From a virus, in IMG/VR virus record IMGVR_UViG_3300042894_004872, positions 1 through 39,605 of that record: 39,605 bases of DNA, one strand, 5' to 3'. The translations under genes and the position numbers were made by a program. A model generated the notes under the pieces. That model did not search any database. It saw only the letters and a program-made list of their open reading frames with translations, and had not been told where the DNA came from. Positions 1 to 39,605 of this stretch are shown here, piece after piece; within the stretch, counting starts at the first letter, position 1, and the number at the start of each line of letters is the position of its first letter.

Positions 1-189
1 AGAGGTCTTAGAAATAGTGTTGATTTACAATATGAGATGAACCAATATCGTTATTTCCAAGACCTTATGCCTAACATTCAAATGGTTAGTATTTTCTGTG
101 ATAAAGAATTTGAACACATATCAAGTTCTGGCATCCGTACACTTTCAAAGTATGGTTCTGATAAAGTTAAAGATTATTTACTTAAATAA
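1..189 (+). CDS. coaD: Phosphopantetheine adenylyltransferase-like, C-terminal part
   Basis: The window opens inside this gene; 62 residues remain before the TAA. They begin RGLRNSVDLQYEMNQ and contain FEHISSSGIRTL, matching the end of bacterial CoaD (RGLR.xxDFEYE, then the EYS.ISSS.VRE segment and a short C-terminal tail). CoaD transfers AMP from ATP to 4'-phosphopantetheine, the penultimate step of CoA synthesis, in the cytoplasm. The enzyme for the last step, CoaE, is encoded at 20094. The catalytic HxGH motif would be upstream and is not visible, so a related nucleotidyltransferase such as an NMN adenylyltransferase cannot be fully excluded. Next gene is Prs with its own promoter. Confidence 0.75.
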   Translation, partial: RGLRNSVDLQYEMNQYRYFQDLMPNIQMVSIFCDKEFEHISSSGIRTLSKYGSDKVKDYLLK

Positions 190-191
190 TT

Positions 192-221
192 TTGAAAATC
201 CATTTATTTTATTTATCTTTG
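192..221 (+). promoter_or_regulatory. Bacteroidota-type promoter for prs
   Basis: TTG at 192-194, 19-base spacer, TATCTTTG at 214-221. This fits the Bacteroidota -33/-7 consensus TTG-N19/20-TAnnTTTG. The start codon at 237 lies 15 bases beyond the -7 box, leaving a leader of about ten bases. Confidence 0.8.
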
Positions 222-236
222 TAAAAACTTATTATT

Positions 237-1229
237 ATGATAGATTCATTATTATTCTCCCTTGATGGTCGAGAACACATTGCAAACAAAATAGTTACTG
301 CTGCTAATTCTTGGAATAAAAATTTAACTGAAGACACAGAAATTGGTTTTCTAAGAAATCAAAAATTCTCTGATGGTGAATTATGTGTTGATTTCACTGA
401 TTCTGTACGTGGTAAACGAGTGTACATCTTATCAAGTCCTAATACGTCTGATGAGATTATAAAATTAAATTTAGCAATAGATGCCGCAAAGCGTGGTGCT
501 GCTAAGGAGATAATTGTGGTTTTACCTTATTTTCCATATGCACGCCAAGATAAGAAAGACCAATCACGTGGACCAATTGGTGCTAAGGTTATGGCTGAAA
601 TGATTGAACAACGTGGTGCGACTAGTATTATTACTTATGATTTACATGCAGACCAAATCCAAGGGTTTTTTAATATTCCAGTGACACATATTGAGGGTAA
701 AAATGTTTTTGATGATTATATCTACTTTTTAACTTCAAATGGTAATTTAAACATTACATTATGTGGTCCAGATGCTGGTAGTGGTAAACGTGTAAAGCGT
801 ATGAAAGACCAATTAGCTAAGAAGTATAATACCAACCTTAACTATGTTATGTTGGATAAAACAAGAAAAGAAGCTAATGTAATTGATGAAATGGTAATCA
901 TTGGTGATGTAGTTGGGAAAGATATTATCATTTTAGATGATATGGTTGATACAGCTGGAACTTTATGTAAAGCAGCTGAAGTACTTATCGAAAATGGTGC
1001 CAGAAGTGTTAGAGCAATCATTAGTCATGGTGTTTTATCTGGTCCAGCATATAATAGAATTGACGATTCTATGTTAACAGAATTAATCATTAGTGATTCA
1101 TTAGAATCTATGGTTATGGATAAGATTGTAGTATTCAGTGTTGCTGAACAAATTGGTATGGCAATAGCTGCGAATAACTTAGGATTAAGCTACGATGCAT
1201 TAAAAACTAGTAAAAAATTAGAATTATGA
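237..1229 (+). CDS. prs: Ribose-phosphate pyrophosphokinase (PRPP synthetase) family
   Basis: 330 residues, about the usual length for the family. It has the N-terminal KFSDGE segment, the ARQDKK...RGPI catalytic loop, DLHADQIQGFF and the PRPP-binding loop DDMVDTAGTLCKAAE. The family makes PRPP from ribose 5-phosphate and ATP for nucleotide and NAD synthesis. One family position differs: where cellular enzymes read PD.GGV.RA, this has PDAGSGKRVKR. Phage Prs homologues can serve NAD metabolism, including enzymes that pyrophosphorylate ADP-ribose in NAD+ reconstitution pathways, so the true substrate is open. It follows the CoaD-like gene and overlaps a tiny membrane ORF by ATGA. Confidence 0.9.
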   Translation: MIDSLLFSLDGREHIANKIVTAANSWNKNLTEDTEIGFLRNQKFSDGELCVDFTDSVRGKRVYILSSPNTSDEIIKLNLAIDAAKRGAAKEIIVVLPYFPYARQDKKDQSRGPIGAKVMAEMIEQRGATSIITYDLHADQIQGFFNIPVTHIEGKNVFDDYIYFLTSNGNLNITLCGPDAGSGKRVKRMKDQLAKKYNTNLNYVMLDKTRKEANVIDEMVIIGDVVGKDIIILDDMVDTAGTLCKAAEVLIENGARSVRAIISHGVLSGPAYNRIDDSMLTELIISDSLESMVMDKIVVFSVAEQIGMAIAANNLGLSYDALKTSKKLEL

Positions 1230-1354
1230 TTTCATCATTAAGAATGTTACAAATAGCACTAGTTGGTGGTATTGTATACTTGGCCTCTAATGGGTTAGAT
1301 GGTTGGGGATGGTTGGTTTTTATATTATTTATAACAATAGATAAAAATGAGTGA
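1226..1354 (+). CDS. Small single-pass membrane protein
   Basis: 42 residues. Its ATG overlaps the prs stop (ATGA) and its end overlaps the next gene by 8 bases, the coupling style used throughout this genome. Two hydrophobic stretches, LQIALVGGIVYLA and WGWLVFILFITI, could form one or two membrane segments. No family recognised. Support comes from the overlaps and hydrophobicity only. Confidence 0.5.
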   Translation: MISSLRMLQIALVGGIVYLASNGLDGWGWLVFILFITIDKNE

Positions 1355-1583
1355 TAAAAAAGAAAAGGTCTATCAAGACCGAACATTTACTCTAACAGCA
1401 GAGCAAATGAAAAAATTCGATACATGGCGTATTGAAAAGAACAAGACAAAAGGTGAAGTTAATGTTGGTGCTATTGGTGGTGCATATACATTCTGTTTCA
1501 CACCAACTGGATTGGGTACTGTAGAAGTTGTTAAGTGTGCTGATGGTACTCAATTAGACTTAACAGATATCGATAGTTGGTAA
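1347..1583 (+). CDS. Conserved-looking small phage protein, unknown function
   Basis: 78 residues. The N-terminal third is charged; the C-terminal half contains GGAYTFCFTPTGLGTVEV followed by CADGTQLDLTDIDSW, a compact beta-rich pattern that I associate with small uncharacterised phage proteins. No catalytic motif. It sits between the tiny membrane ORF and the Thg1-like gene and is probably co-transcribed with prs. Confidence 0.7.
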   Translation: MSDKKEKVYQDRTFTLTAEQMKKFDTWRIEKNKTKGEVNVGAIGGAYTFCFTPTGLGTVEVVKCADGTQLDLTDIDSW

Positions 1584-1601
1584 TTTTAAACAATAAATTT
1601 T

Positions 1602-2393
1602 ATGGGAAAGAAAATGAGTCTGGGTGATAGGATTAAAACCTATTACGAAGACAGAACCAAGGTATTTTTAAATCGTAAAACCATAACAATCATTAGACTT
1701 GATGGTAAAGGATTTTCTAAATTTACCAAAAATCTAAACAAACCATTTGATGATGGGTTTAGTCAAGATATGGATGCAACAGCATTGTACTTGTGTGAGA
1801 ACATACAAGGTGCTAAGTTTGCGTATACACAATCAGATGAAATTTCTGTTGTTCTATGTGATTTCGATAACATAGAAACAGATGCATGGTTTGATTATAA
1901 CGTACAGAAGATGACCAGTATAGCTGCATCATTAGCAACGTCTAAGTTCAATCAATTGCGATTAGCTAGAAAGTCTAGAGGTGCGAATGGTTATTTAGAT
2001 ATTGGTGATTTGATGGATATGACTTTAGCATGTTTTGATGCACGTGTATTTCAAGTTCCTAACATTGATGAGATGTTCAATGCTATCTTATGGAGACAAC
2101 AAGATTGTACTCGTAATAGTATAAGCATGGCAGCTAGTGCTGTATATTCACACAAAGAACTTGAGAAGAAGTCTGGTAGTGATAAACAAGAGATGCTTTT
2201 TCAGAAGGGTATTAATTGGAATGATTATTTGCCTAAATACAAGCGTGGTAGTGTTATTAAAAAAGAAACTACTGTATTTGAAAAAGCATTTAATGAGTTA
2301 GTTACTCGTACTAAATGGGTTGTTGACATCAACACACCAATATTCACTGAGGATAGAGAATATTTGTACGATTTAATTCCAAATAATTTTTAA
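1602..2393 (+). CDS. tRNA(His) guanylyltransferase-like 3'-5' polymerase (Thg1 family)
   Basis: 263 residues covering the family length. Visible motifs are IRLDGKGFSKFTK near residue 30 (metal-binding Asp and Gly), QSDEISVVL near residue 77 (second metal-binding acidic pair), and QQDCTRNSISMAA, then KGINWNDY in the C-terminal domain. Thg1 and Thg1-like proteins add nucleotides to RNA 5' ends in the reverse direction. Thg1 matures tRNA(His), and TLPs repair 5'-truncated tRNAs. In a phage a tRNA-repair role is plausible but inferred. ATG at 1614 is a possible alternative start. Other RNA-linked proteins nearby are the OB tRNA-binding protein (5498) and the SAK-type HAD (8748). Confidence 0.88.
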   Translation: MGKKMSLGDRIKTYYEDRTKVFLNRKTITIIRLDGKGFSKFTKNLNKPFDDGFSQDMDATALYLCENIQGAKFAYTQSDEISVVLCDFDNIETDAWFDYNVQKMTSIAASLATSKFNQLRLARKSRGANGYLDIGDLMDMTLACFDARVFQVPNIDEMFNAILWRQQDCTRNSISMAASAVYSHKELEKKSGSDKQEMLFQKGINWNDYLPKYKRGSVIKKETTVFEKAFNELVTRTKWVVDINTPIFTEDREYLYDLIPNNF

Positions 2394-2399
2394 TATTAG

Positions 2400-2430
2400 T
2401 TGAACCCCAAAAAATAAAGTAGTACATTTG
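2400..2430 (+). promoter_or_regulatory. Promoter for the HTH-phosphoesterase gene
   Basis: TTG at 2400-2402, 20-base spacer, TACATTTG at 2423-2430; start codon at 2449. Confidence 0.8.
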
Positions 2431-2448
2431 TAAAAAATAACTATATAT

Positions 2449-4002
2449 ATGAAATTTAAAGAATTAACAGAAAAAGAAATTGCTAAAATCACCAAAATCT
2501 ATCAAGATAAAAACATAAGATGGGAAGATAAAATGGCTCAATTGGGTAAGTTTATTGGTAAGGGTGAGCGTAGTGTTAGAAATTGGGTTAAACAATTGGG
2601 TTTAACTGAATCAAATCAACCAATTACTGAACAATATTCTGCGGCACAAGAGAGAAAATTTAATGATAAGTCTAAATACTTTATTGTTACATGGGCTCAA
2701 AATAACACAGATGTTCATAAGGGTTTTTTAAATAACATTGAAGCATATGCTAAACACATCAAAGCTGATATTCATGTTATCCTAGGTAGATACAAGAATC
2801 CAACTAGTATTATGTATAATGCGGAGGAAGAATTTTGGGTTAATGATGTTTTACCATATGCTGATGCTAATAGACATAATATACATAAGTATTTAAGTAT
2901 CATGGGTGATGTTAAAATACAACCAACAGCTGTTAACCCAATGACTGGGATGAATGCTTTGAGTGAAGTTAATTCATGTATATTTGGTGCACCAAAAGTT
3001 CAAATGGAAATGATACCAGTATTAGATGGTGAAGTTCCTAAGATGATGTTAACAACTGGTGCTTTAACACTTAAGAATTATGTTGATTCTAAAGCTGGTA
3101 AGGTTGGTGATTTTCACCATACATTTGGTTTTGTTATTGTTGAAATTAAAAATGATGAAGTTTTTTTCACTAGACAAGTAACAGCTGATGATGAAAATGG
3201 TAGTTTTAGTGATTTATATTTTAATGTATCTAATGGTATTGTTAAAAAAATTGACACTATAGCTGCTGCTGTGTTGGGTGATTTACACTTAGGTCATCAT
3301 GATGATGAAGTTATTGATGCTACATTAAATGTTTTACTTAAAAAACTTAAACCATCACACCTTGTTTTACATGATGTTTTTGATGGTCACTCTATTAGTC
3401 ACCATGAATCAAAAGATGCATTTCAATTGTATCGTAGAGAACAAGATGGGACAAACTCAGTTAAACGTGAAGTTGATAATATGTTGGAATGGTTAGAAAA
3501 AGTTAAATTATACAATGTAACTATTGTTCGAAGTAACCATGATGATTTTATCGATAGATGGCTTATCAACAGTGATTGGAAAAAGAATATCAAGAATGCG
3601 TTGGAATATGTTGAATATGCTCACACTATTTTAAAAGGTGATGCACCTAAAGGTATTATACCTTATTTGATTGAACAGAAATTCCCTAAAATGACAACAC
3701 TTGATAGAAGTACTTCATTCAAAATTTTAGGTTGGGAATTAGGTCAACATGGTGATGTGGGTGCTAATGGTAGTCGTGGTTCATTGTTACAATTTAGGAA
3801 ATTAAATACCAAATGTGTTGTTGGTCATTACCATTCACCAGGTCGTAAGGATGGTGGGTTGGCAGTAGGTACATCTACAAAGTTACGTGTAGGTTACAAT
3901 ATAGGACCAAGTTCTTGGTTACAATCACATGTAATTATCCATAACAATGGTAAAGCACAACACATAAACTTCTTGAATGGTGAATTCACCACTTTTAAAT
4001 AA
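2449..4002 (+). CDS. Calcineurin-like metallophosphoesterase with N-terminal helix-turn-helix
   Basis: 517 residues. Residues about 1-55 look like a helix-turn-helix (KFIGKGERSVRNWVKQLGL). The middle has no recognised family. From about residue 275 the metallophosphoesterase motifs appear in order: GDLHLGHH, HDVFDGHS, RSNHDD, GQHGD, and VVGHYHSPG. The second motif begins HD where the family normally has GD, so one metal-ligand environment is altered, though the following Asp is kept. Substrate is unknown; such enzymes cut phosphomonoesters or phosphodiesters, including nucleic acids. The HTH suggests action on DNA or RNA (inference). It has its own promoter. Confidence 0.82.
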   Translation: MKFKELTEKEIAKITKIYQDKNIRWEDKMAQLGKFIGKGERSVRNWVKQLGLTESNQPITEQYSAAQERKFNDKSKYFIVTWAQNNTDVHKGFLNNIEAYAKHIKADIHVILGRYKNPTSIMYNAEEEFWVNDVLPYADANRHNIHKYLSIMGDVKIQPTAVNPMTGMNALSEVNSCIFGAPKVQMEMIPVLDGEVPKMMLTTGALTLKNYVDSKAGKVGDFHHTFGFVIVEIKNDEVFFTRQVTADDENGSFSDLYFNVSNGIVKKIDTIAAAVLGDLHLGHHDDEVIDATLNVLLKKLKPSHLVLHDVFDGHSISHHESKDAFQLYRREQDGTNSVKREVDNMLEWLEKVKLYNVTIVRSNHDDFIDRWLINSDWKKNIKNALEYVEYAHTILKGDAPKGIIPYLIEQKFPKMTTLDRSTSFKILGWELGQHGDVGANGSRGSLLQFRKLNTKCVVGHYHSPGRKDGGLAVGTSTKLRVGYNIGPSSWLQSHVIIHNNGKAQHINFLNGEFTTFK

Positions 4003-4026
4003 TGTAAACAAATAAATATAAATAAA

Positions 4027-4953
4027 ATGAAACAATTAAAAACAAACAAAAAAAGTTGGAATAAAACAGAGTTAAATTCTTTGTATAAGTATTTCATGCA
4101 TCCATTAGATTTCACACATCAAATGATTCCAACAAGAACAAAAGGTGCTATTAGTCGAAAAATATCTGATATATCAATTGATATATATGATATAAATGTG
4201 GTTTGTAAAGCACTTAGAACTTACATCAGTGTGAATAATATTACACAAACAAGGTTCTGGGAGATTTCAAAAGAATATGATTTGGAAGTTTCTCAAGCAA
4301 CATTATCTAAAGCTATGAATTTAGGTGAGACACTGAATCAATTCTCATTAGGTAGAATTGCTAGAGTGATTGAATTGGATTCAAATTGTATTATTGAGAC
4401 AAAAAAATTCAACGATATTCAAGGTGATTTATTTTCAGAAGTTAATGAACCAGAAATGGTTGTTAACAATAATGAAACTGAAAATGAAGAAGAAACGGTA
4501 AACATTAACACACCAATTGCTACTAACATTCAAGAGCAATTATATACGATTGGTGATTCAATCAAACAAATTGTTAATGAGAACAATGAATTAAAAGAGA
4601 CTAAAGAGTTTTTGGTTAATGAATTAAAGATTAGTGATGATAGATTAACTTCTAAAAAAGAAGAATTATCTAAAAATGAAGCTAAGGTTTCAGAAATCAC
4701 ATTAAACTTAGAAAGGTCTAATGCTTTAAATAAGAATCTTCAATATAAAATCGATGAGTTGATTCATAAAGATGTTATTAATCATGAATTAATCGAAAAA
4801 GTAAATGAACGTGATGTTAAGTTAAGTATTTTAAAAACTGATTATGATTTAACTATCGAAGATAACGCTAAGTTAGTTATTGAGAATGAAGATTTGAAAA
4901 AAGAAATAGAAAGAATTAAAGGTGGTTTATTTGGTTTCTTCAAGAAAAAATAG
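4027..4953 (+). CDS. HTH and coiled-coil protein, unknown function
   Basis: 308 residues. The N-terminus (KKSWNKTELNSLYKYF) resembles a Myb/SANT-like helix. Residues about 60-120 (FWEISKEYDLEVSQATLSKA) resemble a Cro/C1-type helix-turn-helix. From about residue 165 to the end it is one long charged coiled coil (repeated E, K, L and N heptads), finishing with the basic-hydrophobic tail GGLFGFFKKK. The architecture suggests an oligomeric DNA-binding protein. It follows the phosphoesterase by 24 bases and is probably in the same operon. Confidence 0.75.
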   Translation: MKQLKTNKKSWNKTELNSLYKYFMHPLDFTHQMIPTRTKGAISRKISDISIDIYDINVVCKALRTYISVNNITQTRFWEISKEYDLEVSQATLSKAMNLGETLNQFSLGRIARVIELDSNCIIETKKFNDIQGDLFSEVNEPEMVVNNNETENEEETVNINTPIATNIQEQLYTIGDSIKQIVNENNELKETKEFLVNELKISDDRLTSKKEELSKNEAKVSEITLNLERSNALNKNLQYKIDELIHKDVINHELIEKVNERDVKLSILKTDYDLTIEDNAKLVIENEDLKKEIERIKGGLFGFFKKK

Positions 4954-4961
4954 TACATTTG
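4931..4961 (+). promoter_or_regulatory. Promoter giving a leaderless transcript for the HAD gene
   Basis: TTG at 4931-4933, 20-base spacer, TACATTTG at 4954-4961, then TATT and the ATG at 4966. Bacteroidota transcription starts a few bases after this box, so the mRNA should begin at or next to the start codon. The box overlaps the stop of the upstream gene. Confidence 0.75.
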
Positions 4962-4965
4962 TATT

Positions 4966-5355
4966 ATGAATGAAAAATTATATTTGGTGATTGATTTTGA
5001 TGGTACGTGTGTTACACATTCATACCCATACATTGGCAAAGAGGTAGGTTCAGAACCTATCTTAAAGAGATTAACCGATGCTGGACATCGGTTAATTCTT
5101 TTTACAATGAGAAGTGGTAAACAATTGGATGAAGCAGTTGCTTGGTTTAGTGAACAAGGGATACCATTGTTTGGTATCAACACAAATCCAACACAATCAA
5201 CTTGGACCAAAAGTCCAAAGGCTTATGGTAATATTTATATTGATGATGCTGCTTTGGGTTGTCCTTTGATTATTAATGTTGCATATCATGATAGACCATT
5301 TGTTGATTGGAAAAAGGTAGAGGAATTATTAATTGAAATGAAATTAATTAAATAA
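4966..5355 (+). CDS. HAD-superfamily hydrolase, small BT0820-like type
   Basis: 129 residues. Motif I is VIDFDGTCV (nucleophile Asp in DFDGT), motif II is ILFTMRSG, and the late motifs are SPKAYGNIYIDDAALG (Lys, then the DD pair). It resembles the small cap-less HAD hydrolases typified by Bacteroides BT0820, presumed phosphatases of small phosphorylated compounds. Transcript is probably leaderless. It overlaps the next small ORF by TAATG. Confidence 0.82.
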   Translation: MNEKLYLVIDFDGTCVTHSYPYIGKEVGSEPILKRLTDAGHRLILFTMRSGKQLDEAVAWFSEQGIPLFGINTNPTQSTWTKSPKAYGNIYIDDAALGCPLIINVAYHDRPFVDWKKVEELLIEMKLIK

Positions 5356-5501
5356 TGGAAGAAATTAAAGCATATTTAGAAGAACAAATTAAGTATTACC
5401 AAGAATTGGTTGATATGGGTGAAGGTTCCCACAATTCGAGTGATATGATAGAATTTGAAACTTATTTATCTGCTTATCAAAATATATTAGATAAATTATG
5501 A
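5355..5501 (+). CDS. Small acidic helical protein, unknown
   Basis: 48 residues, beginning MEEIKAYLEEQIKYYQELV. Predicted to be a short helical hairpin with a polar turn (GEGSHNSSD). It starts by TAATG overlap with the HAD gene and ends by ATGA overlap with the tRNA-binding protein, which supports it being translated. No family recognised. Confidence 0.6.
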   Translation: MEEIKAYLEEQIKYYQELVDMGEGSHNSSDMIEFETYLSAYQNILDKL

Positions 5502-5845
5502 ATAAAGAAAAAATAACATATGATGAATTTTTAGATATTGAATCTAAATTAGAAATACGTATAGGTTGTGTAGTCGCTTCTGAACGTATACCTAAAAGTA
5601 ATAAACTATTAAAGTTATCAGTTTCTTTTGGTCCTCAAACAACTGATAATATTAAAACTGTTGTTACAAATTTGGGTGATAAGCATGAACCAGAATTTTT
5701 TATTGATTTACATTTACCATTTGTTGTTAATTTAGTACCATCTAAGATGATGGGTGTTGAATCTCAAGCAATGATAATTATTGGTGAAGGAATTAATGGC
5801 GAATTGGATTTTTCAAACTATTTATTAGGGACACAAATATTTTAA
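5498..5845 (+). CDS. tRNA-binding OB-fold protein (CsaA / MetRS C-terminal type)
   Basis: 115 residues, a single domain. The start YDEFLDIESKLEIRIGCVVASE matches the FxDFxKVDLRVG opening of the EMAPII/Arc1p/MetRS C-terminal tRNA-binding fold. It is followed by NKLLKLSVSFGP, KTVVTNLG and VVNLVPSKMMGVESQAMII, the equivalent of the (N/A)xxPRKMxGxxSEGM strand. Freestanding members bind tRNA non-specifically or act as chaperones. Here it lies in a tightly coupled run with Nudix, Smr and IF-3. Confidence 0.82.
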   Translation: MNKEKITYDEFLDIESKLEIRIGCVVASERIPKSNKLLKLSVSFGPQTTDNIKTVVTNLGDKHEPEFFIDLHLPFVVNLVPSKMMGVESQAMIIIGEGINGELDFSNYLLGTQIF

Positions 5846-5847
5846 TT

Positions 5848-6318
5848 ATGGGTAATAAAGTACATGCGGCTGGTATATTTTTGATGAGAAAAGACTTCAA
5901 TGTATTGATTTGTCATCCAACAAATCACGCACCTAATGTATGGAGTATACCAAAAGGTAAGATAGAAGAAGGTGAGGATGCAATGGAAGCTGCTATCCGT
6001 GAAACTTATGAAGAAACAAATGTTAATTTAAATGATGAAACATTAAATGTTAACGACAATTTTAAAATTTATGAGTTTGATATTGTTAATTATGGTCATA
6101 AGAAAAAGGATTTACACCCTTTCTTATTTTTAGAATTACAAACATCTAATATTGATTGGGATAGTGTCATAATTAAGTGTAACTCAGATGTACCAATTGA
6201 ACGTGGTGGTTTTCCAGAAATGGATGGTTATAAATGGGTAACACTTAAAGAAGCTAAAGAATTACTTCACGATACACAAGTTGCGTGTATCGGTAAAATA
6301 ATTGATATAATAAGATGA
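5848..6318 (+). CDS. Nudix hydrolase
   Basis: 156 residues. The Nudix box is GKIEEGEDAMEAAIRETYEE followed by TNV, fitting GX5EX7REUXEEXGU except that Asn replaces the last Gly. It hydrolyses nucleoside diphosphates linked to another group; which substrate is not shown by sequence. Possible roles in this context are dinucleotide or mRNA 5'-end hydrolysis and nucleotide sanitation. It starts 2 bases after the tRNA-binding gene and overlaps smr by ATGA. Confidence 0.9.
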   Translation: MGNKVHAAGIFLMRKDFNVLICHPTNHAPNVWSIPKGKIEEGEDAMEAAIRETYEETNVNLNDETLNVNDNFKIYEFDIVNYGHKKKDLHPFLFLELQTSNIDWDSVIIKCNSDVPIERGGFPEMDGYKWVTLKEAKELLHDTQVACIGKIIDIIR

Positions 6319-6533
6319 AACTAGATTTACATGGTATTAGACACGTAGAAGTGTCAAACAAGGTCGATTCATTTCTATGGGAAGCCATTCAACGAAACAC
6401 ACCAAGTGTAGAGATTGTAACTGGAAACTCAAAAAGAATGAAAGGAATTGTGTATGACTGTGTTTATGACTATGGTTTTGTGTGCACTGAAGGTTTTATG
6501 AATTGGGGTGTTTTGACTGTAATACTAATATGA
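6315..6533 (+). CDS. Small MutS-related (Smr) domain protein
   Basis: 72 residues forming a stand-alone Smr domain. LDLHG at residues 3-7 is the family signature; VEIVTGNSKRMKGIV is the counterpart of the usual IVHGKGxGxL segment, with TGNS replacing HGKG. Smr domains nick or bind branched DNA, and some cleave RNA on collided ribosomes. The changed second motif makes nuclease activity uncertain. Translationally coupled at both ends. Confidence 0.8.
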   Translation: MKLDLHGIRHVEVSNKVDSFLWEAIQRNTPSVEIVTGNSKRMKGIVYDCVYDYGFVCTEGFMNWGVLTVILI

Positions 6534-6706
6534 AATTCAATAAAATAATTGACTTAGGTGAATACATAATAGAAATAGAATATGATGATTTAACTGGGAG
6601 GTTGGAAGTAACTGTATTGGATGAATTGGGTGGTGTGATTGAAAGTATAACAATAACCAATTCCGAAGAAGATAATGATAATCATTTTGATATAAATTTA
6701 AACTGA
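6530..6706 (+). CDS. Small acidic protein, unknown
   Basis: 58 residues starting MKFNKIIDLGEYIIEIEY and ending in an acidic tail. An upstream in-frame ATG at 6503 exists, but the ATG at 6530 overlaps the smr stop as ATGA, the dominant arrangement here, so it is preferred. Looks like a small beta-strand protein. No family recognised. Confidence 0.6.
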   Translation: MKFNKIIDLGEYIIEIEYDDLTGRLEVTVLDELGGVIESITITNSEEDNDNHFDINLN

Positions 6707-7200
6707 TGAGTAAAGCAATCGAAATACAAGCACCAAATGAGTTGCTTAAGAAAGATGGATATATATCTATATTCTTAGCTGGTAGTATTGAAATGGGTAA
6801 GGCTATTGATTTTCAAAGAATGATAATCGAAGCAACATCTAAAATGCCATATATATATTTTAACCCTAGAAGAAATGATTGGGATTCATCTTGGGAACAA
6901 GTTAAAGAAAACGAAAATTTCAGAGAACAAGTTGAATGGGAATTAAATGCTTTGGAACAAGCGGATATAATACTTATGTATTTTGACCCAAATACTGTTA
7001 GCCCAATATCATTATTAGAGTTAGGTGTTTTTGCACATAGCAAGAAAATGATAGTATGTTGTCCAGAAGGTTATTTCAGAAAAGGTAATATTGATATTGT
7101 TTGTGAAAAATATGGTATAAAACAAGTTGAAACATTAGAAGAATTAATCAGTACTTTTCAAAATGCTGACATTGATGAACTTTACATTATAAATAAATAA
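6706..7200 (+). CDS. Nucleoside 2-deoxyribosyltransferase-like protein
   Basis: 164 residues. IFLAGSIEMG near residue 22, FNPRRNDWDSSWEQ near 52, FREQVEWELNALEQADIILMYFDP and SPISLLELG match the Nuc_deoxyri_tr2 type family. The Glu in SLLELG corresponds to the catalytic glutamate. Such enzymes exchange or release bases on deoxynucleosides; a role in nucleotide pools is expected, the exact reaction is not provable. It overlaps the previous gene (TGATG) and abuts infC. Confidence 0.85.
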   Translation: MSKAIEIQAPNELLKKDGYISIFLAGSIEMGKAIDFQRMIIEATSKMPYIYFNPRRNDWDSSWEQVKENENFREQVEWELNALEQADIILMYFDPNTVSPISLLELGVFAHSKKMIVCCPEGYFRKGNIDIVCEKYGIKQVETLEELISTFQNADIDELYIINK

Positions 7201-7701
7201 ATGGCTAAAAAGAAACGAGAACACTTATTAAACGAAGAAATTCGAGCAATAGAAGTTAGATTACAAGAACAAGGGATTATTAAATTATCAGAAGCATTAA
7301 AAATTGCTGAAGAACAAGAAATGGATTTGGTTTTGATAAACGCATCAACATCACCACCAGTATGTAGAATTCTTAATTATGAGAAATTTATCTATGAGCA
7401 AAATAAAGCTAAAAAAGCTAAAAATAAAGCACCAGAGATAAAAGAAATCAAGTTAGGTCCAAATACTGCTGAGAATGATTTAACGTATCGTGCTAAACAT
7501 ATTATTGAATTCTTAGAAAAAGGTCATAAGGTTAAGATTACTCTCCAATTCAAGGGTCGTGAAATGACTTTTATAGATAAAGGTAAGGCACTTATGCTTA
7601 AACTAATTATTGCTGTTGAAGAACATGGTGTTGCTGAAGGTTTACCTAGTATGGAAGGTAAAAAATTAATTGGTTTTATCAAACCAAAACCTAAGAAATA
7701 A
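7201..7701 (+). CDS. infC: Translation initiation factor IF-3
   Basis: 166 residues, full length with both domains. The N-terminal domain reads LNEEIRAIEVRLQEQG, then DLVLINASTSPPVCRILNYEKF; a lysine-rich linker follows. The C-terminal domain has KEIKLGPNTAENDL, KAKH-like AKHIIEFLEKGHKVKITLQFKGREM and the final MEGKKLIGFIKPKP. IF-3 binds the 30S subunit, prevents 50S joining and proofreads the start codon and initiator tRNA. It has no rpmI-rplT neighbours as in bacteria and begins immediately after the previous stop. IF-3 also influences leaderless mRNA use, relevant to the leaderless promoters here. Confidence 0.93.
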   Translation: MAKKKREHLLNEEIRAIEVRLQEQGIIKLSEALKIAEEQEMDLVLINASTSPPVCRILNYEKFIYEQNKAKKAKNKAPEIKEIKLGPNTAENDLTYRAKHIIEFLEKGHKVKITLQFKGREMTFIDKGKALMLKLIIAVEEHGVAEGLPSMEGKKLIGFIKPKPKK

Positions 7702-7737
7702 GGTTTACATATTCAACAGAAATAAGTATGATTGTGT

Positions 7738-8361
7738 ATGGAAAAATTCATACACAATTACTTATCTCAAACATACGTTTTAGAATTAACTAGTGTAACC
7801 AAATACAGTGTATTTAAGTTTGATGGTGATGCTTTATATAAAATTAATGATGTCTCAAAATTTAGGTCTTTTGAATCACCTAATATATTATTATCAGAAT
7901 TTAAGACAATATTCTTTTTAACTGAAGAAGAATTAAAACCAATTATATTTTCATGGGCTAAAACGTTAAAAGAAGATGTCAACTTAGATAGGTATTGGGA
8001 ATATATCGATTCTTTATTTCCAGTTGCACAACATGTTGCTACAACCCTTCTTGGTTTGGATTTGGTTTCCGTTCAACCAATGTCAGCACCAATAGGTGAA
8101 TTGATGTATCTTGATTATCAATATGGTGTTGACCCTATTGATGAGACTATGAGTGCAACTACTGGTAGAAGAAGTCCAATTAATAGAAATGTTAGAGCAT
8201 ACGATGAAGAAACCTATAGACAAAATGTATTACAAGTGGCTGAACATTATAATACAACAACAAATATTGAAATGACTTTAAATGATAGAGATAACGAAAA
8301 TGGTGTTTATAAAGCAATACAAAAATGGAGTAATCTTATTGGAATTTCTAGTCGAGAATAA
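7738..8361 (+). CDS. Unknown protein with a T4 gp23-like capsid segment
   Basis: 207 residues from the ATG at 7738 (a TTG at 7732 is less likely). Residues about 1-85 share a pattern with the protein at 23559: YL..xY...L, then IFxLxExEL..I...WA. Residues about 95-135 read LFPVAQHVATTLLGLDLVS, then VQPMSAPIGELMYLDYQYG, which strongly resembles the conserved dI.(G/S)VQPM..P.G region of T4-type major capsid proteins. The rest of a ~500-residue capsid protein is missing. It may be a small virion protein, a capsid-interacting protein or a fragment. It lies downstream of infC. Confidence 0.55.
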   Translation: MEKFIHNYLSQTYVLELTSVTKYSVFKFDGDALYKINDVSKFRSFESPNILLSEFKTIFFLTEEELKPIIFSWAKTLKEDVNLDRYWEYIDSLFPVAQHVATTLLGLDLVSVQPMSAPIGELMYLDYQYGVDPIDETMSATTGRRSPINRNVRAYDEETYRQNVLQVAEHYNTTTNIEMTLNDRDNENGVYKAIQKWSNLIGISSRE

Positions 8362-8400
8362 AAAAAATAAAATAATACTATGAAATTAAAATATTTTTAG

Positions 8401-8408
8401 TATATTTG
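8401..8408 (+). promoter_or_regulatory. Promoter -7 box upstream of 8422
   Basis: TATATTTG at 8401-8408, 14 bases before the start at 8422. No TTG at the expected -33 distance, so weaker than others. Confidence 0.55.
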
Positions 8409-8421
8409 TAAAACAAAAAGA

Positions 8422-8751
8422 ATGGAATTTAACATATTAAAAACCAGACGAGGTAAATTACATAATAAAATAAATACTGAATTATCTAAAAATGAAGTGA
8501 ATATTGATGTAATATTAAACTACGTTGACCAATATGAAAAGGATAACCTTGAAACTATTGAGAAATTAAAAAGATTAAAAACATTAGAGACCAAAAAGAT
8601 AAACGGAGCTCTAAAACAGACGATAAATGTGCATGGACCAATAACTAAAATTCTTATTGGTTCAGCAACAAAAAGAATATATGGTGCTTTACTAGAGAAT
8701 GAAGCAAAAGAAAATATAATTAAAAGAGTTTTAAAATGGATAAAGATATGA
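8422..8751 (+). CDS. Small basic helical protein, unknown
   Basis: 109 residues, rich in Lys, Glu and Leu, apparently all helical, with a basic C-terminus (NIIKRVLKWIKI). The stop overlaps the next start as ATGA at 8748. No recognised family or catalytic motif. Confidence 0.65.
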   Translation: MEFNILKTRRGKLHNKINTELSKNEVNIDVILNYVDQYEKDNLETIEKLKRLKTLETKKINGALKQTINVHGPITKILIGSATKRIYGALLENEAKENIIKRVLKWIKI

Positions 8752-9266
8752 CAAAAACAAAATTGAAAATTTTTGACTTTGATGGTACTTTGGTTGAAAC
8801 ACCATTACCAGATATGGGTAGAATCACGTATAACAAAAAAACTGGCAAAGCATGGCCATATGAAGGATGGTGGGGTAGACATGAATCATTAGATATGGAC
8901 ATATTTGATATGCCAACAGTTGATGATGTTGAAATCGATTACAATCGTGAAAAAGCTAACCCAGATACTATTATGGTAATGTTAACTGGTCGTATGATTA
9001 AATTGAAAGATTACGTTAAAAAAATTCTTGATTCAAAAGGATTTGAGTTCGATGAATATTGTTACAATAGAGGTGGAAACACTGATATTGAAAAGATGCG
9101 AACAATGGAGACACTATTGGATAAATATCCTAATGTTGTTGAATTAGAAATGTGGGATGACCGTATGGAGCATATACCAACATTTGAACAATGGGGTAAA
9201 GCTCAGTGTTTAAATGGTAGGTTGAAAGAATTCAGTATAAACTTGGTGCCAGCTAACCGACACTAA
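8748..9266 (+). CDS. HAD phosphatase of the Swiss Army Knife RNA-repair type
   Basis: 172 residues from the ATGA start at 8748 (an ATG at 8736 is also in frame). Motif I is FDFDGTLVETP, motif II is VMLTGR, and motif IV is WDDRMEHIPTFEQW. WPYEGWWGR between motifs I and II and the final DDRxxHixxF pattern are what I associate with HAD_SAK family domains, found fused to or near RNA ligases and kinases in RNA-repair proteins. An end-healing role is therefore likely, but no ligase is visible in this window. Followed by a strong terminator. Confidence 0.75.
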   Translation: MTKTKLKIFDFDGTLVETPLPDMGRITYNKKTGKAWPYEGWWGRHESLDMDIFDMPTVDDVEIDYNREKANPDTIMVMLTGRMIKLKDYVKKILDSKGFEFDEYCYNRGGNTDIEKMRTMETLLDKYPNVVELEMWDDRMEHIPTFEQWGKAQCLNGRLKEFSINLVPANRH

Positions 9267-9270
9267 AATT

Positions 9271-9296
9271 AAACCCACATTATTGTGGGTTTTTTT
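9271..9296 (+). terminator. Intrinsic terminator
   Basis: AAACCCACA (9271-9279) pairs with TGTGGGTTT (9284-9292) around a TTAT loop: nine perfect pairs followed by a T run to 9296. Ends the 8422-9266 unit. Confidence 0.9.
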
Positions 9297-9305
9297 ATTT
9301 AAAAT

Positions 9306-9336
9306 TTGTTTTTATTAAATAATTTTAGTATATTTG
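9306..9336 (+). promoter_or_regulatory. Promoter giving a leaderless transcript for 9341
   Basis: TTG at 9306-9308, 20-base spacer, TATATTTG at 9329-9336, then TAAT and ATG at 9341. Directly follows the terminator, so this is a fresh transcription unit. Confidence 0.82.
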
Positions 9337-9340
9337 TAAT

Positions 9341-9859
9341 ATGGATAAGACAATAAGAAAAAAATTAAGTAAATCTAAAGATGGTTTTGATTTAAACCCA
9401 ATCTTAGATTTCATGGAAAAAAGTGGGATTGAATACCGAGATAGGACTTTAAAAGGACCTTTAGGTATTGCAACTTTTTATTGTGTATTTTTGGATATCA
9501 GTAAACTAAAACACACATTCAACAATAAAATGATTGCTTATGTCATACTGCATGAAACTGGTCATTTCAAACGAATTGAAAAGATGGGTAAAGAACATGT
9601 TATCAATATGATGTCCAATACTAATTTTGAGTCTTTTTCAGACCATATTATCCAAGAAGAAATGACTGCTGATAGATATGCTTGTCATATCTTTAAAACA
9701 TTAACAAATGAATACCTATCCAGAGAAATAACACAACAATTAAACATTAAATCAAATAGGGATAGATATGTAAATCAAACACGAGGGATGTTTGGTAAAA
9801 TAACAAACGAACAAACATACAAACAATACTTAGAACAGTTTGTTGAAGAAAAAAAATAA
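9341..9859 (+). CDS. HExxH zinc metallopeptidase-like protein
   Basis: 172 residues. AYVILHETGHFKR near residue 70 is an HExxH zinc motif; about 40 residues later EEMTADRYACHIF supplies a Glu-rich helix like the third-ligand helix of IrrE/ImmA-type and other gluzincin peptidases. No signal peptide or membrane segment, so cytoplasmic. ImmA/IrrE enzymes cut repressors; a host regulator or defence protein is a possible target, but this is inference. First gene of a unit continuing into RNase R. Confidence 0.72.
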   Translation: MDKTIRKKLSKSKDGFDLNPILDFMEKSGIEYRDRTLKGPLGIATFYCVFLDISKLKHTFNNKMIAYVILHETGHFKRIEKMGKEHVINMMSNTNFESFSDHIIQEEMTADRYACHIFKTLTNEYLSREITQQLNIKSNRDRYVNQTRGMFGKITNEQTYKQYLEQFVEEKK

Positions 9860-9861
9860 TT

Positions 9862-11808
9862 ATGATTAAAATAAACGATATATTAGAAGGTAAAATTAGC
9901 ATGAATGCTAGTGGTTCTGCATACTTGGTTAGCACGGACTTACCAAAAGACATTTACTTAAGTAAAAATAACACAAACAAATCACTACACCTAGATACAG
10001 TTAAGGTTCGTGTCATTCAAGGCAATGGTCGAAGCATTGAAGGTGAGGTGGTTGAGATTGTTGAAAGATTTAGGACAGAATTTGTTGGAACTATTCAAAT
10101 AAGTCCAAAATACGCATTCTTTGTACCAGATAGCAATAAGATATCAATTGACTTTTTTATTCCATTAAATAATATTAATGGTGCGTTGGATGGTCAAAAG
10201 GTTGTTGCACAATTAACTGATTGGAAAGATGATGCTAAGAACCCTAACGGTAAGATAGTTAGAGTTATTGGTTATGCTGGTGAACACGAAACAGAGATAC
10301 ACAGTATCCTTGAGGAATATGGATTGCCATATGATTTCCCAGAAGATGTAATCGCTGAGGCTGATGCAATATCAACTGTAATCTCTGAAGCAGAGATAGA
10401 AAAACGTAGAGATATGCGTGATGTGCTTACATTCACGATTGACCCACATGATGCAAAAGACTTTGATGATGCTCTGAGTGTTGAATGGGTAAACGGTGAG
10501 TTATTCGTTGGTGTTCACATTGCTGACGTATCACATTACTTACGACCAGAAACAGAATTGGATAGAGAAGCTTATGGTAGGGGAACGAGTGTTTATCTTG
10601 TAGATAGATGTGTCCCTATGCTTCCAGAGAACTTGTCTAACGGACTTTGTTCACTAAGACCTAACGAAGATAAGCTTTGCTTCTCAGCAGTCTTTAAAAT
10701 CGACCATAATGGGCGTGTATTGGAAGAGTGGTTTGGTAGAACGGTTATCAACTCTGATAGACGATTCACATACGAAGAAGCTCAAGCCGTAATTGAGGGT
10801 GGTACTTTAGATATACCTTTTCAGTCAACTAGTACATTTACTGTTATGAATAAGAATTTAGAGAAAGCTATATTGAACTTAGATAAGCTAGCGAAGAAAA
10901 TGCGTAAGACTCGCTTACAAAAAGGTTCTATATCTTTTGACAAGCATGAAGTTAAGTTTAAATTGGATGAAAACAACAAACCAGTTGATATCATATTCAA
11001 GGTTGGCAAGGATTCTAACAAGCTTATTGAGGAATACATGTTGTTGGCTAACAGACACGTTGCTCAATACGTGAACAGTCGTCAGTATCCAATGGTAAAT
11101 CGTGCACACGAGAAACCAAACGAAGAAAAGTTAGAACAACTTAAAGACTTCTTGATTCAATTTGGTTACGACATCAAGATTAATACACCAGAAGAAACTA
11201 CCAAAACACTTAACAAGTTATTGTTGGATGTTAGAGGTACTGCTGAAGAAGAAATGATTAGCAACTTGGTTGTACGTACAATGCAAAAAGCTAACTATAT
11301 GACTAAGAATATAGGTCACTATGGTTTAGGGTTCAAGAACTATGCTCATTTTACTAGCCCAATTAGACGTTATCCAGATGTTATTGTTCATAGGTTATTG
11401 GGTATGTACTTGGATGGTACCTCTAAGTCATTACCAAATGTTGCTAAGTTAGATGCTAAGTGTGGTCACTTATCTGAAAGAGAGAAAAAAGCACAAAAAG
11501 CTGAGAGAGATAGTATCAAATACATGCAATGTATTTATATGTCTGATAACGTAGGTAAAGTATATAAGGGTATGGTTACTAGCGTTACTGACTATGGGTT
11601 ATTTGTTACTATTGAAGAAAATGGGTGTGATGGATTGGTACGTCTAACAGAAATTGGTGGTGATACTTATATTGCTGATACAGAAAACTATCGAGTTAAG
11701 GGTTATAATACTGGCGATATTATCCGTTTAGGTGATGAAGTTATTGTTGTTGTTAAATCAGTTGATATTGAAAAGAAAAATATTAACTTAACGTTATTAA
11801 GATTGTGA
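9862..11808 (+). CDS. rnr: Ribonuclease R (RNB-family exoribonuclease)
   Basis: 648 residues. The N-terminal part has cold-shock-like OB domains. The RNB domain starts at RDMRDVLTFTIDPHDAKDFD (about residue 185), carrying the catalytic aspartates in DPHDAKDFDDAL. GVHIADVSHYL, RGTSVYLVDR, LPENLSNGLCSLRP and FTSPIRRYPD follow. A C-terminal S1 domain (GKVYKGMVTSVTDYGLFV) ends the protein. RNase R degrades structured RNA 3' to 5' and, in bacteria, removes defective mRNAs during trans-translation with SmpB, which is encoded at 20735. Somewhat shorter than E. coli RNase R, mainly at both termini. Confidence 0.93.
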   Translation: MIKINDILEGKISMNASGSAYLVSTDLPKDIYLSKNNTNKSLHLDTVKVRVIQGNGRSIEGEVVEIVERFRTEFVGTIQISPKYAFFVPDSNKISIDFFIPLNNINGALDGQKVVAQLTDWKDDAKNPNGKIVRVIGYAGEHETEIHSILEEYGLPYDFPEDVIAEADAISTVISEAEIEKRRDMRDVLTFTIDPHDAKDFDDALSVEWVNGELFVGVHIADVSHYLRPETELDREAYGRGTSVYLVDRCVPMLPENLSNGLCSLRPNEDKLCFSAVFKIDHNGRVLEEWFGRTVINSDRRFTYEEAQAVIEGGTLDIPFQSTSTFTVMNKNLEKAILNLDKLAKKMRKTRLQKGSISFDKHEVKFKLDENNKPVDIIFKVGKDSNKLIEEYMLLANRHVAQYVNSRQYPMVNRAHEKPNEEKLEQLKDFLIQFGYDIKINTPEETTKTLNKLLLDVRGTAEEEMISNLVVRTMQKANYMTKNIGHYGLGFKNYAHFTSPIRRYPDVIVHRLLGMYLDGTSKSLPNVAKLDAKCGHLSEREKKAQKAERDSIKYMQCIYMSDNVGKVYKGMVTSVTDYGLFVTIEENGCDGLVRLTEIGGDTYIADTENYRVKGYNTGDIIRLGDEVIVVVKSVDIEKKNINLTLLRL

Positions 11809-11809
11809 T

Positions 11810-12751
11810 ATGAGTGATGAAAAGATTATAATTGATTTTATAACAAAAAATTATGAAGTTTCCATTGGAAGTATTGATTATGTTGTAGTTGATAAAGAAA
11901 ATAAAAAGGTTTATACTTACAACAAAAAAAAAGAAAAGAATCAGATTGAATCAATTCAATCTTTTAATAAGCATTTTATTGATATAATTGGTGATTTTGA
12001 AACAGATACTGGTGAGAGTAGTTTAAATGTATTACATCGTTGGTTTGTTTCAGAATCTAAGATTATTGGAAAAGATATGAATTATTTTTTAACTAAGTAT
12101 GATGGTAATTTAGGTAGTGAAATTAACCGAACTAAATTTTTAGATAAGTTTTCAAACACTACTAATAAAATGTTTTTAATTACTCAATTCAACACACACT
12201 ATGAATCAAAATATTTAAAACCAAAGCTACGTGAATATTTTAATATAATTGATATGTCATTGGGTAGTTATCAATTATATCATAATATTAAAAATGATTT
12301 TGATGATGATTTATCTTATTTTAGTAGAATAATTGAAGATATGTTTAATAAAGAATATTCTGATTACTTGTTTATTAAACTAAACAAATATGCTGATACA
12401 TTAAATAAAAAAACAAACTATGAAGATATTATAGAAAGTTATTCAGATGATTTAGAAAAAGAAACTGAATTACATAGACATAATATTATTAAATTTTTAA
12501 AAGATTGGTACCATATAAATGTTCTTGGTGATAAGCTAATGCCATTATTTAAGGAATTTGTTATCAGAATGGGACCAACTGATTGGGTTGTTATTTGGAT
12601 TGGTCAAGGTGTTTTGACTACAGAAAAATTATTAAATCATTTTAAAGATGAAAAAGAGTATAGTAAAATTTATATAAAACAGCGTTATGAGGATTGGTAT
12701 GCTGAAAAAATAGTTGAAGTGTCTGAGAGTTACATGAAAAATTCTTGGTAA
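11810..12751 (+). CDS. Unknown soluble protein
   Basis: 313 residues beginning one base after the RNase R stop, so co-translated with it. Rich in Asn, Lys, Asp and Tyr, mostly helical. A more hydrophobic segment, MGPTDWVVIWIGQGVLTTE near residue 255, is the most distinctive part. No family recognised. The position after RNase R suggests a related RNA role only weakly. Confidence 0.65.
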   Translation: MSDEKIIIDFITKNYEVSIGSIDYVVVDKENKKVYTYNKKKEKNQIESIQSFNKHFIDIIGDFETDTGESSLNVLHRWFVSESKIIGKDMNYFLTKYDGNLGSEINRTKFLDKFSNTTNKMFLITQFNTHYESKYLKPKLREYFNIIDMSLGSYQLYHNIKNDFDDDLSYFSRIIEDMFNKEYSDYLFIKLNKYADTLNKKTNYEDIIESYSDDLEKETELHRHNIIKFLKDWYHINVLGDKLMPLFKEFVIRMGPTDWVVIWIGQGVLTTEKLLNHFKDEKEYSKIYIKQRYEDWYAEKIVEVSESYMKNSW

Positions 12752-12754
12752 TAT

Positions 12755-12784
12755 TTGATTTTTTAAAAAAATAGCGTATATTTG
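12755..12784 (+). promoter_or_regulatory. Promoter giving a leaderless transcript for the RlpA-like gene
   Basis: TTG at 12755-12757, 19-base spacer, TATATTTG at 12777-12784, then TAAT and ATG at 12789. Same layout as at 9341. Confidence 0.82.
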
Positions 12785-12788
12785 TAAT

Positions 12789-13121
12789 ATGAAAAAAATA
12801 ATTTTATTAATTTTATTGGTTGGTTTGAGTTCTTTAACTTTCATTTCTGAATCTAAAGAACATAATTGCACAGCTACATGGTATGATACAAAACTACACC
12901 CTAAAGTCCGTAGAGAACATTCAACAGCGGCATTTAATCATTATAATAAAGGTACTAAATTGATTGTTAAAAACGTTACAAACAACAAGATTGATACTGT
13001 AGAAATTACAGATAGAAATGGTTGTGGTTACAATCACATTGATTTATCTAAAGAATCGTTTAATAAAATATCTGACCATAAATTGGGTAGAATAAAAGTT
13101 ATTGTTAAAAAAGTAATTTAA
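12789..13121 (+). CDS. Secreted RlpA-like double-psi beta-barrel protein
   Basis: 110 residues. Residues 1-21 (MKKIILLILLVGLSSLTFIS) are a clear signal peptide. The mature part has CTATWYDTKLH, STAAF, KGTKLIVKN and ITDRNGCGYNHIDLS, matching RlpA: A(S/T)WYG, TAA, GT.v.V.n, inDR and IDLS. RlpA domains bind or cut denuded peptidoglycan glycan strands. The catalytic Asp of the DR motif is present. Export to the periplasm in a phage suggests a role in cell-wall remodelling or lysis timing. It is transcribed alone from a leaderless promoter. Confidence 0.82.
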   Translation: MKKIILLILLVGLSSLTFISESKEHNCTATWYDTKLHPKVRREHSTAAFNHYNKGTKLIVKNVTNNKIDTVEITDRNGCGYNHIDLSKESFNKISDHKLGRIKVIVKKVI

Positions 13122-13124
13122 AAC

Positions 13125-13155
13125 TTGCAATATCGAAATATTATTCATACATTTG
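13125..13155 (+). promoter_or_regulatory. Promoter for 13176
   Basis: TTG at 13125-13127, 20-base spacer, TACATTTG at 13148-13155; ATG at 13176. The TTG is the -33 element, which argues against using it as a start codon. Confidence 0.8.
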
Positions 13156-13175
13156 TAAAAAATAAACATTATTAT

Positions 13176-13727
13176 ATGAAATATTCAGTAAGAATATCTG
13201 GCTATGGTTCGGAGTTAACCATAGGGTCAGTAACAGAAGAAGAAAAAGAAATCCTTTCAAATACAGAGAAAGATATCTATGAAATTGTTAACGAAGACTT
13301 AGAAGAAGTTAGTGGTAGTTGGAGTGAAATTGATGACCAATTCCATGGTTTTGGTGCAACAACTCCTTTTACGGTTACTATCGAAGATGAACAAGGTAAC
13401 GAGTTGTATGAAATCAATGATGAATCTAAGTATAAGCATGATACAGATGATTTCGAATTGTTTGAAACTGATAGTCCAGAAATCGATGCAACACAAGACT
13501 TGTTGGTTTGTTACACTAGTGAAAAAGGTACCTTTTTCTTAGGGTATGTTGAGTTAGAAGGTGAGTTTGATTTAACCAAGTTAAAAATAGTTATATCAGA
13601 TATTGAAGTTGATGATGATTTTTACTTTGGTGAAATTATATCTAGTGTTCTTTATGATGGTGAAGAATTAGACAACTTTGGTGGTGACACAGATGGTAAA
13701 TCGTTTGATATTTATAAAAACTTTTAA
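13176..13727 (+). CDS. Acidic beta-rich protein, unknown
   Basis: 183 residues from the ATG at 13176, just after a good promoter. Strongly acidic, with alternating hydrophobic strands (YSVRISGYGSELTIGSV; FTVTIEDEQGNELYEI). No cysteine or histidine cluster or catalytic motif. No family recognised. It precedes the glycosyltransferase by nine bases. Confidence 0.68.
   Translation: MKYSVRISGYGSELTIGSVTEEEKEILSNTEKDIYEIVNEDLEEVSGSWSEIDDQFHGFGATTPFTVTIEDEQGNELYEINDESKYKHDTDDFELFETDSPEIDATQDLLVCYTSEKGTFFLGYVELEGEFDLTKLKIVISDIEVDDDFYFGEIISSVLYDGEELDNFGGDTDGKSFDIYKNF
13707..13721 (+). promoter_or_regulatory. AT-rich GATATTTAT motif before the glycosyltransferase
   Basis: GATATTTATAAAAAC, 15 bases before the start at 13737. 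Resembles motifs at 18418, 21197 and 23970. It could be a non-host-type promoter element, but the genome is AT-rich and this copy lies in coding sequence. Confidence 0.3.
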
Positions 13728-13736
13728 TTAAATAAA

Positions 13737-15038
13737 ATGAAAATTTCTGATACTTTAAAGAATATATTTTTGTATGGTAACAAATACAAAACACATTCAG
13801 AAGCTGTAATCATAGCTTGTTATTTTAATCCACAAGGTAATCCTTACAGATTAATAGCCTTTAACAAGTTTTATGACTCAATCAAGCATTTGAACCATAG
13901 AATCGTTGAATGTGTAATTGGTGATACTCAAGCAGAGTTACCAGAAACTGAGTTCATAACTAGGATTCATACTCCAAGTTTGTTATGGCACAAAGAGTCT
14001 TTATTGAATAAGATTGTATCTGAGTTACCAAAGAAGTTCAAATATGTATTTTGGTTGGATACTGATGTAATCTTCACCAATAAAAATTGGTTGGTCGAAA
14101 GTGTTGAGTCATTGCAAACAAACAACATCATGCAACCATTTGAATACTGTGTTCACTTGGACCAAGATGAAACAGACCCATCATTTAACCTTGATAGTTA
14201 TAGAATATCTTCTCGTGACCCTAAGTTAAGACACCCTAAGATGTGGAGAAGCTTCTGTGCAAATCATAATGAATCAGCTGATTTATCTTGTGATGTAAAC
14301 TATGATAAACATGGTCACGTTGGATTTGCTTGGGGTGCTAGACGTGAAATACTAGATACGATGCCTTTATACGACAAAGCACTTATCGGTGGTGCAGACC
14401 ATGTGATGTGTCACGCAGCAGCTGGTCATATTGGTCACTCTTGTATAACAAAAGCTTTTACTGAAAACATTAAAGAAATCAATGAATGGTCAACTAAATT
14501 TTACGCTTTAGTGCAAGGTAAAATAGGATACGTTAAAGGTGATTTGTATCATATTTGGCACGGTGATTTGGGTAAACGACAATATCTAAAAAGAATTCAA
14601 GATTTTTCATCAACATTGAATGAGATAAATGAGAAAGATGAAAATGGTCTTTATAAAACAAGTGTTGGTGGTGAGTATATGGAAGAATATTTTAATTATC
14701 GAGAAAATACTAAAACAGATGCTGGTTCAGAACCACCATTAAAAATCACGTCTAAAACTGATAAACGTAAAGATGTTATTCATAAATTGGGTGAAATAAG
14801 AGAGCAAAAATCTATAAAACAAAACATGAGTAGAGAAGAAGCTTATGAACACTATAAATATTATCACCCAACTCGTGATGATTCATTTATTGAATCTTTG
14901 GTATTGGGTTATTTAACTAACTCAACTGTTGAAGGTTCTTTATTGGGTGGAGATATATTAGGTGCAGTTATTGGTGACGCACTTAACGATACTGATGATT
15001 TTAGTGGTGGTGAATATATTAATGATAACTTTTCATAA
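13737..15038 (+). CDS. GT-A-type glycosyltransferase
   Basis: 433 residues. VIIACYFNPQGNPYR opens a Rossmann-like fold. YVFWLDTDVIF near residue 105 carries the DxD nucleotide-sugar and metal motif. GHVGFAWGARREIL, LIGGADHVMCHAA and YHIWHGDLGKRQY follow as in polypeptide-type GT-A enzymes. The last ~100 residues are a separate tail with EEAYEHYKYYHPTRDDSF and a glycine-rich LGGDILGAVIGDAL. The acceptor could be phage DNA, virion protein or host surface; the sequence does not tell. It ends in a shared hairpin opposite a minus-strand endonuclease gene. Confidence 0.8.
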   Translation: MKISDTLKNIFLYGNKYKTHSEAVIIACYFNPQGNPYRLIAFNKFYDSIKHLNHRIVECVIGDTQAELPETEFITRIHTPSLLWHKESLLNKIVSELPKKFKYVFWLDTDVIFTNKNWLVESVESLQTNNIMQPFEYCVHLDQDETDPSFNLDSYRISSRDPKLRHPKMWRSFCANHNESADLSCDVNYDKHGHVGFAWGARREILDTMPLYDKALIGGADHVMCHAAAGHIGHSCITKAFTENIKEINEWSTKFYALVQGKIGYVKGDLYHIWHGDLGKRQYLKRIQDFSSTLNEINEKDENGLYKTSVGGEYMEEYFNYRENTKTDAGSEPPLKITSKTDKRKDVIHKLGEIREQKSIKQNMSREEAYEHYKYYHPTRDDSFIESLVLGYLTNSTVEGSLLGGDILGAVIGDALNDTDDFSGGEYINDNFS

Positions 15039-15050
15039 GTTATCATTAAT
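15018..15050. terminator. Bidirectional terminator-like hairpin between convergent genes
   Basis: ATTAATGATAACTT (15018-15031) and AAGTTATCATTAAT (15037-15050) form a perfect 14-bp stem with a TTCAT loop. It covers the ends of the converging genes. No long T run, so termination strength is uncertain. Confidence 0.6.
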
Positions 15051-15701
15051 AATATTTGTAATAATCTCTAAATATTTTTTAGCTCTATCTGGTTTAAAAT
15101 ATTTAAAGTCGCTAGTATCAATAATACAAAAAGATATTTTATTCTCTATACAAGCTTGTATTTTACGTTTATCGTTATTTTGTGTTTTTGTTAATTTATC
15201 AACACCAAATATTGGTTCATAATGAAAAATACCATTAATTTCGAATGCTAATTTTAATGATGGAATATAGATATCTAATTCTGCTTTAATTGCGTCTCTA
15301 TTATTATAATCTATTGGTAAGTTAGGATAAACTAGGGTTAATTGTTCTTCTAACCATATTTCAAGTTTAGACCTATTATTACCAGTTGTTTTATGTGCGT
15401 TAGAATATTTGGATGCACATGATTTAGAACAAAAACTGTTAGGGTATAAGAGTAATTGTGATGGGTGTCTCTGAATTGTTTTATCACATATAACACAATT
15501 AACACCAACTTTTTTAATTTTACTAATATTGGTACATTTATTTGAACAATGTTTACATGATTCCTTGCGTTTAGGGTTCATGGCGTTTCTAATAGTAATT
15601 TTAGTTTTAAAAAAAGTGTCAGAACATACCTCACATTCTAATGGTAGTAAATCTTTTTCTTTTGAGTTTTGATACTCTAGGTCATCAAATAGTTTCTTCA
15701 T
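15033..15701 (-). CDS. Zinc-finger homing endonuclease, Vsr/EDxHD-like type
   Basis: 222 residues from the ATG at 15701. The N-terminal half has several CxxC and CxxxC pairs (CEVCSDTFF; CKHCSNKC; CVICDKT; CSKSCASKY), two or more zinc fingers. From about residue 125, KLEIWLEEQL, ELDIYIPSLKLAFEINGIFH and NDKRKIQACIEN match the E...ELDIYiP...lAfEinG..H...D..K pattern of Vsr-like homing endonucleases. It is on the opposite strand to the surrounding genes, typical of a free-standing mobile gene. The start is preceded by ATATTTATAG on its own strand. Confidence 0.78.
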   Translation of the reverse strand: MKKLFDDLEYQNSKEKDLLPLECEVCSDTFFKTKITIRNAMNPKRKESCKHCSNKCTNISKIKKVGVNCVICDKTIQRHPSQLLLYPNSFCSKSCASKYSNAHKTTGNNRSKLEIWLEEQLTLVYPNLPIDYNNRDAIKAELDIYIPSLKLAFEINGIFHYEPIFGVDKLTKTQNNDKRKIQACIENKISFCIIDTSDFKYFKPDRAKKYLEIITNIINDNL

Positions 15702-15763
15702 ATCTATAAATATAATCAATTTTATTAAAAAGTCAAATTCTCACAATAAAGTTGCACATTTTA

Positions 15764-15794
15764 TTGATTTATAATTAAATTATTAGTACCTTTG
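15764..15794 (+). promoter_or_regulatory. Promoter for the small membrane gene at 15808
   Basis: TTG at 15764-15766, 20-base spacer, TACCTTTG at 15787-15794; ATG at 15808. Confidence 0.78.
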
Positions 15795-15807
15795 TAAAAT
15801 ATAAAAT

Positions 15808-15909
15808 ATGGAAGTGGTAAAAACAATCGTTGAAATAGTGGGTATTATTGCATTTATAGGTATGTGTATAATTGTATTGGCACCATCTGATTTTAGTAAT
15901 AAAAAATAA
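15808..15909 (+). CDS. Small single-pass membrane protein
   Basis: 33 residues with one hydrophobic helix (IVEIVGIIAFIGMCIIVLA) and a short polar tail. A good promoter lies 14 bases upstream. Followed by a 58-base AT-rich gap with a small inverted repeat (TTCTAG...CTAGAA). Function unknown. Confidence 0.55.
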   Translation: MEVVKTIVEIVGIIAFIGMCIIVLAPSDFSNKK

Positions 15910-15967
15910 ACGACATAGGTTCTAGCTGTGGACAGTTCTTATTTGAACTAGAAAAAAATAAAAAAAT

Positions 15968-16654
15968 ATGAATTTAACATTTATAAGTGATACACACAAC
16001 AAGCATAATCTAATACCTACCGATTATTTACAAGGTGGGGATATACTTATACACTCTGGTGATGTTTCATCAAGAGGAACTGAGGCTGAAATAGATGCTT
16101 TCTTGAATTGGTATAGTCAATTACCATATACGCATAAGATTCTTATAGCTGGAAATCATGATTGGTTTTTTGAGAAAGCATCTAAATACATTGTTGATGC
16201 TAAGATGGCCAAGTATCCAGAGATTACATACCTAAATGATAGTATTGTAGAGATAGAGGGTATAAAGATATTCGGCTCACCAGTTCAGCCGTATTTCCAT
16301 GGATGGGCTTTTAATCGCATTGGTGATGCTATCAATGAGCATTGGAATAAGATACCTTTAGATGTGAATATTCTTGTAACACATGGACCTATATTTGGTT
16401 ATTTGGATACGACACTAGAGGGTGATAGAACTGGTTGTGAGTACTTGAGAGCCAAGTTACCAATGTTTACTGACTTGAAGATACATGCGTGTGGACATAT
16501 ACATGAGGCATATGGATATCATGAGTTTATGGATGGTCAGTTATTTTTGAATGCTAGTGTGTTAAATAGACGTTATGAAATGCAAAATAGACCAATAACA
16601 CTAGAATATGGAAATATTTCTACGTTAGAACTTGGCTATATCGAAAAAAAGTAG
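15968..16654 (+). CDS. Metallophosphoesterase
   Basis: 228 residues. Calcineurin-like motifs in order: ISDTHNKH at the N-terminus, ILIHSGDVSSRG, ILIAGNHDWFF, ILVTHGP, and HACGHIHEAYG. All metal ligands are present. It resembles the MPPED-like class of cytosolic phosphoesterases; substrate unknown. One of three such enzymes in the window. Its stop lies inside the promoter of the next gene. Confidence 0.87.
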   Translation: MNLTFISDTHNKHNLIPTDYLQGGDILIHSGDVSSRGTEAEIDAFLNWYSQLPYTHKILIAGNHDWFFEKASKYIVDAKMAKYPEITYLNDSIVEIEGIKIFGSPVQPYFHGWAFNRIGDAINEHWNKIPLDVNILVTHGPIFGYLDTTLEGDRTGCEYLRAKLPMFTDLKIHACGHIHEAYGYHEFMDGQLFLNASVLNRRYEMQNRPITLEYGNISTLELGYIEKK

Positions 16655-16662
16655 TATATTTG
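16632..16662 (+). promoter_or_regulatory. Promoter for 16677, overlapping the upstream gene end
   Basis: TTG at 16632-16634, 20-base spacer, TATATTTG at 16655-16662; ATG at 16677. An in-frame codon at 16632 would fall before the transcript start. Confidence 0.8.
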
Positions 16663-16676
16663 TAAAAATAGATAAT

Positions 16677-16949
16677 ATGACGATTAAAGAATTAAAAAAA
16701 TTACCTAGTCTAGTTTTGTTAAACTCTGAGGGTAATATATTAACAGCTTATAAAGCTGAAGATAAATTTTACATGGTAGACATGCATAAAAAAACAATTG
16801 GTATTTTAACTGAAGAAGAAATAGTTAGTTTTACCATGGGAAATTCAATATTAACTAGTTCAAAAGGTGAGGTGTTTTTTTATACTTCATATGTTGAAGG
16901 TATGAGACCTAACATAGATGTTTTGACTAAGTTTATTTACGGTAAATAG
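16677..16949 (+). CDS. Small unknown protein
   Basis: 90 residues starting MTIKELKKLPSLVLLNSEGN. Mixed alpha/beta pattern, no motif recognised. First of a row of seven tiny genes (16677-18371) with spacings of a few bases, probably one operon. Confidence 0.65.
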   Translation: MTIKELKKLPSLVLLNSEGNILTAYKAEDKFYMVDMHKKTIGILTEEEIVSFTMGNSILTSSKGEVFFYTSYVEGMRPNIDVLTKFIYGK

Positions 16950-16951
16950 AT

Positions 16952-17167
16952 ATGACTGAGTTACAAAAAGCTGCTGAGGGATGGTTATTTAAACATGATG
17001 AACATGATAACGAACTTTCATTCACAAAAGGTGCCGAATGGCAACAAGAACAAGATAAAGGTAAATATAGTGAAGAAGAAGTTATAAAACTTTTAATCAA
17101 GTTCAACCAAGAAATTAATGAAGTGGAAAATGTTAGTGAGTGGTTTGAACAATTTAAAAAGAAATAA
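16952..17167 (+). CDS. Small phage protein with AEWQQEQ motif
   Basis: 71 residues. AAEGWLFKH, SFTKGAEWQQEQDKGKYSEE and VIKLLIKFNQE fit a widespread small phage-protein pattern (F..GA.WQ.E..+YSEEEV..LL). Function unknown. Two bases after the previous gene. Confidence 0.7.
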   Translation: MTELQKAAEGWLFKHDEHDNELSFTKGAEWQQEQDKGKYSEEEVIKLLIKFNQEINEVENVSEWFEQFKKK

Positions 17168-17179
17168 AAACAAATATAA

Positions 17180-17530
17180 ATGAAACAAAGAAGAAAAGCA
17201 ATTGAAGGTAAATTGATTGGTGAAAGCAAGACATCACCTGGGTATTTTAAATATCAGTTTACAATTTTAGAATTAGATGGTAGCGAGAATATTTTACCAG
17301 CATATGGTAAAGATATGGAAGATGCCTTAGAACGTCTTGTATGGGTTGAGAGAATCGATAAAAAATCTTTCAATGTTGTTACAATATCAACATTGTTGAG
17401 TGTAGTAATAATCCCATCTATAATTGCTGCAATAACAAATAATTGGTTGTTTATTATCGGTTCATTGGGGATGGCAATCATTTACGGTATAGTAATGGTA
17501 AGAGTTGATAAATATTTTAATAAGAGATAA
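17180..17530 (+). CDS. Small two-pass membrane protein
   Basis: 116 residues. A soluble N-terminal half is followed by two hydrophobic segments (TLLSVVIIPSIIAAI and LFIIGSLGMAIIYGIVMV) and a basic end. No family recognised. In the small-gene operon. Confidence 0.65.
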   Translation: MKQRRKAIEGKLIGESKTSPGYFKYQFTILELDGSENILPAYGKDMEDALERLVWVERIDKKSFNVVTISTLLSVVIIPSIIAAITNNWLFIIGSLGMAIIYGIVMVRVDKYFNKR

Positions 17531-17532
17531 TT

Positions 17533-17760
17533 ATGGAAGATAAATTTAAAGTAAATAAAAGAAAAGAGAATTTAATCTACTTAGGTGGTTTTATATTCAG
17601 TGGGGTTATTAACATTGTGTTTTGGATATCCTTACCAAGCATAATCCGAGAATCTGTTGAAGGTGATGCACCATTTATATTTTTAGGTGGTTTTGCGGCA
17701 GCTGGTAGTTTTATCGCATTATTGGTACATTATCTAATGTTTAGAAATGAAACTAAATAA
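17533..17760 (+). CDS. Small two-pass membrane protein
   Basis: 75 residues with two hydrophobic helices (YLGGFIFSGVINIVFWISL and FIFLGGFAAAGSFIALLVHY) and a basic N-terminus. Starts two bases after the previous membrane gene, suggesting a pair acting together at the membrane. No family recognised. Confidence 0.65.
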   Translation: MEDKFKVNKRKENLIYLGGFIFSGVINIVFWISLPSIIRESVEGDAPFIFLGGFAAAGSFIALLVHYLMFRNETK

Positions 17761-17768
17761 GAAATAAG

Positions 17769-17999
17769 ATGAAGATAGTAGAAACAATATCAACAGATGA
17801 TGATTACAGACAATCACTTACCATTGAAGTTGACGGTAAACAAGAATTTGCTGTAAGTGATGGTGAACCAGAAGATTCAAATCTAGCACGTGATTTTAGT
17901 GATTGCTTTTCAGTTGTAGACCTTATGAAGATGGCATATGATGCTGGGAAAAATGGTGAGGAATGGGAGTATGAATTAATCGAAGAAAACGAAGAGTAA
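17769..17999 (+). CDS. Small acidic phage protein
   Basis: 76 residues, strongly acidic. EDSNLARDFSDCFSVVDLMK and AYDAGKNGEEWEYE resemble a common small phage protein found in accessory regions. Function unknown. Its last base is the first base of the next start (TAATG). Confidence 0.68.
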   Translation: MKIVETISTDDDYRQSLTIEVDGKQEFAVSDGEPEDSNLARDFSDCFSVVDLMKMAYDAGKNGEEWEYELIEENEE

Positions 18000-18193
18000 T
18001 GGAAAATATAGGTACAGTTTTGATTATAGGGTTGATATCCTTTGGGTTGTTGCTTATGGTAGGATTGTATTCATTGATTGACTATGTGTTTATCGATGAT
18101 ACATTCGAAGTATCTGAGCCCATAAAACCAAAAATAAAATTGGTAACAGACGGAAAGACCGTTGATACCGTTTACGTATATAAATTTAAGTGA
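17999..18193 (+). CDS. Small single-pass membrane protein
   Basis: 64 residues. One N-terminal hydrophobic helix (VLIIGLISFGLLLMVGLYSL) then a polar tail of about 35 residues. No family recognised. Coupled to the gene before. Confidence 0.6.
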   Translation: MENIGTVLIIGLISFGLLLMVGLYSLIDYVFIDDTFEVSEPIKPKIKLVTDGKTVDTVYVYKFK

Positions 18194-18194
18194 T

Positions 18195-18371
18195 ATGAAT
18201 AGATATTCGATTTGGATGTATTCTATAGGGATGATTTCTTGTTTTGGTAATGCATATTTTGCATATGAAAATGGTAATTTTGACGCTATGTTAGCGTGGA
18301 TTACGGCTGCTTGTTTAGCAGCTGGTGCTTTAGGTGGGCACTTAAAAATAAAAGAACTTGAAGATAAATAA
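18195..18371 (+). CDS. Small membrane protein
   Basis: 58 residues from the ATG at 18195, directly after the previous stop; a TTG-type extension from 18162 would overlap that gene. Two hydrophobic segments around YSIGMISCFGNAYFA and AWITAACLAAGALGG. Unknown function. Confidence 0.58.
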   Translation: MNRYSIWMYSIGMISCFGNAYFAYENGNFDAMLAWITAACLAAGALGGHLKIKELEDK

Positions 18372-18378
18372 AAAGATA

Positions 18379-18432
18379 TGAGATTAATAGTATTAGGTGG
18401 ATTTTACGGTAAATGGGGATATTTATTATAAA
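18379..18432 (+). CDS. Possible 17-residue peptide
   Basis: ATG at 18379 opens MRLIVLGGFYGKWGYLL then TAA. It lies between the operon end and a homing endonuclease gene. It may be a remnant of a gene interrupted by the endonuclease insertion, or chance. Confidence 0.25.
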
Positions 18433-18435
18433 ATC
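18418..18435 (+). promoter_or_regulatory. AT-rich GATATTTATTATAAAA motif before a homing endonuclease
   Basis: GATATTTATTATAAAA, 24 bases before the start at 18460. The same 16 bases occur at 21197 before the other LAGLIDADG gene. No TAnnTTTG box lies upstream of either, so this may be a distinct promoter class. Confidence 0.4.
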
Positions 18436-18459
18436 ACATGAGTAAACCCTATAACTATT

Positions 18460-19296
18460 ATGACTAATATAGAATTTATAAAAAATAATTATTGTAAATT
18501 AGGTTTAAAACAATCTTCAGAAATATTAAATATTACTAAAGGTAAAGTAACCTATATCGTTAAAAAATTTAATCTTACTTTATCTAAAGAAGAAAAAAGT
18601 AAAATTTTATCAGAGACTAGAGCCAAAAAACAGAATGAACATGATGTAAATATTAATAATTTTACCACTGAAATTAATGAAAATGGTGCATATATATTAG
18701 GGTTATTATGGGCTGATGGATATATTGCTAATAATAACCCTAACACTAAACAAAAATATGATATTAATTTAGAATGTATTAATGAAGATATGGAATCATT
18801 CAAAACAGTATTAGTTAAAACTGGTGCGTGGAATTTCTACTATAGGCAAAGAAAAGATTGGAAACCAATCACTAAAGCGAGTACATGTAATAAAGAGTTA
18901 ATTAATTATTTAATTGAGAATGATTATAAGGAAAAAAGTTTTAAATCACCAGATAAAATAATTTCTAAAATACCAGAAAATTTGATTAAATATTTTTTAC
19001 TTGGTATGATTGATGGTGACGGATGTTTTTATTTTAATAAAAAAAATAGTTTAAGACAATTTACCATATCTGGTTCATTAAATCAAGATTGGTCAGCTTT
19101 TGAAAAAATATTTGATAATCTTGGGATAAGTTATAAAATAAATCAAAGAACTAATAATAAAAATGGTTCATCAGAAATAAGAGTATTAAATAAGATAAAT
19201 ATAAAAAAAATAGGTGATTTTATTTATACCACAATAAATGAAGATAAAATCGGGTTGCTAAGAAAATACAATAAATATTTAGAAATAATTTCATAA
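18460..19296 (+). CDS. LAGLIDADG homing endonuclease
   Basis: 278 residues. An N-terminal helix-turn-helix segment (SEILNITKGKVTYIVKKF) precedes two LAGLIDADG helices: AYILGLLWADGYI near residue 76 and YFLLGMIDGDGCFYF near 180. Two motifs in one chain mean a monomeric enzyme recognising a long asymmetric site. No intron or intein is visible around it, so it is free-standing. It lies between a small-gene operon and a phosphoesterase. Confidence 0.85.
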   Translation: MTNIEFIKNNYCKLGLKQSSEILNITKGKVTYIVKKFNLTLSKEEKSKILSETRAKKQNEHDVNINNFTTEINENGAYILGLLWADGYIANNNPNTKQKYDINLECINEDMESFKTVLVKTGAWNFYYRQRKDWKPITKASTCNKELINYLIENDYKEKSFKSPDKIISKIPENLIKYFLLGMIDGDGCFYFNKKNSLRQFTISGSLNQDWSAFEKIFDNLGISYKINQRTNNKNGSSEIRVLNKINIKKIGDFIYTTINEDKIGLLRKYNKYLEIIS

Positions 19297-19316
19297 CACC
19301 TTTAATAAGTTTTAAA

Positions 19317-20036
19317 ATGAATAATAAAAAAAATAAAATATGTGCCATTGGGGATATCCATGGGCGAGTAATATGGAGGAGTATTGTTGATAAAGAATTA
19401 ATTAACGTAGATAAATTTATATTTATAGGTGATTATTTTGATTCTCGTGAAGGTATTTCAGCAGAGGAACAAATTAAAAATTTTAAAGAAATCTTAGAAT
19501 TAAAACGTAATAACCCAGAAAAAGTAGTTCTTTTAATAGGTAATCACTGCTTTCACTATATGAATGGTGTAAATGAAACGTATTCTGGATTCCAATACCA
19601 TAATCTTAATGAGATTAATGAGGTATTAGAGGATGCACTATCAGATAAATCAATGCAGATGTGTTATATACATGACAAGTACGTATTCGCACATGCTGGT
19701 GTTACCAACACATGGTGTCTTACACACAACGTTAATAGACTACCTAACAAGATGCAAGATTCTATCAATGATTTGTTCGATAATAACAAGATGCCATTTC
19801 ATTTTCAAATGGGACAGAACTATAGTCAAAGTGGTGATGATATAACACAATCACCTATATGGGTAAGAATACCATCTCTATTTCATGATGGTGTAGATGG
19901 GTTTAGATTTGTTGTAGGTCATAGTACTGTTAAAGAGTTGACAATCACTGATAAAATCATAGGTATTGACTGTTTAGGTGTAACTGGTGAGTACTTGGTT
20001 ATTCAAGATGGTGAAGTTTTTTCAAAAAAAATATAA
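19317..20036 (+). CDS. PPP-family phosphoesterase (serine/threonine phosphatase or Ap4A hydrolase-like)
   Basis: 239 residues. AIGDIHGRV, FIGDYFDSREG, LLIGNHCFHY, FAHAGVT and FVVGHST are the PPP motifs in order. In the third motif Cys follows GNH where Glu or Asp is usual, so activity may be altered. Relatives dephosphorylate proteins or cleave diadenosine tetraphosphate. Third phosphoesterase of the window. Located in a block with CoaE and SmpB between two LAGLIDADG genes. Confidence 0.82.
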   Translation: MNNKKNKICAIGDIHGRVIWRSIVDKELINVDKFIFIGDYFDSREGISAEEQIKNFKEILELKRNNPEKVVLLIGNHCFHYMNGVNETYSGFQYHNLNEINEVLEDALSDKSMQMCYIHDKYVFAHAGVTNTWCLTHNVNRLPNKMQDSINDLFDNNKMPFHFQMGQNYSQSGDDITQSPIWVRIPSLFHDGVDGFRFVVGHSTVKELTITDKIIGIDCLGVTGEYLVIQDGEVFSKKI

Positions 20037-20042
20037 AAATAT

Positions 20043-20073
20043 TTGTTTTATTGGTTTTTAATGTGTAGATTTG
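20043..20073 (+). promoter_or_regulatory. Promoter for coaE-smpB
   Basis: TTG at 20043-20045, 20-base spacer, TAGATTTG at 20066-20073; ATG at 20094. Confidence 0.75.
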
Positions 20074-20093
20074 TGGAGTTAAATTAAGAAAGT

Positions 20094-20705
20094 ATGATTA
20101 AAGTAGCAATTACGGGTGGTATTGGGGTTGGGAAATCAACGGTATCAAATATATTCAAATCATTAGGGGTTCCTATTTTTAATAGTGACTCTTCAGCAAG
20201 AGATGCTGAAAGATTCGCTGGTATTCAATCAGAATTTAAGCGTATACTTGGTGATGACATCTTTGTTAATGGTAGGTTAGATAGACCTAGGATGAGAAGT
20301 ATAATTTTCAATGATAAAGAAAAGTTAAAGGAAATAAATAGTGTTGTTATTCCTTATATTATTGAAGATTTTGAAGACTTTTGTAATACTAATAAGGACC
20401 AACCATATATCATATTAGAATCAGCTATATTATTTGAAACTGGTAGTGATAAAAGATTTGATTTCATTATAACAGTTACTGCTGATGAGGATGTTAAAAT
20501 TGAACGTGCAATTGAAAGGGATAGTGTATCTAAAGATGTTGTTATGGATAAGATAAATAATCAGTATTCTGATGAATATAAATTACACCATTCAAATTTT
20601 GAAATAAAAAACAATAGTGAGTTTGTTGACTTAGAAGAGCAAGTCTTAGATATACACATACAATTATGTCGATTAGTATTGATTAGAAATCGACATAAAG
20701 AATAG
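20094..20705 (+). CDS. coaE: Dephospho-CoA kinase
   Basis: 203 residues, the usual length. The P-loop is ITGGIGVGKSTV at residues 6-17, followed by LGVPIFNSDSSAR (CoaE has GvpviDaD..aR), the PYIILESAILFETG lid-proximal segment and IERAIERDSVSKD, typical of the kinase fold. CoaE phosphorylates the 3'-hydroxyl of dephospho-CoA with ATP, completing CoA. The DaD motif reads NSD here. With the CoaD-like gene at the window start, the phage carries both last steps. Probably co-transcribed with smpB 29 bases downstream. Confidence 0.88.
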   Translation: MIKVAITGGIGVGKSTVSNIFKSLGVPIFNSDSSARDAERFAGIQSEFKRILGDDIFVNGRLDRPRMRSIIFNDKEKLKEINSVVIPYIIEDFEDFCNTNKDQPYIILESAILFETGSDKRFDFIITVTADEDVKIERAIERDSVSKDVVMDKINNQYSDEYKLHHSNFEIKNNSEFVDLEEQVLDIHIQLCRLVLIRNRHKE

Positions 20706-20734
20706 AATATTATCATTATTAATTATACAAACAA

Positions 20735-21175
20735 ATGAAATCGATAAGTAAGAATAAACGTGCATACTTTGAGTATGAAATACTTGAAAAACACATGGCT
20801 GGTATTCAATTGGTGGGTTCAGAAGTTAAATCTATTAGAGGTAGTAAAGTTTCTATAGTTGAAGCGTACTGTTTTATTAGTAATGGTGAGATTTTCATCA
20901 AGGGTATGCACATCACTGAACACAAAGAAGGTGGTAAGCATAACAACCATAATCCAACTAGAGATAGAAAGCTTTTAATGAAGAAAAAAGAAATAGTTAA
21001 ATTACAAGAAAATATTTCACAAAAAGGGTTGACTATTGTTCCGTTGGAGATTATATTATCTGACACTGGTTTTGTTAAGGTTGAAATTGGTTTAGCTAAA
21101 GGTAAAAACCTATATGATAAAAAACAAACAATTAAACTTAGAGACCTAGATAGAGACATAAAAAGTAGTTTATAA
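20735..21175 (+). CDS. smpB: SsrA-binding protein SmpB
   Basis: 146 residues, full length. KNKRAYFEYEILEKHMAGIQ, LVGSEVKSIRGSKVSI, the NHNPTRDRKLLMKKKEI core, KGLTIVPLEIIL, and VEIGLAKGKNLYDKK with the basic C-terminal tail all match SmpB. It binds tmRNA and delivers it to stalled ribosomes in trans-translation. No tmRNA gene was found in the window, so it may use host tmRNA or one elsewhere in the phage. RNase R, its functional partner in bacteria, is at 9862. Confidence 0.93.
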   Translation: MKSISKNKRAYFEYEILEKHMAGIQLVGSEVKSIRGSKVSIVEAYCFISNGEIFIKGMHITEHKEGGKHNNHNPTRDRKLLMKKKEIVKLQENISQKGLTIVPLEIILSDTGFVKVEIGLAKGKNLYDKKQTIKLRDLDRDIKSSL

Positions 21176-21196
21176 TTGTCTTTTAATGTATACCTT

Positions 21197-21213
21197 GATA
21201 TTTATTATAAAAC
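21197..21213 (+). promoter_or_regulatory. AT-rich GATATTTATTATAAAA motif before a homing endonuclease
   Basis: GATATTTATTATAAAAC, ending 7 bases before the start at 21221. Shares 16 consecutive bases with the motif at 18418. Confidence 0.4.
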
Positions 21214-21220
21214 AATTTAT

Positions 21221-22294
21221 ATGAGAAAAGAATGGTTAAAAACTGATGATGATTATTTGAAAAATGAATATTATCATGGTAAAAAAGAAGATTTAATATG
21301 TGTATTAAAACGTAGTTGGTCAAGTATAACTAGTCGTGCAAGTAAATTAGGTTTAAAGAAGGTTAATGTTAATATAAAAGGTAAAGATGTTAAAATTTGG
21401 TCAACTAATGAAGATGAATATTTGCACTATAATTATCCTCAATTGGAAAAGGAAAAAATAATGATTTATTTAAAACGTAGTTGGTCCTCGATACAGAATA
21501 GAGCTTATAAACTTAAAATAAATAGAAATATATTGACTGCAAATTCTTTTAAAATTATAAATGGTAGTAATGAAGCTTATTATTGGTTAGGTTTTATAAT
21601 GGCTGATGGTCATTTTAGTAAAACAAAACAAATTCAGATAAATTTAGGTGTGAAAGATTTGGAACATTTAAAAAAATTTGCTACCTTTGTTGAATATAAA
21701 GAAAAGTTGGTTAAACCAAGTATTAGTATAGGTTATGGTGAAATAAAAAATGAGTTAGATGATTTATTAAGTGTATCAAATGATAAAACACATAACCCTT
21801 GTGATTTATCAAAATTATTTGGTGATTCGTTTTTTAGTTTTATCATTGGGTTTATTGATGGTGATGGTTGTATCAACACTAAAGGTTATTTAACCATTAA
21901 ATGTCATAATAGTTGGTTATACAATTTAAATAAAATGGTTAGTGAACTTTCCAATAATGATTTTAATCATGGTAGAATTAATTCTGATGGTTTAGCAATA
22001 GTACAATTAACCAAACATCAAATAATGAAAAAAATAAAAATAAAGGCAAACCAATTAAATTTACCTTTATTAAGCCGTAAATGGGATAGAGTTAATTTAA
22101 AAAAAGAAATTAAAATCGATAAAGAAACCCGAATGAGGCATGAATGCAATAATTTATTTGAAAGTGGTGTTATACCTACAGAAATAATAAAAATGAATAA
22201 ATTTAGTAGAAGTTTTATTTACAAAACATACCAAGATTACAGAAATTCAATCAAAGAAAAAGATTTAAAACGAGAATCTGAAAGAAACCTATAA
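21221..22294 (+). CDS. LAGLIDADG homing endonuclease with two Myb-like repeats
   Basis: 357 residues from the ATG at 21221 (a TTG at 21176 would run through the AT-rich motif). Two tandem Myb/SANT-like repeats at the N-terminus, WLKTDDDYLKNEY...KRSWSSITSRA and WSTNEDEYLHYNY...KRSWSSIQNRA, share the DNA stretch AAACGTAGTTGGTC and so arose by duplication. The catalytic domain has YYWLGFIMADGHF and FIIGFIDGDGCI. A C-terminal helix-turn-helix may follow. Free-standing, between smpB and the sigma gene. Confidence 0.85.
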   Translation: MRKEWLKTDDDYLKNEYYHGKKEDLICVLKRSWSSITSRASKLGLKKVNVNIKGKDVKIWSTNEDEYLHYNYPQLEKEKIMIYLKRSWSSIQNRAYKLKINRNILTANSFKIINGSNEAYYWLGFIMADGHFSKTKQIQINLGVKDLEHLKKFATFVEYKEKLVKPSISIGYGEIKNELDDLLSVSNDKTHNPCDLSKLFGDSFFSFIIGFIDGDGCINTKGYLTIKCHNSWLYNLNKMVSELSNNDFNHGRINSDGLAIVQLTKHQIMKKIKIKANQLNLPLLSRKWDRVNLKKEIKIDKETRMRHECNNLFESGVIPTEIIKMNKFSRSFIYKTYQDYRNSIKEKDLKRESERNL

Positions 22295-22300
22295 AAATAG

Positions 22301-22331
22301 TTGCATTTAATAAAAAAATGTATTACCTTTG
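22301..22331 (+). promoter_or_regulatory. Promoter for the sigma factor gene
   Basis: TTG at 22301-22303, 20-base spacer, TACCTTTG at 22324-22331; ATG at 22373. It is a host-type promoter, so the sigma factor can be made by host polymerase. Confidence 0.8.
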
Positions 22332-22372
22332 AACTCTTAAGAATTATTAACACTAAAAATACAAATTATACT

Positions 22373-23275
22373 ATGAGAAATTTAAAAATCACAAACAAAG
22401 TAACTAACAGAGATTCTAATTCATTAAATCAATACCTTAAGAGTTTATCAACTATTGATTTATTAACACCAGAGTATGAGTATGAATTAGCTAAAAAAGC
22501 ATTTAGTGGTGATGAAAAAGCTAGACTTGAGTTAGTTGAAGCAAATTTAAGATTTGTGGTTAGTGTTGCGAAGCATTATACTTCATTTAACAATCCTTTA
22601 TCGGATTTAATCAATGAGGGTAACATTGGTTTAATAAAAGCTGCACAAAAGTTTGACCCAGATAATCTAAACAAAAATGGTAAAAAAATAAAATTTATTT
22701 CTTATGCTGTTTGGTGGATTAGAAAAATAATTATGGAACACCTATCTAACAATGGTAGAATGGTTCGTTTACCAGCAAACAAGATTGGTAATTTATCTAA
22801 ATTAGATAAAAAAGTAAATGAGTTAGAACAAAGAGAATGTCGTAACATCGACATAAAAGAAGTTATTGAAGAATTTGATGGTGAGATATCAGATGACAAT
22901 TTAGAGTTCTTAGATGTCTTAACTACTTACAGTATGGACTCTTTGGATAGACAAATTGGTGATGATGAAGGTGGTTCTGTTTTGGGTGACTTGATTAGTG
23001 GTGATGGTTATGACGATACTGACCATTTGGTTAATAAGTTAGACATAAAACTAGAGGTTGAAAGATTACTAAATACTTTGAAAGTTAGAGAAAAAAGAAT
23101 CATAGTGGCTTATTATGGTTTAGATGGTAACTTACCAATGACATTAGCTGAAATTGGTGCTGAAGAAGGTATAAACGTAACTCGTGAGATGGTTCGTCAA
23201 ATCAAAGAAAAAAGTCTTAAAAAACTTAAAGACAAATTAGAAAATTCTGAATTGAAAGAACATTTTAATTTTTAA
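22373..23275 (+). CDS. Sigma-70 family RNA polymerase sigma factor, Bacteroidota RpoD-like
   Basis: 300 residues from the ATG after the promoter. The start MRNLKITNKVTNRDSNSLNQ is close to Bacteroidota RpoD (MRQLKIT..iTnRe..SLd.YL). Region 2 has ANLRFVVSVAKHY, DLINEGNIGLIKAAQKFD and FISYAVWWIRKIIMEHLS; region 3 follows RMVRLPANKIGNLSKL; region 4 has LKVREKRIIVAYYGLDG, and TREMVRQIKEKSLKKLKDKL. Residues after WWIR, which in RpoD helps recognise the -10 element, differ (KIIMEHLSNNGRMVRLPAN versus QSILQALAEQSRIVRLPLN), suggesting changed promoter choice. It probably drives middle or late phage genes. Confidence 0.93.
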   Translation: MRNLKITNKVTNRDSNSLNQYLKSLSTIDLLTPEYEYELAKKAFSGDEKARLELVEANLRFVVSVAKHYTSFNNPLSDLINEGNIGLIKAAQKFDPDNLNKNGKKIKFISYAVWWIRKIIMEHLSNNGRMVRLPANKIGNLSKLDKKVNELEQRECRNIDIKEVIEEFDGEISDDNLEFLDVLTTYSMDSLDRQIGDDEGGSVLGDLISGDGYDDTDHLVNKLDIKLEVERLLNTLKVREKRIIVAYYGLDGNLPMTLAEIGAEEGINVTREMVRQIKEKSLKKLKDKLENSELKEHFNF

Positions 23276-23278
23276 ATT

Positions 23279-23578
23279 ATGAAAAGCGATGATGTAAAAA
23301 TAAAAATGCTTACCAAATATATTGGTAAGCATTTTAGGATATATAAAATACAAAATTTATATCCTAAAAATAATAAAAAGATTAAATTTTCAATCAATGA
23401 AAAGAGTTGTAATAAAGACGTTGATTGTGATTCATTGGTAAAGTATTTATCAAATGTTTTTTTGGTTGATAAAGTCATTGCTAATGATGCAGTACACTTT
23501 TGTGTACATGAAGAAGTCATCAAATTAAGAGAATTACAATACAAATTAAATTTTGATTATGAACAAGATAATACTTAG
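23279..23578 (+). CDS. Unknown protein whose gene contains two perfect hairpins
   Basis: 99 residues, starting three bases after the sigma stop. Basic N-terminal half, then a mixed region with VHFCVHEEVIKLREL. No family recognised. Two perfect inverted repeats lie inside the coding sequence, at 23303-23335 and 23492-23507. It overlaps the next gene by 20 bases. Confidence 0.6.
   Translation: MKSDDVKIKMLTKYIGKHFRIYKIQNLYPKNNKKIKFSINEKSCNKDVDCDSLVKYLSNVFLVDKVIANDAVHFCVHEEVIKLRELQYKLNFDYEQDNT
23303..23335. other. Perfect 14-bp hairpin inside the start of a gene
   Basis: AAAATGCTTACCAA (23303-23316) pairs with TTGGTAAGCATTTT (23322-23335), loop ATATA. It lies 28 bases after the sigma gene stop and within codons 9-19 of the next gene, so it may attenuate or terminate sigma-gene transcription. 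Confidence 0.6.
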
Positions 23579-23915
23579 ATATTTAAACAAACAATATAAA
23601 TTCACATTGTCAACTTATGTGTCGTATAAATTATATGATAAAATTGATAATGTTGAAGTTGGACTTAAAGATGCCATGGCATCTATACGTGTTATTTTCG
23701 ATATTGATGAGGATGAATTGATGAGTATATTTGACAAATGGGCTGATGAACAAGCAATAATTTTAAATAATCAGATAGCTGATATAAGATACAAATTATA
23801 TGAAGAAACTGGTGTTGAATTAGAATTAACGACCAAAGACTTGAATAATTTGATGGATAATGAATATCCATACTTATCAGCTATATTAAATGATTCAACT
23901 AAATTAAACAAATAA
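23559..23915 (+). CDS. Small protein sharing a domain with the gp23-like ORF product
   Basis: 118 residues from the ATG at 23559. ILRYLNKQYKFTLSTYVSYK and IRVIFDIDEDELMSIFDKWA parallel the N-terminal half of the 7738 product (IHNYLSQTYVLEL...IFFLTEEELKPIIFSWA), so the two share a domain. The capsid-like part is absent here. Function unknown. Followed by a terminator hairpin. Confidence 0.62.
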   Translation: MNKIILRYLNKQYKFTLSTYVSYKLYDKIDNVEVGLKDAMASIRVIFDIDEDELMSIFDKWADEQAIILNNQIADIRYKLYEETGVELELTTKDLNNLMDNEYPYLSAILNDSTKLNK

Positions 23916-23926
23916 TGAATATACTC

Positions 23927-23957
23927 ATGTACACTTTTGTGTACATGGTGACTTTTT
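23927..23957 (+). terminator. Intrinsic terminator
   Basis: ATGTACAC (23927-23934) pairs with GTGTACAT (23939-23946) around TTTT, followed by GGTGAC and a T-rich run. Eighteen bases of it, GTACACTTTTGTGTACAT, recur at 23492-23509 inside the previous coding region. Confidence 0.7.
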
Positions 23958-23969
23958 TTATTTAATCAT

Positions 23970-23988
23970 GATATTTATTAGTATAAAG
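23970..23988 (+). promoter_or_regulatory. AT-rich GATATTTATTA motif before 24000
   Basis: GATATTTATTAGTATAAAG, 11 bases before the start at 24000, directly after a terminator and with no TAnnTTTG box. It shares GATATTTATTA and ATAAA with motifs at 18418 and 21197. Confidence 0.4.
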
Positions 23989-23999
23989 CAATTTAAACG

Positions 24000-24308
24000 A
24001 TGAAAAAAAATTATATAAAACAACTATTAAGAGAAGCATTATTGCCGATAGATGAAGCTGAAAACACATCTAACGATAAAAATATCAAAAAAGATTACGC
24101 AGATATACGTAATGCTTTGAGTAAAGATTTAGCACCATCTCAAGTTGGTGTTATGAAAGATGCACTTGGTTGGAGCGATGACCCAACTGGTGTCAATAGG
24201 TCTCTATTTGGTAAAATGTTACACCAAGATGCCAACGATGAGGGTTCTTTATACCAATTCAATGACGAACAAATTGCAAACATTCGAACATCATTAAACT
24301 TAAACTAA
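24000..24308 (+). CDS. Unknown protein, possibly virion-associated
   Basis: 102 residues. The start MKKNYIKQLLREAL is a short amphipathic helix of a kind seen in phage virion-associated proteins, then DYADIRNALSKDLAPSQVGV, and YQFNDEQIANIRTSLNL at the end. No family recognised; virion association is a guess. It stands alone between two terminators behind a non-host-type motif. Confidence 0.55.
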   Translation: MKKNYIKQLLREALLPIDEAENTSNDKNIKKDYADIRNALSKDLAPSQVGVMKDALGWSDDPTGVNRSLFGKMLHQDANDEGSLYQFNDEQIANIRTSLNLN

Positions 24309-24412
24309 TATAAAACCTCGATTCCTTCGGGGTTTTTTTTATGTCTAATAATTTCCATTGGGATTGGTACAACGACAAAACCCCAAGCACTCATAAGAGC
24401 GTTGGGTTGCAT
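24305..24412 (-). CDS. Possible small minus-strand gene behind a conserved leader
   Basis: A 35-residue ORF, starting MQPNALMSAWGFVVVPIPME, read from the ATG at 24412 to a stop overlapping the end of the 24000 gene. Upstream on the same strand are TACCTTTG (24480-24473), a GTAGT/ACTAC hairpin and TAGCC just before the ATG, as in the leaders of the genes at 27204, 28310 and 28984. The body overlaps the 24313 terminator. It could instead be a non-coding RNA. Confidence 0.35.
   Translation of the reverse strand: MQPNALMSAWGFVVVPIPMEIIRHKKNPEGIEVLY
24313..24340 (+). terminator. Intrinsic terminator
   Basis: AAACCTCG (24313-24320) pairs with CGGGGTTT (24328-24335), one G-T pair, loop ATTCCTT, then a T run to 24340. 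Confidence 0.88.
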
Positions 24413-24480
24413 GGCTACAATAAAATGTAGTTGGTTAAACTACGGTTTGTGTTTTGGTTTAGCAAAGGTATGAAAAAGAT
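24413..24480 (-). promoter_or_regulatory. Minus-strand promoter and structured leader
   Basis: On the minus strand: TACCTTTG (24480-24473), CTAAACCAAAACACAAACC, the hairpin GTAGT-TTAACCA-ACTAC, then TTTTATTGTAGCC before ATG. It resembles the plus-strand leaders at 27159, 28265 and 28939 and the element at 37577. On the plus strand, CCCAAGC...GCGTTGGG just beyond forms a further hairpin. The -33 region is weak (TTT). Confidence 0.45.
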
Positions 24481-24504
24481 TTTAAATAAACAAGTAAAAT
24501 AAAT

Positions 24505-24535
24505 TTGTTTTTTTAAAAAAGATTATATATCTTTG
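24505..24535 (+). promoter_or_regulatory. Promoter for 24561 with conserved transcript start
   Basis: TTG at 24505-24507, 20-base spacer, TATCTTTG at 24528-24535, followed by TCAAACACATT, the transcript start shared by many promoters in this part of the window. Confidence 0.8.
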
Positions 24536-24560
24536 TCAAACACATTTAAACACATACCAT

Positions 24561-24908
24561 ATGAACCCAGTTGTAAAATTAGTAGAATCATTCATTAAAC
24601 AATTTGATGAATTAGAAGAGTTATCTAAAAAGATAAACCAAGAACGCAGTGAAATTGATAAATCATTATCTAAATGGTATCACACTGTAGAGGGTACGGA
24701 TATTAAACACGTATCTGAATCACACTCTTTTATGAAAGAAGTAAAAGTAATCTTAGCAAGACGAAGAGATTTAAAAATTGAAGACCTTATAGTTAGGTCA
24801 ACTTGTGATATGCTTAGAGCAAAGATAAACGAACTTAAAAAACATCACAAAGTCTTATTCGCTAAAAATGATAAAGTTAAAGAAGAAATTTTAAATGGTG
24901 GTAAATAA
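24561..24908 (+). CDS. Small helical protein, unknown
   Basis: 115 residues, almost all helix and probably a coiled coil (FIKQFDELEELSKKINQERS). Charged, no cysteines of note, no family recognised. Has its own promoter. Confidence 0.65.
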   Translation: MNPVVKLVESFIKQFDELEELSKKINQERSEIDKSLSKWYHTVEGTDIKHVSESHSFMKEVKVILARRRDLKIEDLIVRSTCDMLRAKINELKKHHKVLFAKNDKVKEEILNGGK

Positions 24909-24922
24909 ATTTTGATTTTTAT

Positions 24923-24953
24923 TAGGAAAATCAAAATAAGTTTATTACCTTTG
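24923..24953 (+). promoter_or_regulatory. Promoter for 24978, extended -33 type
   Basis: TTAGGAAAATC with TAG at 24923-24925, 20-base spacer, TACCTTTG at 24946-24953, then TTAAACACATTAATA. TAGGAA takes the place of the TTG box. Confidence 0.75.
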
Positions 24954-24977
24954 TTAAACACATTAATACAAAAGACC

Positions 24978-25592
24978 ATGAGTACAGAGATTAAAAAATT
25001 AGCTGAATTAGAGTATGATGAAATGATTACTCTTGCTGTTATCGAAAGTGATGACATTTTATCTGATATCTTCAAAGAAGAAATCAAGATATCATTCAAT
25101 ATGATAAGAACAATTGCTAAAGACAATGAACTTAACAAAGAGACCAAAGAATTATTACTTGAAATCTTTGAAGGAATCATATTACCAACAAAACGTTATA
25201 TCAACAAATATATTGGGTTTGGTGGTGTAGCTATTAGCAATGGTTTTATTGATGAAGTTGTTGTTGATGAAATCATTGAAATCGAAAATCCAATCACAGA
25301 GGATAAGGTGGAAAAACCTACTAGTGTTAAAAAAGAAAAAACACTTCCAAAATGGTATGGTTCTCAACAAATATTAAAAGATATTGAAAAACAAGGTGGT
25401 AAATCAACAATAGCACAAAAAACAGCTTTAGATATAAATAAATTGAAAAATATATACATGATATTAAATTCTAGGTTAATTAAAATGATGTTAACTGAAG
25501 AAATAGTTTTAACTGAAGCTGAATGTCGAACTATTCAAACATCAATTAAAACGTTAGATAATAAATTAAAAACAATTATTAAAAAAAGGTAA
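24978..25592 (+). CDS. Unknown protein
   Basis: 204 residues from the ATG at 24978. An acidic helical N-terminal half, a hydrophobic stretch IGFGGVAISNGFIDEVVVD, a linker rich in Glu, Pro and Lys, then a basic helical C-terminal third (NKLKNIYMILNSRLIKMM). No family recognised. It converges on an HNH gene across a bidirectional terminator. Confidence 0.65.
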   Translation: MSTEIKKLAELEYDEMITLAVIESDDILSDIFKEEIKISFNMIRTIAKDNELNKETKELLLEIFEGIILPTKRYINKYIGFGGVAISNGFIDEVVVDEIIEIENPITEDKVEKPTSVKKEKTLPKWYGSQQILKDIEKQGGKSTIAQKTALDINKLKNIYMILNSRLIKMMLTEEIVLTEAECRTIQTSIKTLDNKLKTIIKKR

Positions 25593-25610
25593 TTATGTAT
25601 TACCTTTTTT
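25582..25610. terminator. Bidirectional intrinsic terminator
   Basis: AAAAAAGGTAAT (25582-25593) pairs with ATTACCTTTTTT (25599-25610), loop TATGT. The flanking A and T runs give a terminator in both directions, between the convergent genes ending at 25592 and 25593. Confidence 0.85.
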
Positions 25611-26252
25611 AATAAATCTATTAACATAGCTACATAATGGCTGAAGATTGGTGTAATGATTAAGTCTATATACATCATCTTCAGTTATTGCAGTACACAT
25701 TGGAATAATGTGGTCTATATCCCATGTCTTATTTAATTCGTACACACCATCTTTAGGGTTACCGTAGTTATCCCATGACATCCAATCTTTAAATTTAGAT
25801 TCTATGTGTAATTTAAAATCACTGAATGAACAACCAAGTATCGTTTCAGTTTTTGTTATTTTAATTAGTTTTTTAGATTTTAATCTTGCTCTGATTGAAT
25901 CTCTTATTGCACTTGATACAATAAATAAAGGGTTTTTCTTTAATACTTCATTTCTATATTTTCTTTGTTGTTTATTAATTAAATCACGACTTTTAGCGTT
26001 ATAGGTTTTTTTCTTTTCTAAGATTATTTCTTTATTATCCTCATAGTATTTCTTATCTTTCACATTCAATAGTTCTATATTATTTTTACGATATTCTTTA
26101 CGATAATTTGGGTTATTTAATCTCCATTCTTTATTTTTAATTCTAACACATTCTTTACACATATTTCTTAAACCATCTTTAGTGTTTTTAGATGTTGTAA
26201 ACTCACATAGATTTAAATCTAAATCACATTTAACACACTTCTTTTGTTCCAT
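25593..26252 (-). CDS. HNH homing endonuclease with zinc finger
   Basis: 219 residues. N-terminal zinc finger (CVKCDLDLNLCEF and CKECVRIK), a basic helical middle with KEYRKNN-type repeats, then ILGCSFSDFKLHIESKF, the WDNYG segment and the HNH core TWDIDHIIPM...YTNLQPLCSYVNR. It resembles the HNH enzyme at 31447 from the ILGC segment onward. It overlaps the upstream ribbon-helix-helix gene by 23 bases, forming a minus-strand two-gene module. Confidence 0.87.
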   Translation of the reverse strand: MEQKKCVKCDLDLNLCEFTTSKNTKDGLRNMCKECVRIKNKEWRLNNPNYRKEYRKNNIELLNVKDKKYYEDNKEIILEKKKTYNAKSRDLINKQQRKYRNEVLKKNPLFIVSSAIRDSIRARLKSKKLIKITKTETILGCSFSDFKLHIESKFKDWMSWDNYGNPKDGVYELNKTWDIDHIIPMCTAITEDDVYRLNHYTNLQPLCSYVNRFIKKGNT

Positions 26253-26391
26253 TTTCTTTTGAATTAATTTCAGTATTTATTAGTTTATCAATCAAAGCTG
26301 ATTTATTTATTGAGTTTAATTTGGCGTAGTTATCCAATTTTTCAATAGTTTCTAATTTAAGTGTGATTGTTACTTTCTTTGTTGTTTCCAT
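26230..26391 (-). CDS. Ribbon-helix-helix (CopG/Arc-like) small DNA-binding protein
   Basis: 53 residues, starting METTKKVTITLKLETIEKLD followed by NYAKLN, then INKSALIDKLINTEI. A beta strand with alternating residues (KVTITLKL) followed by two helices is the RHH fold, which binds DNA as a dimer and usually represses its own promoter. Overlaps the HNH start by 23 bases. A direct repeat just upstream of its ATG could be an operator. A similar gene precedes the other HNH gene. Confidence 0.75.
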   Translation of the reverse strand: METTKKVTITLKLETIEKLDNYAKLNSINKSALIDKLINTEINSKENGTKEVC

Positions 26392-26410
26392 ATTTATTAG
26401 TATTTATTAG
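26391..26410 (-). repeat. Tandem direct repeat, candidate RHH operator
   Basis: TATTTATTAG occurs twice in tandem on the plus strand immediately upstream of the RHH start; a further copy is inside the RHH gene (26274-26283). Next to it, TAAATATA reads TATATTTA on the minus strand, a near-match to the -7 box. RHH dimers typically bind short direct repeats, so an autoregulatory operator is plausible. Confidence 0.4.
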
Positions 26411-26456
26411 TAAATATAATAAATAATTAAAAAAAGTAAAATAATTCATTTTTTAT

Positions 26457-26487
26457 TTGGAATATCGAAAAAGGTTTTATATCTTTG
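26457..26487 (+). promoter_or_regulatory. Promoter for 26518, extended -33 type
   Basis: TTGGAATATC with TTG at 26457-26459, 20-base spacer, TATCTTTG at 26480-26487, then TCAAACACATTAATA. Confidence 0.82.
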
Positions 26488-26517
26488 TCAAACACATTAA
26501 TAATTAAAACCAATATT

Positions 26518-27099
26518 ATGGGAACTAGAAATGTAACAATCGTAATCAAAAACAAAAAAACCAAAGTAGCACAATATGGTCAATGGGATGGTTATCCAAG
26601 TGGACAAGGTGTTATTGCCTTGAATTTCTTAAGACAAGCCAACCTATCACAGTTTGGTGAGGAAGTTGACAAATTGAAATGGTTTACTGAAAAACAACTT
26701 GAAAAGTTAGAAAAGATTGAGTGGAAAGATACTCATGGTTATATTAGTAGAGATACTGGTGCTGAAATTTTAAACGAAGTTTATGAAGGTAGAGTAACCA
26801 AGCTAGTGAATCAAGAGACGTTTGTTTCTGATAGCTTATTTTGTGAATGGGCATACGTGGTAGACTTAGATAAAAACACCTTTGAGGTATATAAAGGTTT
26901 TAATGATGAACCATTAACCAAAGATGATAGGTTCTTTAATTTGACTAAAACTGTTGAACGTAGAGGTGACAATCAGTATCACCCTTGCAAGATGATTAAA
27001 TCTTACCCTTTGGATAATCTACCAACAGAAGAAGAATTTATCGAATACTTTGATAAGTTGGAAGAAGAAGAAGAATTTCTAGATTTTCCACAAGATTAA
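26518..27099 (+). CDS. Conserved phage protein, GTRNxT / AQYGQWDGYPSGQG family
   Basis: 193 residues from the ATG at 26518. MGTRNVTIVIKNKKTKVAQY, then GQWDGYPSGQGVIALNFL are the signature of a family common in phages and some bacterial accessory regions; function unknown. WAYVVDLDKNTFEVYKGF is also family-like. Acidic C-terminus. Own promoter; followed by a hairpin at 27111. Confidence 0.8.
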   Translation: MGTRNVTIVIKNKKTKVAQYGQWDGYPSGQGVIALNFLRQANLSQFGEEVDKLKWFTEKQLEKLEKIEWKDTHGYISRDTGAEILNEVYEGRVTKLVNQETFVSDSLFCEWAYVVDLDKNTFEVYKGFNDEPLTKDDRFFNLTKTVERRGDNQYHPCKMIKSYPLDNLPTEEEFIEYFDKLEEEEEFLDFPQD

Positions 27100-27110
27100 A
27101 ATAATTTAAA

Positions 27111-27158
27111 AATAATCCATATATCACTTGCATATATGGATTATTTGTATTACCTTTA
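27111..27158 (+). promoter_or_regulatory. Hairpin overlapping the promoter of the 27163 uORF / 27204 gene
   Basis: AATAATCCATATAT (27111-27124) pairs perfectly with ATATATGGATTATT (27132-27145). The -33 TTG (27128-27130) lies in its loop and TACCTTTA (27151-27158) follows at 20 bases. It may end the upstream transcript, act as an operator, or both. Similar hairpins occur at 28217 and 28890. Confidence 0.65.
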
Positions 27159-27162
27159 CAAT

Positions 27163-27201
27163 ATGTTAAACCAGTGGTCTACCAACCACACAATTTTATA
27201 G
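27163..27201 (+). CDS. Leaderless 12-codon upstream ORF (copy 1)
   Basis: TACCTTTA-CAAT-ATG: the start follows the -7 box by four bases, the same layout as the leaderless genes at 4966, 9341 and 12789. The peptide is MLNQWSTNHTIL, stop TAG, then CC and the main ATG at 27204. It contains the hairpin GTGGT (27174-27178) and ACCAC (27185-27189). Compared with copy 3 it has one inserted base and one deleted base, so the frame to the TAG is kept. Probably a coupling or regulatory mini-cistron. Confidence 0.6.
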   Translation: MLNQWSTNHTIL

Positions 27202-27203
27202 CC

Positions 27204-27581
27204 ATGAATACAGTATTACAAGCATTCGAAAAAGGAGATTTGCAGTTATCAATCTCAATCCAATTCTATTGTCCTATTGATAGAGGATTATATGACTTGG
27301 GTATCCTAACCTTAAAGAAAGGTGATAGAAGTCTTTACCTAGATTGTACAATGTCTTATTACGATGAAGAAAGATATTGCATCGATGTTGAATTAGAATT
27401 TGACGAAGACGAAATAGCAAGTTGTTTTGAAACCAAACATGACTTAACTCTAACAGACCTATACAACTTGGATGAAGCCACGTTCTATATTGGTTGTGAA
27501 TACGAAATTGAACCCGAAAGCATTACATTATTTGCTAAACAAAATGGTTGCACAAGAGCCATTGAATTAAAAGAAGACTAG
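27204..27581 (+). CDS. Unknown acidic protein behind a uORF leader
   Basis: 125 residues from the ATG in TAGCCATG. Acidic and beta-rich; CPIDRGLYDLGILTLKKGDR, then LYLDCTMSYYDEERYCIDV. No family recognised. Its leader is shared with genes at 28310 and 28984, whose products are not obviously related, so the leader, not the protein, is what is conserved. Confidence 0.7.
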   Translation: MNTVLQAFEKGDLQLSISIQFYCPIDRGLYDLGILTLKKGDRSLYLDCTMSYYDEERYCIDVELEFDEDEIASCFETKHDLTLTDLYNLDEATFYIGCEYEIEPESITLFAKQNGCTRAIELKED

Positions 27582-27737
27582 ATGAGAAGACACAGACTAT
27601 TACAAGAGATTTATAAGCACGCAGAAGTGCTTAATGCTAACAAAGCAACACTAGTTTTCTTGATTGCAACAATGACTGATAAAGCATTGACAAAGTTTCA
27701 TAAAGAATTTATGGAAAAAAAAGCAACAAAAAATTAG
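27582..27737 (+). CDS. Small basic protein, unknown
   Basis: 51 residues, starting directly after the previous stop (TAG-ATG). MRRHRLLQEIYKHAEVLNAN then a hydrophobic stretch (ATLVFLIATM) and a Lys-rich end. Its stop codon TAG doubles as the -33 element of the next promoter. Confidence 0.6.
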   Translation: MRRHRLLQEIYKHAEVLNANKATLVFLIATMTDKALTKFHKEFMEKKATKN

Positions 27738-27765
27738 GAATATCAAAATAAGTTTATTATCTTTG
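27735..27765 (+). promoter_or_regulatory. Promoter for 27790, extended -33 type
   Basis: TTAGGAATATC with TAG at 27735-27737, 20-base spacer, TATCTTTG at 27758-27765, then TCAAACACATTAATA. Confidence 0.8.
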
Positions 27766-27789
27766 TCAAACACATTAATACTATATACC

Positions 27790-28206
27790 ATGAGTACAAA
27801 ACATTTTGAATATAATGTAAACGAGGTTTTACATTCATTAGAGACAATCCTTAGAAGTGATTCATCAATCACAGAACTACGTAAAGAATACGCAACTGAT
27901 TTGAGTATTATTGAAGCTAGTGTAAAAGCTAATCTTATCAAACCCGAAGCAGTTCAAACAATCTTACGACTTGCACCAACTTGTTATAAGATAGGTGATA
28001 AAGTGTTCCTTAAAGGTGAAACAAAAGGTAGTCATGATTTCATTGGTGATGATATGGATGAGCAAGAAGCAACAGAGTTGATGGATATGACAACTGAAAT
28101 TGCTAGTGGTGATTCTTATAGCATTTACGTATCAGATACGAGTTATTTTCCATTGGCATCATACAAAGAAATGCTTGAAGTTAAAGAATACTTAAATTCT
28201 TTATAA
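27790..28206 (+). CDS. Unknown protein
   Basis: 138 residues from the ATG at 27790. Helical N-terminal half (NVNEVLHSLETILRS), mixed C-terminal half with DKVFLKGETKGSHDFIGDD. No family recognised. Monocistronic between two promoters. Confidence 0.68.
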   Translation: MSTKHFEYNVNEVLHSLETILRSDSSITELRKEYATDLSIIEASVKANLIKPEAVQTILRLAPTCYKIGDKVFLKGETKGSHDFIGDDMDEQEATELMDMTTEIASGDSYSIYVSDTSYFPLASYKEMLEVKEYLNSL

Positions 28207-28216
28207 AAACAATAAA

Positions 28217-28264
28217 AATAAATGGTGTTTTGTTTGGAAATACCATTTATTAGTATTACCTTTA
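28217..28264 (+). promoter_or_regulatory. Hairpin overlapping the promoter of the 28269 uORF / 28310 gene
   Basis: AATAAATGGT (28217-28226) pairs with ACCATTTATT (28242-28251). The loop carries TTTGGAAAT with the -33 TTG at 28234-28236. TACCTTTA is at 28257-28264, spacer 20. Confidence 0.65.
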
Positions 28265-28268
28265 CAAT

Positions 28269-28307
28269 ATGTTAAACCAGTGGTTACCAACCACACAATA
28301 CAAATAG
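28269..28307 (+). CDS. Leaderless 12-codon upstream ORF (copy 2)
   Basis: TACCTTTA-CAAT-ATG, peptide MLNQWLPTTQYK, stop TAG, then CC and the main ATG at 28310. Shares MLNQW and the length of 12 codons with copies 1 and 3. Hairpin GTGGTT (28280-28285) with AACCAC (28289-28294). Confidence 0.6.
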   Translation: MLNQWLPTTQYK

Positions 28308-28309
28308 CC

Positions 28310-28735
28310 ATGAAAGTAGCAAAATTAGTTAGAGTAACTCTTATGACAAGAGTAATTGTTGATGTAGATGCAACAGAACAAGACATTATGGAATTAGCAG
28401 TTCCAAAGTTATCAGAAAACCTTATGGATAGTCCATTTGATAGTATCGAAGAAATCGTAGATGACACTGAATGTCCTTACGATGCAAGTGACGAAGAGTA
28501 CGACACTCTTACGTTTGCAGAGAAAAAGGTGTTGAACCATGCTACTCGTTATTTGATATACGAAGACGAAGAAGAATTGATTACTATGGTTAAAGCCATC
28601 ATCAATCACGAGGATGAAAATGAATTGATTGATTACGTTGATGGTGTTGAAGTTTGGGTTCAGATAGAACTAGGGTTTACTTGCAAGCAATTCTGTCAAG
28701 AGATTGATTATACTGGTAACGAATTTAAAAACTAA
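28310..28735 (+). CDS. Unknown acidic protein behind a uORF leader
   Basis: 141 residues from the ATG in TAGCCATG. VAKLVRVTLMTRVIVDVDAT, then acidic helices (FDSIEEIVDDTECPYDASDE). No family recognised. Followed after five bases by a 45-residue gene. Confidence 0.7.
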   Translation: MKVAKLVRVTLMTRVIVDVDATEQDIMELAVPKLSENLMDSPFDSIEEIVDDTECPYDASDEEYDTLTFAEKKVLNHATRYLIYEDEEELITMVKAIINHEDENELIDYVDGVEVWVQIELGFTCKQFCQEIDYTGNEFKN

Positions 28736-28740
28736 GAAAC

Positions 28741-28878
28741 ATGAATATAAATTTCACAGAGTCTGACATAGAGGATATGTTAGAGGTACTATTACAATCA
28801 GATGGTACTACAAAAAAAGTATTCACTTGGTCAATAGATGGGCAAGAAGTAAACATCACCGTAGGTAATGATGGATAA
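28741..28878 (+). CDS. Small acidic protein, unknown
   Basis: 45 residues, MNINFTESDIEDMLEVLLQS then a short beta pattern (KVFTWSIDGQEVNITVGND). Too short for confident family assignment. Probably translated with the preceding gene. Confidence 0.55.
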   Translation: MNINFTESDIEDMLEVLLQSDGTTKKVFTWSIDGQEVNITVGNDG

Positions 28879-28889
28879 AAATAATTAAA

Positions 28890-28938
28890 AAATAAATGGT
28901 GTTTTATTAGGAAATACCATTTGTTTATATTACCTTTA
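28890..28938 (+). promoter_or_regulatory. Hairpin overlapping the promoter of the 28943 uORF / 28984 gene
   Basis: AAATGGT (28894-28900) pairs with ACCATTT (28916-28922). The loop carries TTAGGAAAT with TAG at 28908-28910. TACCTTTA is at 28931-28938, spacer 20. Confidence 0.65.
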
Positions 28939-28942
28939 CAAT

Positions 28943-28981
28943 ATGTTAAACCAGTGGTCACCAACCACACAATTTTTATAG
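28943..28981 (+). CDS. Leaderless 12-codon upstream ORF (copy 3)
   Basis: TACCTTTA-CAAT-ATG, peptide MLNQWSPTTQFL, stop TAG, then CC and the main ATG at 28984. Hairpin GTGGT (28954-28958) with ACCAC (28964-28968). Copies 1, 2 and 3 are identical over CAATATGTTAAACCAGTGGT. Confidence 0.6.
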   Translation: MLNQWSPTTQFL

Positions 28982-28983
28982 CC

Positions 28984-29424
28984 ATGAGCAGAGAAAACAA
29001 CATTAAAATCGCAGTATTTATTGGAATGCAATCAACAAACTTGGGTTGGTTTGATGCAGAAGAAGTTTTAGTTAATGTAGTAAAAGACAACACATTTGAT
29101 GAAATGGACTTGAAGTTTGATAAGTCTTGGGATTGGTTAACAGCAGTAGTTGGTATTATTTCAGAAACCTACAACAGAGATAACGAAGACTTTAATCATT
29201 TGTGTTATGAGATTGGTGATGCAGTTGTGGATAATGACTTAGCACGTGGATACGATGCATTGGTTTGCTTCATAAACAACACTGGGTCTAGAACACCTTT
29301 GATTGATAGAGTATTGGATGAAATGAGAAATGACTTTGATAATGGTGATGTAACAGCTATTGAAGAAGTATTAAAACAAGTACCAAAAGAAGTATTATTG
29401 GGTTATTTGCCCGAAAAATTATAA
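28984..29424 (+). CDS. Unknown protein behind a uORF leader
   Basis: 146 residues from the ATG in TAGCCATG. IKIAVFIGMQSTNLGWFDAE suggests an N-terminal strand-helix unit; the rest is acidic and helical with repeated DND and DNG turns. No family recognised. Confidence 0.68.
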   Translation: MSRENNIKIAVFIGMQSTNLGWFDAEEVLVNVVKDNTFDEMDLKFDKSWDWLTAVVGIISETYNRDNEDFNHLCYEIGDAVVDNDLARGYDALVCFINNTGSRTPLIDRVLDEMRNDFDNGDVTAIEEVLKQVPKEVLLGYLPEKL

Positions 29425-29451
29425 ATTATTAATAATTAAAACTTAGGAATT

Positions 29452-30003
29452 ATGAGTAAAGATAGCGACAAATTTTTTACACCAAAAAGTATCTTTAAAG
29501 GTACAAATGCAGATGGTAGTAAATTCAAAGTAACTGAATGGGAAGCTGGTAGTCTTGGTGAGTTTACTGGCGATGGTTCATCTATAGGGTATATGTTTTT
29601 AATCATATTGATGCTTGTAGCGACACCAATCATATTGCCAATCATGTTATTGTATTCTTTGTTTACTTATAATGGAAGAATCCAAATTAGTAGTATATTA
29701 GCACTATTAATATCAATTTTTCCATTGTATTTTTTATCAGAAACTGGTCGAATATTTAATATGCATAAAATAGCTTATGGTATTGATAATATTCCAGTTA
29801 TAAAATCAATAATAATTGGAACTTTGGTTAGTCAGATAGCTTTGATATTTACATCAATAATTACTAGAGGTAGTTTATACGTAGATGATGTAGAAGCTAT
29901 TTGTAATGAAACTAAAACTAGGGTTAACCCTAAGTTAATTGTGGTTATAATAGCATTATTTTATGTTGGTTTTATAGTTTCTTTATCAATTTTAGGAAAA
30001 TAA
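29452..30003 (+). CDS. Multi-pass membrane protein, unknown
   Basis: 183 residues. A polar N-terminal region of about 45 residues, then four hydrophobic segments (YMFLIILMLVATPIILPIML; ISSILALLISIFPLYFLS; IIIGTLVSQIALIFTSII; LIVVIIALFYVGFIVSLSI). Predicted inner-membrane protein. Could alter host membrane functions, but no motif shows this. Confidence 0.68.
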   Translation: MSKDSDKFFTPKSIFKGTNADGSKFKVTEWEAGSLGEFTGDGSSIGYMFLIILMLVATPIILPIMLLYSLFTYNGRIQISSILALLISIFPLYFLSETGRIFNMHKIAYGIDNIPVIKSIIIGTLVSQIALIFTSIITRGSLYVDDVEAICNETKTRVNPKLIVVIIALFYVGFIVSLSILGK

Positions 30004-30016
30004 TTCATTTTTTACA

Positions 30017-30046
30017 TTGTATATCGGAATATTATACTTACATTTG
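30017..30046 (+). promoter_or_regulatory. Promoter for 30075
   Basis: TTG at 30017-30019, 19-base spacer, TACATTTG at 30039-30046; ATG at 30075. Confidence 0.75.
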
Positions 30047-30074
30047 TTAATATAAACCAATTAATATTTAAAAG

Positions 30075-30392
30075 ATGAGCAGATTATCTTACAACAACGA
30101 CAAAGAATTAGCATTAGCTAACCCAAGAGACTTACTTAACTTCTTCTCTATGCTACATTCAGATAGCATTTTTAAAGGAAAAGATATCTTCATTGGTAAC
30201 TATAGTTATGTGCATGATAGTTCAAACCAATTGATGGCTACAGCAACCATCAGATTTCAAGTATTTGGTAAAGAAGACCGTAAAGCCAAAAGTAGAGGTA
30301 AGATATATGAATGGAGGTCTTTTAGAGCCAAGTCATTTGTTTGTAGTAATAGTGGTTTTTATTTGGTAGAGGATACGACAGAAAATAAATAA
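30075..30392 (+). CDS. Unknown protein
   Basis: 105 residues. ATIRFQVFGKEDRKAKSRGK and YEWRSFRAKSFVCSNSG give a basic beta-rich centre that could bind nucleic acid. No family recognised. Confidence 0.65.
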   Translation: MSRLSYNNDKELALANPRDLLNFFSMLHSDSIFKGKDIFIGNYSYVHDSSNQLMATATIRFQVFGKEDRKAKSRGKIYEWRSFRAKSFVCSNSGFYLVEDTTENK

Positions 30393-30412
30393 AAAAAAAT
30401 ATCATTATTTAT

Positions 30413-30443
30413 TAGGAAATTCAATAAAGAGTTTGTATCTTTG
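30413..30443 (+). promoter_or_regulatory. Promoter for 30468, extended -33 type
   Basis: TTAGGAAATTC with TAG at 30413-30415, 20-base spacer, TATCTTTG at 30436-30443, then TCAAACACATTAATA. Confidence 0.8.
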
Positions 30444-30467
30444 TCAAACACATTAATACCATACATT

Positions 30468-30962
30468 ATGAAAACGATTACACAAGAGTTACCGAAAGCA
30501 CAAATCAATATAATCATCCAAGCATTATCTATTCGTGAGGAAGACTTAAAAAGATACTTACAGCAACTTGGGGTTACAGAAGAAGATAGTACTGCAATCG
30601 AATATGAGTTGTTTGATATCCTAGTATTGAAAAAGATGTTAGCATACAAGGTAGATGTAGTTTTTAATGAAGCACAACATGAACATTTTACTGGTATTAA
30701 TGGTGTTGATTATCCTCAATATGATATTGAACCAATAATCACAGATGGTGTTAGAAAGTTATCACCAATTGAAAACGAAATGTTGGAGATTAGACTCGAC
30801 TTGTTAGAAGAATTACATAATGGTTCTTTACAAAAAATAGCATCTGCTGAAATAGGTGATTACACCAATGAGATTATAAATATAGTTATCTTTTTTGATG
30901 TAGATAATTCTAAGGATATAGTATTAGATAGAAACACAATGAAAGTTGTTTCGAAACATTAA
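30468..30962 (+). CDS. Unknown acidic protein
   Basis: 164 residues from the ATG at 30468. Mostly helical and acidic (SIREEDLKRYLQQLGVTEED), with a beta segment at the end (IVIFFDVDNSKDIVLD). No family recognised. Confidence 0.65.
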   Translation: MKTITQELPKAQINIIIQALSIREEDLKRYLQQLGVTEEDSTAIEYELFDILVLKKMLAYKVDVVFNEAQHEHFTGINGVDYPQYDIEPIITDGVRKLSPIENEMLEIRLDLLEELHNGSLQKIASAEIGDYTNEIINIVIFFDVDNSKDIVLDRNTMKVVSKH

Positions 30963-31045
30963 CATAAATTATCCGAAATCGGTGTTGCATGGTTAACAAG
31001 GGTTTGTGTTAGTGTGTAAAAGTCATGGTGGTTCGTGACTTTATG
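30963..31045. other. Structured non-coding stretch with a degenerate leader element
   Basis: Contains AAAGTCA...TGACTTT (31018-31024 with 31036-31042). On the minus strand it reads AACACAAACCC, then TTGTTAACCATGCAAC, similar to the minus-strand leader at 24413-24480 with the hairpin lost. No plus-strand ORF of note. It may be a relic or a small RNA. Confidence 0.35.
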
Positions 31046-31077
31046 ATTGGGTGGTAGTAATATCACCCAATTTTTTT
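31046..31077 (+). terminator. Intrinsic terminator
   Basis: ATTGGGTG (31046-31053) pairs with CACCCAAT (31064-31071), followed by a run of T to 31077. Confidence 0.88.
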
Positions 31078-31085
31078 AATATAAC

Positions 31086-31116
31086 TTGCATTATTAAAAG
31101 TTTTATTGTATATTTG
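31086..31116 (+). promoter_or_regulatory. Promoter for 31126
   Basis: TTG at 31086-31088, 20-base spacer, TATATTTG at 31109-31116; start at 31126, leader only a few bases long. Confidence 0.78.
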
Positions 31117-31125
31117 TTAAAAATT

Positions 31126-31455
31126 ATGATTATGGATATTTGTAGAAATTTGTTAGAGTTACACCAAATATATGGTGTGTTAACACAATCAGAAACACAA
31201 GGTTTATTAGATGGTTTAGAGGAATCTAAAATAGAGTTAACGAAGATTAAAATTATTACACTTGAAAAAATGTTTAATGACATTGATGCTGAAGATATTG
31301 ATGAGGGTATTGAACTTTTATCAGCAATCAAAGAGCAAATGGAGTATGTTAAACATAATATAAAAGTTGTTGAAGATGCACTTATGTGTCATCATACCAA
31401 ATGTTCGGAAAAAAGAACTTTATTTGGTAAATTGGAAACCATATGGTTAAATTAA
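31126..31455 (+). CDS. Small helical protein, unknown
   Basis: 109 residues from the ATG at 31126 (31132 also possible). Acidic helical pattern (DGLEESKIELTKIKIITLEK) with a possible metal-site run CHHTKC near the end. Overlaps the converging HNH gene by nine bases. Confidence 0.62.
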   Translation: MIMDICRNLLELHQIYGVLTQSETQGLLDGLEESKIELTKIKIITLEKMFNDIDAEDIDEGIELLSAIKEQMEYVKHNIKVVEDALMCHHTKCSEKRTLFGKLETIWLN

Positions 31456-32163
31456 ATTATGCCTTTTTATGTCTCGATTAACTTTACTACACAATGGTTG
31501 AAGGTTTCTGAAATGGTTTAGTTTCAGTAACTCTTCTTCTATAGTAGAAGATGCTACTGGTATAATATGGTCAATATCCCAACCATGATTCAACTCACCA
31601 TTATATAAACCATAGTTATCCCAATTCATCCATGGTTCAAACTTTGCTTCTAAGTGTGTTTTAAATTCACTAATAGTACATCCAAGAATCTTAACAGATT
31701 TCAAAGATTTGTGAATATTTTTACGTTTAAAACTACTTCTAACGAGACTACTATAAACTTTTTTTATTTTATAAAAGTTATCTGTTTTATATTTATTGTT
31801 TTCGTATAAACGTCTATTATCAATAAATTTTTTACTATATTTACGGTACTCTTTTACCCACCCATTTATTTTTTCTTTATTCTGTTCACGATACCCTTTA
31901 TTATATTTTTTTAAATATTCTTTATTATTATCACACCATTTTTTATTTAATAATTTTAGTTTTTCTTTATTTAGTTCACGATATTGTTTTCTTTGTTTGT
32001 TAATTTTTTCTTTATTTTCTTCTCTATATACTTTTTTTTGTGAAAGAATGCTATTTTTATTATCTTTATAATATTTTTCTTTTTTTGCTTTATTAATCAA
32101 ATAATATTCTTTTTGGTAAATACGTCTAGCTTCTTTTTGTTCGGGTGTTAATTCTTTTTTCAT
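31447..32163 (-). CDS. HNH homing endonuclease with charged modular repeats
   Basis: 238 residues. The first ~125 residues hold repeated units of about 14 residues, such as YREENKEKINKQRKQYRELN, which look like nuclease-associated modular DNA-binding repeats. Then ILGCTISEFKTHLEAKF, WDNYG and the HNH core GWDIDHIIPV...FRNLQPLCSKVNRDIK. It is a paralogue of the enzyme at 25593 from ILGC on, but its N-terminus lacks the zinc finger. ATGA overlap with the upstream RHH gene. Confidence 0.87.
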   Translation of the reverse strand: MKKELTPEQKEARRIYQKEYYLINKAKKEKYYKDNKNSILSQKKVYREENKEKINKQRKQYRELNKEKLKLLNKKWCDNNKEYLKKYNKGYREQNKEKINGWVKEYRKYSKKFIDNRRLYENNKYKTDNFYKIKKVYSSLVRSSFKRKNIHKSLKSVKILGCTISEFKTHLEAKFEPWMNWDNYGLYNGELNHGWDIDHIIPVASSTIEEELLKLNHFRNLQPLCSKVNRDIKRHNLI

Positions 32164-32336
32164 ATATCATGGTTTTTATCAATTATCTTATTTTTAATCA
32201 AATCTGCATATATCAATGATTCAACATACTTGGATTTGTTATTATATAACTCATCTATCTTATTGAATAGTAATGGGTTAATCGTAACACTAAACTTAAT
32301 CTTACGTTCTTCGGGGTTAATGGGTTTTTTGCTCAT
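32160..32336 (-). CDS. Ribbon-helix-helix-like small protein paired with HNH
   Basis: 58 residues. A short charged N-terminus (PINPEERK), then the strand IKFSVTINP, helix LLFNKIDELY and helix SKYVESLIYADLI, the RHH arrangement. Its TGA overlaps the HNH ATG (ATGA), so both are translated together. On its strand, ATATTTATAG lies two bases before the ATG, exactly as for the endonuclease at 15701. Likely repressor or partner of the endonuclease module. Confidence 0.7.
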   Translation of the reverse strand: MSKKPINPEERKIKFSVTINPLLFNKIDELYNNKSKYVESLIYADLIKNKIIDKNHDI

Positions 32337-32388
32337 ACCTATAAATATATAAATATCCGATAAAAGTCAGATTTTTATTAAAATAAAT

Positions 32389-32419
32389 TTGTTTTATTAG
32401 GAAATAAGTTGTACTTTTG
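32389..32419 (+). promoter_or_regulatory. Promoter for the deoxyribonucleotidase gene
   Basis: TTG at 32389-32391, 20-base spacer, TACTTTTG at 32412-32419; ATG at 32436. Confidence 0.75.
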
Positions 32420-32435
32420 TTAAAAATTAGAATAT

Positions 32436-32951
32436 ATGAAAAAAATATTATATTTAGACCTCGACGAGGTATGTGCTAACTTCAAACATAGGATGATTGA
32501 GTTATTCCCATTCACCGAGCATATCTTCAATGAAGAAGAATCATTTGAGAATGGAGTAATCATAGAGGACTGTATGATGAAAACACCAAGATTATTTCGT
32601 GATTTAGAACCAATAGATGGTGCTATTGATAGTGTTAAAAGACTTTCAGAACACTATGAGATATACTTCTTATCAACACCATTTTGGGAAGTTCCAGAGT
32701 CATTTATGGACAAGAGACATTGGTTGGAAGAACATTTTGGTGAGTTAGCCTATAAACGTCTTATTCTATCACATAGAAAGGATTTAAACATGGGTGCTTA
32801 TCTAGTTGATGATAGACTTGCCAATGGGTCAGAAAACTTCTTAGGTGAGCATATTCACTTTGATACACCAGAATTTCCTAATTGGAAGATTGTTGAGAAT
32901 TATTTGATGCAAGAAGAAAAGATTCATGGTCGTAAACTTTCATTTTCATGA
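32436..32951 (+). CDS. 5'(3')-deoxyribonucleotidase (NT5C-like HAD phosphatase)
   Basis: 171 residues. ILYLDLDEVCANF carries the nucleophile pair DxD, YFLSTPFW holds motif II, KRLILSHRKDLNMGAYLVDD carries the Lys and DD of motifs III and IV, and ENFLGEHIHFDTPEFPNW is the family end. Removes phosphate from deoxynucleoside monophosphates, adjusting dNMP pools. Its TGA touches the first attC-like palindrome, but no matching element lies upstream, so it is probably resident and not a cassette. Confidence 0.85.
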   Translation: MKKILYLDLDEVCANFKHRMIELFPFTEHIFNEEESFENGVIIEDCMMKTPRLFRDLEPIDGAIDSVKRLSEHYEIYFLSTPFWEVPESFMDKRHWLEEHFGELAYKRLILSHRKDLNMGAYLVDDRLANGSENFLGEHIHFDTPEFPNWKIVENYLMQEEKIHGRKLSFS

Positions 32952-33020
32952 TAACTTATAAGTCTATTTCTAAGGAATTACGTTTGTTGATAGCAAACTT
33001 TCTTATACTCCTTGTTATAC
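32951..33020 (+). repeat. attC-like palindrome 1
   Basis: ATAAC (32951-32955) pairs with GTTAT (33014-33018); TATAAG (32957-32962) pairs with CTTATA (33002-33007). Unpaired CTCCTT sits between the inner and outer stems on one side. An inner hairpin GTTTG/CAAAC lies in the loop. Confidence 0.5.
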
Positions 33021-33039
33021 AAAGTATTTTGTGGGAGGG

Positions 33040-33070
33040 TTGATAAATTAAAAATAAATTAGTATATTTG
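33040..33070 (+). promoter_or_regulatory. Promoter inside the cassette array
   Basis: TTG at 33040-33042, 20-base spacer, TATATTTG at 33063-33070. Could express the 33087 peptide and the downstream cassette genes. Confidence 0.72.
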
Positions 33071-33086
33071 TAAAAAAACATAAATT

Positions 33087-33167
33087 ATGGGAGAATTATT
33101 AAAAACATTAATCAGTTTAAAATATAGGTCGTTCGGGTGTGTACGTAATATTGCACCTAACGTCTGA
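33087..33167 (+). CDS. Possible 26-residue peptide or truncated cassette gene
   Basis: MGELLKTLISLKYRSFGCVR then six residues and TGA, which falls inside attC-like palindrome 2. A good promoter precedes it. The matching cassette ends do not agree here (GTTATACAAAG versus CACCTAAC), so the cassette is probably rearranged. Confidence 0.35.
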   Translation: MGELLKTLISLKYRSFGCVRNIAPNV

Positions 33168-33208
33168 TGATAAACAATCGTTTTAATGTTGTTTATCATT
33201 TGTTATAC
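33158..33208 (+). repeat. attC-like palindrome 2
   Basis: TAAC (33158-33161) pairs with GTTA (33202-33205); ATGATAAACAA (33167-33177) pairs with TTGTTTATCAT (33189-33199). Unpaired GTCTG and TT separate inner and outer stems. The loop region holds ATCGTTTTAATGTT, which recurs in the ORF-less cassette at 33932. Confidence 0.55.
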
Positions 33209-33239
33209 ACAGTACATTTTAAATTAAATTATAAATAAT

Positions 33240-33773
33240 ATGAAGGAAAAATTAGAAAATGAAAGACCAGAACCAATCGAACAAAAAGATGTTATTTGGG
33301 GTGAACGTGAAAAAAAAGAAAAAGTGAGTGTTTTAATAGGGCTTAGTCGCTCCCCAGGGTTCAAACCAATTTCTGATATGGAAGTTGGTGAATACGAGTA
33401 TTGGTTAAGAAGTAATGAAGATTTATTTGATGTTATACCAAATTTAGCATTAGAACTATCAAACTTTTTAAACCAACATAAATATAGTAATGAAGAAATA
33501 ACATACTTAGACTTTCAACAACTTGGGTTTAAAGTTAAACACTATGATGAAGAATGGTGTAAATTTGAAAAAATAACTAACGATGGTGAAATAAGTGGAA
33601 AATTCTATTTTAAAACCAAACATTTAATGATTGCAAATTGGATTGACAACGAAGGTGAAAATTGTTATAATGGAACAATTCATAGTAAGAAATTTCTATT
33701 TGAAGTATTAACATCATTAAGTACTGTTTCACGAGAAGAAATTTTAGGTATTGGTAGAAAATATATGGATTAG
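33240..33773 (+). CDS. Cassette gene, unknown acidic protein
   Basis: 177 residues, fills the cassette between palindromes 2 and 3. Charged N-terminus (RPEPIEQKDVIWGEREKKEK); later KFYFKTKHLMIANWIDNEGE. No family recognised. Stop codon is three bases before the next palindrome, as is usual for integron cassettes. Confidence 0.62.
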   Translation: MKEKLENERPEPIEQKDVIWGEREKKEKVSVLIGLSRSPGFKPISDMEVGEYEYWLRSNEDLFDVIPNLALELSNFLNQHKYSNEEITYLDFQQLGFKVKHYDEEWCKFEKITNDGEISGKFYFKTKHLMIANWIDNEGENCYNGTIHSKKFLFEVLTSLSTVSREEILGIGRKYMD

Positions 33774-33776
33774 TAT

Positions 33777-33931
33777 TGTGTATAACGGAAAATAATAAAC
33801 GTATGTGTTGGTGTGTGGTTAAAGTGTTCCTCTGGCTAATGGACAAGTACCATAACCGTAAGTGCCTAAAACTTACCATACCACGCTACGGGCGGAACAC
33901 GCCAACATTACGTTTATTTATTGTTAGCAAA
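33777..33931 (+). repeat. attC-like palindrome 3
   Basis: TGTGTATAAC (33777-33786) opens it; AATAAACGTA (33793-33802) pairs with TACGTTTATT near 33909-33919, flanked by TTGG/CCAA. A large variable interior includes GTGTTCC/GGAACAC and a GTAAGT/ACTTAC hairpin. It ends GTTAGCAAA (33923-33931). More GC-rich than surrounding DNA. Confidence 0.55.
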
Positions 33932-33942
33932 TCGTTTTAATG

Positions 33943-34040
33943 TTTGCTAACGGTTGAGGCTATGAGCAGTTGCCTTGTAAATACTGCTCAATTAACCACA
34001 AATGCTGATAGGCAATTGCTTATAGCCTTTGTTAGCAAAC
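33943..34040 (+). repeat. attC-like palindrome 4
   Basis: TTTGCTAAC (33943-33951) pairs with GTTAGCAAA (34031-34039). GGTTGA versus TTT is unpaired, then GGCTAT (33958-33963) pairs with ATAGCC, and TTGCC pairs with GGCAA further in. Outer stem, unpaired spacer, inner stem and variable loop is the attC layout. Confidence 0.6.
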
Positions 34041-34047
34041 GTATTTT

Positions 34048-34380
34048 ATGAATTATGAATTAACAACAAATAGACAATATTCACACCACGATAAAGATGG
34101 TGCTGACAGAAATTACATATCCTATTTTTTGAACGGTATATTAATATTGAAACAAAAAATACCATTTGATATAAATTGGGAGAGGGGTTTTGATAGACGA
34201 ACATCAATATATGATGAATATATTTTGAATGGTAAAATGTATCAAAAACGCAGAAAGTGGCTTGGGTGTTCTAATGAGGATAATGATAAAACAGAAATAC
34301 GAGAAGTGTCATTTCCATTATCAAAAAATAGATTAGCACAATTTAATATACCAAAGGACTTTCGGGTTGTGGTGTCTTAA
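34048..34380 (+). CDS. Cassette gene, unknown protein
   Basis: 110 residues, MNYELTTNRQYSHHDKDGAD then a beta-rich body (YISYFLNGILILKQKIPFD) and KMYQKRRKWLGCS. No family recognised. It starts 7 bases after GTTAGCAAAC and ends three bases before GTTTGCTAAC, so it fills one cassette. Confidence 0.62.
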   Translation: MNYELTTNRQYSHHDKDGADRNYISYFLNGILILKQKIPFDINWERGFDRRTSIYDEYILNGKMYQKRRKWLGCSNEDNDKTEIREVSFPLSKNRLAQFNIPKDFRVVVS

Positions 34381-34383
34381 TAT

Positions 34384-34519
34384 GTTTGCTAACGGCTGAC
34401 GCTATACGAAGGTGGGGAATAAGATGCACAACCCTTGCTTACCGCACAAAAGCAAATTAGATGCACAACTATTCAAATTTGGCACACAGCCCCACTTTTG
34501 TATAGCGTATGTTATAGGC
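34384..34519 (+). repeat. attC-like palindrome 5
   Basis: GTTTGCTAAC (34384-34393), unpaired GGCTGA, then CGCTATAC and AAGGTGGGG pairing with CCCCACTT and GTATAGCG, unpaired TAT, and GTTATAGGC (34511-34519). A long internal region carries smaller repeats (GATGCACAAC twice). The clearest attC-like site of the set. Confidence 0.62.
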
Positions 34520-34537
34520 TGTATTAATTTTTATCAC

Positions 34538-34759
34538 ATGAAATTACCGAAAATTACATTTAGCAAATACAATTGGTCAAGAAGTTGCTACCGCCCCACA
34601 TTCAATAAATATTGGAGTGGTAAAATATGGAACTTCTCGATTTACAAATATGGAGTATCAATAGATTTTAGGGGAGGTTTTCAAATGACCGATTTACTAA
34701 ATGATACGGAGAAGAAATCGTTTTGGTTACGAATAGGCTTATTAATACGGAAAAATTAA
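34538..34759 (+). CDS. Cassette gene, unknown small basic protein
   Basis: 73 residues from the ATG at 34538; an in-frame ATG at 34412 lies inside palindrome 5 and is unlikely. Basic and aromatic: YNWSRSCYRPTFNKYWSGKI. Possibly nucleic-acid binding. The cassette is bounded by GTTATAGGC (34511) and GCCTATAAC (34764). Confidence 0.58.
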   Translation: MKLPKITFSKYNWSRSCYRPTFNKYWSGKIWNFSIYKYGVSIDFRGGFQMTDLLNDTEKKSFWLRIGLLIRKN

Positions 34760-34763
34760 TATT

Positions 34764-34800
34764 GCCTATAACTACTTACTATACGAACTTTAAATTGTAT
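34764..34800 (+). repeat. Remnant attC-like site 6
   Basis: GCCTATAAC (34764-34772) opens the site, followed by CTATAC and GTATA partial pairing, but the closing GTTA half is missing. The array appears to end here by deletion or insertion junction. Confidence 0.45.
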
Positions 34801-34805
34801 AAAAA

Positions 34806-35096
34806 ATGAAAGTTATTGAAAAACAAGAAGATAACCGTACAATTAAAATTATGATTATTTCTCATAGATTTAATAACTTTCCTAATATTGTTTGTAGTGG
34901 TTCAAAGATATATCAATTACCATGTCAGATTGGAAAGAAATCTTTTAATATTAAAGAATTAAACCCAAAATATCATCAAGGTTCAATTGTTTATATAATT
35001 AACTCAAAAAGAATTAATTCTAAAACACTTAAAATTAGTGCTTTAAAAGTTAATGAAGAATTTATTTTGGAAAAAATTGAAATTTGTCCATTTTAA
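34806..35096 (+). CDS. Unknown small basic protein at the array end
   Basis: 96 residues. IKIMIISHRFNNFPNIVCSG then KIYQLPCQIGKKSFNIKELN and INSKRINSKTLKISALKVN give a repetitive basic beta pattern. No family recognised with confidence. It may be the last cassette gene or the first resident gene after the array. Confidence 0.58.
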   Translation: MKVIEKQEDNRTIKIMIISHRFNNFPNIVCSGSKIYQLPCQIGKKSFNIKELNPKYHQGSIVYIINSKRINSKTLKISALKVNEEFILEKIEICPF

Positions 35097-35098
35097 AT

Positions 35099-35129
35099 TA
35101 GGAATAGCGAAATAAGTTTATTACCTTTG
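35099..35129 (+). promoter_or_regulatory. Promoter for 35155, extended -33 type
   Basis: TTAGGAATAGC with TAG at 35099-35101, 20-base spacer, TACCTTTG at 35122-35129. Confidence 0.78.
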
Positions 35130-35154
35130 TCTAAACAAATAAAAACTTTATACC

Positions 35155-35460
35155 ATGTCAAGAAAGAAAAAAACATTTGATGTATTAGCATTTAAAGAAT
35201 ATGTGAACAATCAACTTGCGAGAACAGATGAACACGCAACAGAAGACTTTAAAAGTGGTTTGTCTGTCGCTTTGGGAGAAGTGTTGCATCGCACTGGTAA
35301 CTACAATGGGTTTAACCATTTGTATTGGAACGAGGTAGGTTGGCAAGAATGGAGAACTATTGGTAACGAGACCGAAGATTGGGAAGAAAAAAAGAAATAT
35401 ATCTATGGTACTGCTGATAGCAAATATCATGGTTGTAAGAATTCAAGAAGATATTATTAA
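35155..35460 (+). CDS. Conserved small phage protein, unknown function
   Basis: 101 residues. MSRKKKTFDVLAFKEYVNNQ, then ALGEVLHRTGNYNGFNHLYW and a Tyr-rich end match a family common in phages (FKxxVN...AlexvLhxtgNYxGFxYLyW). Function unknown; small, soluble, helical. Confidence 0.75.
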   Translation: MSRKKKTFDVLAFKEYVNNQLARTDEHATEDFKSGLSVALGEVLHRTGNYNGFNHLYWNEVGWQEWRTIGNETEDWEEKKKYIYGTADSKYHGCKNSRRYY

Positions 35461-35471
35461 ATTCATAGACT

Positions 35472-35825
35472 ATGGGAAAGATTAAGAAAGAAAAGAAAAC
35501 CAAGGTTGAAAAGACTTTGCATCTAAATGGTGAGGAATTATCATTGGAGGATAAATCCAAGGTAATCGATGTTGAATTGAAGTTCATGGACTTGCAAACC
35601 AAGAAAGCATTGGTTGAGGGTAAGTTCGATGGTATCAAAGTAGATAACGAAGTTGATAAGATGACTGTTGAGAAGATAAACTGTCTTAAGAATCTTATGG
35701 TACAAGATTATGTTGATGAAGAACAAGCTTTGTTTAGTGAAAAATATCAGTTCAGACAAGTTTTTGATGAGATTGATAAAGGTATTATCAAGAATAAAAT
35801 CTTCGAATTGATTAAAAAATTATAA
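35472..35825 (+). CDS. Small charged helical protein, unknown
   Basis: 117 residues. Lys-rich start (MGKIKKEKKTKVEKTLHLNG) then acidic helices. No family recognised. Probably co-transcribed with 35155. Confidence 0.62.
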   Translation: MGKIKKEKKTKVEKTLHLNGEELSLEDKSKVIDVELKFMDLQTKKALVEGKFDGIKVDNEVDKMTVEKINCLKNLMVQDYVDEEQALFSEKYQFRQVFDEIDKGIIKNKIFELIKKL

Positions 35826-35929
35826 ATATTTTAACCTTAAAGGATTGCCAAGAGTCGCACTATCACTTGGATTGCTTTGGAATAGGTAGTGGTTGGTTAG
35901 AATATTTTTAAAAATAATTACATTTTTAT
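35826..35929. other. Structured non-coding stretch
   Basis: CCAAG (35850-35854) can pair with CTTGG (35868-35872); ATTGC and GGTAGTGGTTGGTTAG follow, resembling on the opposite strand the TAACCAAC(C/T)AC part of the leader family seen at 24413-24480 and 37577. No ORF. Function unknown. Confidence 0.3.
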
Positions 35930-35960
35930 TTGGAAAATCAAAAAAGATTATATATCTTTG
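35930..35960 (+). promoter_or_regulatory. Promoter for 35990, extended -33 type
   Basis: TTGGAAAATC with TTG at 35930-35932, 20-base spacer, TATCTTTG at 35953-35960, then TTAAACACA. Confidence 0.82.
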
Positions 35961-35989
35961 TTAAACACAAACATTAAAAATTAAAAGTT

Positions 35990-36805
35990 ATGCCAAATCA
36001 TATTACAAATATTATCAAGATTATTGGTGATTCTAAAACTGTAGCAGAAGTTATTGAATCAATCAAGGGTGAAGAACGTGCTATCGATTTCAATAAAATC
36101 TGTATCATGCCAGAAGAGTTGAAAAATACTATATCACCTTCTAGAATAGTATCAGAGGAAGAATACGAGAAAGCATTTCTTATACAAGCAGAAAAACTTG
36201 CAAATGGAACATATAATGATATGTTTGATAGTGGTTTACCTATCACATCTAAAATGTCAGTAGACTACTATAAACGTTTTGGTTGTGATAATTGGAATGA
36301 TTGGTCAAGAAATGCATGGGGTACTAAATGGAATGCCTATGATATCGAAGTAATTTCAGAAAATGAAATCAAATTTGATACAGCATGGTCAACACCATTG
36401 CCAGTGTTTGAAACCTTATCAAAACGATTTCCAACACTAGAAATTCATGTAAGATACGCTGATGAAGATACTGGTCATAATGTTGGTGAATTCACATTGA
36501 AAGATGGTGTTATGATTAATTCAAACATTCCAAATGGTGGTAGTATTGAAGCATATGAAATGGCTTTAGAAATCAAAGATGATACAGAGTACTATCTACA
36601 TGATATTTTGGTTGATGATTTGGGTGAGGATGAAATTGATGATAATTTTTATTCTAAACTTATCAATTTGGTTCATAAAAAAGGTATTTTGTATAATGAT
36701 TACCCATCATATTTGCTTGAAAAACTTAAAGAAATGGCATTGGTGGATGAACAATACGAAAGAGTTGGTGAGATACAAAAATTGTTAAACGAATTAGCAC
36801 TATAA
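35990..36805 (+). CDS. Api92-like (DUF1281-type) phage protein
   Basis: 271 residues. MPNHITNIIKIIGDSKTV at the start and DWSRNAWGTKWNAYDIEV, then TAWSTPLPVFETLSKRFP match the Api92/DUF1281 family with a ferredoxin-like fold, frequent on phages and mobile elements. Biochemical role unknown. The C-terminal ~90 residues are an additional helical acidic part. Probably the first gene of an operon with 36809 and 37139. Confidence 0.82.
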   Translation: MPNHITNIIKIIGDSKTVAEVIESIKGEERAIDFNKICIMPEELKNTISPSRIVSEEEYEKAFLIQAEKLANGTYNDMFDSGLPITSKMSVDYYKRFGCDNWNDWSRNAWGTKWNAYDIEVISENEIKFDTAWSTPLPVFETLSKRFPTLEIHVRYADEDTGHNVGEFTLKDGVMINSNIPNGGSIEAYEMALEIKDDTEYYLHDILVDDLGEDEIDDNFYSKLINLVHKKGILYNDYPSYLLEKLKEMALVDEQYERVGEIQKLLNELAL

Positions 36806-36808
36806 GAC

Positions 36809-37126
36809 ATGGAAACAACATATAAAAAAATCACAGAAGAACAATTTGATGGTTATTTCAATTTAATGGAAAACCATATTGATTTGAATGCTTCCTTCAA
36901 TGGATGTTTATTTGAAACATTTGGATTAGAATTATTATTTGTAAAAGAAATGGCACAACAAAATCGTGTGATTACAATCATAGAAACAGATGGTGATGAA
37001 TTGAATGAAGATGGTGATACTATTCCTAATATGCTTTATGTTAGTGGTATGCATCATGTAAATCGAATTGGATATCTGATAACAGAGTTCCCAATAGATT
37101 TTGACTTCGAGTGTGAAATTGATTAA
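36809..37126 (+). CDS. Conserved small phage protein, unknown function
   Basis: 105 residues. FNGCLFETFGLELLFVKEMA, VITIIETDGDE and MLYVSGMHHVNRIGYLITEF resemble a widespread phage accessory family (fETyGxExxyV...vSGxHxVNRiGYliTe). Function unknown. Confidence 0.72.
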   Translation: METTYKKITEEQFDGYFNLMENHIDLNASFNGCLFETFGLELLFVKEMAQQNRVITIIETDGDELNEDGDTIPNMLYVSGMHHVNRIGYLITEFPIDFDFECEID

Positions 37127-37138
37127 AAAATAAAAGTT

Positions 37139-37573
37139 ATGGCAAAGGTAAAAAGAAGTGTTTTAGAACCATTGGTTATTGCAGAAGCAAATAACATCAG
37201 AAGAATAGCATTGAAACGTGAGGTAAAGAATTTGGACTTTTGTAATCTAGTTCCCGATGACCACAAACATTGTATCTATGGTCAGATGACTGGTGATTGT
37301 TACAATGAACGAGCATATGAACTTATCAGAAAGTCATGTCCAAATGTTATTGATGCAGATGATAATGGCTTTAAAGGTGAATTGGTTAGCTTAAATGATT
37401 ACGCAAAACAAAATGGTGTTGAAAAACCCAACAAATTTGATGAAAGTTTTAGACTGACTTTCTATTCACCAATTGAAATTTTTATTACAAGAAAACGCAA
37501 CAAGAAGAATGGTAACAATGCTAAGTTGATTGCTTTCTTGCGTGGTGAGACAGATACATTAGATTTTAATTAG
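37139..37573 (+). CDS. Conserved phage protein with CIYGQMTGDC motif
   Basis: 144 residues. CNLVPDDHKHCIYGQMTGDC followed by YNERAYELI is a signature I associate with small phage accessory proteins; the two cysteines may bind metal. Ends with FLRGETDTLDF. Function unknown. In operon with 36809. Confidence 0.7.
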   Translation: MAKVKRSVLEPLVIAEANNIRRIALKREVKNLDFCNLVPDDHKHCIYGQMTGDCYNERAYELIRKSCPNVIDADDNGFKGELVSLNDYAKQNGVEKPNKFDESFRLTFYSPIEIFITRKRNKKNGNNAKLIAFLRGETDTLDFN

Positions 37574-37576
37574 TAA

Positions 37577-37641
37577 CACAAACCAAGTAGTCTAACCAAC
37601 TACAGATAGCCAATGCAACCATTGTTTAATTTAAAATGGTT
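37577..37641 (+). promoter_or_regulatory. Leader element of the 24413/27159 family without a uORF
   Basis: AACACAAACC, hairpin GTAGT (37587-37591) with ACTAC (37599-37603), then AGATAGCC. A second hairpin AACCATT (37617-37623) with AATGGTT (37635-37641) covers the ATG at 37636. No TAnnTTTG box and no MLNQ start are visible, so this copy may act only as RNA structure. Confidence 0.45.
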
Positions 37642-37851
37642 GAGATGAATAAATTTTTAAAAAACGATTTGATTGAAATATTATCAGAACCAAAAAACGT
37701 ATCAATCAAATGTGGTATTGTTGGTGGAAACTCTATTGAGGTTGAATTCATTGACACAAAAAGGTCTGAAAGTTATTTGTATTCTGATAATACAAATGAA
37801 AGAAATAAAGACATAAAAGAGTTAATAACTTTATTAAAAGAGAAAGTATGA
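37636..37851 (+). CDS. Small protein, unknown
   Basis: 71 residues from ATG 37636, or 69 from 37642; the former ATG is inside a hairpin stem, so 37642 may be used. MNKFLKNDLIEILSEPKNVS, charged, alpha/beta. Overlaps the next gene (ATGA at 37848). Confidence 0.6.
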   Translation: MVEMNKFLKNDLIEILSEPKNVSIKCGIVGGNSIEVEFIDTKRSESYLYSDNTNERNKDIKELITLLKEKV

Positions 37852-38219
37852 GTAACAGTGGAAGTACAGAAACAACTTACATTAGTTTCAGTGAAGATGA
37901 AAGAGAAAAATATATGGTTTTAGACCATAATGGTGGTCATGAGTATGATTTAGTTGTTATCAAGAATTGTGATGGAAGAACTATTGAGTTATACCATTCA
38001 ATGGGCAAACAATGGTTGAGTCATGCTAGAGGTGAGTTGGTGTTATCAATGACTGATAATGGTAACGGTGTTAAGTTTGATAGAAAATTAAAGAAATTGG
38101 ATTATTCTGAATTGCTTTATTTGAGAATAATATTGAACTTTGAACATAAAACAGCTAGCAATGAGTTGGATAGAGAAGACTATAGTGTTGTATCAAAATG
38201 TGATGAAATTAACGTTTAA
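37848..38219 (+). CDS. Unknown protein
   Basis: 123 residues. Beta-rich start (TTYISFSEDEREKYMVLDHN) and KLDYSELLYLRIILNFEHKT near the end. No family recognised. ATGA overlap with the gene before. Confidence 0.65.
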   Translation: MSNSGSTETTYISFSEDEREKYMVLDHNGGHEYDLVVIKNCDGRTIELYHSMGKQWLSHARGELVLSMTDNGNGVKFDRKLKKLDYSELLYLRIILNFEHKTASNELDREDYSVVSKCDEINV

Positions 38220-38229
38220 AAATGTAAAA

Positions 38230-38352
38230 ATGAAGAGAGATAACAAACACAGAAACCACGTTTTAAGAGTAAAACGTGTGGAGAGAGTTGTAAGACTTAA
38301 CACAAGAGTTAAGGTAGCTAGAACACTGGGTATTAACTTAGAATGGGACTAA
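38230..38352 (+). CDS. Small highly basic protein
   Basis: 40 residues from the ATG at 38230, starting MKRDNKHRNHVLRVKRVERV; about a third Arg and Lys. Likely binds nucleic acid or ribosomes. An earlier in-frame start would overlap the previous gene heavily. No family recognised. Confidence 0.55.
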   Translation: MKRDNKHRNHVLRVKRVERVVRLNTRVKVARTLGINLEWD

Positions 38353-38353
38353 G

Positions 38354-38575
38354 ATGAATAAAGAATTTACTGTAGCAATTGGTGTTATTGAACACTACCA
38401 CTCAAACGATGGTGTTCCACCAAGACAAAGAGGGTATTCAACTGTAGTTTTGGTGGAAGCTTTGGACATGGAAGAAGCTGAAACCAAAGTAGAAGAATGG
38501 TTTCTTAAAAGTGACATAGAAGGATATGTCAGACATAAAATAGAAATAATTAAAACATTACCAAAAATTCACTAG
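38354..38575 (+). CDS. Small protein, unknown
   Basis: 73 residues. FTVAIGVIEHYHSNDGVPPR, then EALDMEEAETKVEEWF suggest a small alpha/beta fold. No family recognised. One base after the basic protein gene. Confidence 0.6.
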   Translation: MNKEFTVAIGVIEHYHSNDGVPPRQRGYSTVVLVEALDMEEAETKVEEWFLKSDIEGYVRHKIEIIKTLPKIH

Positions 38576-38576
38576 T

Positions 38577-38942
38577 ATGAGTCATATATTTTATTTAATA
38601 GGTTTAATTGCAATAATTTGGGAAATTATTGTAGTAACATCACCACAAAGAGTGGTTAACACTATGGCATCCATGAAAGGTAAAAAAGTGGAAGGGGTAA
38701 CCAAGACACAGAAAGCATTGTCATTCTATATGCTAGGTTATCTATTATGGTGTTTGGTTGGGTTATTTTCAAGTCAATGGGTATTGTTTGGTTTTATACT
38801 ATTGTTGGGGTTGATACCTAAAAAAAACATAGTCATGTGTTTTTTGAATGGTTTGATAAGTCTAGGATTATTGGTGTTTATCATATTGAATGCTTATCAT
38901 TTACACATCAACGTTTTATCGTTGGTTAAATCTTATTTTTAA
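38577..38942 (+). CDS. Multi-pass membrane protein, unknown
   Basis: 121 residues with about four hydrophobic segments (FYLIGLIAIIWEIIVVTS; FYMLGYLLWCLVGLF; WVLFGFILLLGLIP; LISLGLLVFIILNAY). Starts just after the previous stop. No family recognised. Confidence 0.63.
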   Translation: MSHIFYLIGLIAIIWEIIVVTSPQRVVNTMASMKGKKVEGVTKTQKALSFYMLGYLLWCLVGLFSSQWVLFGFILLLGLIPKKNIVMCFLNGLISLGLLVFIILNAYHLHINVLSLVKSYF

Positions 38943-38944
38943 TT

Positions 38945-39298
38945 ATGGGTTTTAAAAGTTTATTAGTGTTCATTTTAGGTGTGTTTGCTATGTTAATAGT
39001 GTTTATAGCATATGCCATCAGCACCAACAGTCCTTTGGATAACATTGATGTATATCAAACAGTGAGTGTGAATAAAGCAGATGCTTTTGATATACGTTTT
39101 AGAGGTATATCTAACAAGCCTTATATATTGGTAACAAGTTCAGAAGATGTTGAAGATGTTTATCCATATGACCCTAGGTTCAAGATAGTTGACTATGGAA
39201 CATATCATGAAATTGATAGTCTTAAGTGTCTAAGGTTCAAACAAATGAAATGTAAGGTATATCATTTGGAAAAATTAAATGAAAAAACTTGCGATTAA
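38945..39298 (+). CDS. Membrane-anchored protein, unknown
   Basis: 117 residues. One N-terminal hydrophobic helix (SLLVFILGVFAMLIVFIAYA) then a soluble domain with VSVNKADAFDIRFRGI and YILVTSSEDVEDVYPYD. Likely anchored in the inner membrane with the domain outside. Two bases after the multi-pass gene, so the two may act together. Confidence 0.62.
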   Translation: MGFKSLLVFILGVFAMLIVFIAYAISTNSPLDNIDVYQTVSVNKADAFDIRFRGISNKPYILVTSSEDVEDVYPYDPRFKIVDYGTYHEIDSLKCLRFKQMKCKVYHLEKLNEKTCD

Positions 39299-39300
39299 AT

Positions 39301-39331
39301 TAGGAAATTGAATATAAGTTATATATCTTTG
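39301..39331 (+). promoter_or_regulatory. Promoter for 39355, extended -33 type
   Basis: TTAGGAAATTG with TAG at 39301-39303, 20-base spacer, TATCTTTG at 39324-39331, then TCAAACATTAAA. Confidence 0.8.
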
Positions 39332-39354
39332 TCAAACATTAAAAATAATAAGAT

Positions 39355-39605
39355 ATGAATATATTCGTTTTAGATACAGACCCATACAAGTGTGCTGTTT
39401 ATCATGTAAATTCTCACGCAATAAAAATGGTTTTGGAAACAGCACAATTATTATGTGGTGTTCATTGGGTTAATGGTGGTGAAGCACCATATAAGTTATC
39501 ACATCGTAATCATCCATGTGCTATTTGGTCACGTGAGTGTATCGAGAACTACATTTGGTTATGTGACTTGGGGATGGCTTTGAGTAGAGAGTATACCCAT
39601 AGGTA
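39355..39605 (+). CDS. Conserved phage protein, N-terminal part
   Basis: Runs off the window end after 83 codons. MNIFVLDTDPYKCAVYHVNS, then KMVLETAQLLCG, EAPYKLSHRNHPCAIWSREC and ENYIWLCDLGMALSREY match a very widespread phage family (MNIF.LD.DP...A.YH.dKHvvKMilEtaQlL). Function not established to my knowledge. The pattern of His, Glu and Asp residues suggests an enzyme. Confidence 0.8.
   Translation, partial: MNIFVLDTDPYKCAVYHVNSHAIKMVLETAQLLCGVHWVNGGEAPYKLSHRNHPCAIWSRECIENYIWLCDLGMALSREYTHR

What the first reader, a model, noticed from the sequence alone, without database searches (positions are those of the whole stretch)
32951..34800. attC-like gene cassette array inside a phage genome
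Imperfect palindromes begin at or just after stop codons and separate small unknown ORFs. Each has an outer stem (..TAAC/GTTA..), an unpaired spacer (GGCTGA, GGTTGA, GGAA or GTCTG), an inner stem and a variable interior, as in integron attC sites. Four of four testable cassettes start with a sequence complementary to the start of their own 3' palindrome, while these sequences differ between cassettes (GTTATACACA, GTTAGCAAA, GTTAGCAAAC, GTTATAGGC). That covariation is expected only if each cassette once circularised with its own attC. The R' sites keep GTTA but do not all fit GTTRRRY. No integrase is visible, so this resembles a CALIN carried by a phage.
Basis: partly seen in the sequence, partly recalled or inferred. 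Interest (0 to 1): 0.85.

Follow-up and report, generated by a model that had tools for sequence, protein, structure and literature searches.

The report
Phage gene-cassette array, integron-like, inverted
The window carries a run of small swappable genes, each packaged with a DNA hairpin, belonging to what looks like a gene-capture system of phages that works like a bacterial integron but has its own kind of recombinase and carries its genes in the opposite direction.

Summary
Window 33162-34772 holds four abutting units, [hairpin][GTTA arm][ORF or nothing][TAAC arm]; each unit's two arms are complementary to each other. A fifth, upstream unit (32956-33161) is a decayed chimera whose hairpin is not supported. 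The contig carries no tyrosine recombinase.

Unit U1 recurs at 99.7% and 87.7% identity in other IMG/VR contigs. Homology stops at TAAC on both sides, so the hairpin moves with the ORF downstream of it: the reverse of a standard integron cassette. The same unit type forms arrays in many phage contigs. In 56 of 68 testable loci the array ends just upstream of a roughly 265-aa tyrosine recombinase, before a conserved attI-like site (AAC|TATTATATATAAACA). Near-identical attI-recombinase blocks carry different neighbouring cassettes, breaking at TAAC.

The recombinase is XerA-like, forms its own phage clade and lacks the IntI-specific insertion. Only 19 of 298 units fit GTTRRRY. The window array is best read as an integrase-less array of a phage-encoded, integron-like capture system with inverted cassettes. 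It works like an integron but is not an IntI integron. Recombination itself is inferred, not assayed.

The parts
32436..32951 (+). phage backbone gene upstream of the array: NT5C-like 5'-deoxyribonucleotidase
   Evidence: Pfam NT5C 7e-20, PHROG 2643
32952..32955 (+). TAAC that bounds the array on the left
   Evidence: sequence
32956..33161 (+). U0, decayed or chimeric cassette; weak hairpin; 3' end 33118-33164 is 91% identical to the end of a different cassette in L013
33162..33786 (+). U1 cassette: hairpin 33162-33201, left arm 33202-33216, ORF 33240-33773 (177 aa, unknown), right arm 33772-33786
   Evidence: shared with L013 (99.7%) and L014-L017, L019 (about 88%) over 33158-33787/33792, i.e. 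TAAC to TAAC; its hairpin occurs in 28 of 80 integrase-linked loci
33787..33951 (+). U2 ORF-less cassette: hairpin 33787-33922, arms GTTAGCAAA / TTTGCTAAC only 11 nt apart
33952..34393 (+). U3 cassette: hairpin 33952-34030, left arm 34031-34045, ORF 34048-34380 (110 aa, unknown), right arm 34379-34393
   Evidence: ORF relatives at 80% and 73% in L244 and L245
34394..34772 (+). U4 cassette: hairpin 34394-34510, left arm from 34511, ORF 34538-34759 (73 aa, unknown), right arm to 34772 (22-nt, 91% complementary arms)
   Evidence: hairpin type in 40 viral contigs, with differing ORFs
34773..34805 (+). position where attI lies in integrase-bearing relatives; possibly a decayed attI (AACTACTTACTATACGAAC)
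   Evidence: attI PWM rank 24 of 79162 positions, weak
34806..35096 (+). 96-aa ORF of unknown function standing where relatives have the recombinase gene
   Evidence: no PHROG or Pfam match

Best explanation
The region is an array of mobile gene cassettes of a phage-encoded, integron-like capture system, in a phage (probably of Bacteroidota) whose contig lacks the recombinase. Each cassette is [hairpin][left arm GTTA...][small ORF][right arm ...TAAC]. Proposed mechanism: a cassette leaves as a circle in which right arm, hairpin and left arm form one long foldable site (outer stem about 15 bp with a conserved G opposite T at position 11, asymmetric bubble, inner stem). A XerA-like tyrosine recombinase, encoded next to attI in complete members, cuts at TAAC of that folded strand and joins it at attI (AAC|TATTATATATA), directly upstream of its own gene, so new cassettes enter at the recombinase end. 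Cassette ORFs, attI and the recombinase gene all read in one direction, so cargo can be read with the phage operon and needs no integron Pc promoter. Shown by sequence: unit structure, arm covariation, TAAC break points, polarity, the integrase-attI-array link, cassette turnover at attI. Inferred: that this recombinase does the reaction, that the substrate is a folded single strand, that transcription runs through, and that cargo serves counter-defence. For the window, the recombinase is lost, lies in an unassembled part, or is supplied in trans.
For: U1 homology with other contigs runs TAAC to TAAC. Among distinct shared-segment ends, 28 5' ends fall at TAAC and 2 at GTT (background 1.5% and 1.1%); 11 3' ends at TAAC and 0 at GTT. 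Consecutive hairpins: the 5 bases past GTTA match the next unit boundary exactly in 155/264 pairs against 1.8% shuffled and 1.4% own flank. Arms pair at positions 12-15 in 71-83% of 298 units (not selected for), drop to about 40% from 16, and position 11 is mostly G opposite T (4% Watson-Crick). Recombinases found by protein patterns alone: 56 of 68 testable loci have the last unit under 250 bp upstream, typically 52-53 or 98 bp, with a shared attI motif. L095/L096 share 1229 bp of attI and integrase at 100% but no cassette; L080/L094 share four distal cassettes at 100% and differ next to attI; L048/L111 share one 550-bp cassette at 100%. ORF polarity 237 sense, 9 antisense. Window hairpin B occurs in 28 of 80 integrase loci, all on the integrase strand. 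Catalytic R131, K156, H215, R218, H241, Y250 invariant in 45 sequences.
Against: No recombinase is in the window, and its attI is at best decayed. No reaction was assayed. Many shared-segment ends are neither TAAC nor GTT (54 of 84 at 5', 79 of 90 at 3'); many of these lie inside the recombinase gene or phage backbone, but they were not sorted. Most viral contigs are metagenomic fragments; a terminase match was found in 15 of 40. Whether an enzyme without the IntI insertion can act on folded single strands is unknown.
Confidence: 0.85

Rival explanations
1. A CALIN of ordinary bacterial integron cassettes captured from a host chromosomal integron and moved by the host's IntI, as Qi et al. 2023 propose for phages.
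For: Phage CALINs are published (PMC9892861). TIGR02249 IntI is found over cut-off in 84 of 297 genomes of the phylum of a Flavobacteriales MAG, so suitable hosts may hold IntI.
Against: One hairpin type occurs in 40 viral contigs against 4 contigs of 257 Gb of genomes (environment bias possible). GTTRRRY in only 19 of 298 units. Break points at the R'' side and ORF polarity inverted. Linked recombinases are a phage clade without the IntI insertion.
Confidence: 0.08
2. Hairpin-ended transposable units moved by a Y1/HUH transposase (IS200/IS605-like), which insert next to a tetranucleotide.
For: Hairpin at one end and a TAAC tetranucleotide at both boundaries recall the IS608 arrangement (own knowledge; units seen).
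Against: A Y1 transposase is present in 1 of 40 array-bearing records, whereas a tyrosine recombinase adjoins the array in 56 of 68 integrase loci. Arms complementary across the ORF are not an IS200/IS605 feature.
Confidence: 0.02
3. The recombinase is a normal lysogeny integrase beside attP, and the hairpins are terminators or regulatory elements exchanged by ordinary phage recombination.
For: PHROGs class the protein as phage integrase.
Against: Break points at a 4-nt core with different neighbours, 15-nt arm covariation across each ORF, arrays of up to about 20 units, and cassette turnover at the integrase end with distal cassettes kept.
Confidence: 0.05

Closest known systems
Integrons (IntI, attI, attC cassettes; class 1 and chromosomal)
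   Same: Tyrosine recombinase gene beside an attI-like site, array of small cassettes each with a foldable site, own R'/R'' complementarity, turnover next to attI, mostly unknown cargo.
   Different: Recombinase lacks the IntI insertion, GTTRRRY box not kept, ORF polarity relative to the recombined site inverted, outer arms about 15 bp, array read toward the integrase.
Phage CALINs of Qi et al. 2023 (PMC9892861), including Polaribacter phage P12002L
   Same: Clusters of attC-like sites with small ORFs and methyltransferases in phage genomes. P12002L re-read here has abutting units with the hairpin before the ORF, as in the window.
   Different: They were described as cassettes exchangeable with bacterial integrons; no dedicated recombinase clade, attI or inverted polarity was described in the parts read. 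P12002L has no recombinase of this clade.
Treponema integrons (PMC3607928)
   Same: Integrase and cassettes read in the same direction.
   Different: There intI reads toward attI and lies before the cassettes; here the cassettes read toward attI and the integrase follows.
XerA / XerC-like recombinases (PDB 4a8e, 5hxy)
   Same: Best sequence and fold matches of the phage recombinase.
   Different: Not known, to my knowledge, to move hairpin-bearing cassettes.

Membership tests
Integron (IntI type) | integron integrase with the IntI-specific insertion | tested here: not met
   GLR to HxLRH distance 85-88 aa in 56 phage enzymes against 133 in 6 IntI; IntI4 aligns in two blocks with extra residues between; TIGR02249 about 150 bits against cut-off 265
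Integron (IntI type) | attI site beside the integrase gene where cassettes enter | tested here: met
   conserved AAC|TATTATATATAAACA between array and integrase in relatives; cassette turnover there. Not shown for the window itself
Integron (IntI type) | cassettes with foldable attC whose outer boxes match within a cassette | tested here: met
Integron (IntI type) | R' box GTTRRRY | tested here: not met
   19 of 298 units
Integron (IntI type) | attC at the 3' end of the cassette ORF, cut at R' | tested here: not met
   break points at R'' TAAC, hairpin precedes the ORF
Integron (IntI type) | recombination of a folded single strand by the integrase | not testable with these tools
   needs an assay; arm covariation is suggestive only
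CALIN | at least two attC sites without an integrase | tested here: inconclusive
   several attC-like sites and no recombinase in the contig, but the contig may be a fragment and IntegronFinder's model could not be run
IS200/IS605 | Y1 transposase linked to the element | tested here: not met
   1 of 40 records

The most novel reading that the evidence does not exclude
Phages encode their own integron-like platform, with an IntI-independent, XerA-derived recombinase that recombines folded hairpin sites without the IntI-specific insertion, and use it to shuffle a shared pool of counter-defence genes among large phages.
Probability: 0.6. Interest if true: 0.93.

Novelty: new variant of a known kind. 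Interest (0 to 1): 0.87.

Why it matters
If true, gene capture by cassettes is not confined to cells with IntI; phages have a dedicated version that trades small genes (DNA methyltransferases, a Thoeris inhibitor, an RNA ligase, many unknowns) one at a time. It offers an independent test of whether the I2 helix, held to be the innovation that let integron integrases recombine single-stranded DNA (PMC7790495 abstract), is really needed. Arrays also mark a large pool of candidate counter-defence genes: about 300 distinct units were collected here.

Tried and rejected
Rfam gave nothing credible. Close relatives of the window's backbone genes were not found in viral contigs, so the array could not be compared at the same locus in sister phages. 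Two cassette ORFs have no match among named phages. A decayed attI after the window array was sought with a PWM; the score is only suggestive (that script stopped with an error before printing the attI self-scores, the rest was used). Palindrome A was tested and dropped. Flanks of 15 IntI loci in the host phylum showed no arrays of this hairpin type with my detector, but in 9 of them the script did not recognise the intI gene, so this says little. The Y1 transposase rival was tested and rejected. Bacterial XerA-like relatives were checked for arrays: of 20 loci fetched, a recombinase was recognised in 19; only L225 has clear hairpin units beside it, and L224 has the attI motif. IntegronFinder and HattCI models were not available. 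Papers were searched ten times; only open-access papers are held and no preprints, so an earlier description elsewhere cannot be excluded.

Full report
What is in the window. Between a NT5C-like gene (32436-32951) and a 96-aa ORF (34806-35096), both on the + strand, lie four abutting units and one decayed unit. A unit starts right after a TAAC and ends with the next TAAC. It consists of a hairpin, a left arm starting GTTA, usually one small ORF, and a right arm ending TAAC that is complementary to the unit's own left arm. U1 33162-33786 (177-aa ORF), U2 33787-33951 (no ORF), U3 33952-34393 (110 aa) and U4 34394-34772 (73 aa) fit. U0 32956-33161 does not: its left part reads GTTATACAAAG while its right end reads GCACCTAAC, which belongs to another cassette family seen in L013. 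It looks like two cassettes fused by a deletion, which explains the one failure of the arm rule.

Chance. With a strict definition of a unit the window has five hits on the + strand, four of them consecutive here; 195 of 200 dinucleotide-preserving shuffles have none and none has more than two. Hairpins B to E fold better than shuffles (z -2.8 to -4.6), the reconstructed circle junction of U1 much better (z -6.7), palindrome A does not (z -0.7).

Which end is cut. The decisive evidence is U1 in other contigs. In L013 it is 99.7% identical over 630 bp and in L014-L017 and L019 (probably copies of one phage) about 88% over 629-635 bp; identity starts at the TAAC before hairpin B and ends at TGTGTATAAC before hairpin C, and the flanks are unrelated. 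So hairpin B travels with the ORF after it. Other contigs show the same: L048/L111 (550 bp, 100%), L010/L028 (540 bp, 96%), L044/L053 (492 bp, 99%). Counting distinct segment ends, TAAC exceeds GTT 28 to 2 at 5' ends and 11 to 0 at 3' ends, while each covers 0.8-1.5% of array positions; the remaining ends were not sorted. In integron terms the strand that carries the ORF sense sequence is the recombined one. Of 298 distinct units, 237 have the longer ORF in sense and 9 in antisense.

Arms. In 264 pairs of consecutive hairpins found without any arm criterion, the five bases after GTTA match the next boundary exactly in 59%, against 1.8% when partners are shuffled and 1.4% for the hairpin's own upstream flank. 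In 298 units selected on eight arm positions, positions 12-15 pair in 71-83% though not selected, positions from 16 fall to about 40%, and position 11 is mostly G opposite T (4% Watson-Crick pairs). This points to a 15-bp outer stem with a fixed G/T, complete only when a cassette's own ends meet, i.e. in the circle.

The recombinase. Contigs collected by one hairpin pattern included four with a strong PF00589 protein directly after the array. Searching with those four proteins gave 89 viral stretches, 80 kept. The recombinases were found without reference to arrays; 56 of 68 with enough upstream sequence have the last unit end within 250 bp, typically 52-53 or 98 bp, followed by AAC|TATTATATATAAACA. 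Contigs reach 362 kb and a terminase match is present in 15 of 40. The enzymes form one clade (100/99) apart from IntI (100/100) and from bacterial XerA-like proteins. The six classical catalytic residues are invariant in 45 sequences. Best solved relatives are archaeal XerA and, with a gap, IntI4; the span between the two arginine motifs is 85-88 aa against 133 in IntI, so the IntI insertion is missing.

Turnover at attI. L095 and L096 share attI and integrase at 100% over 1229 bp with no shared cassette; L080 and L094 share four attI-distal cassettes at 100% and differ next to attI; L073/L074 have 99.5% identical integrases and mostly different cassettes. This is what insertion at attI predicts.

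The window belongs to this pool. Its hairpin B occurs (up to 3 mismatches in 34 nt) in 28 of 80 integrase-linked loci, always on the integrase strand; the starts of hairpins D and E occur there too, in 2 and 3 loci. A 462-kb metagenomic phage record, LR756500.1, also has such an array with only a recombinase fragment elsewhere. After the window array stands a sequence that faintly resembles attI (rank 24 of 79162), but no recombinase.

Cargo. Of 141 cassette proteins most match nothing in Pfam; six are N6/N4 DNA methyltransferases, with single Dam, D12 methyltransferase, Tad3 Thoeris inhibitor, RNA ligase and exonuclease matches. The window's three ORFs match no Pfam or PHROG family, and the two that were searched match no named phage. 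A counter-defence role is inference.

Comparison. Qi et al. 2023 reported phage integrons and CALINs with sites recognised by IntI1. The system here shares the logic of an integron but fails tests for the IntI insertion, GTTRRRY and cassette polarity, so I do not file it as an integron. Treponema integrons also have co-directional genes but with intI before the array. Polaribacter phage P12002L, one of their CALINs, has units of the same polarity as the window.

Limits. All evidence is comparative. Host assignment to Bacteroidota rests on phage relatives (Flavobacterium, Maribacter) and on the bacterial relatives of the recombinase, not on a host link. The scripts' detectors can miss imperfect hairpins. 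Literature access was partial.

Noticed in passing
L224 1372-6878 (coordinates on the reverse complement of the locus): A bacterial genome (G147) carries the attI motif and a phage-type recombinase (6072-6878) after a DNA methyltransferase-like ORF, followed by phage-like genes; two copies of a reverse-transcriptase-like 426-aa ORF (possible group II intron) stand where the cassette hairpin would be.
   Followed up: partly
L225 1723-4000 and 11590-13301 (coordinates on the reverse complement of the locus): A bacterial XerA-like recombinase with hairpin units whose ORFs run away from the recombinase, i.e. with standard cassette polarity; may be a bacterial cousin of the phage system.
   Followed up: partly
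L001, L002, L027, L049 (U4-type hairpins): The same hairpin, leader and 3' arm enclose different ORFs; shared sequence ends at or near the ATG and the stop codon lies in or next to the right arm, a possible trace of how cassettes are born.
   Followed up: partly
L246 10556-14328 (LR756500.1): Unannotated 462-kb metagenomic phage record with an array of such units.
   Followed up: partly
window 31447-32163 (-) and 25593-26252 (-): Two similar minus-strand ORFs ending in an HNH-like motif, probable homing endonucleases against the direction of most other genes.
   Followed up: no
window 1602-2393: Thg1-like tRNA-His guanylyltransferase in a phage.
   Followed up: no
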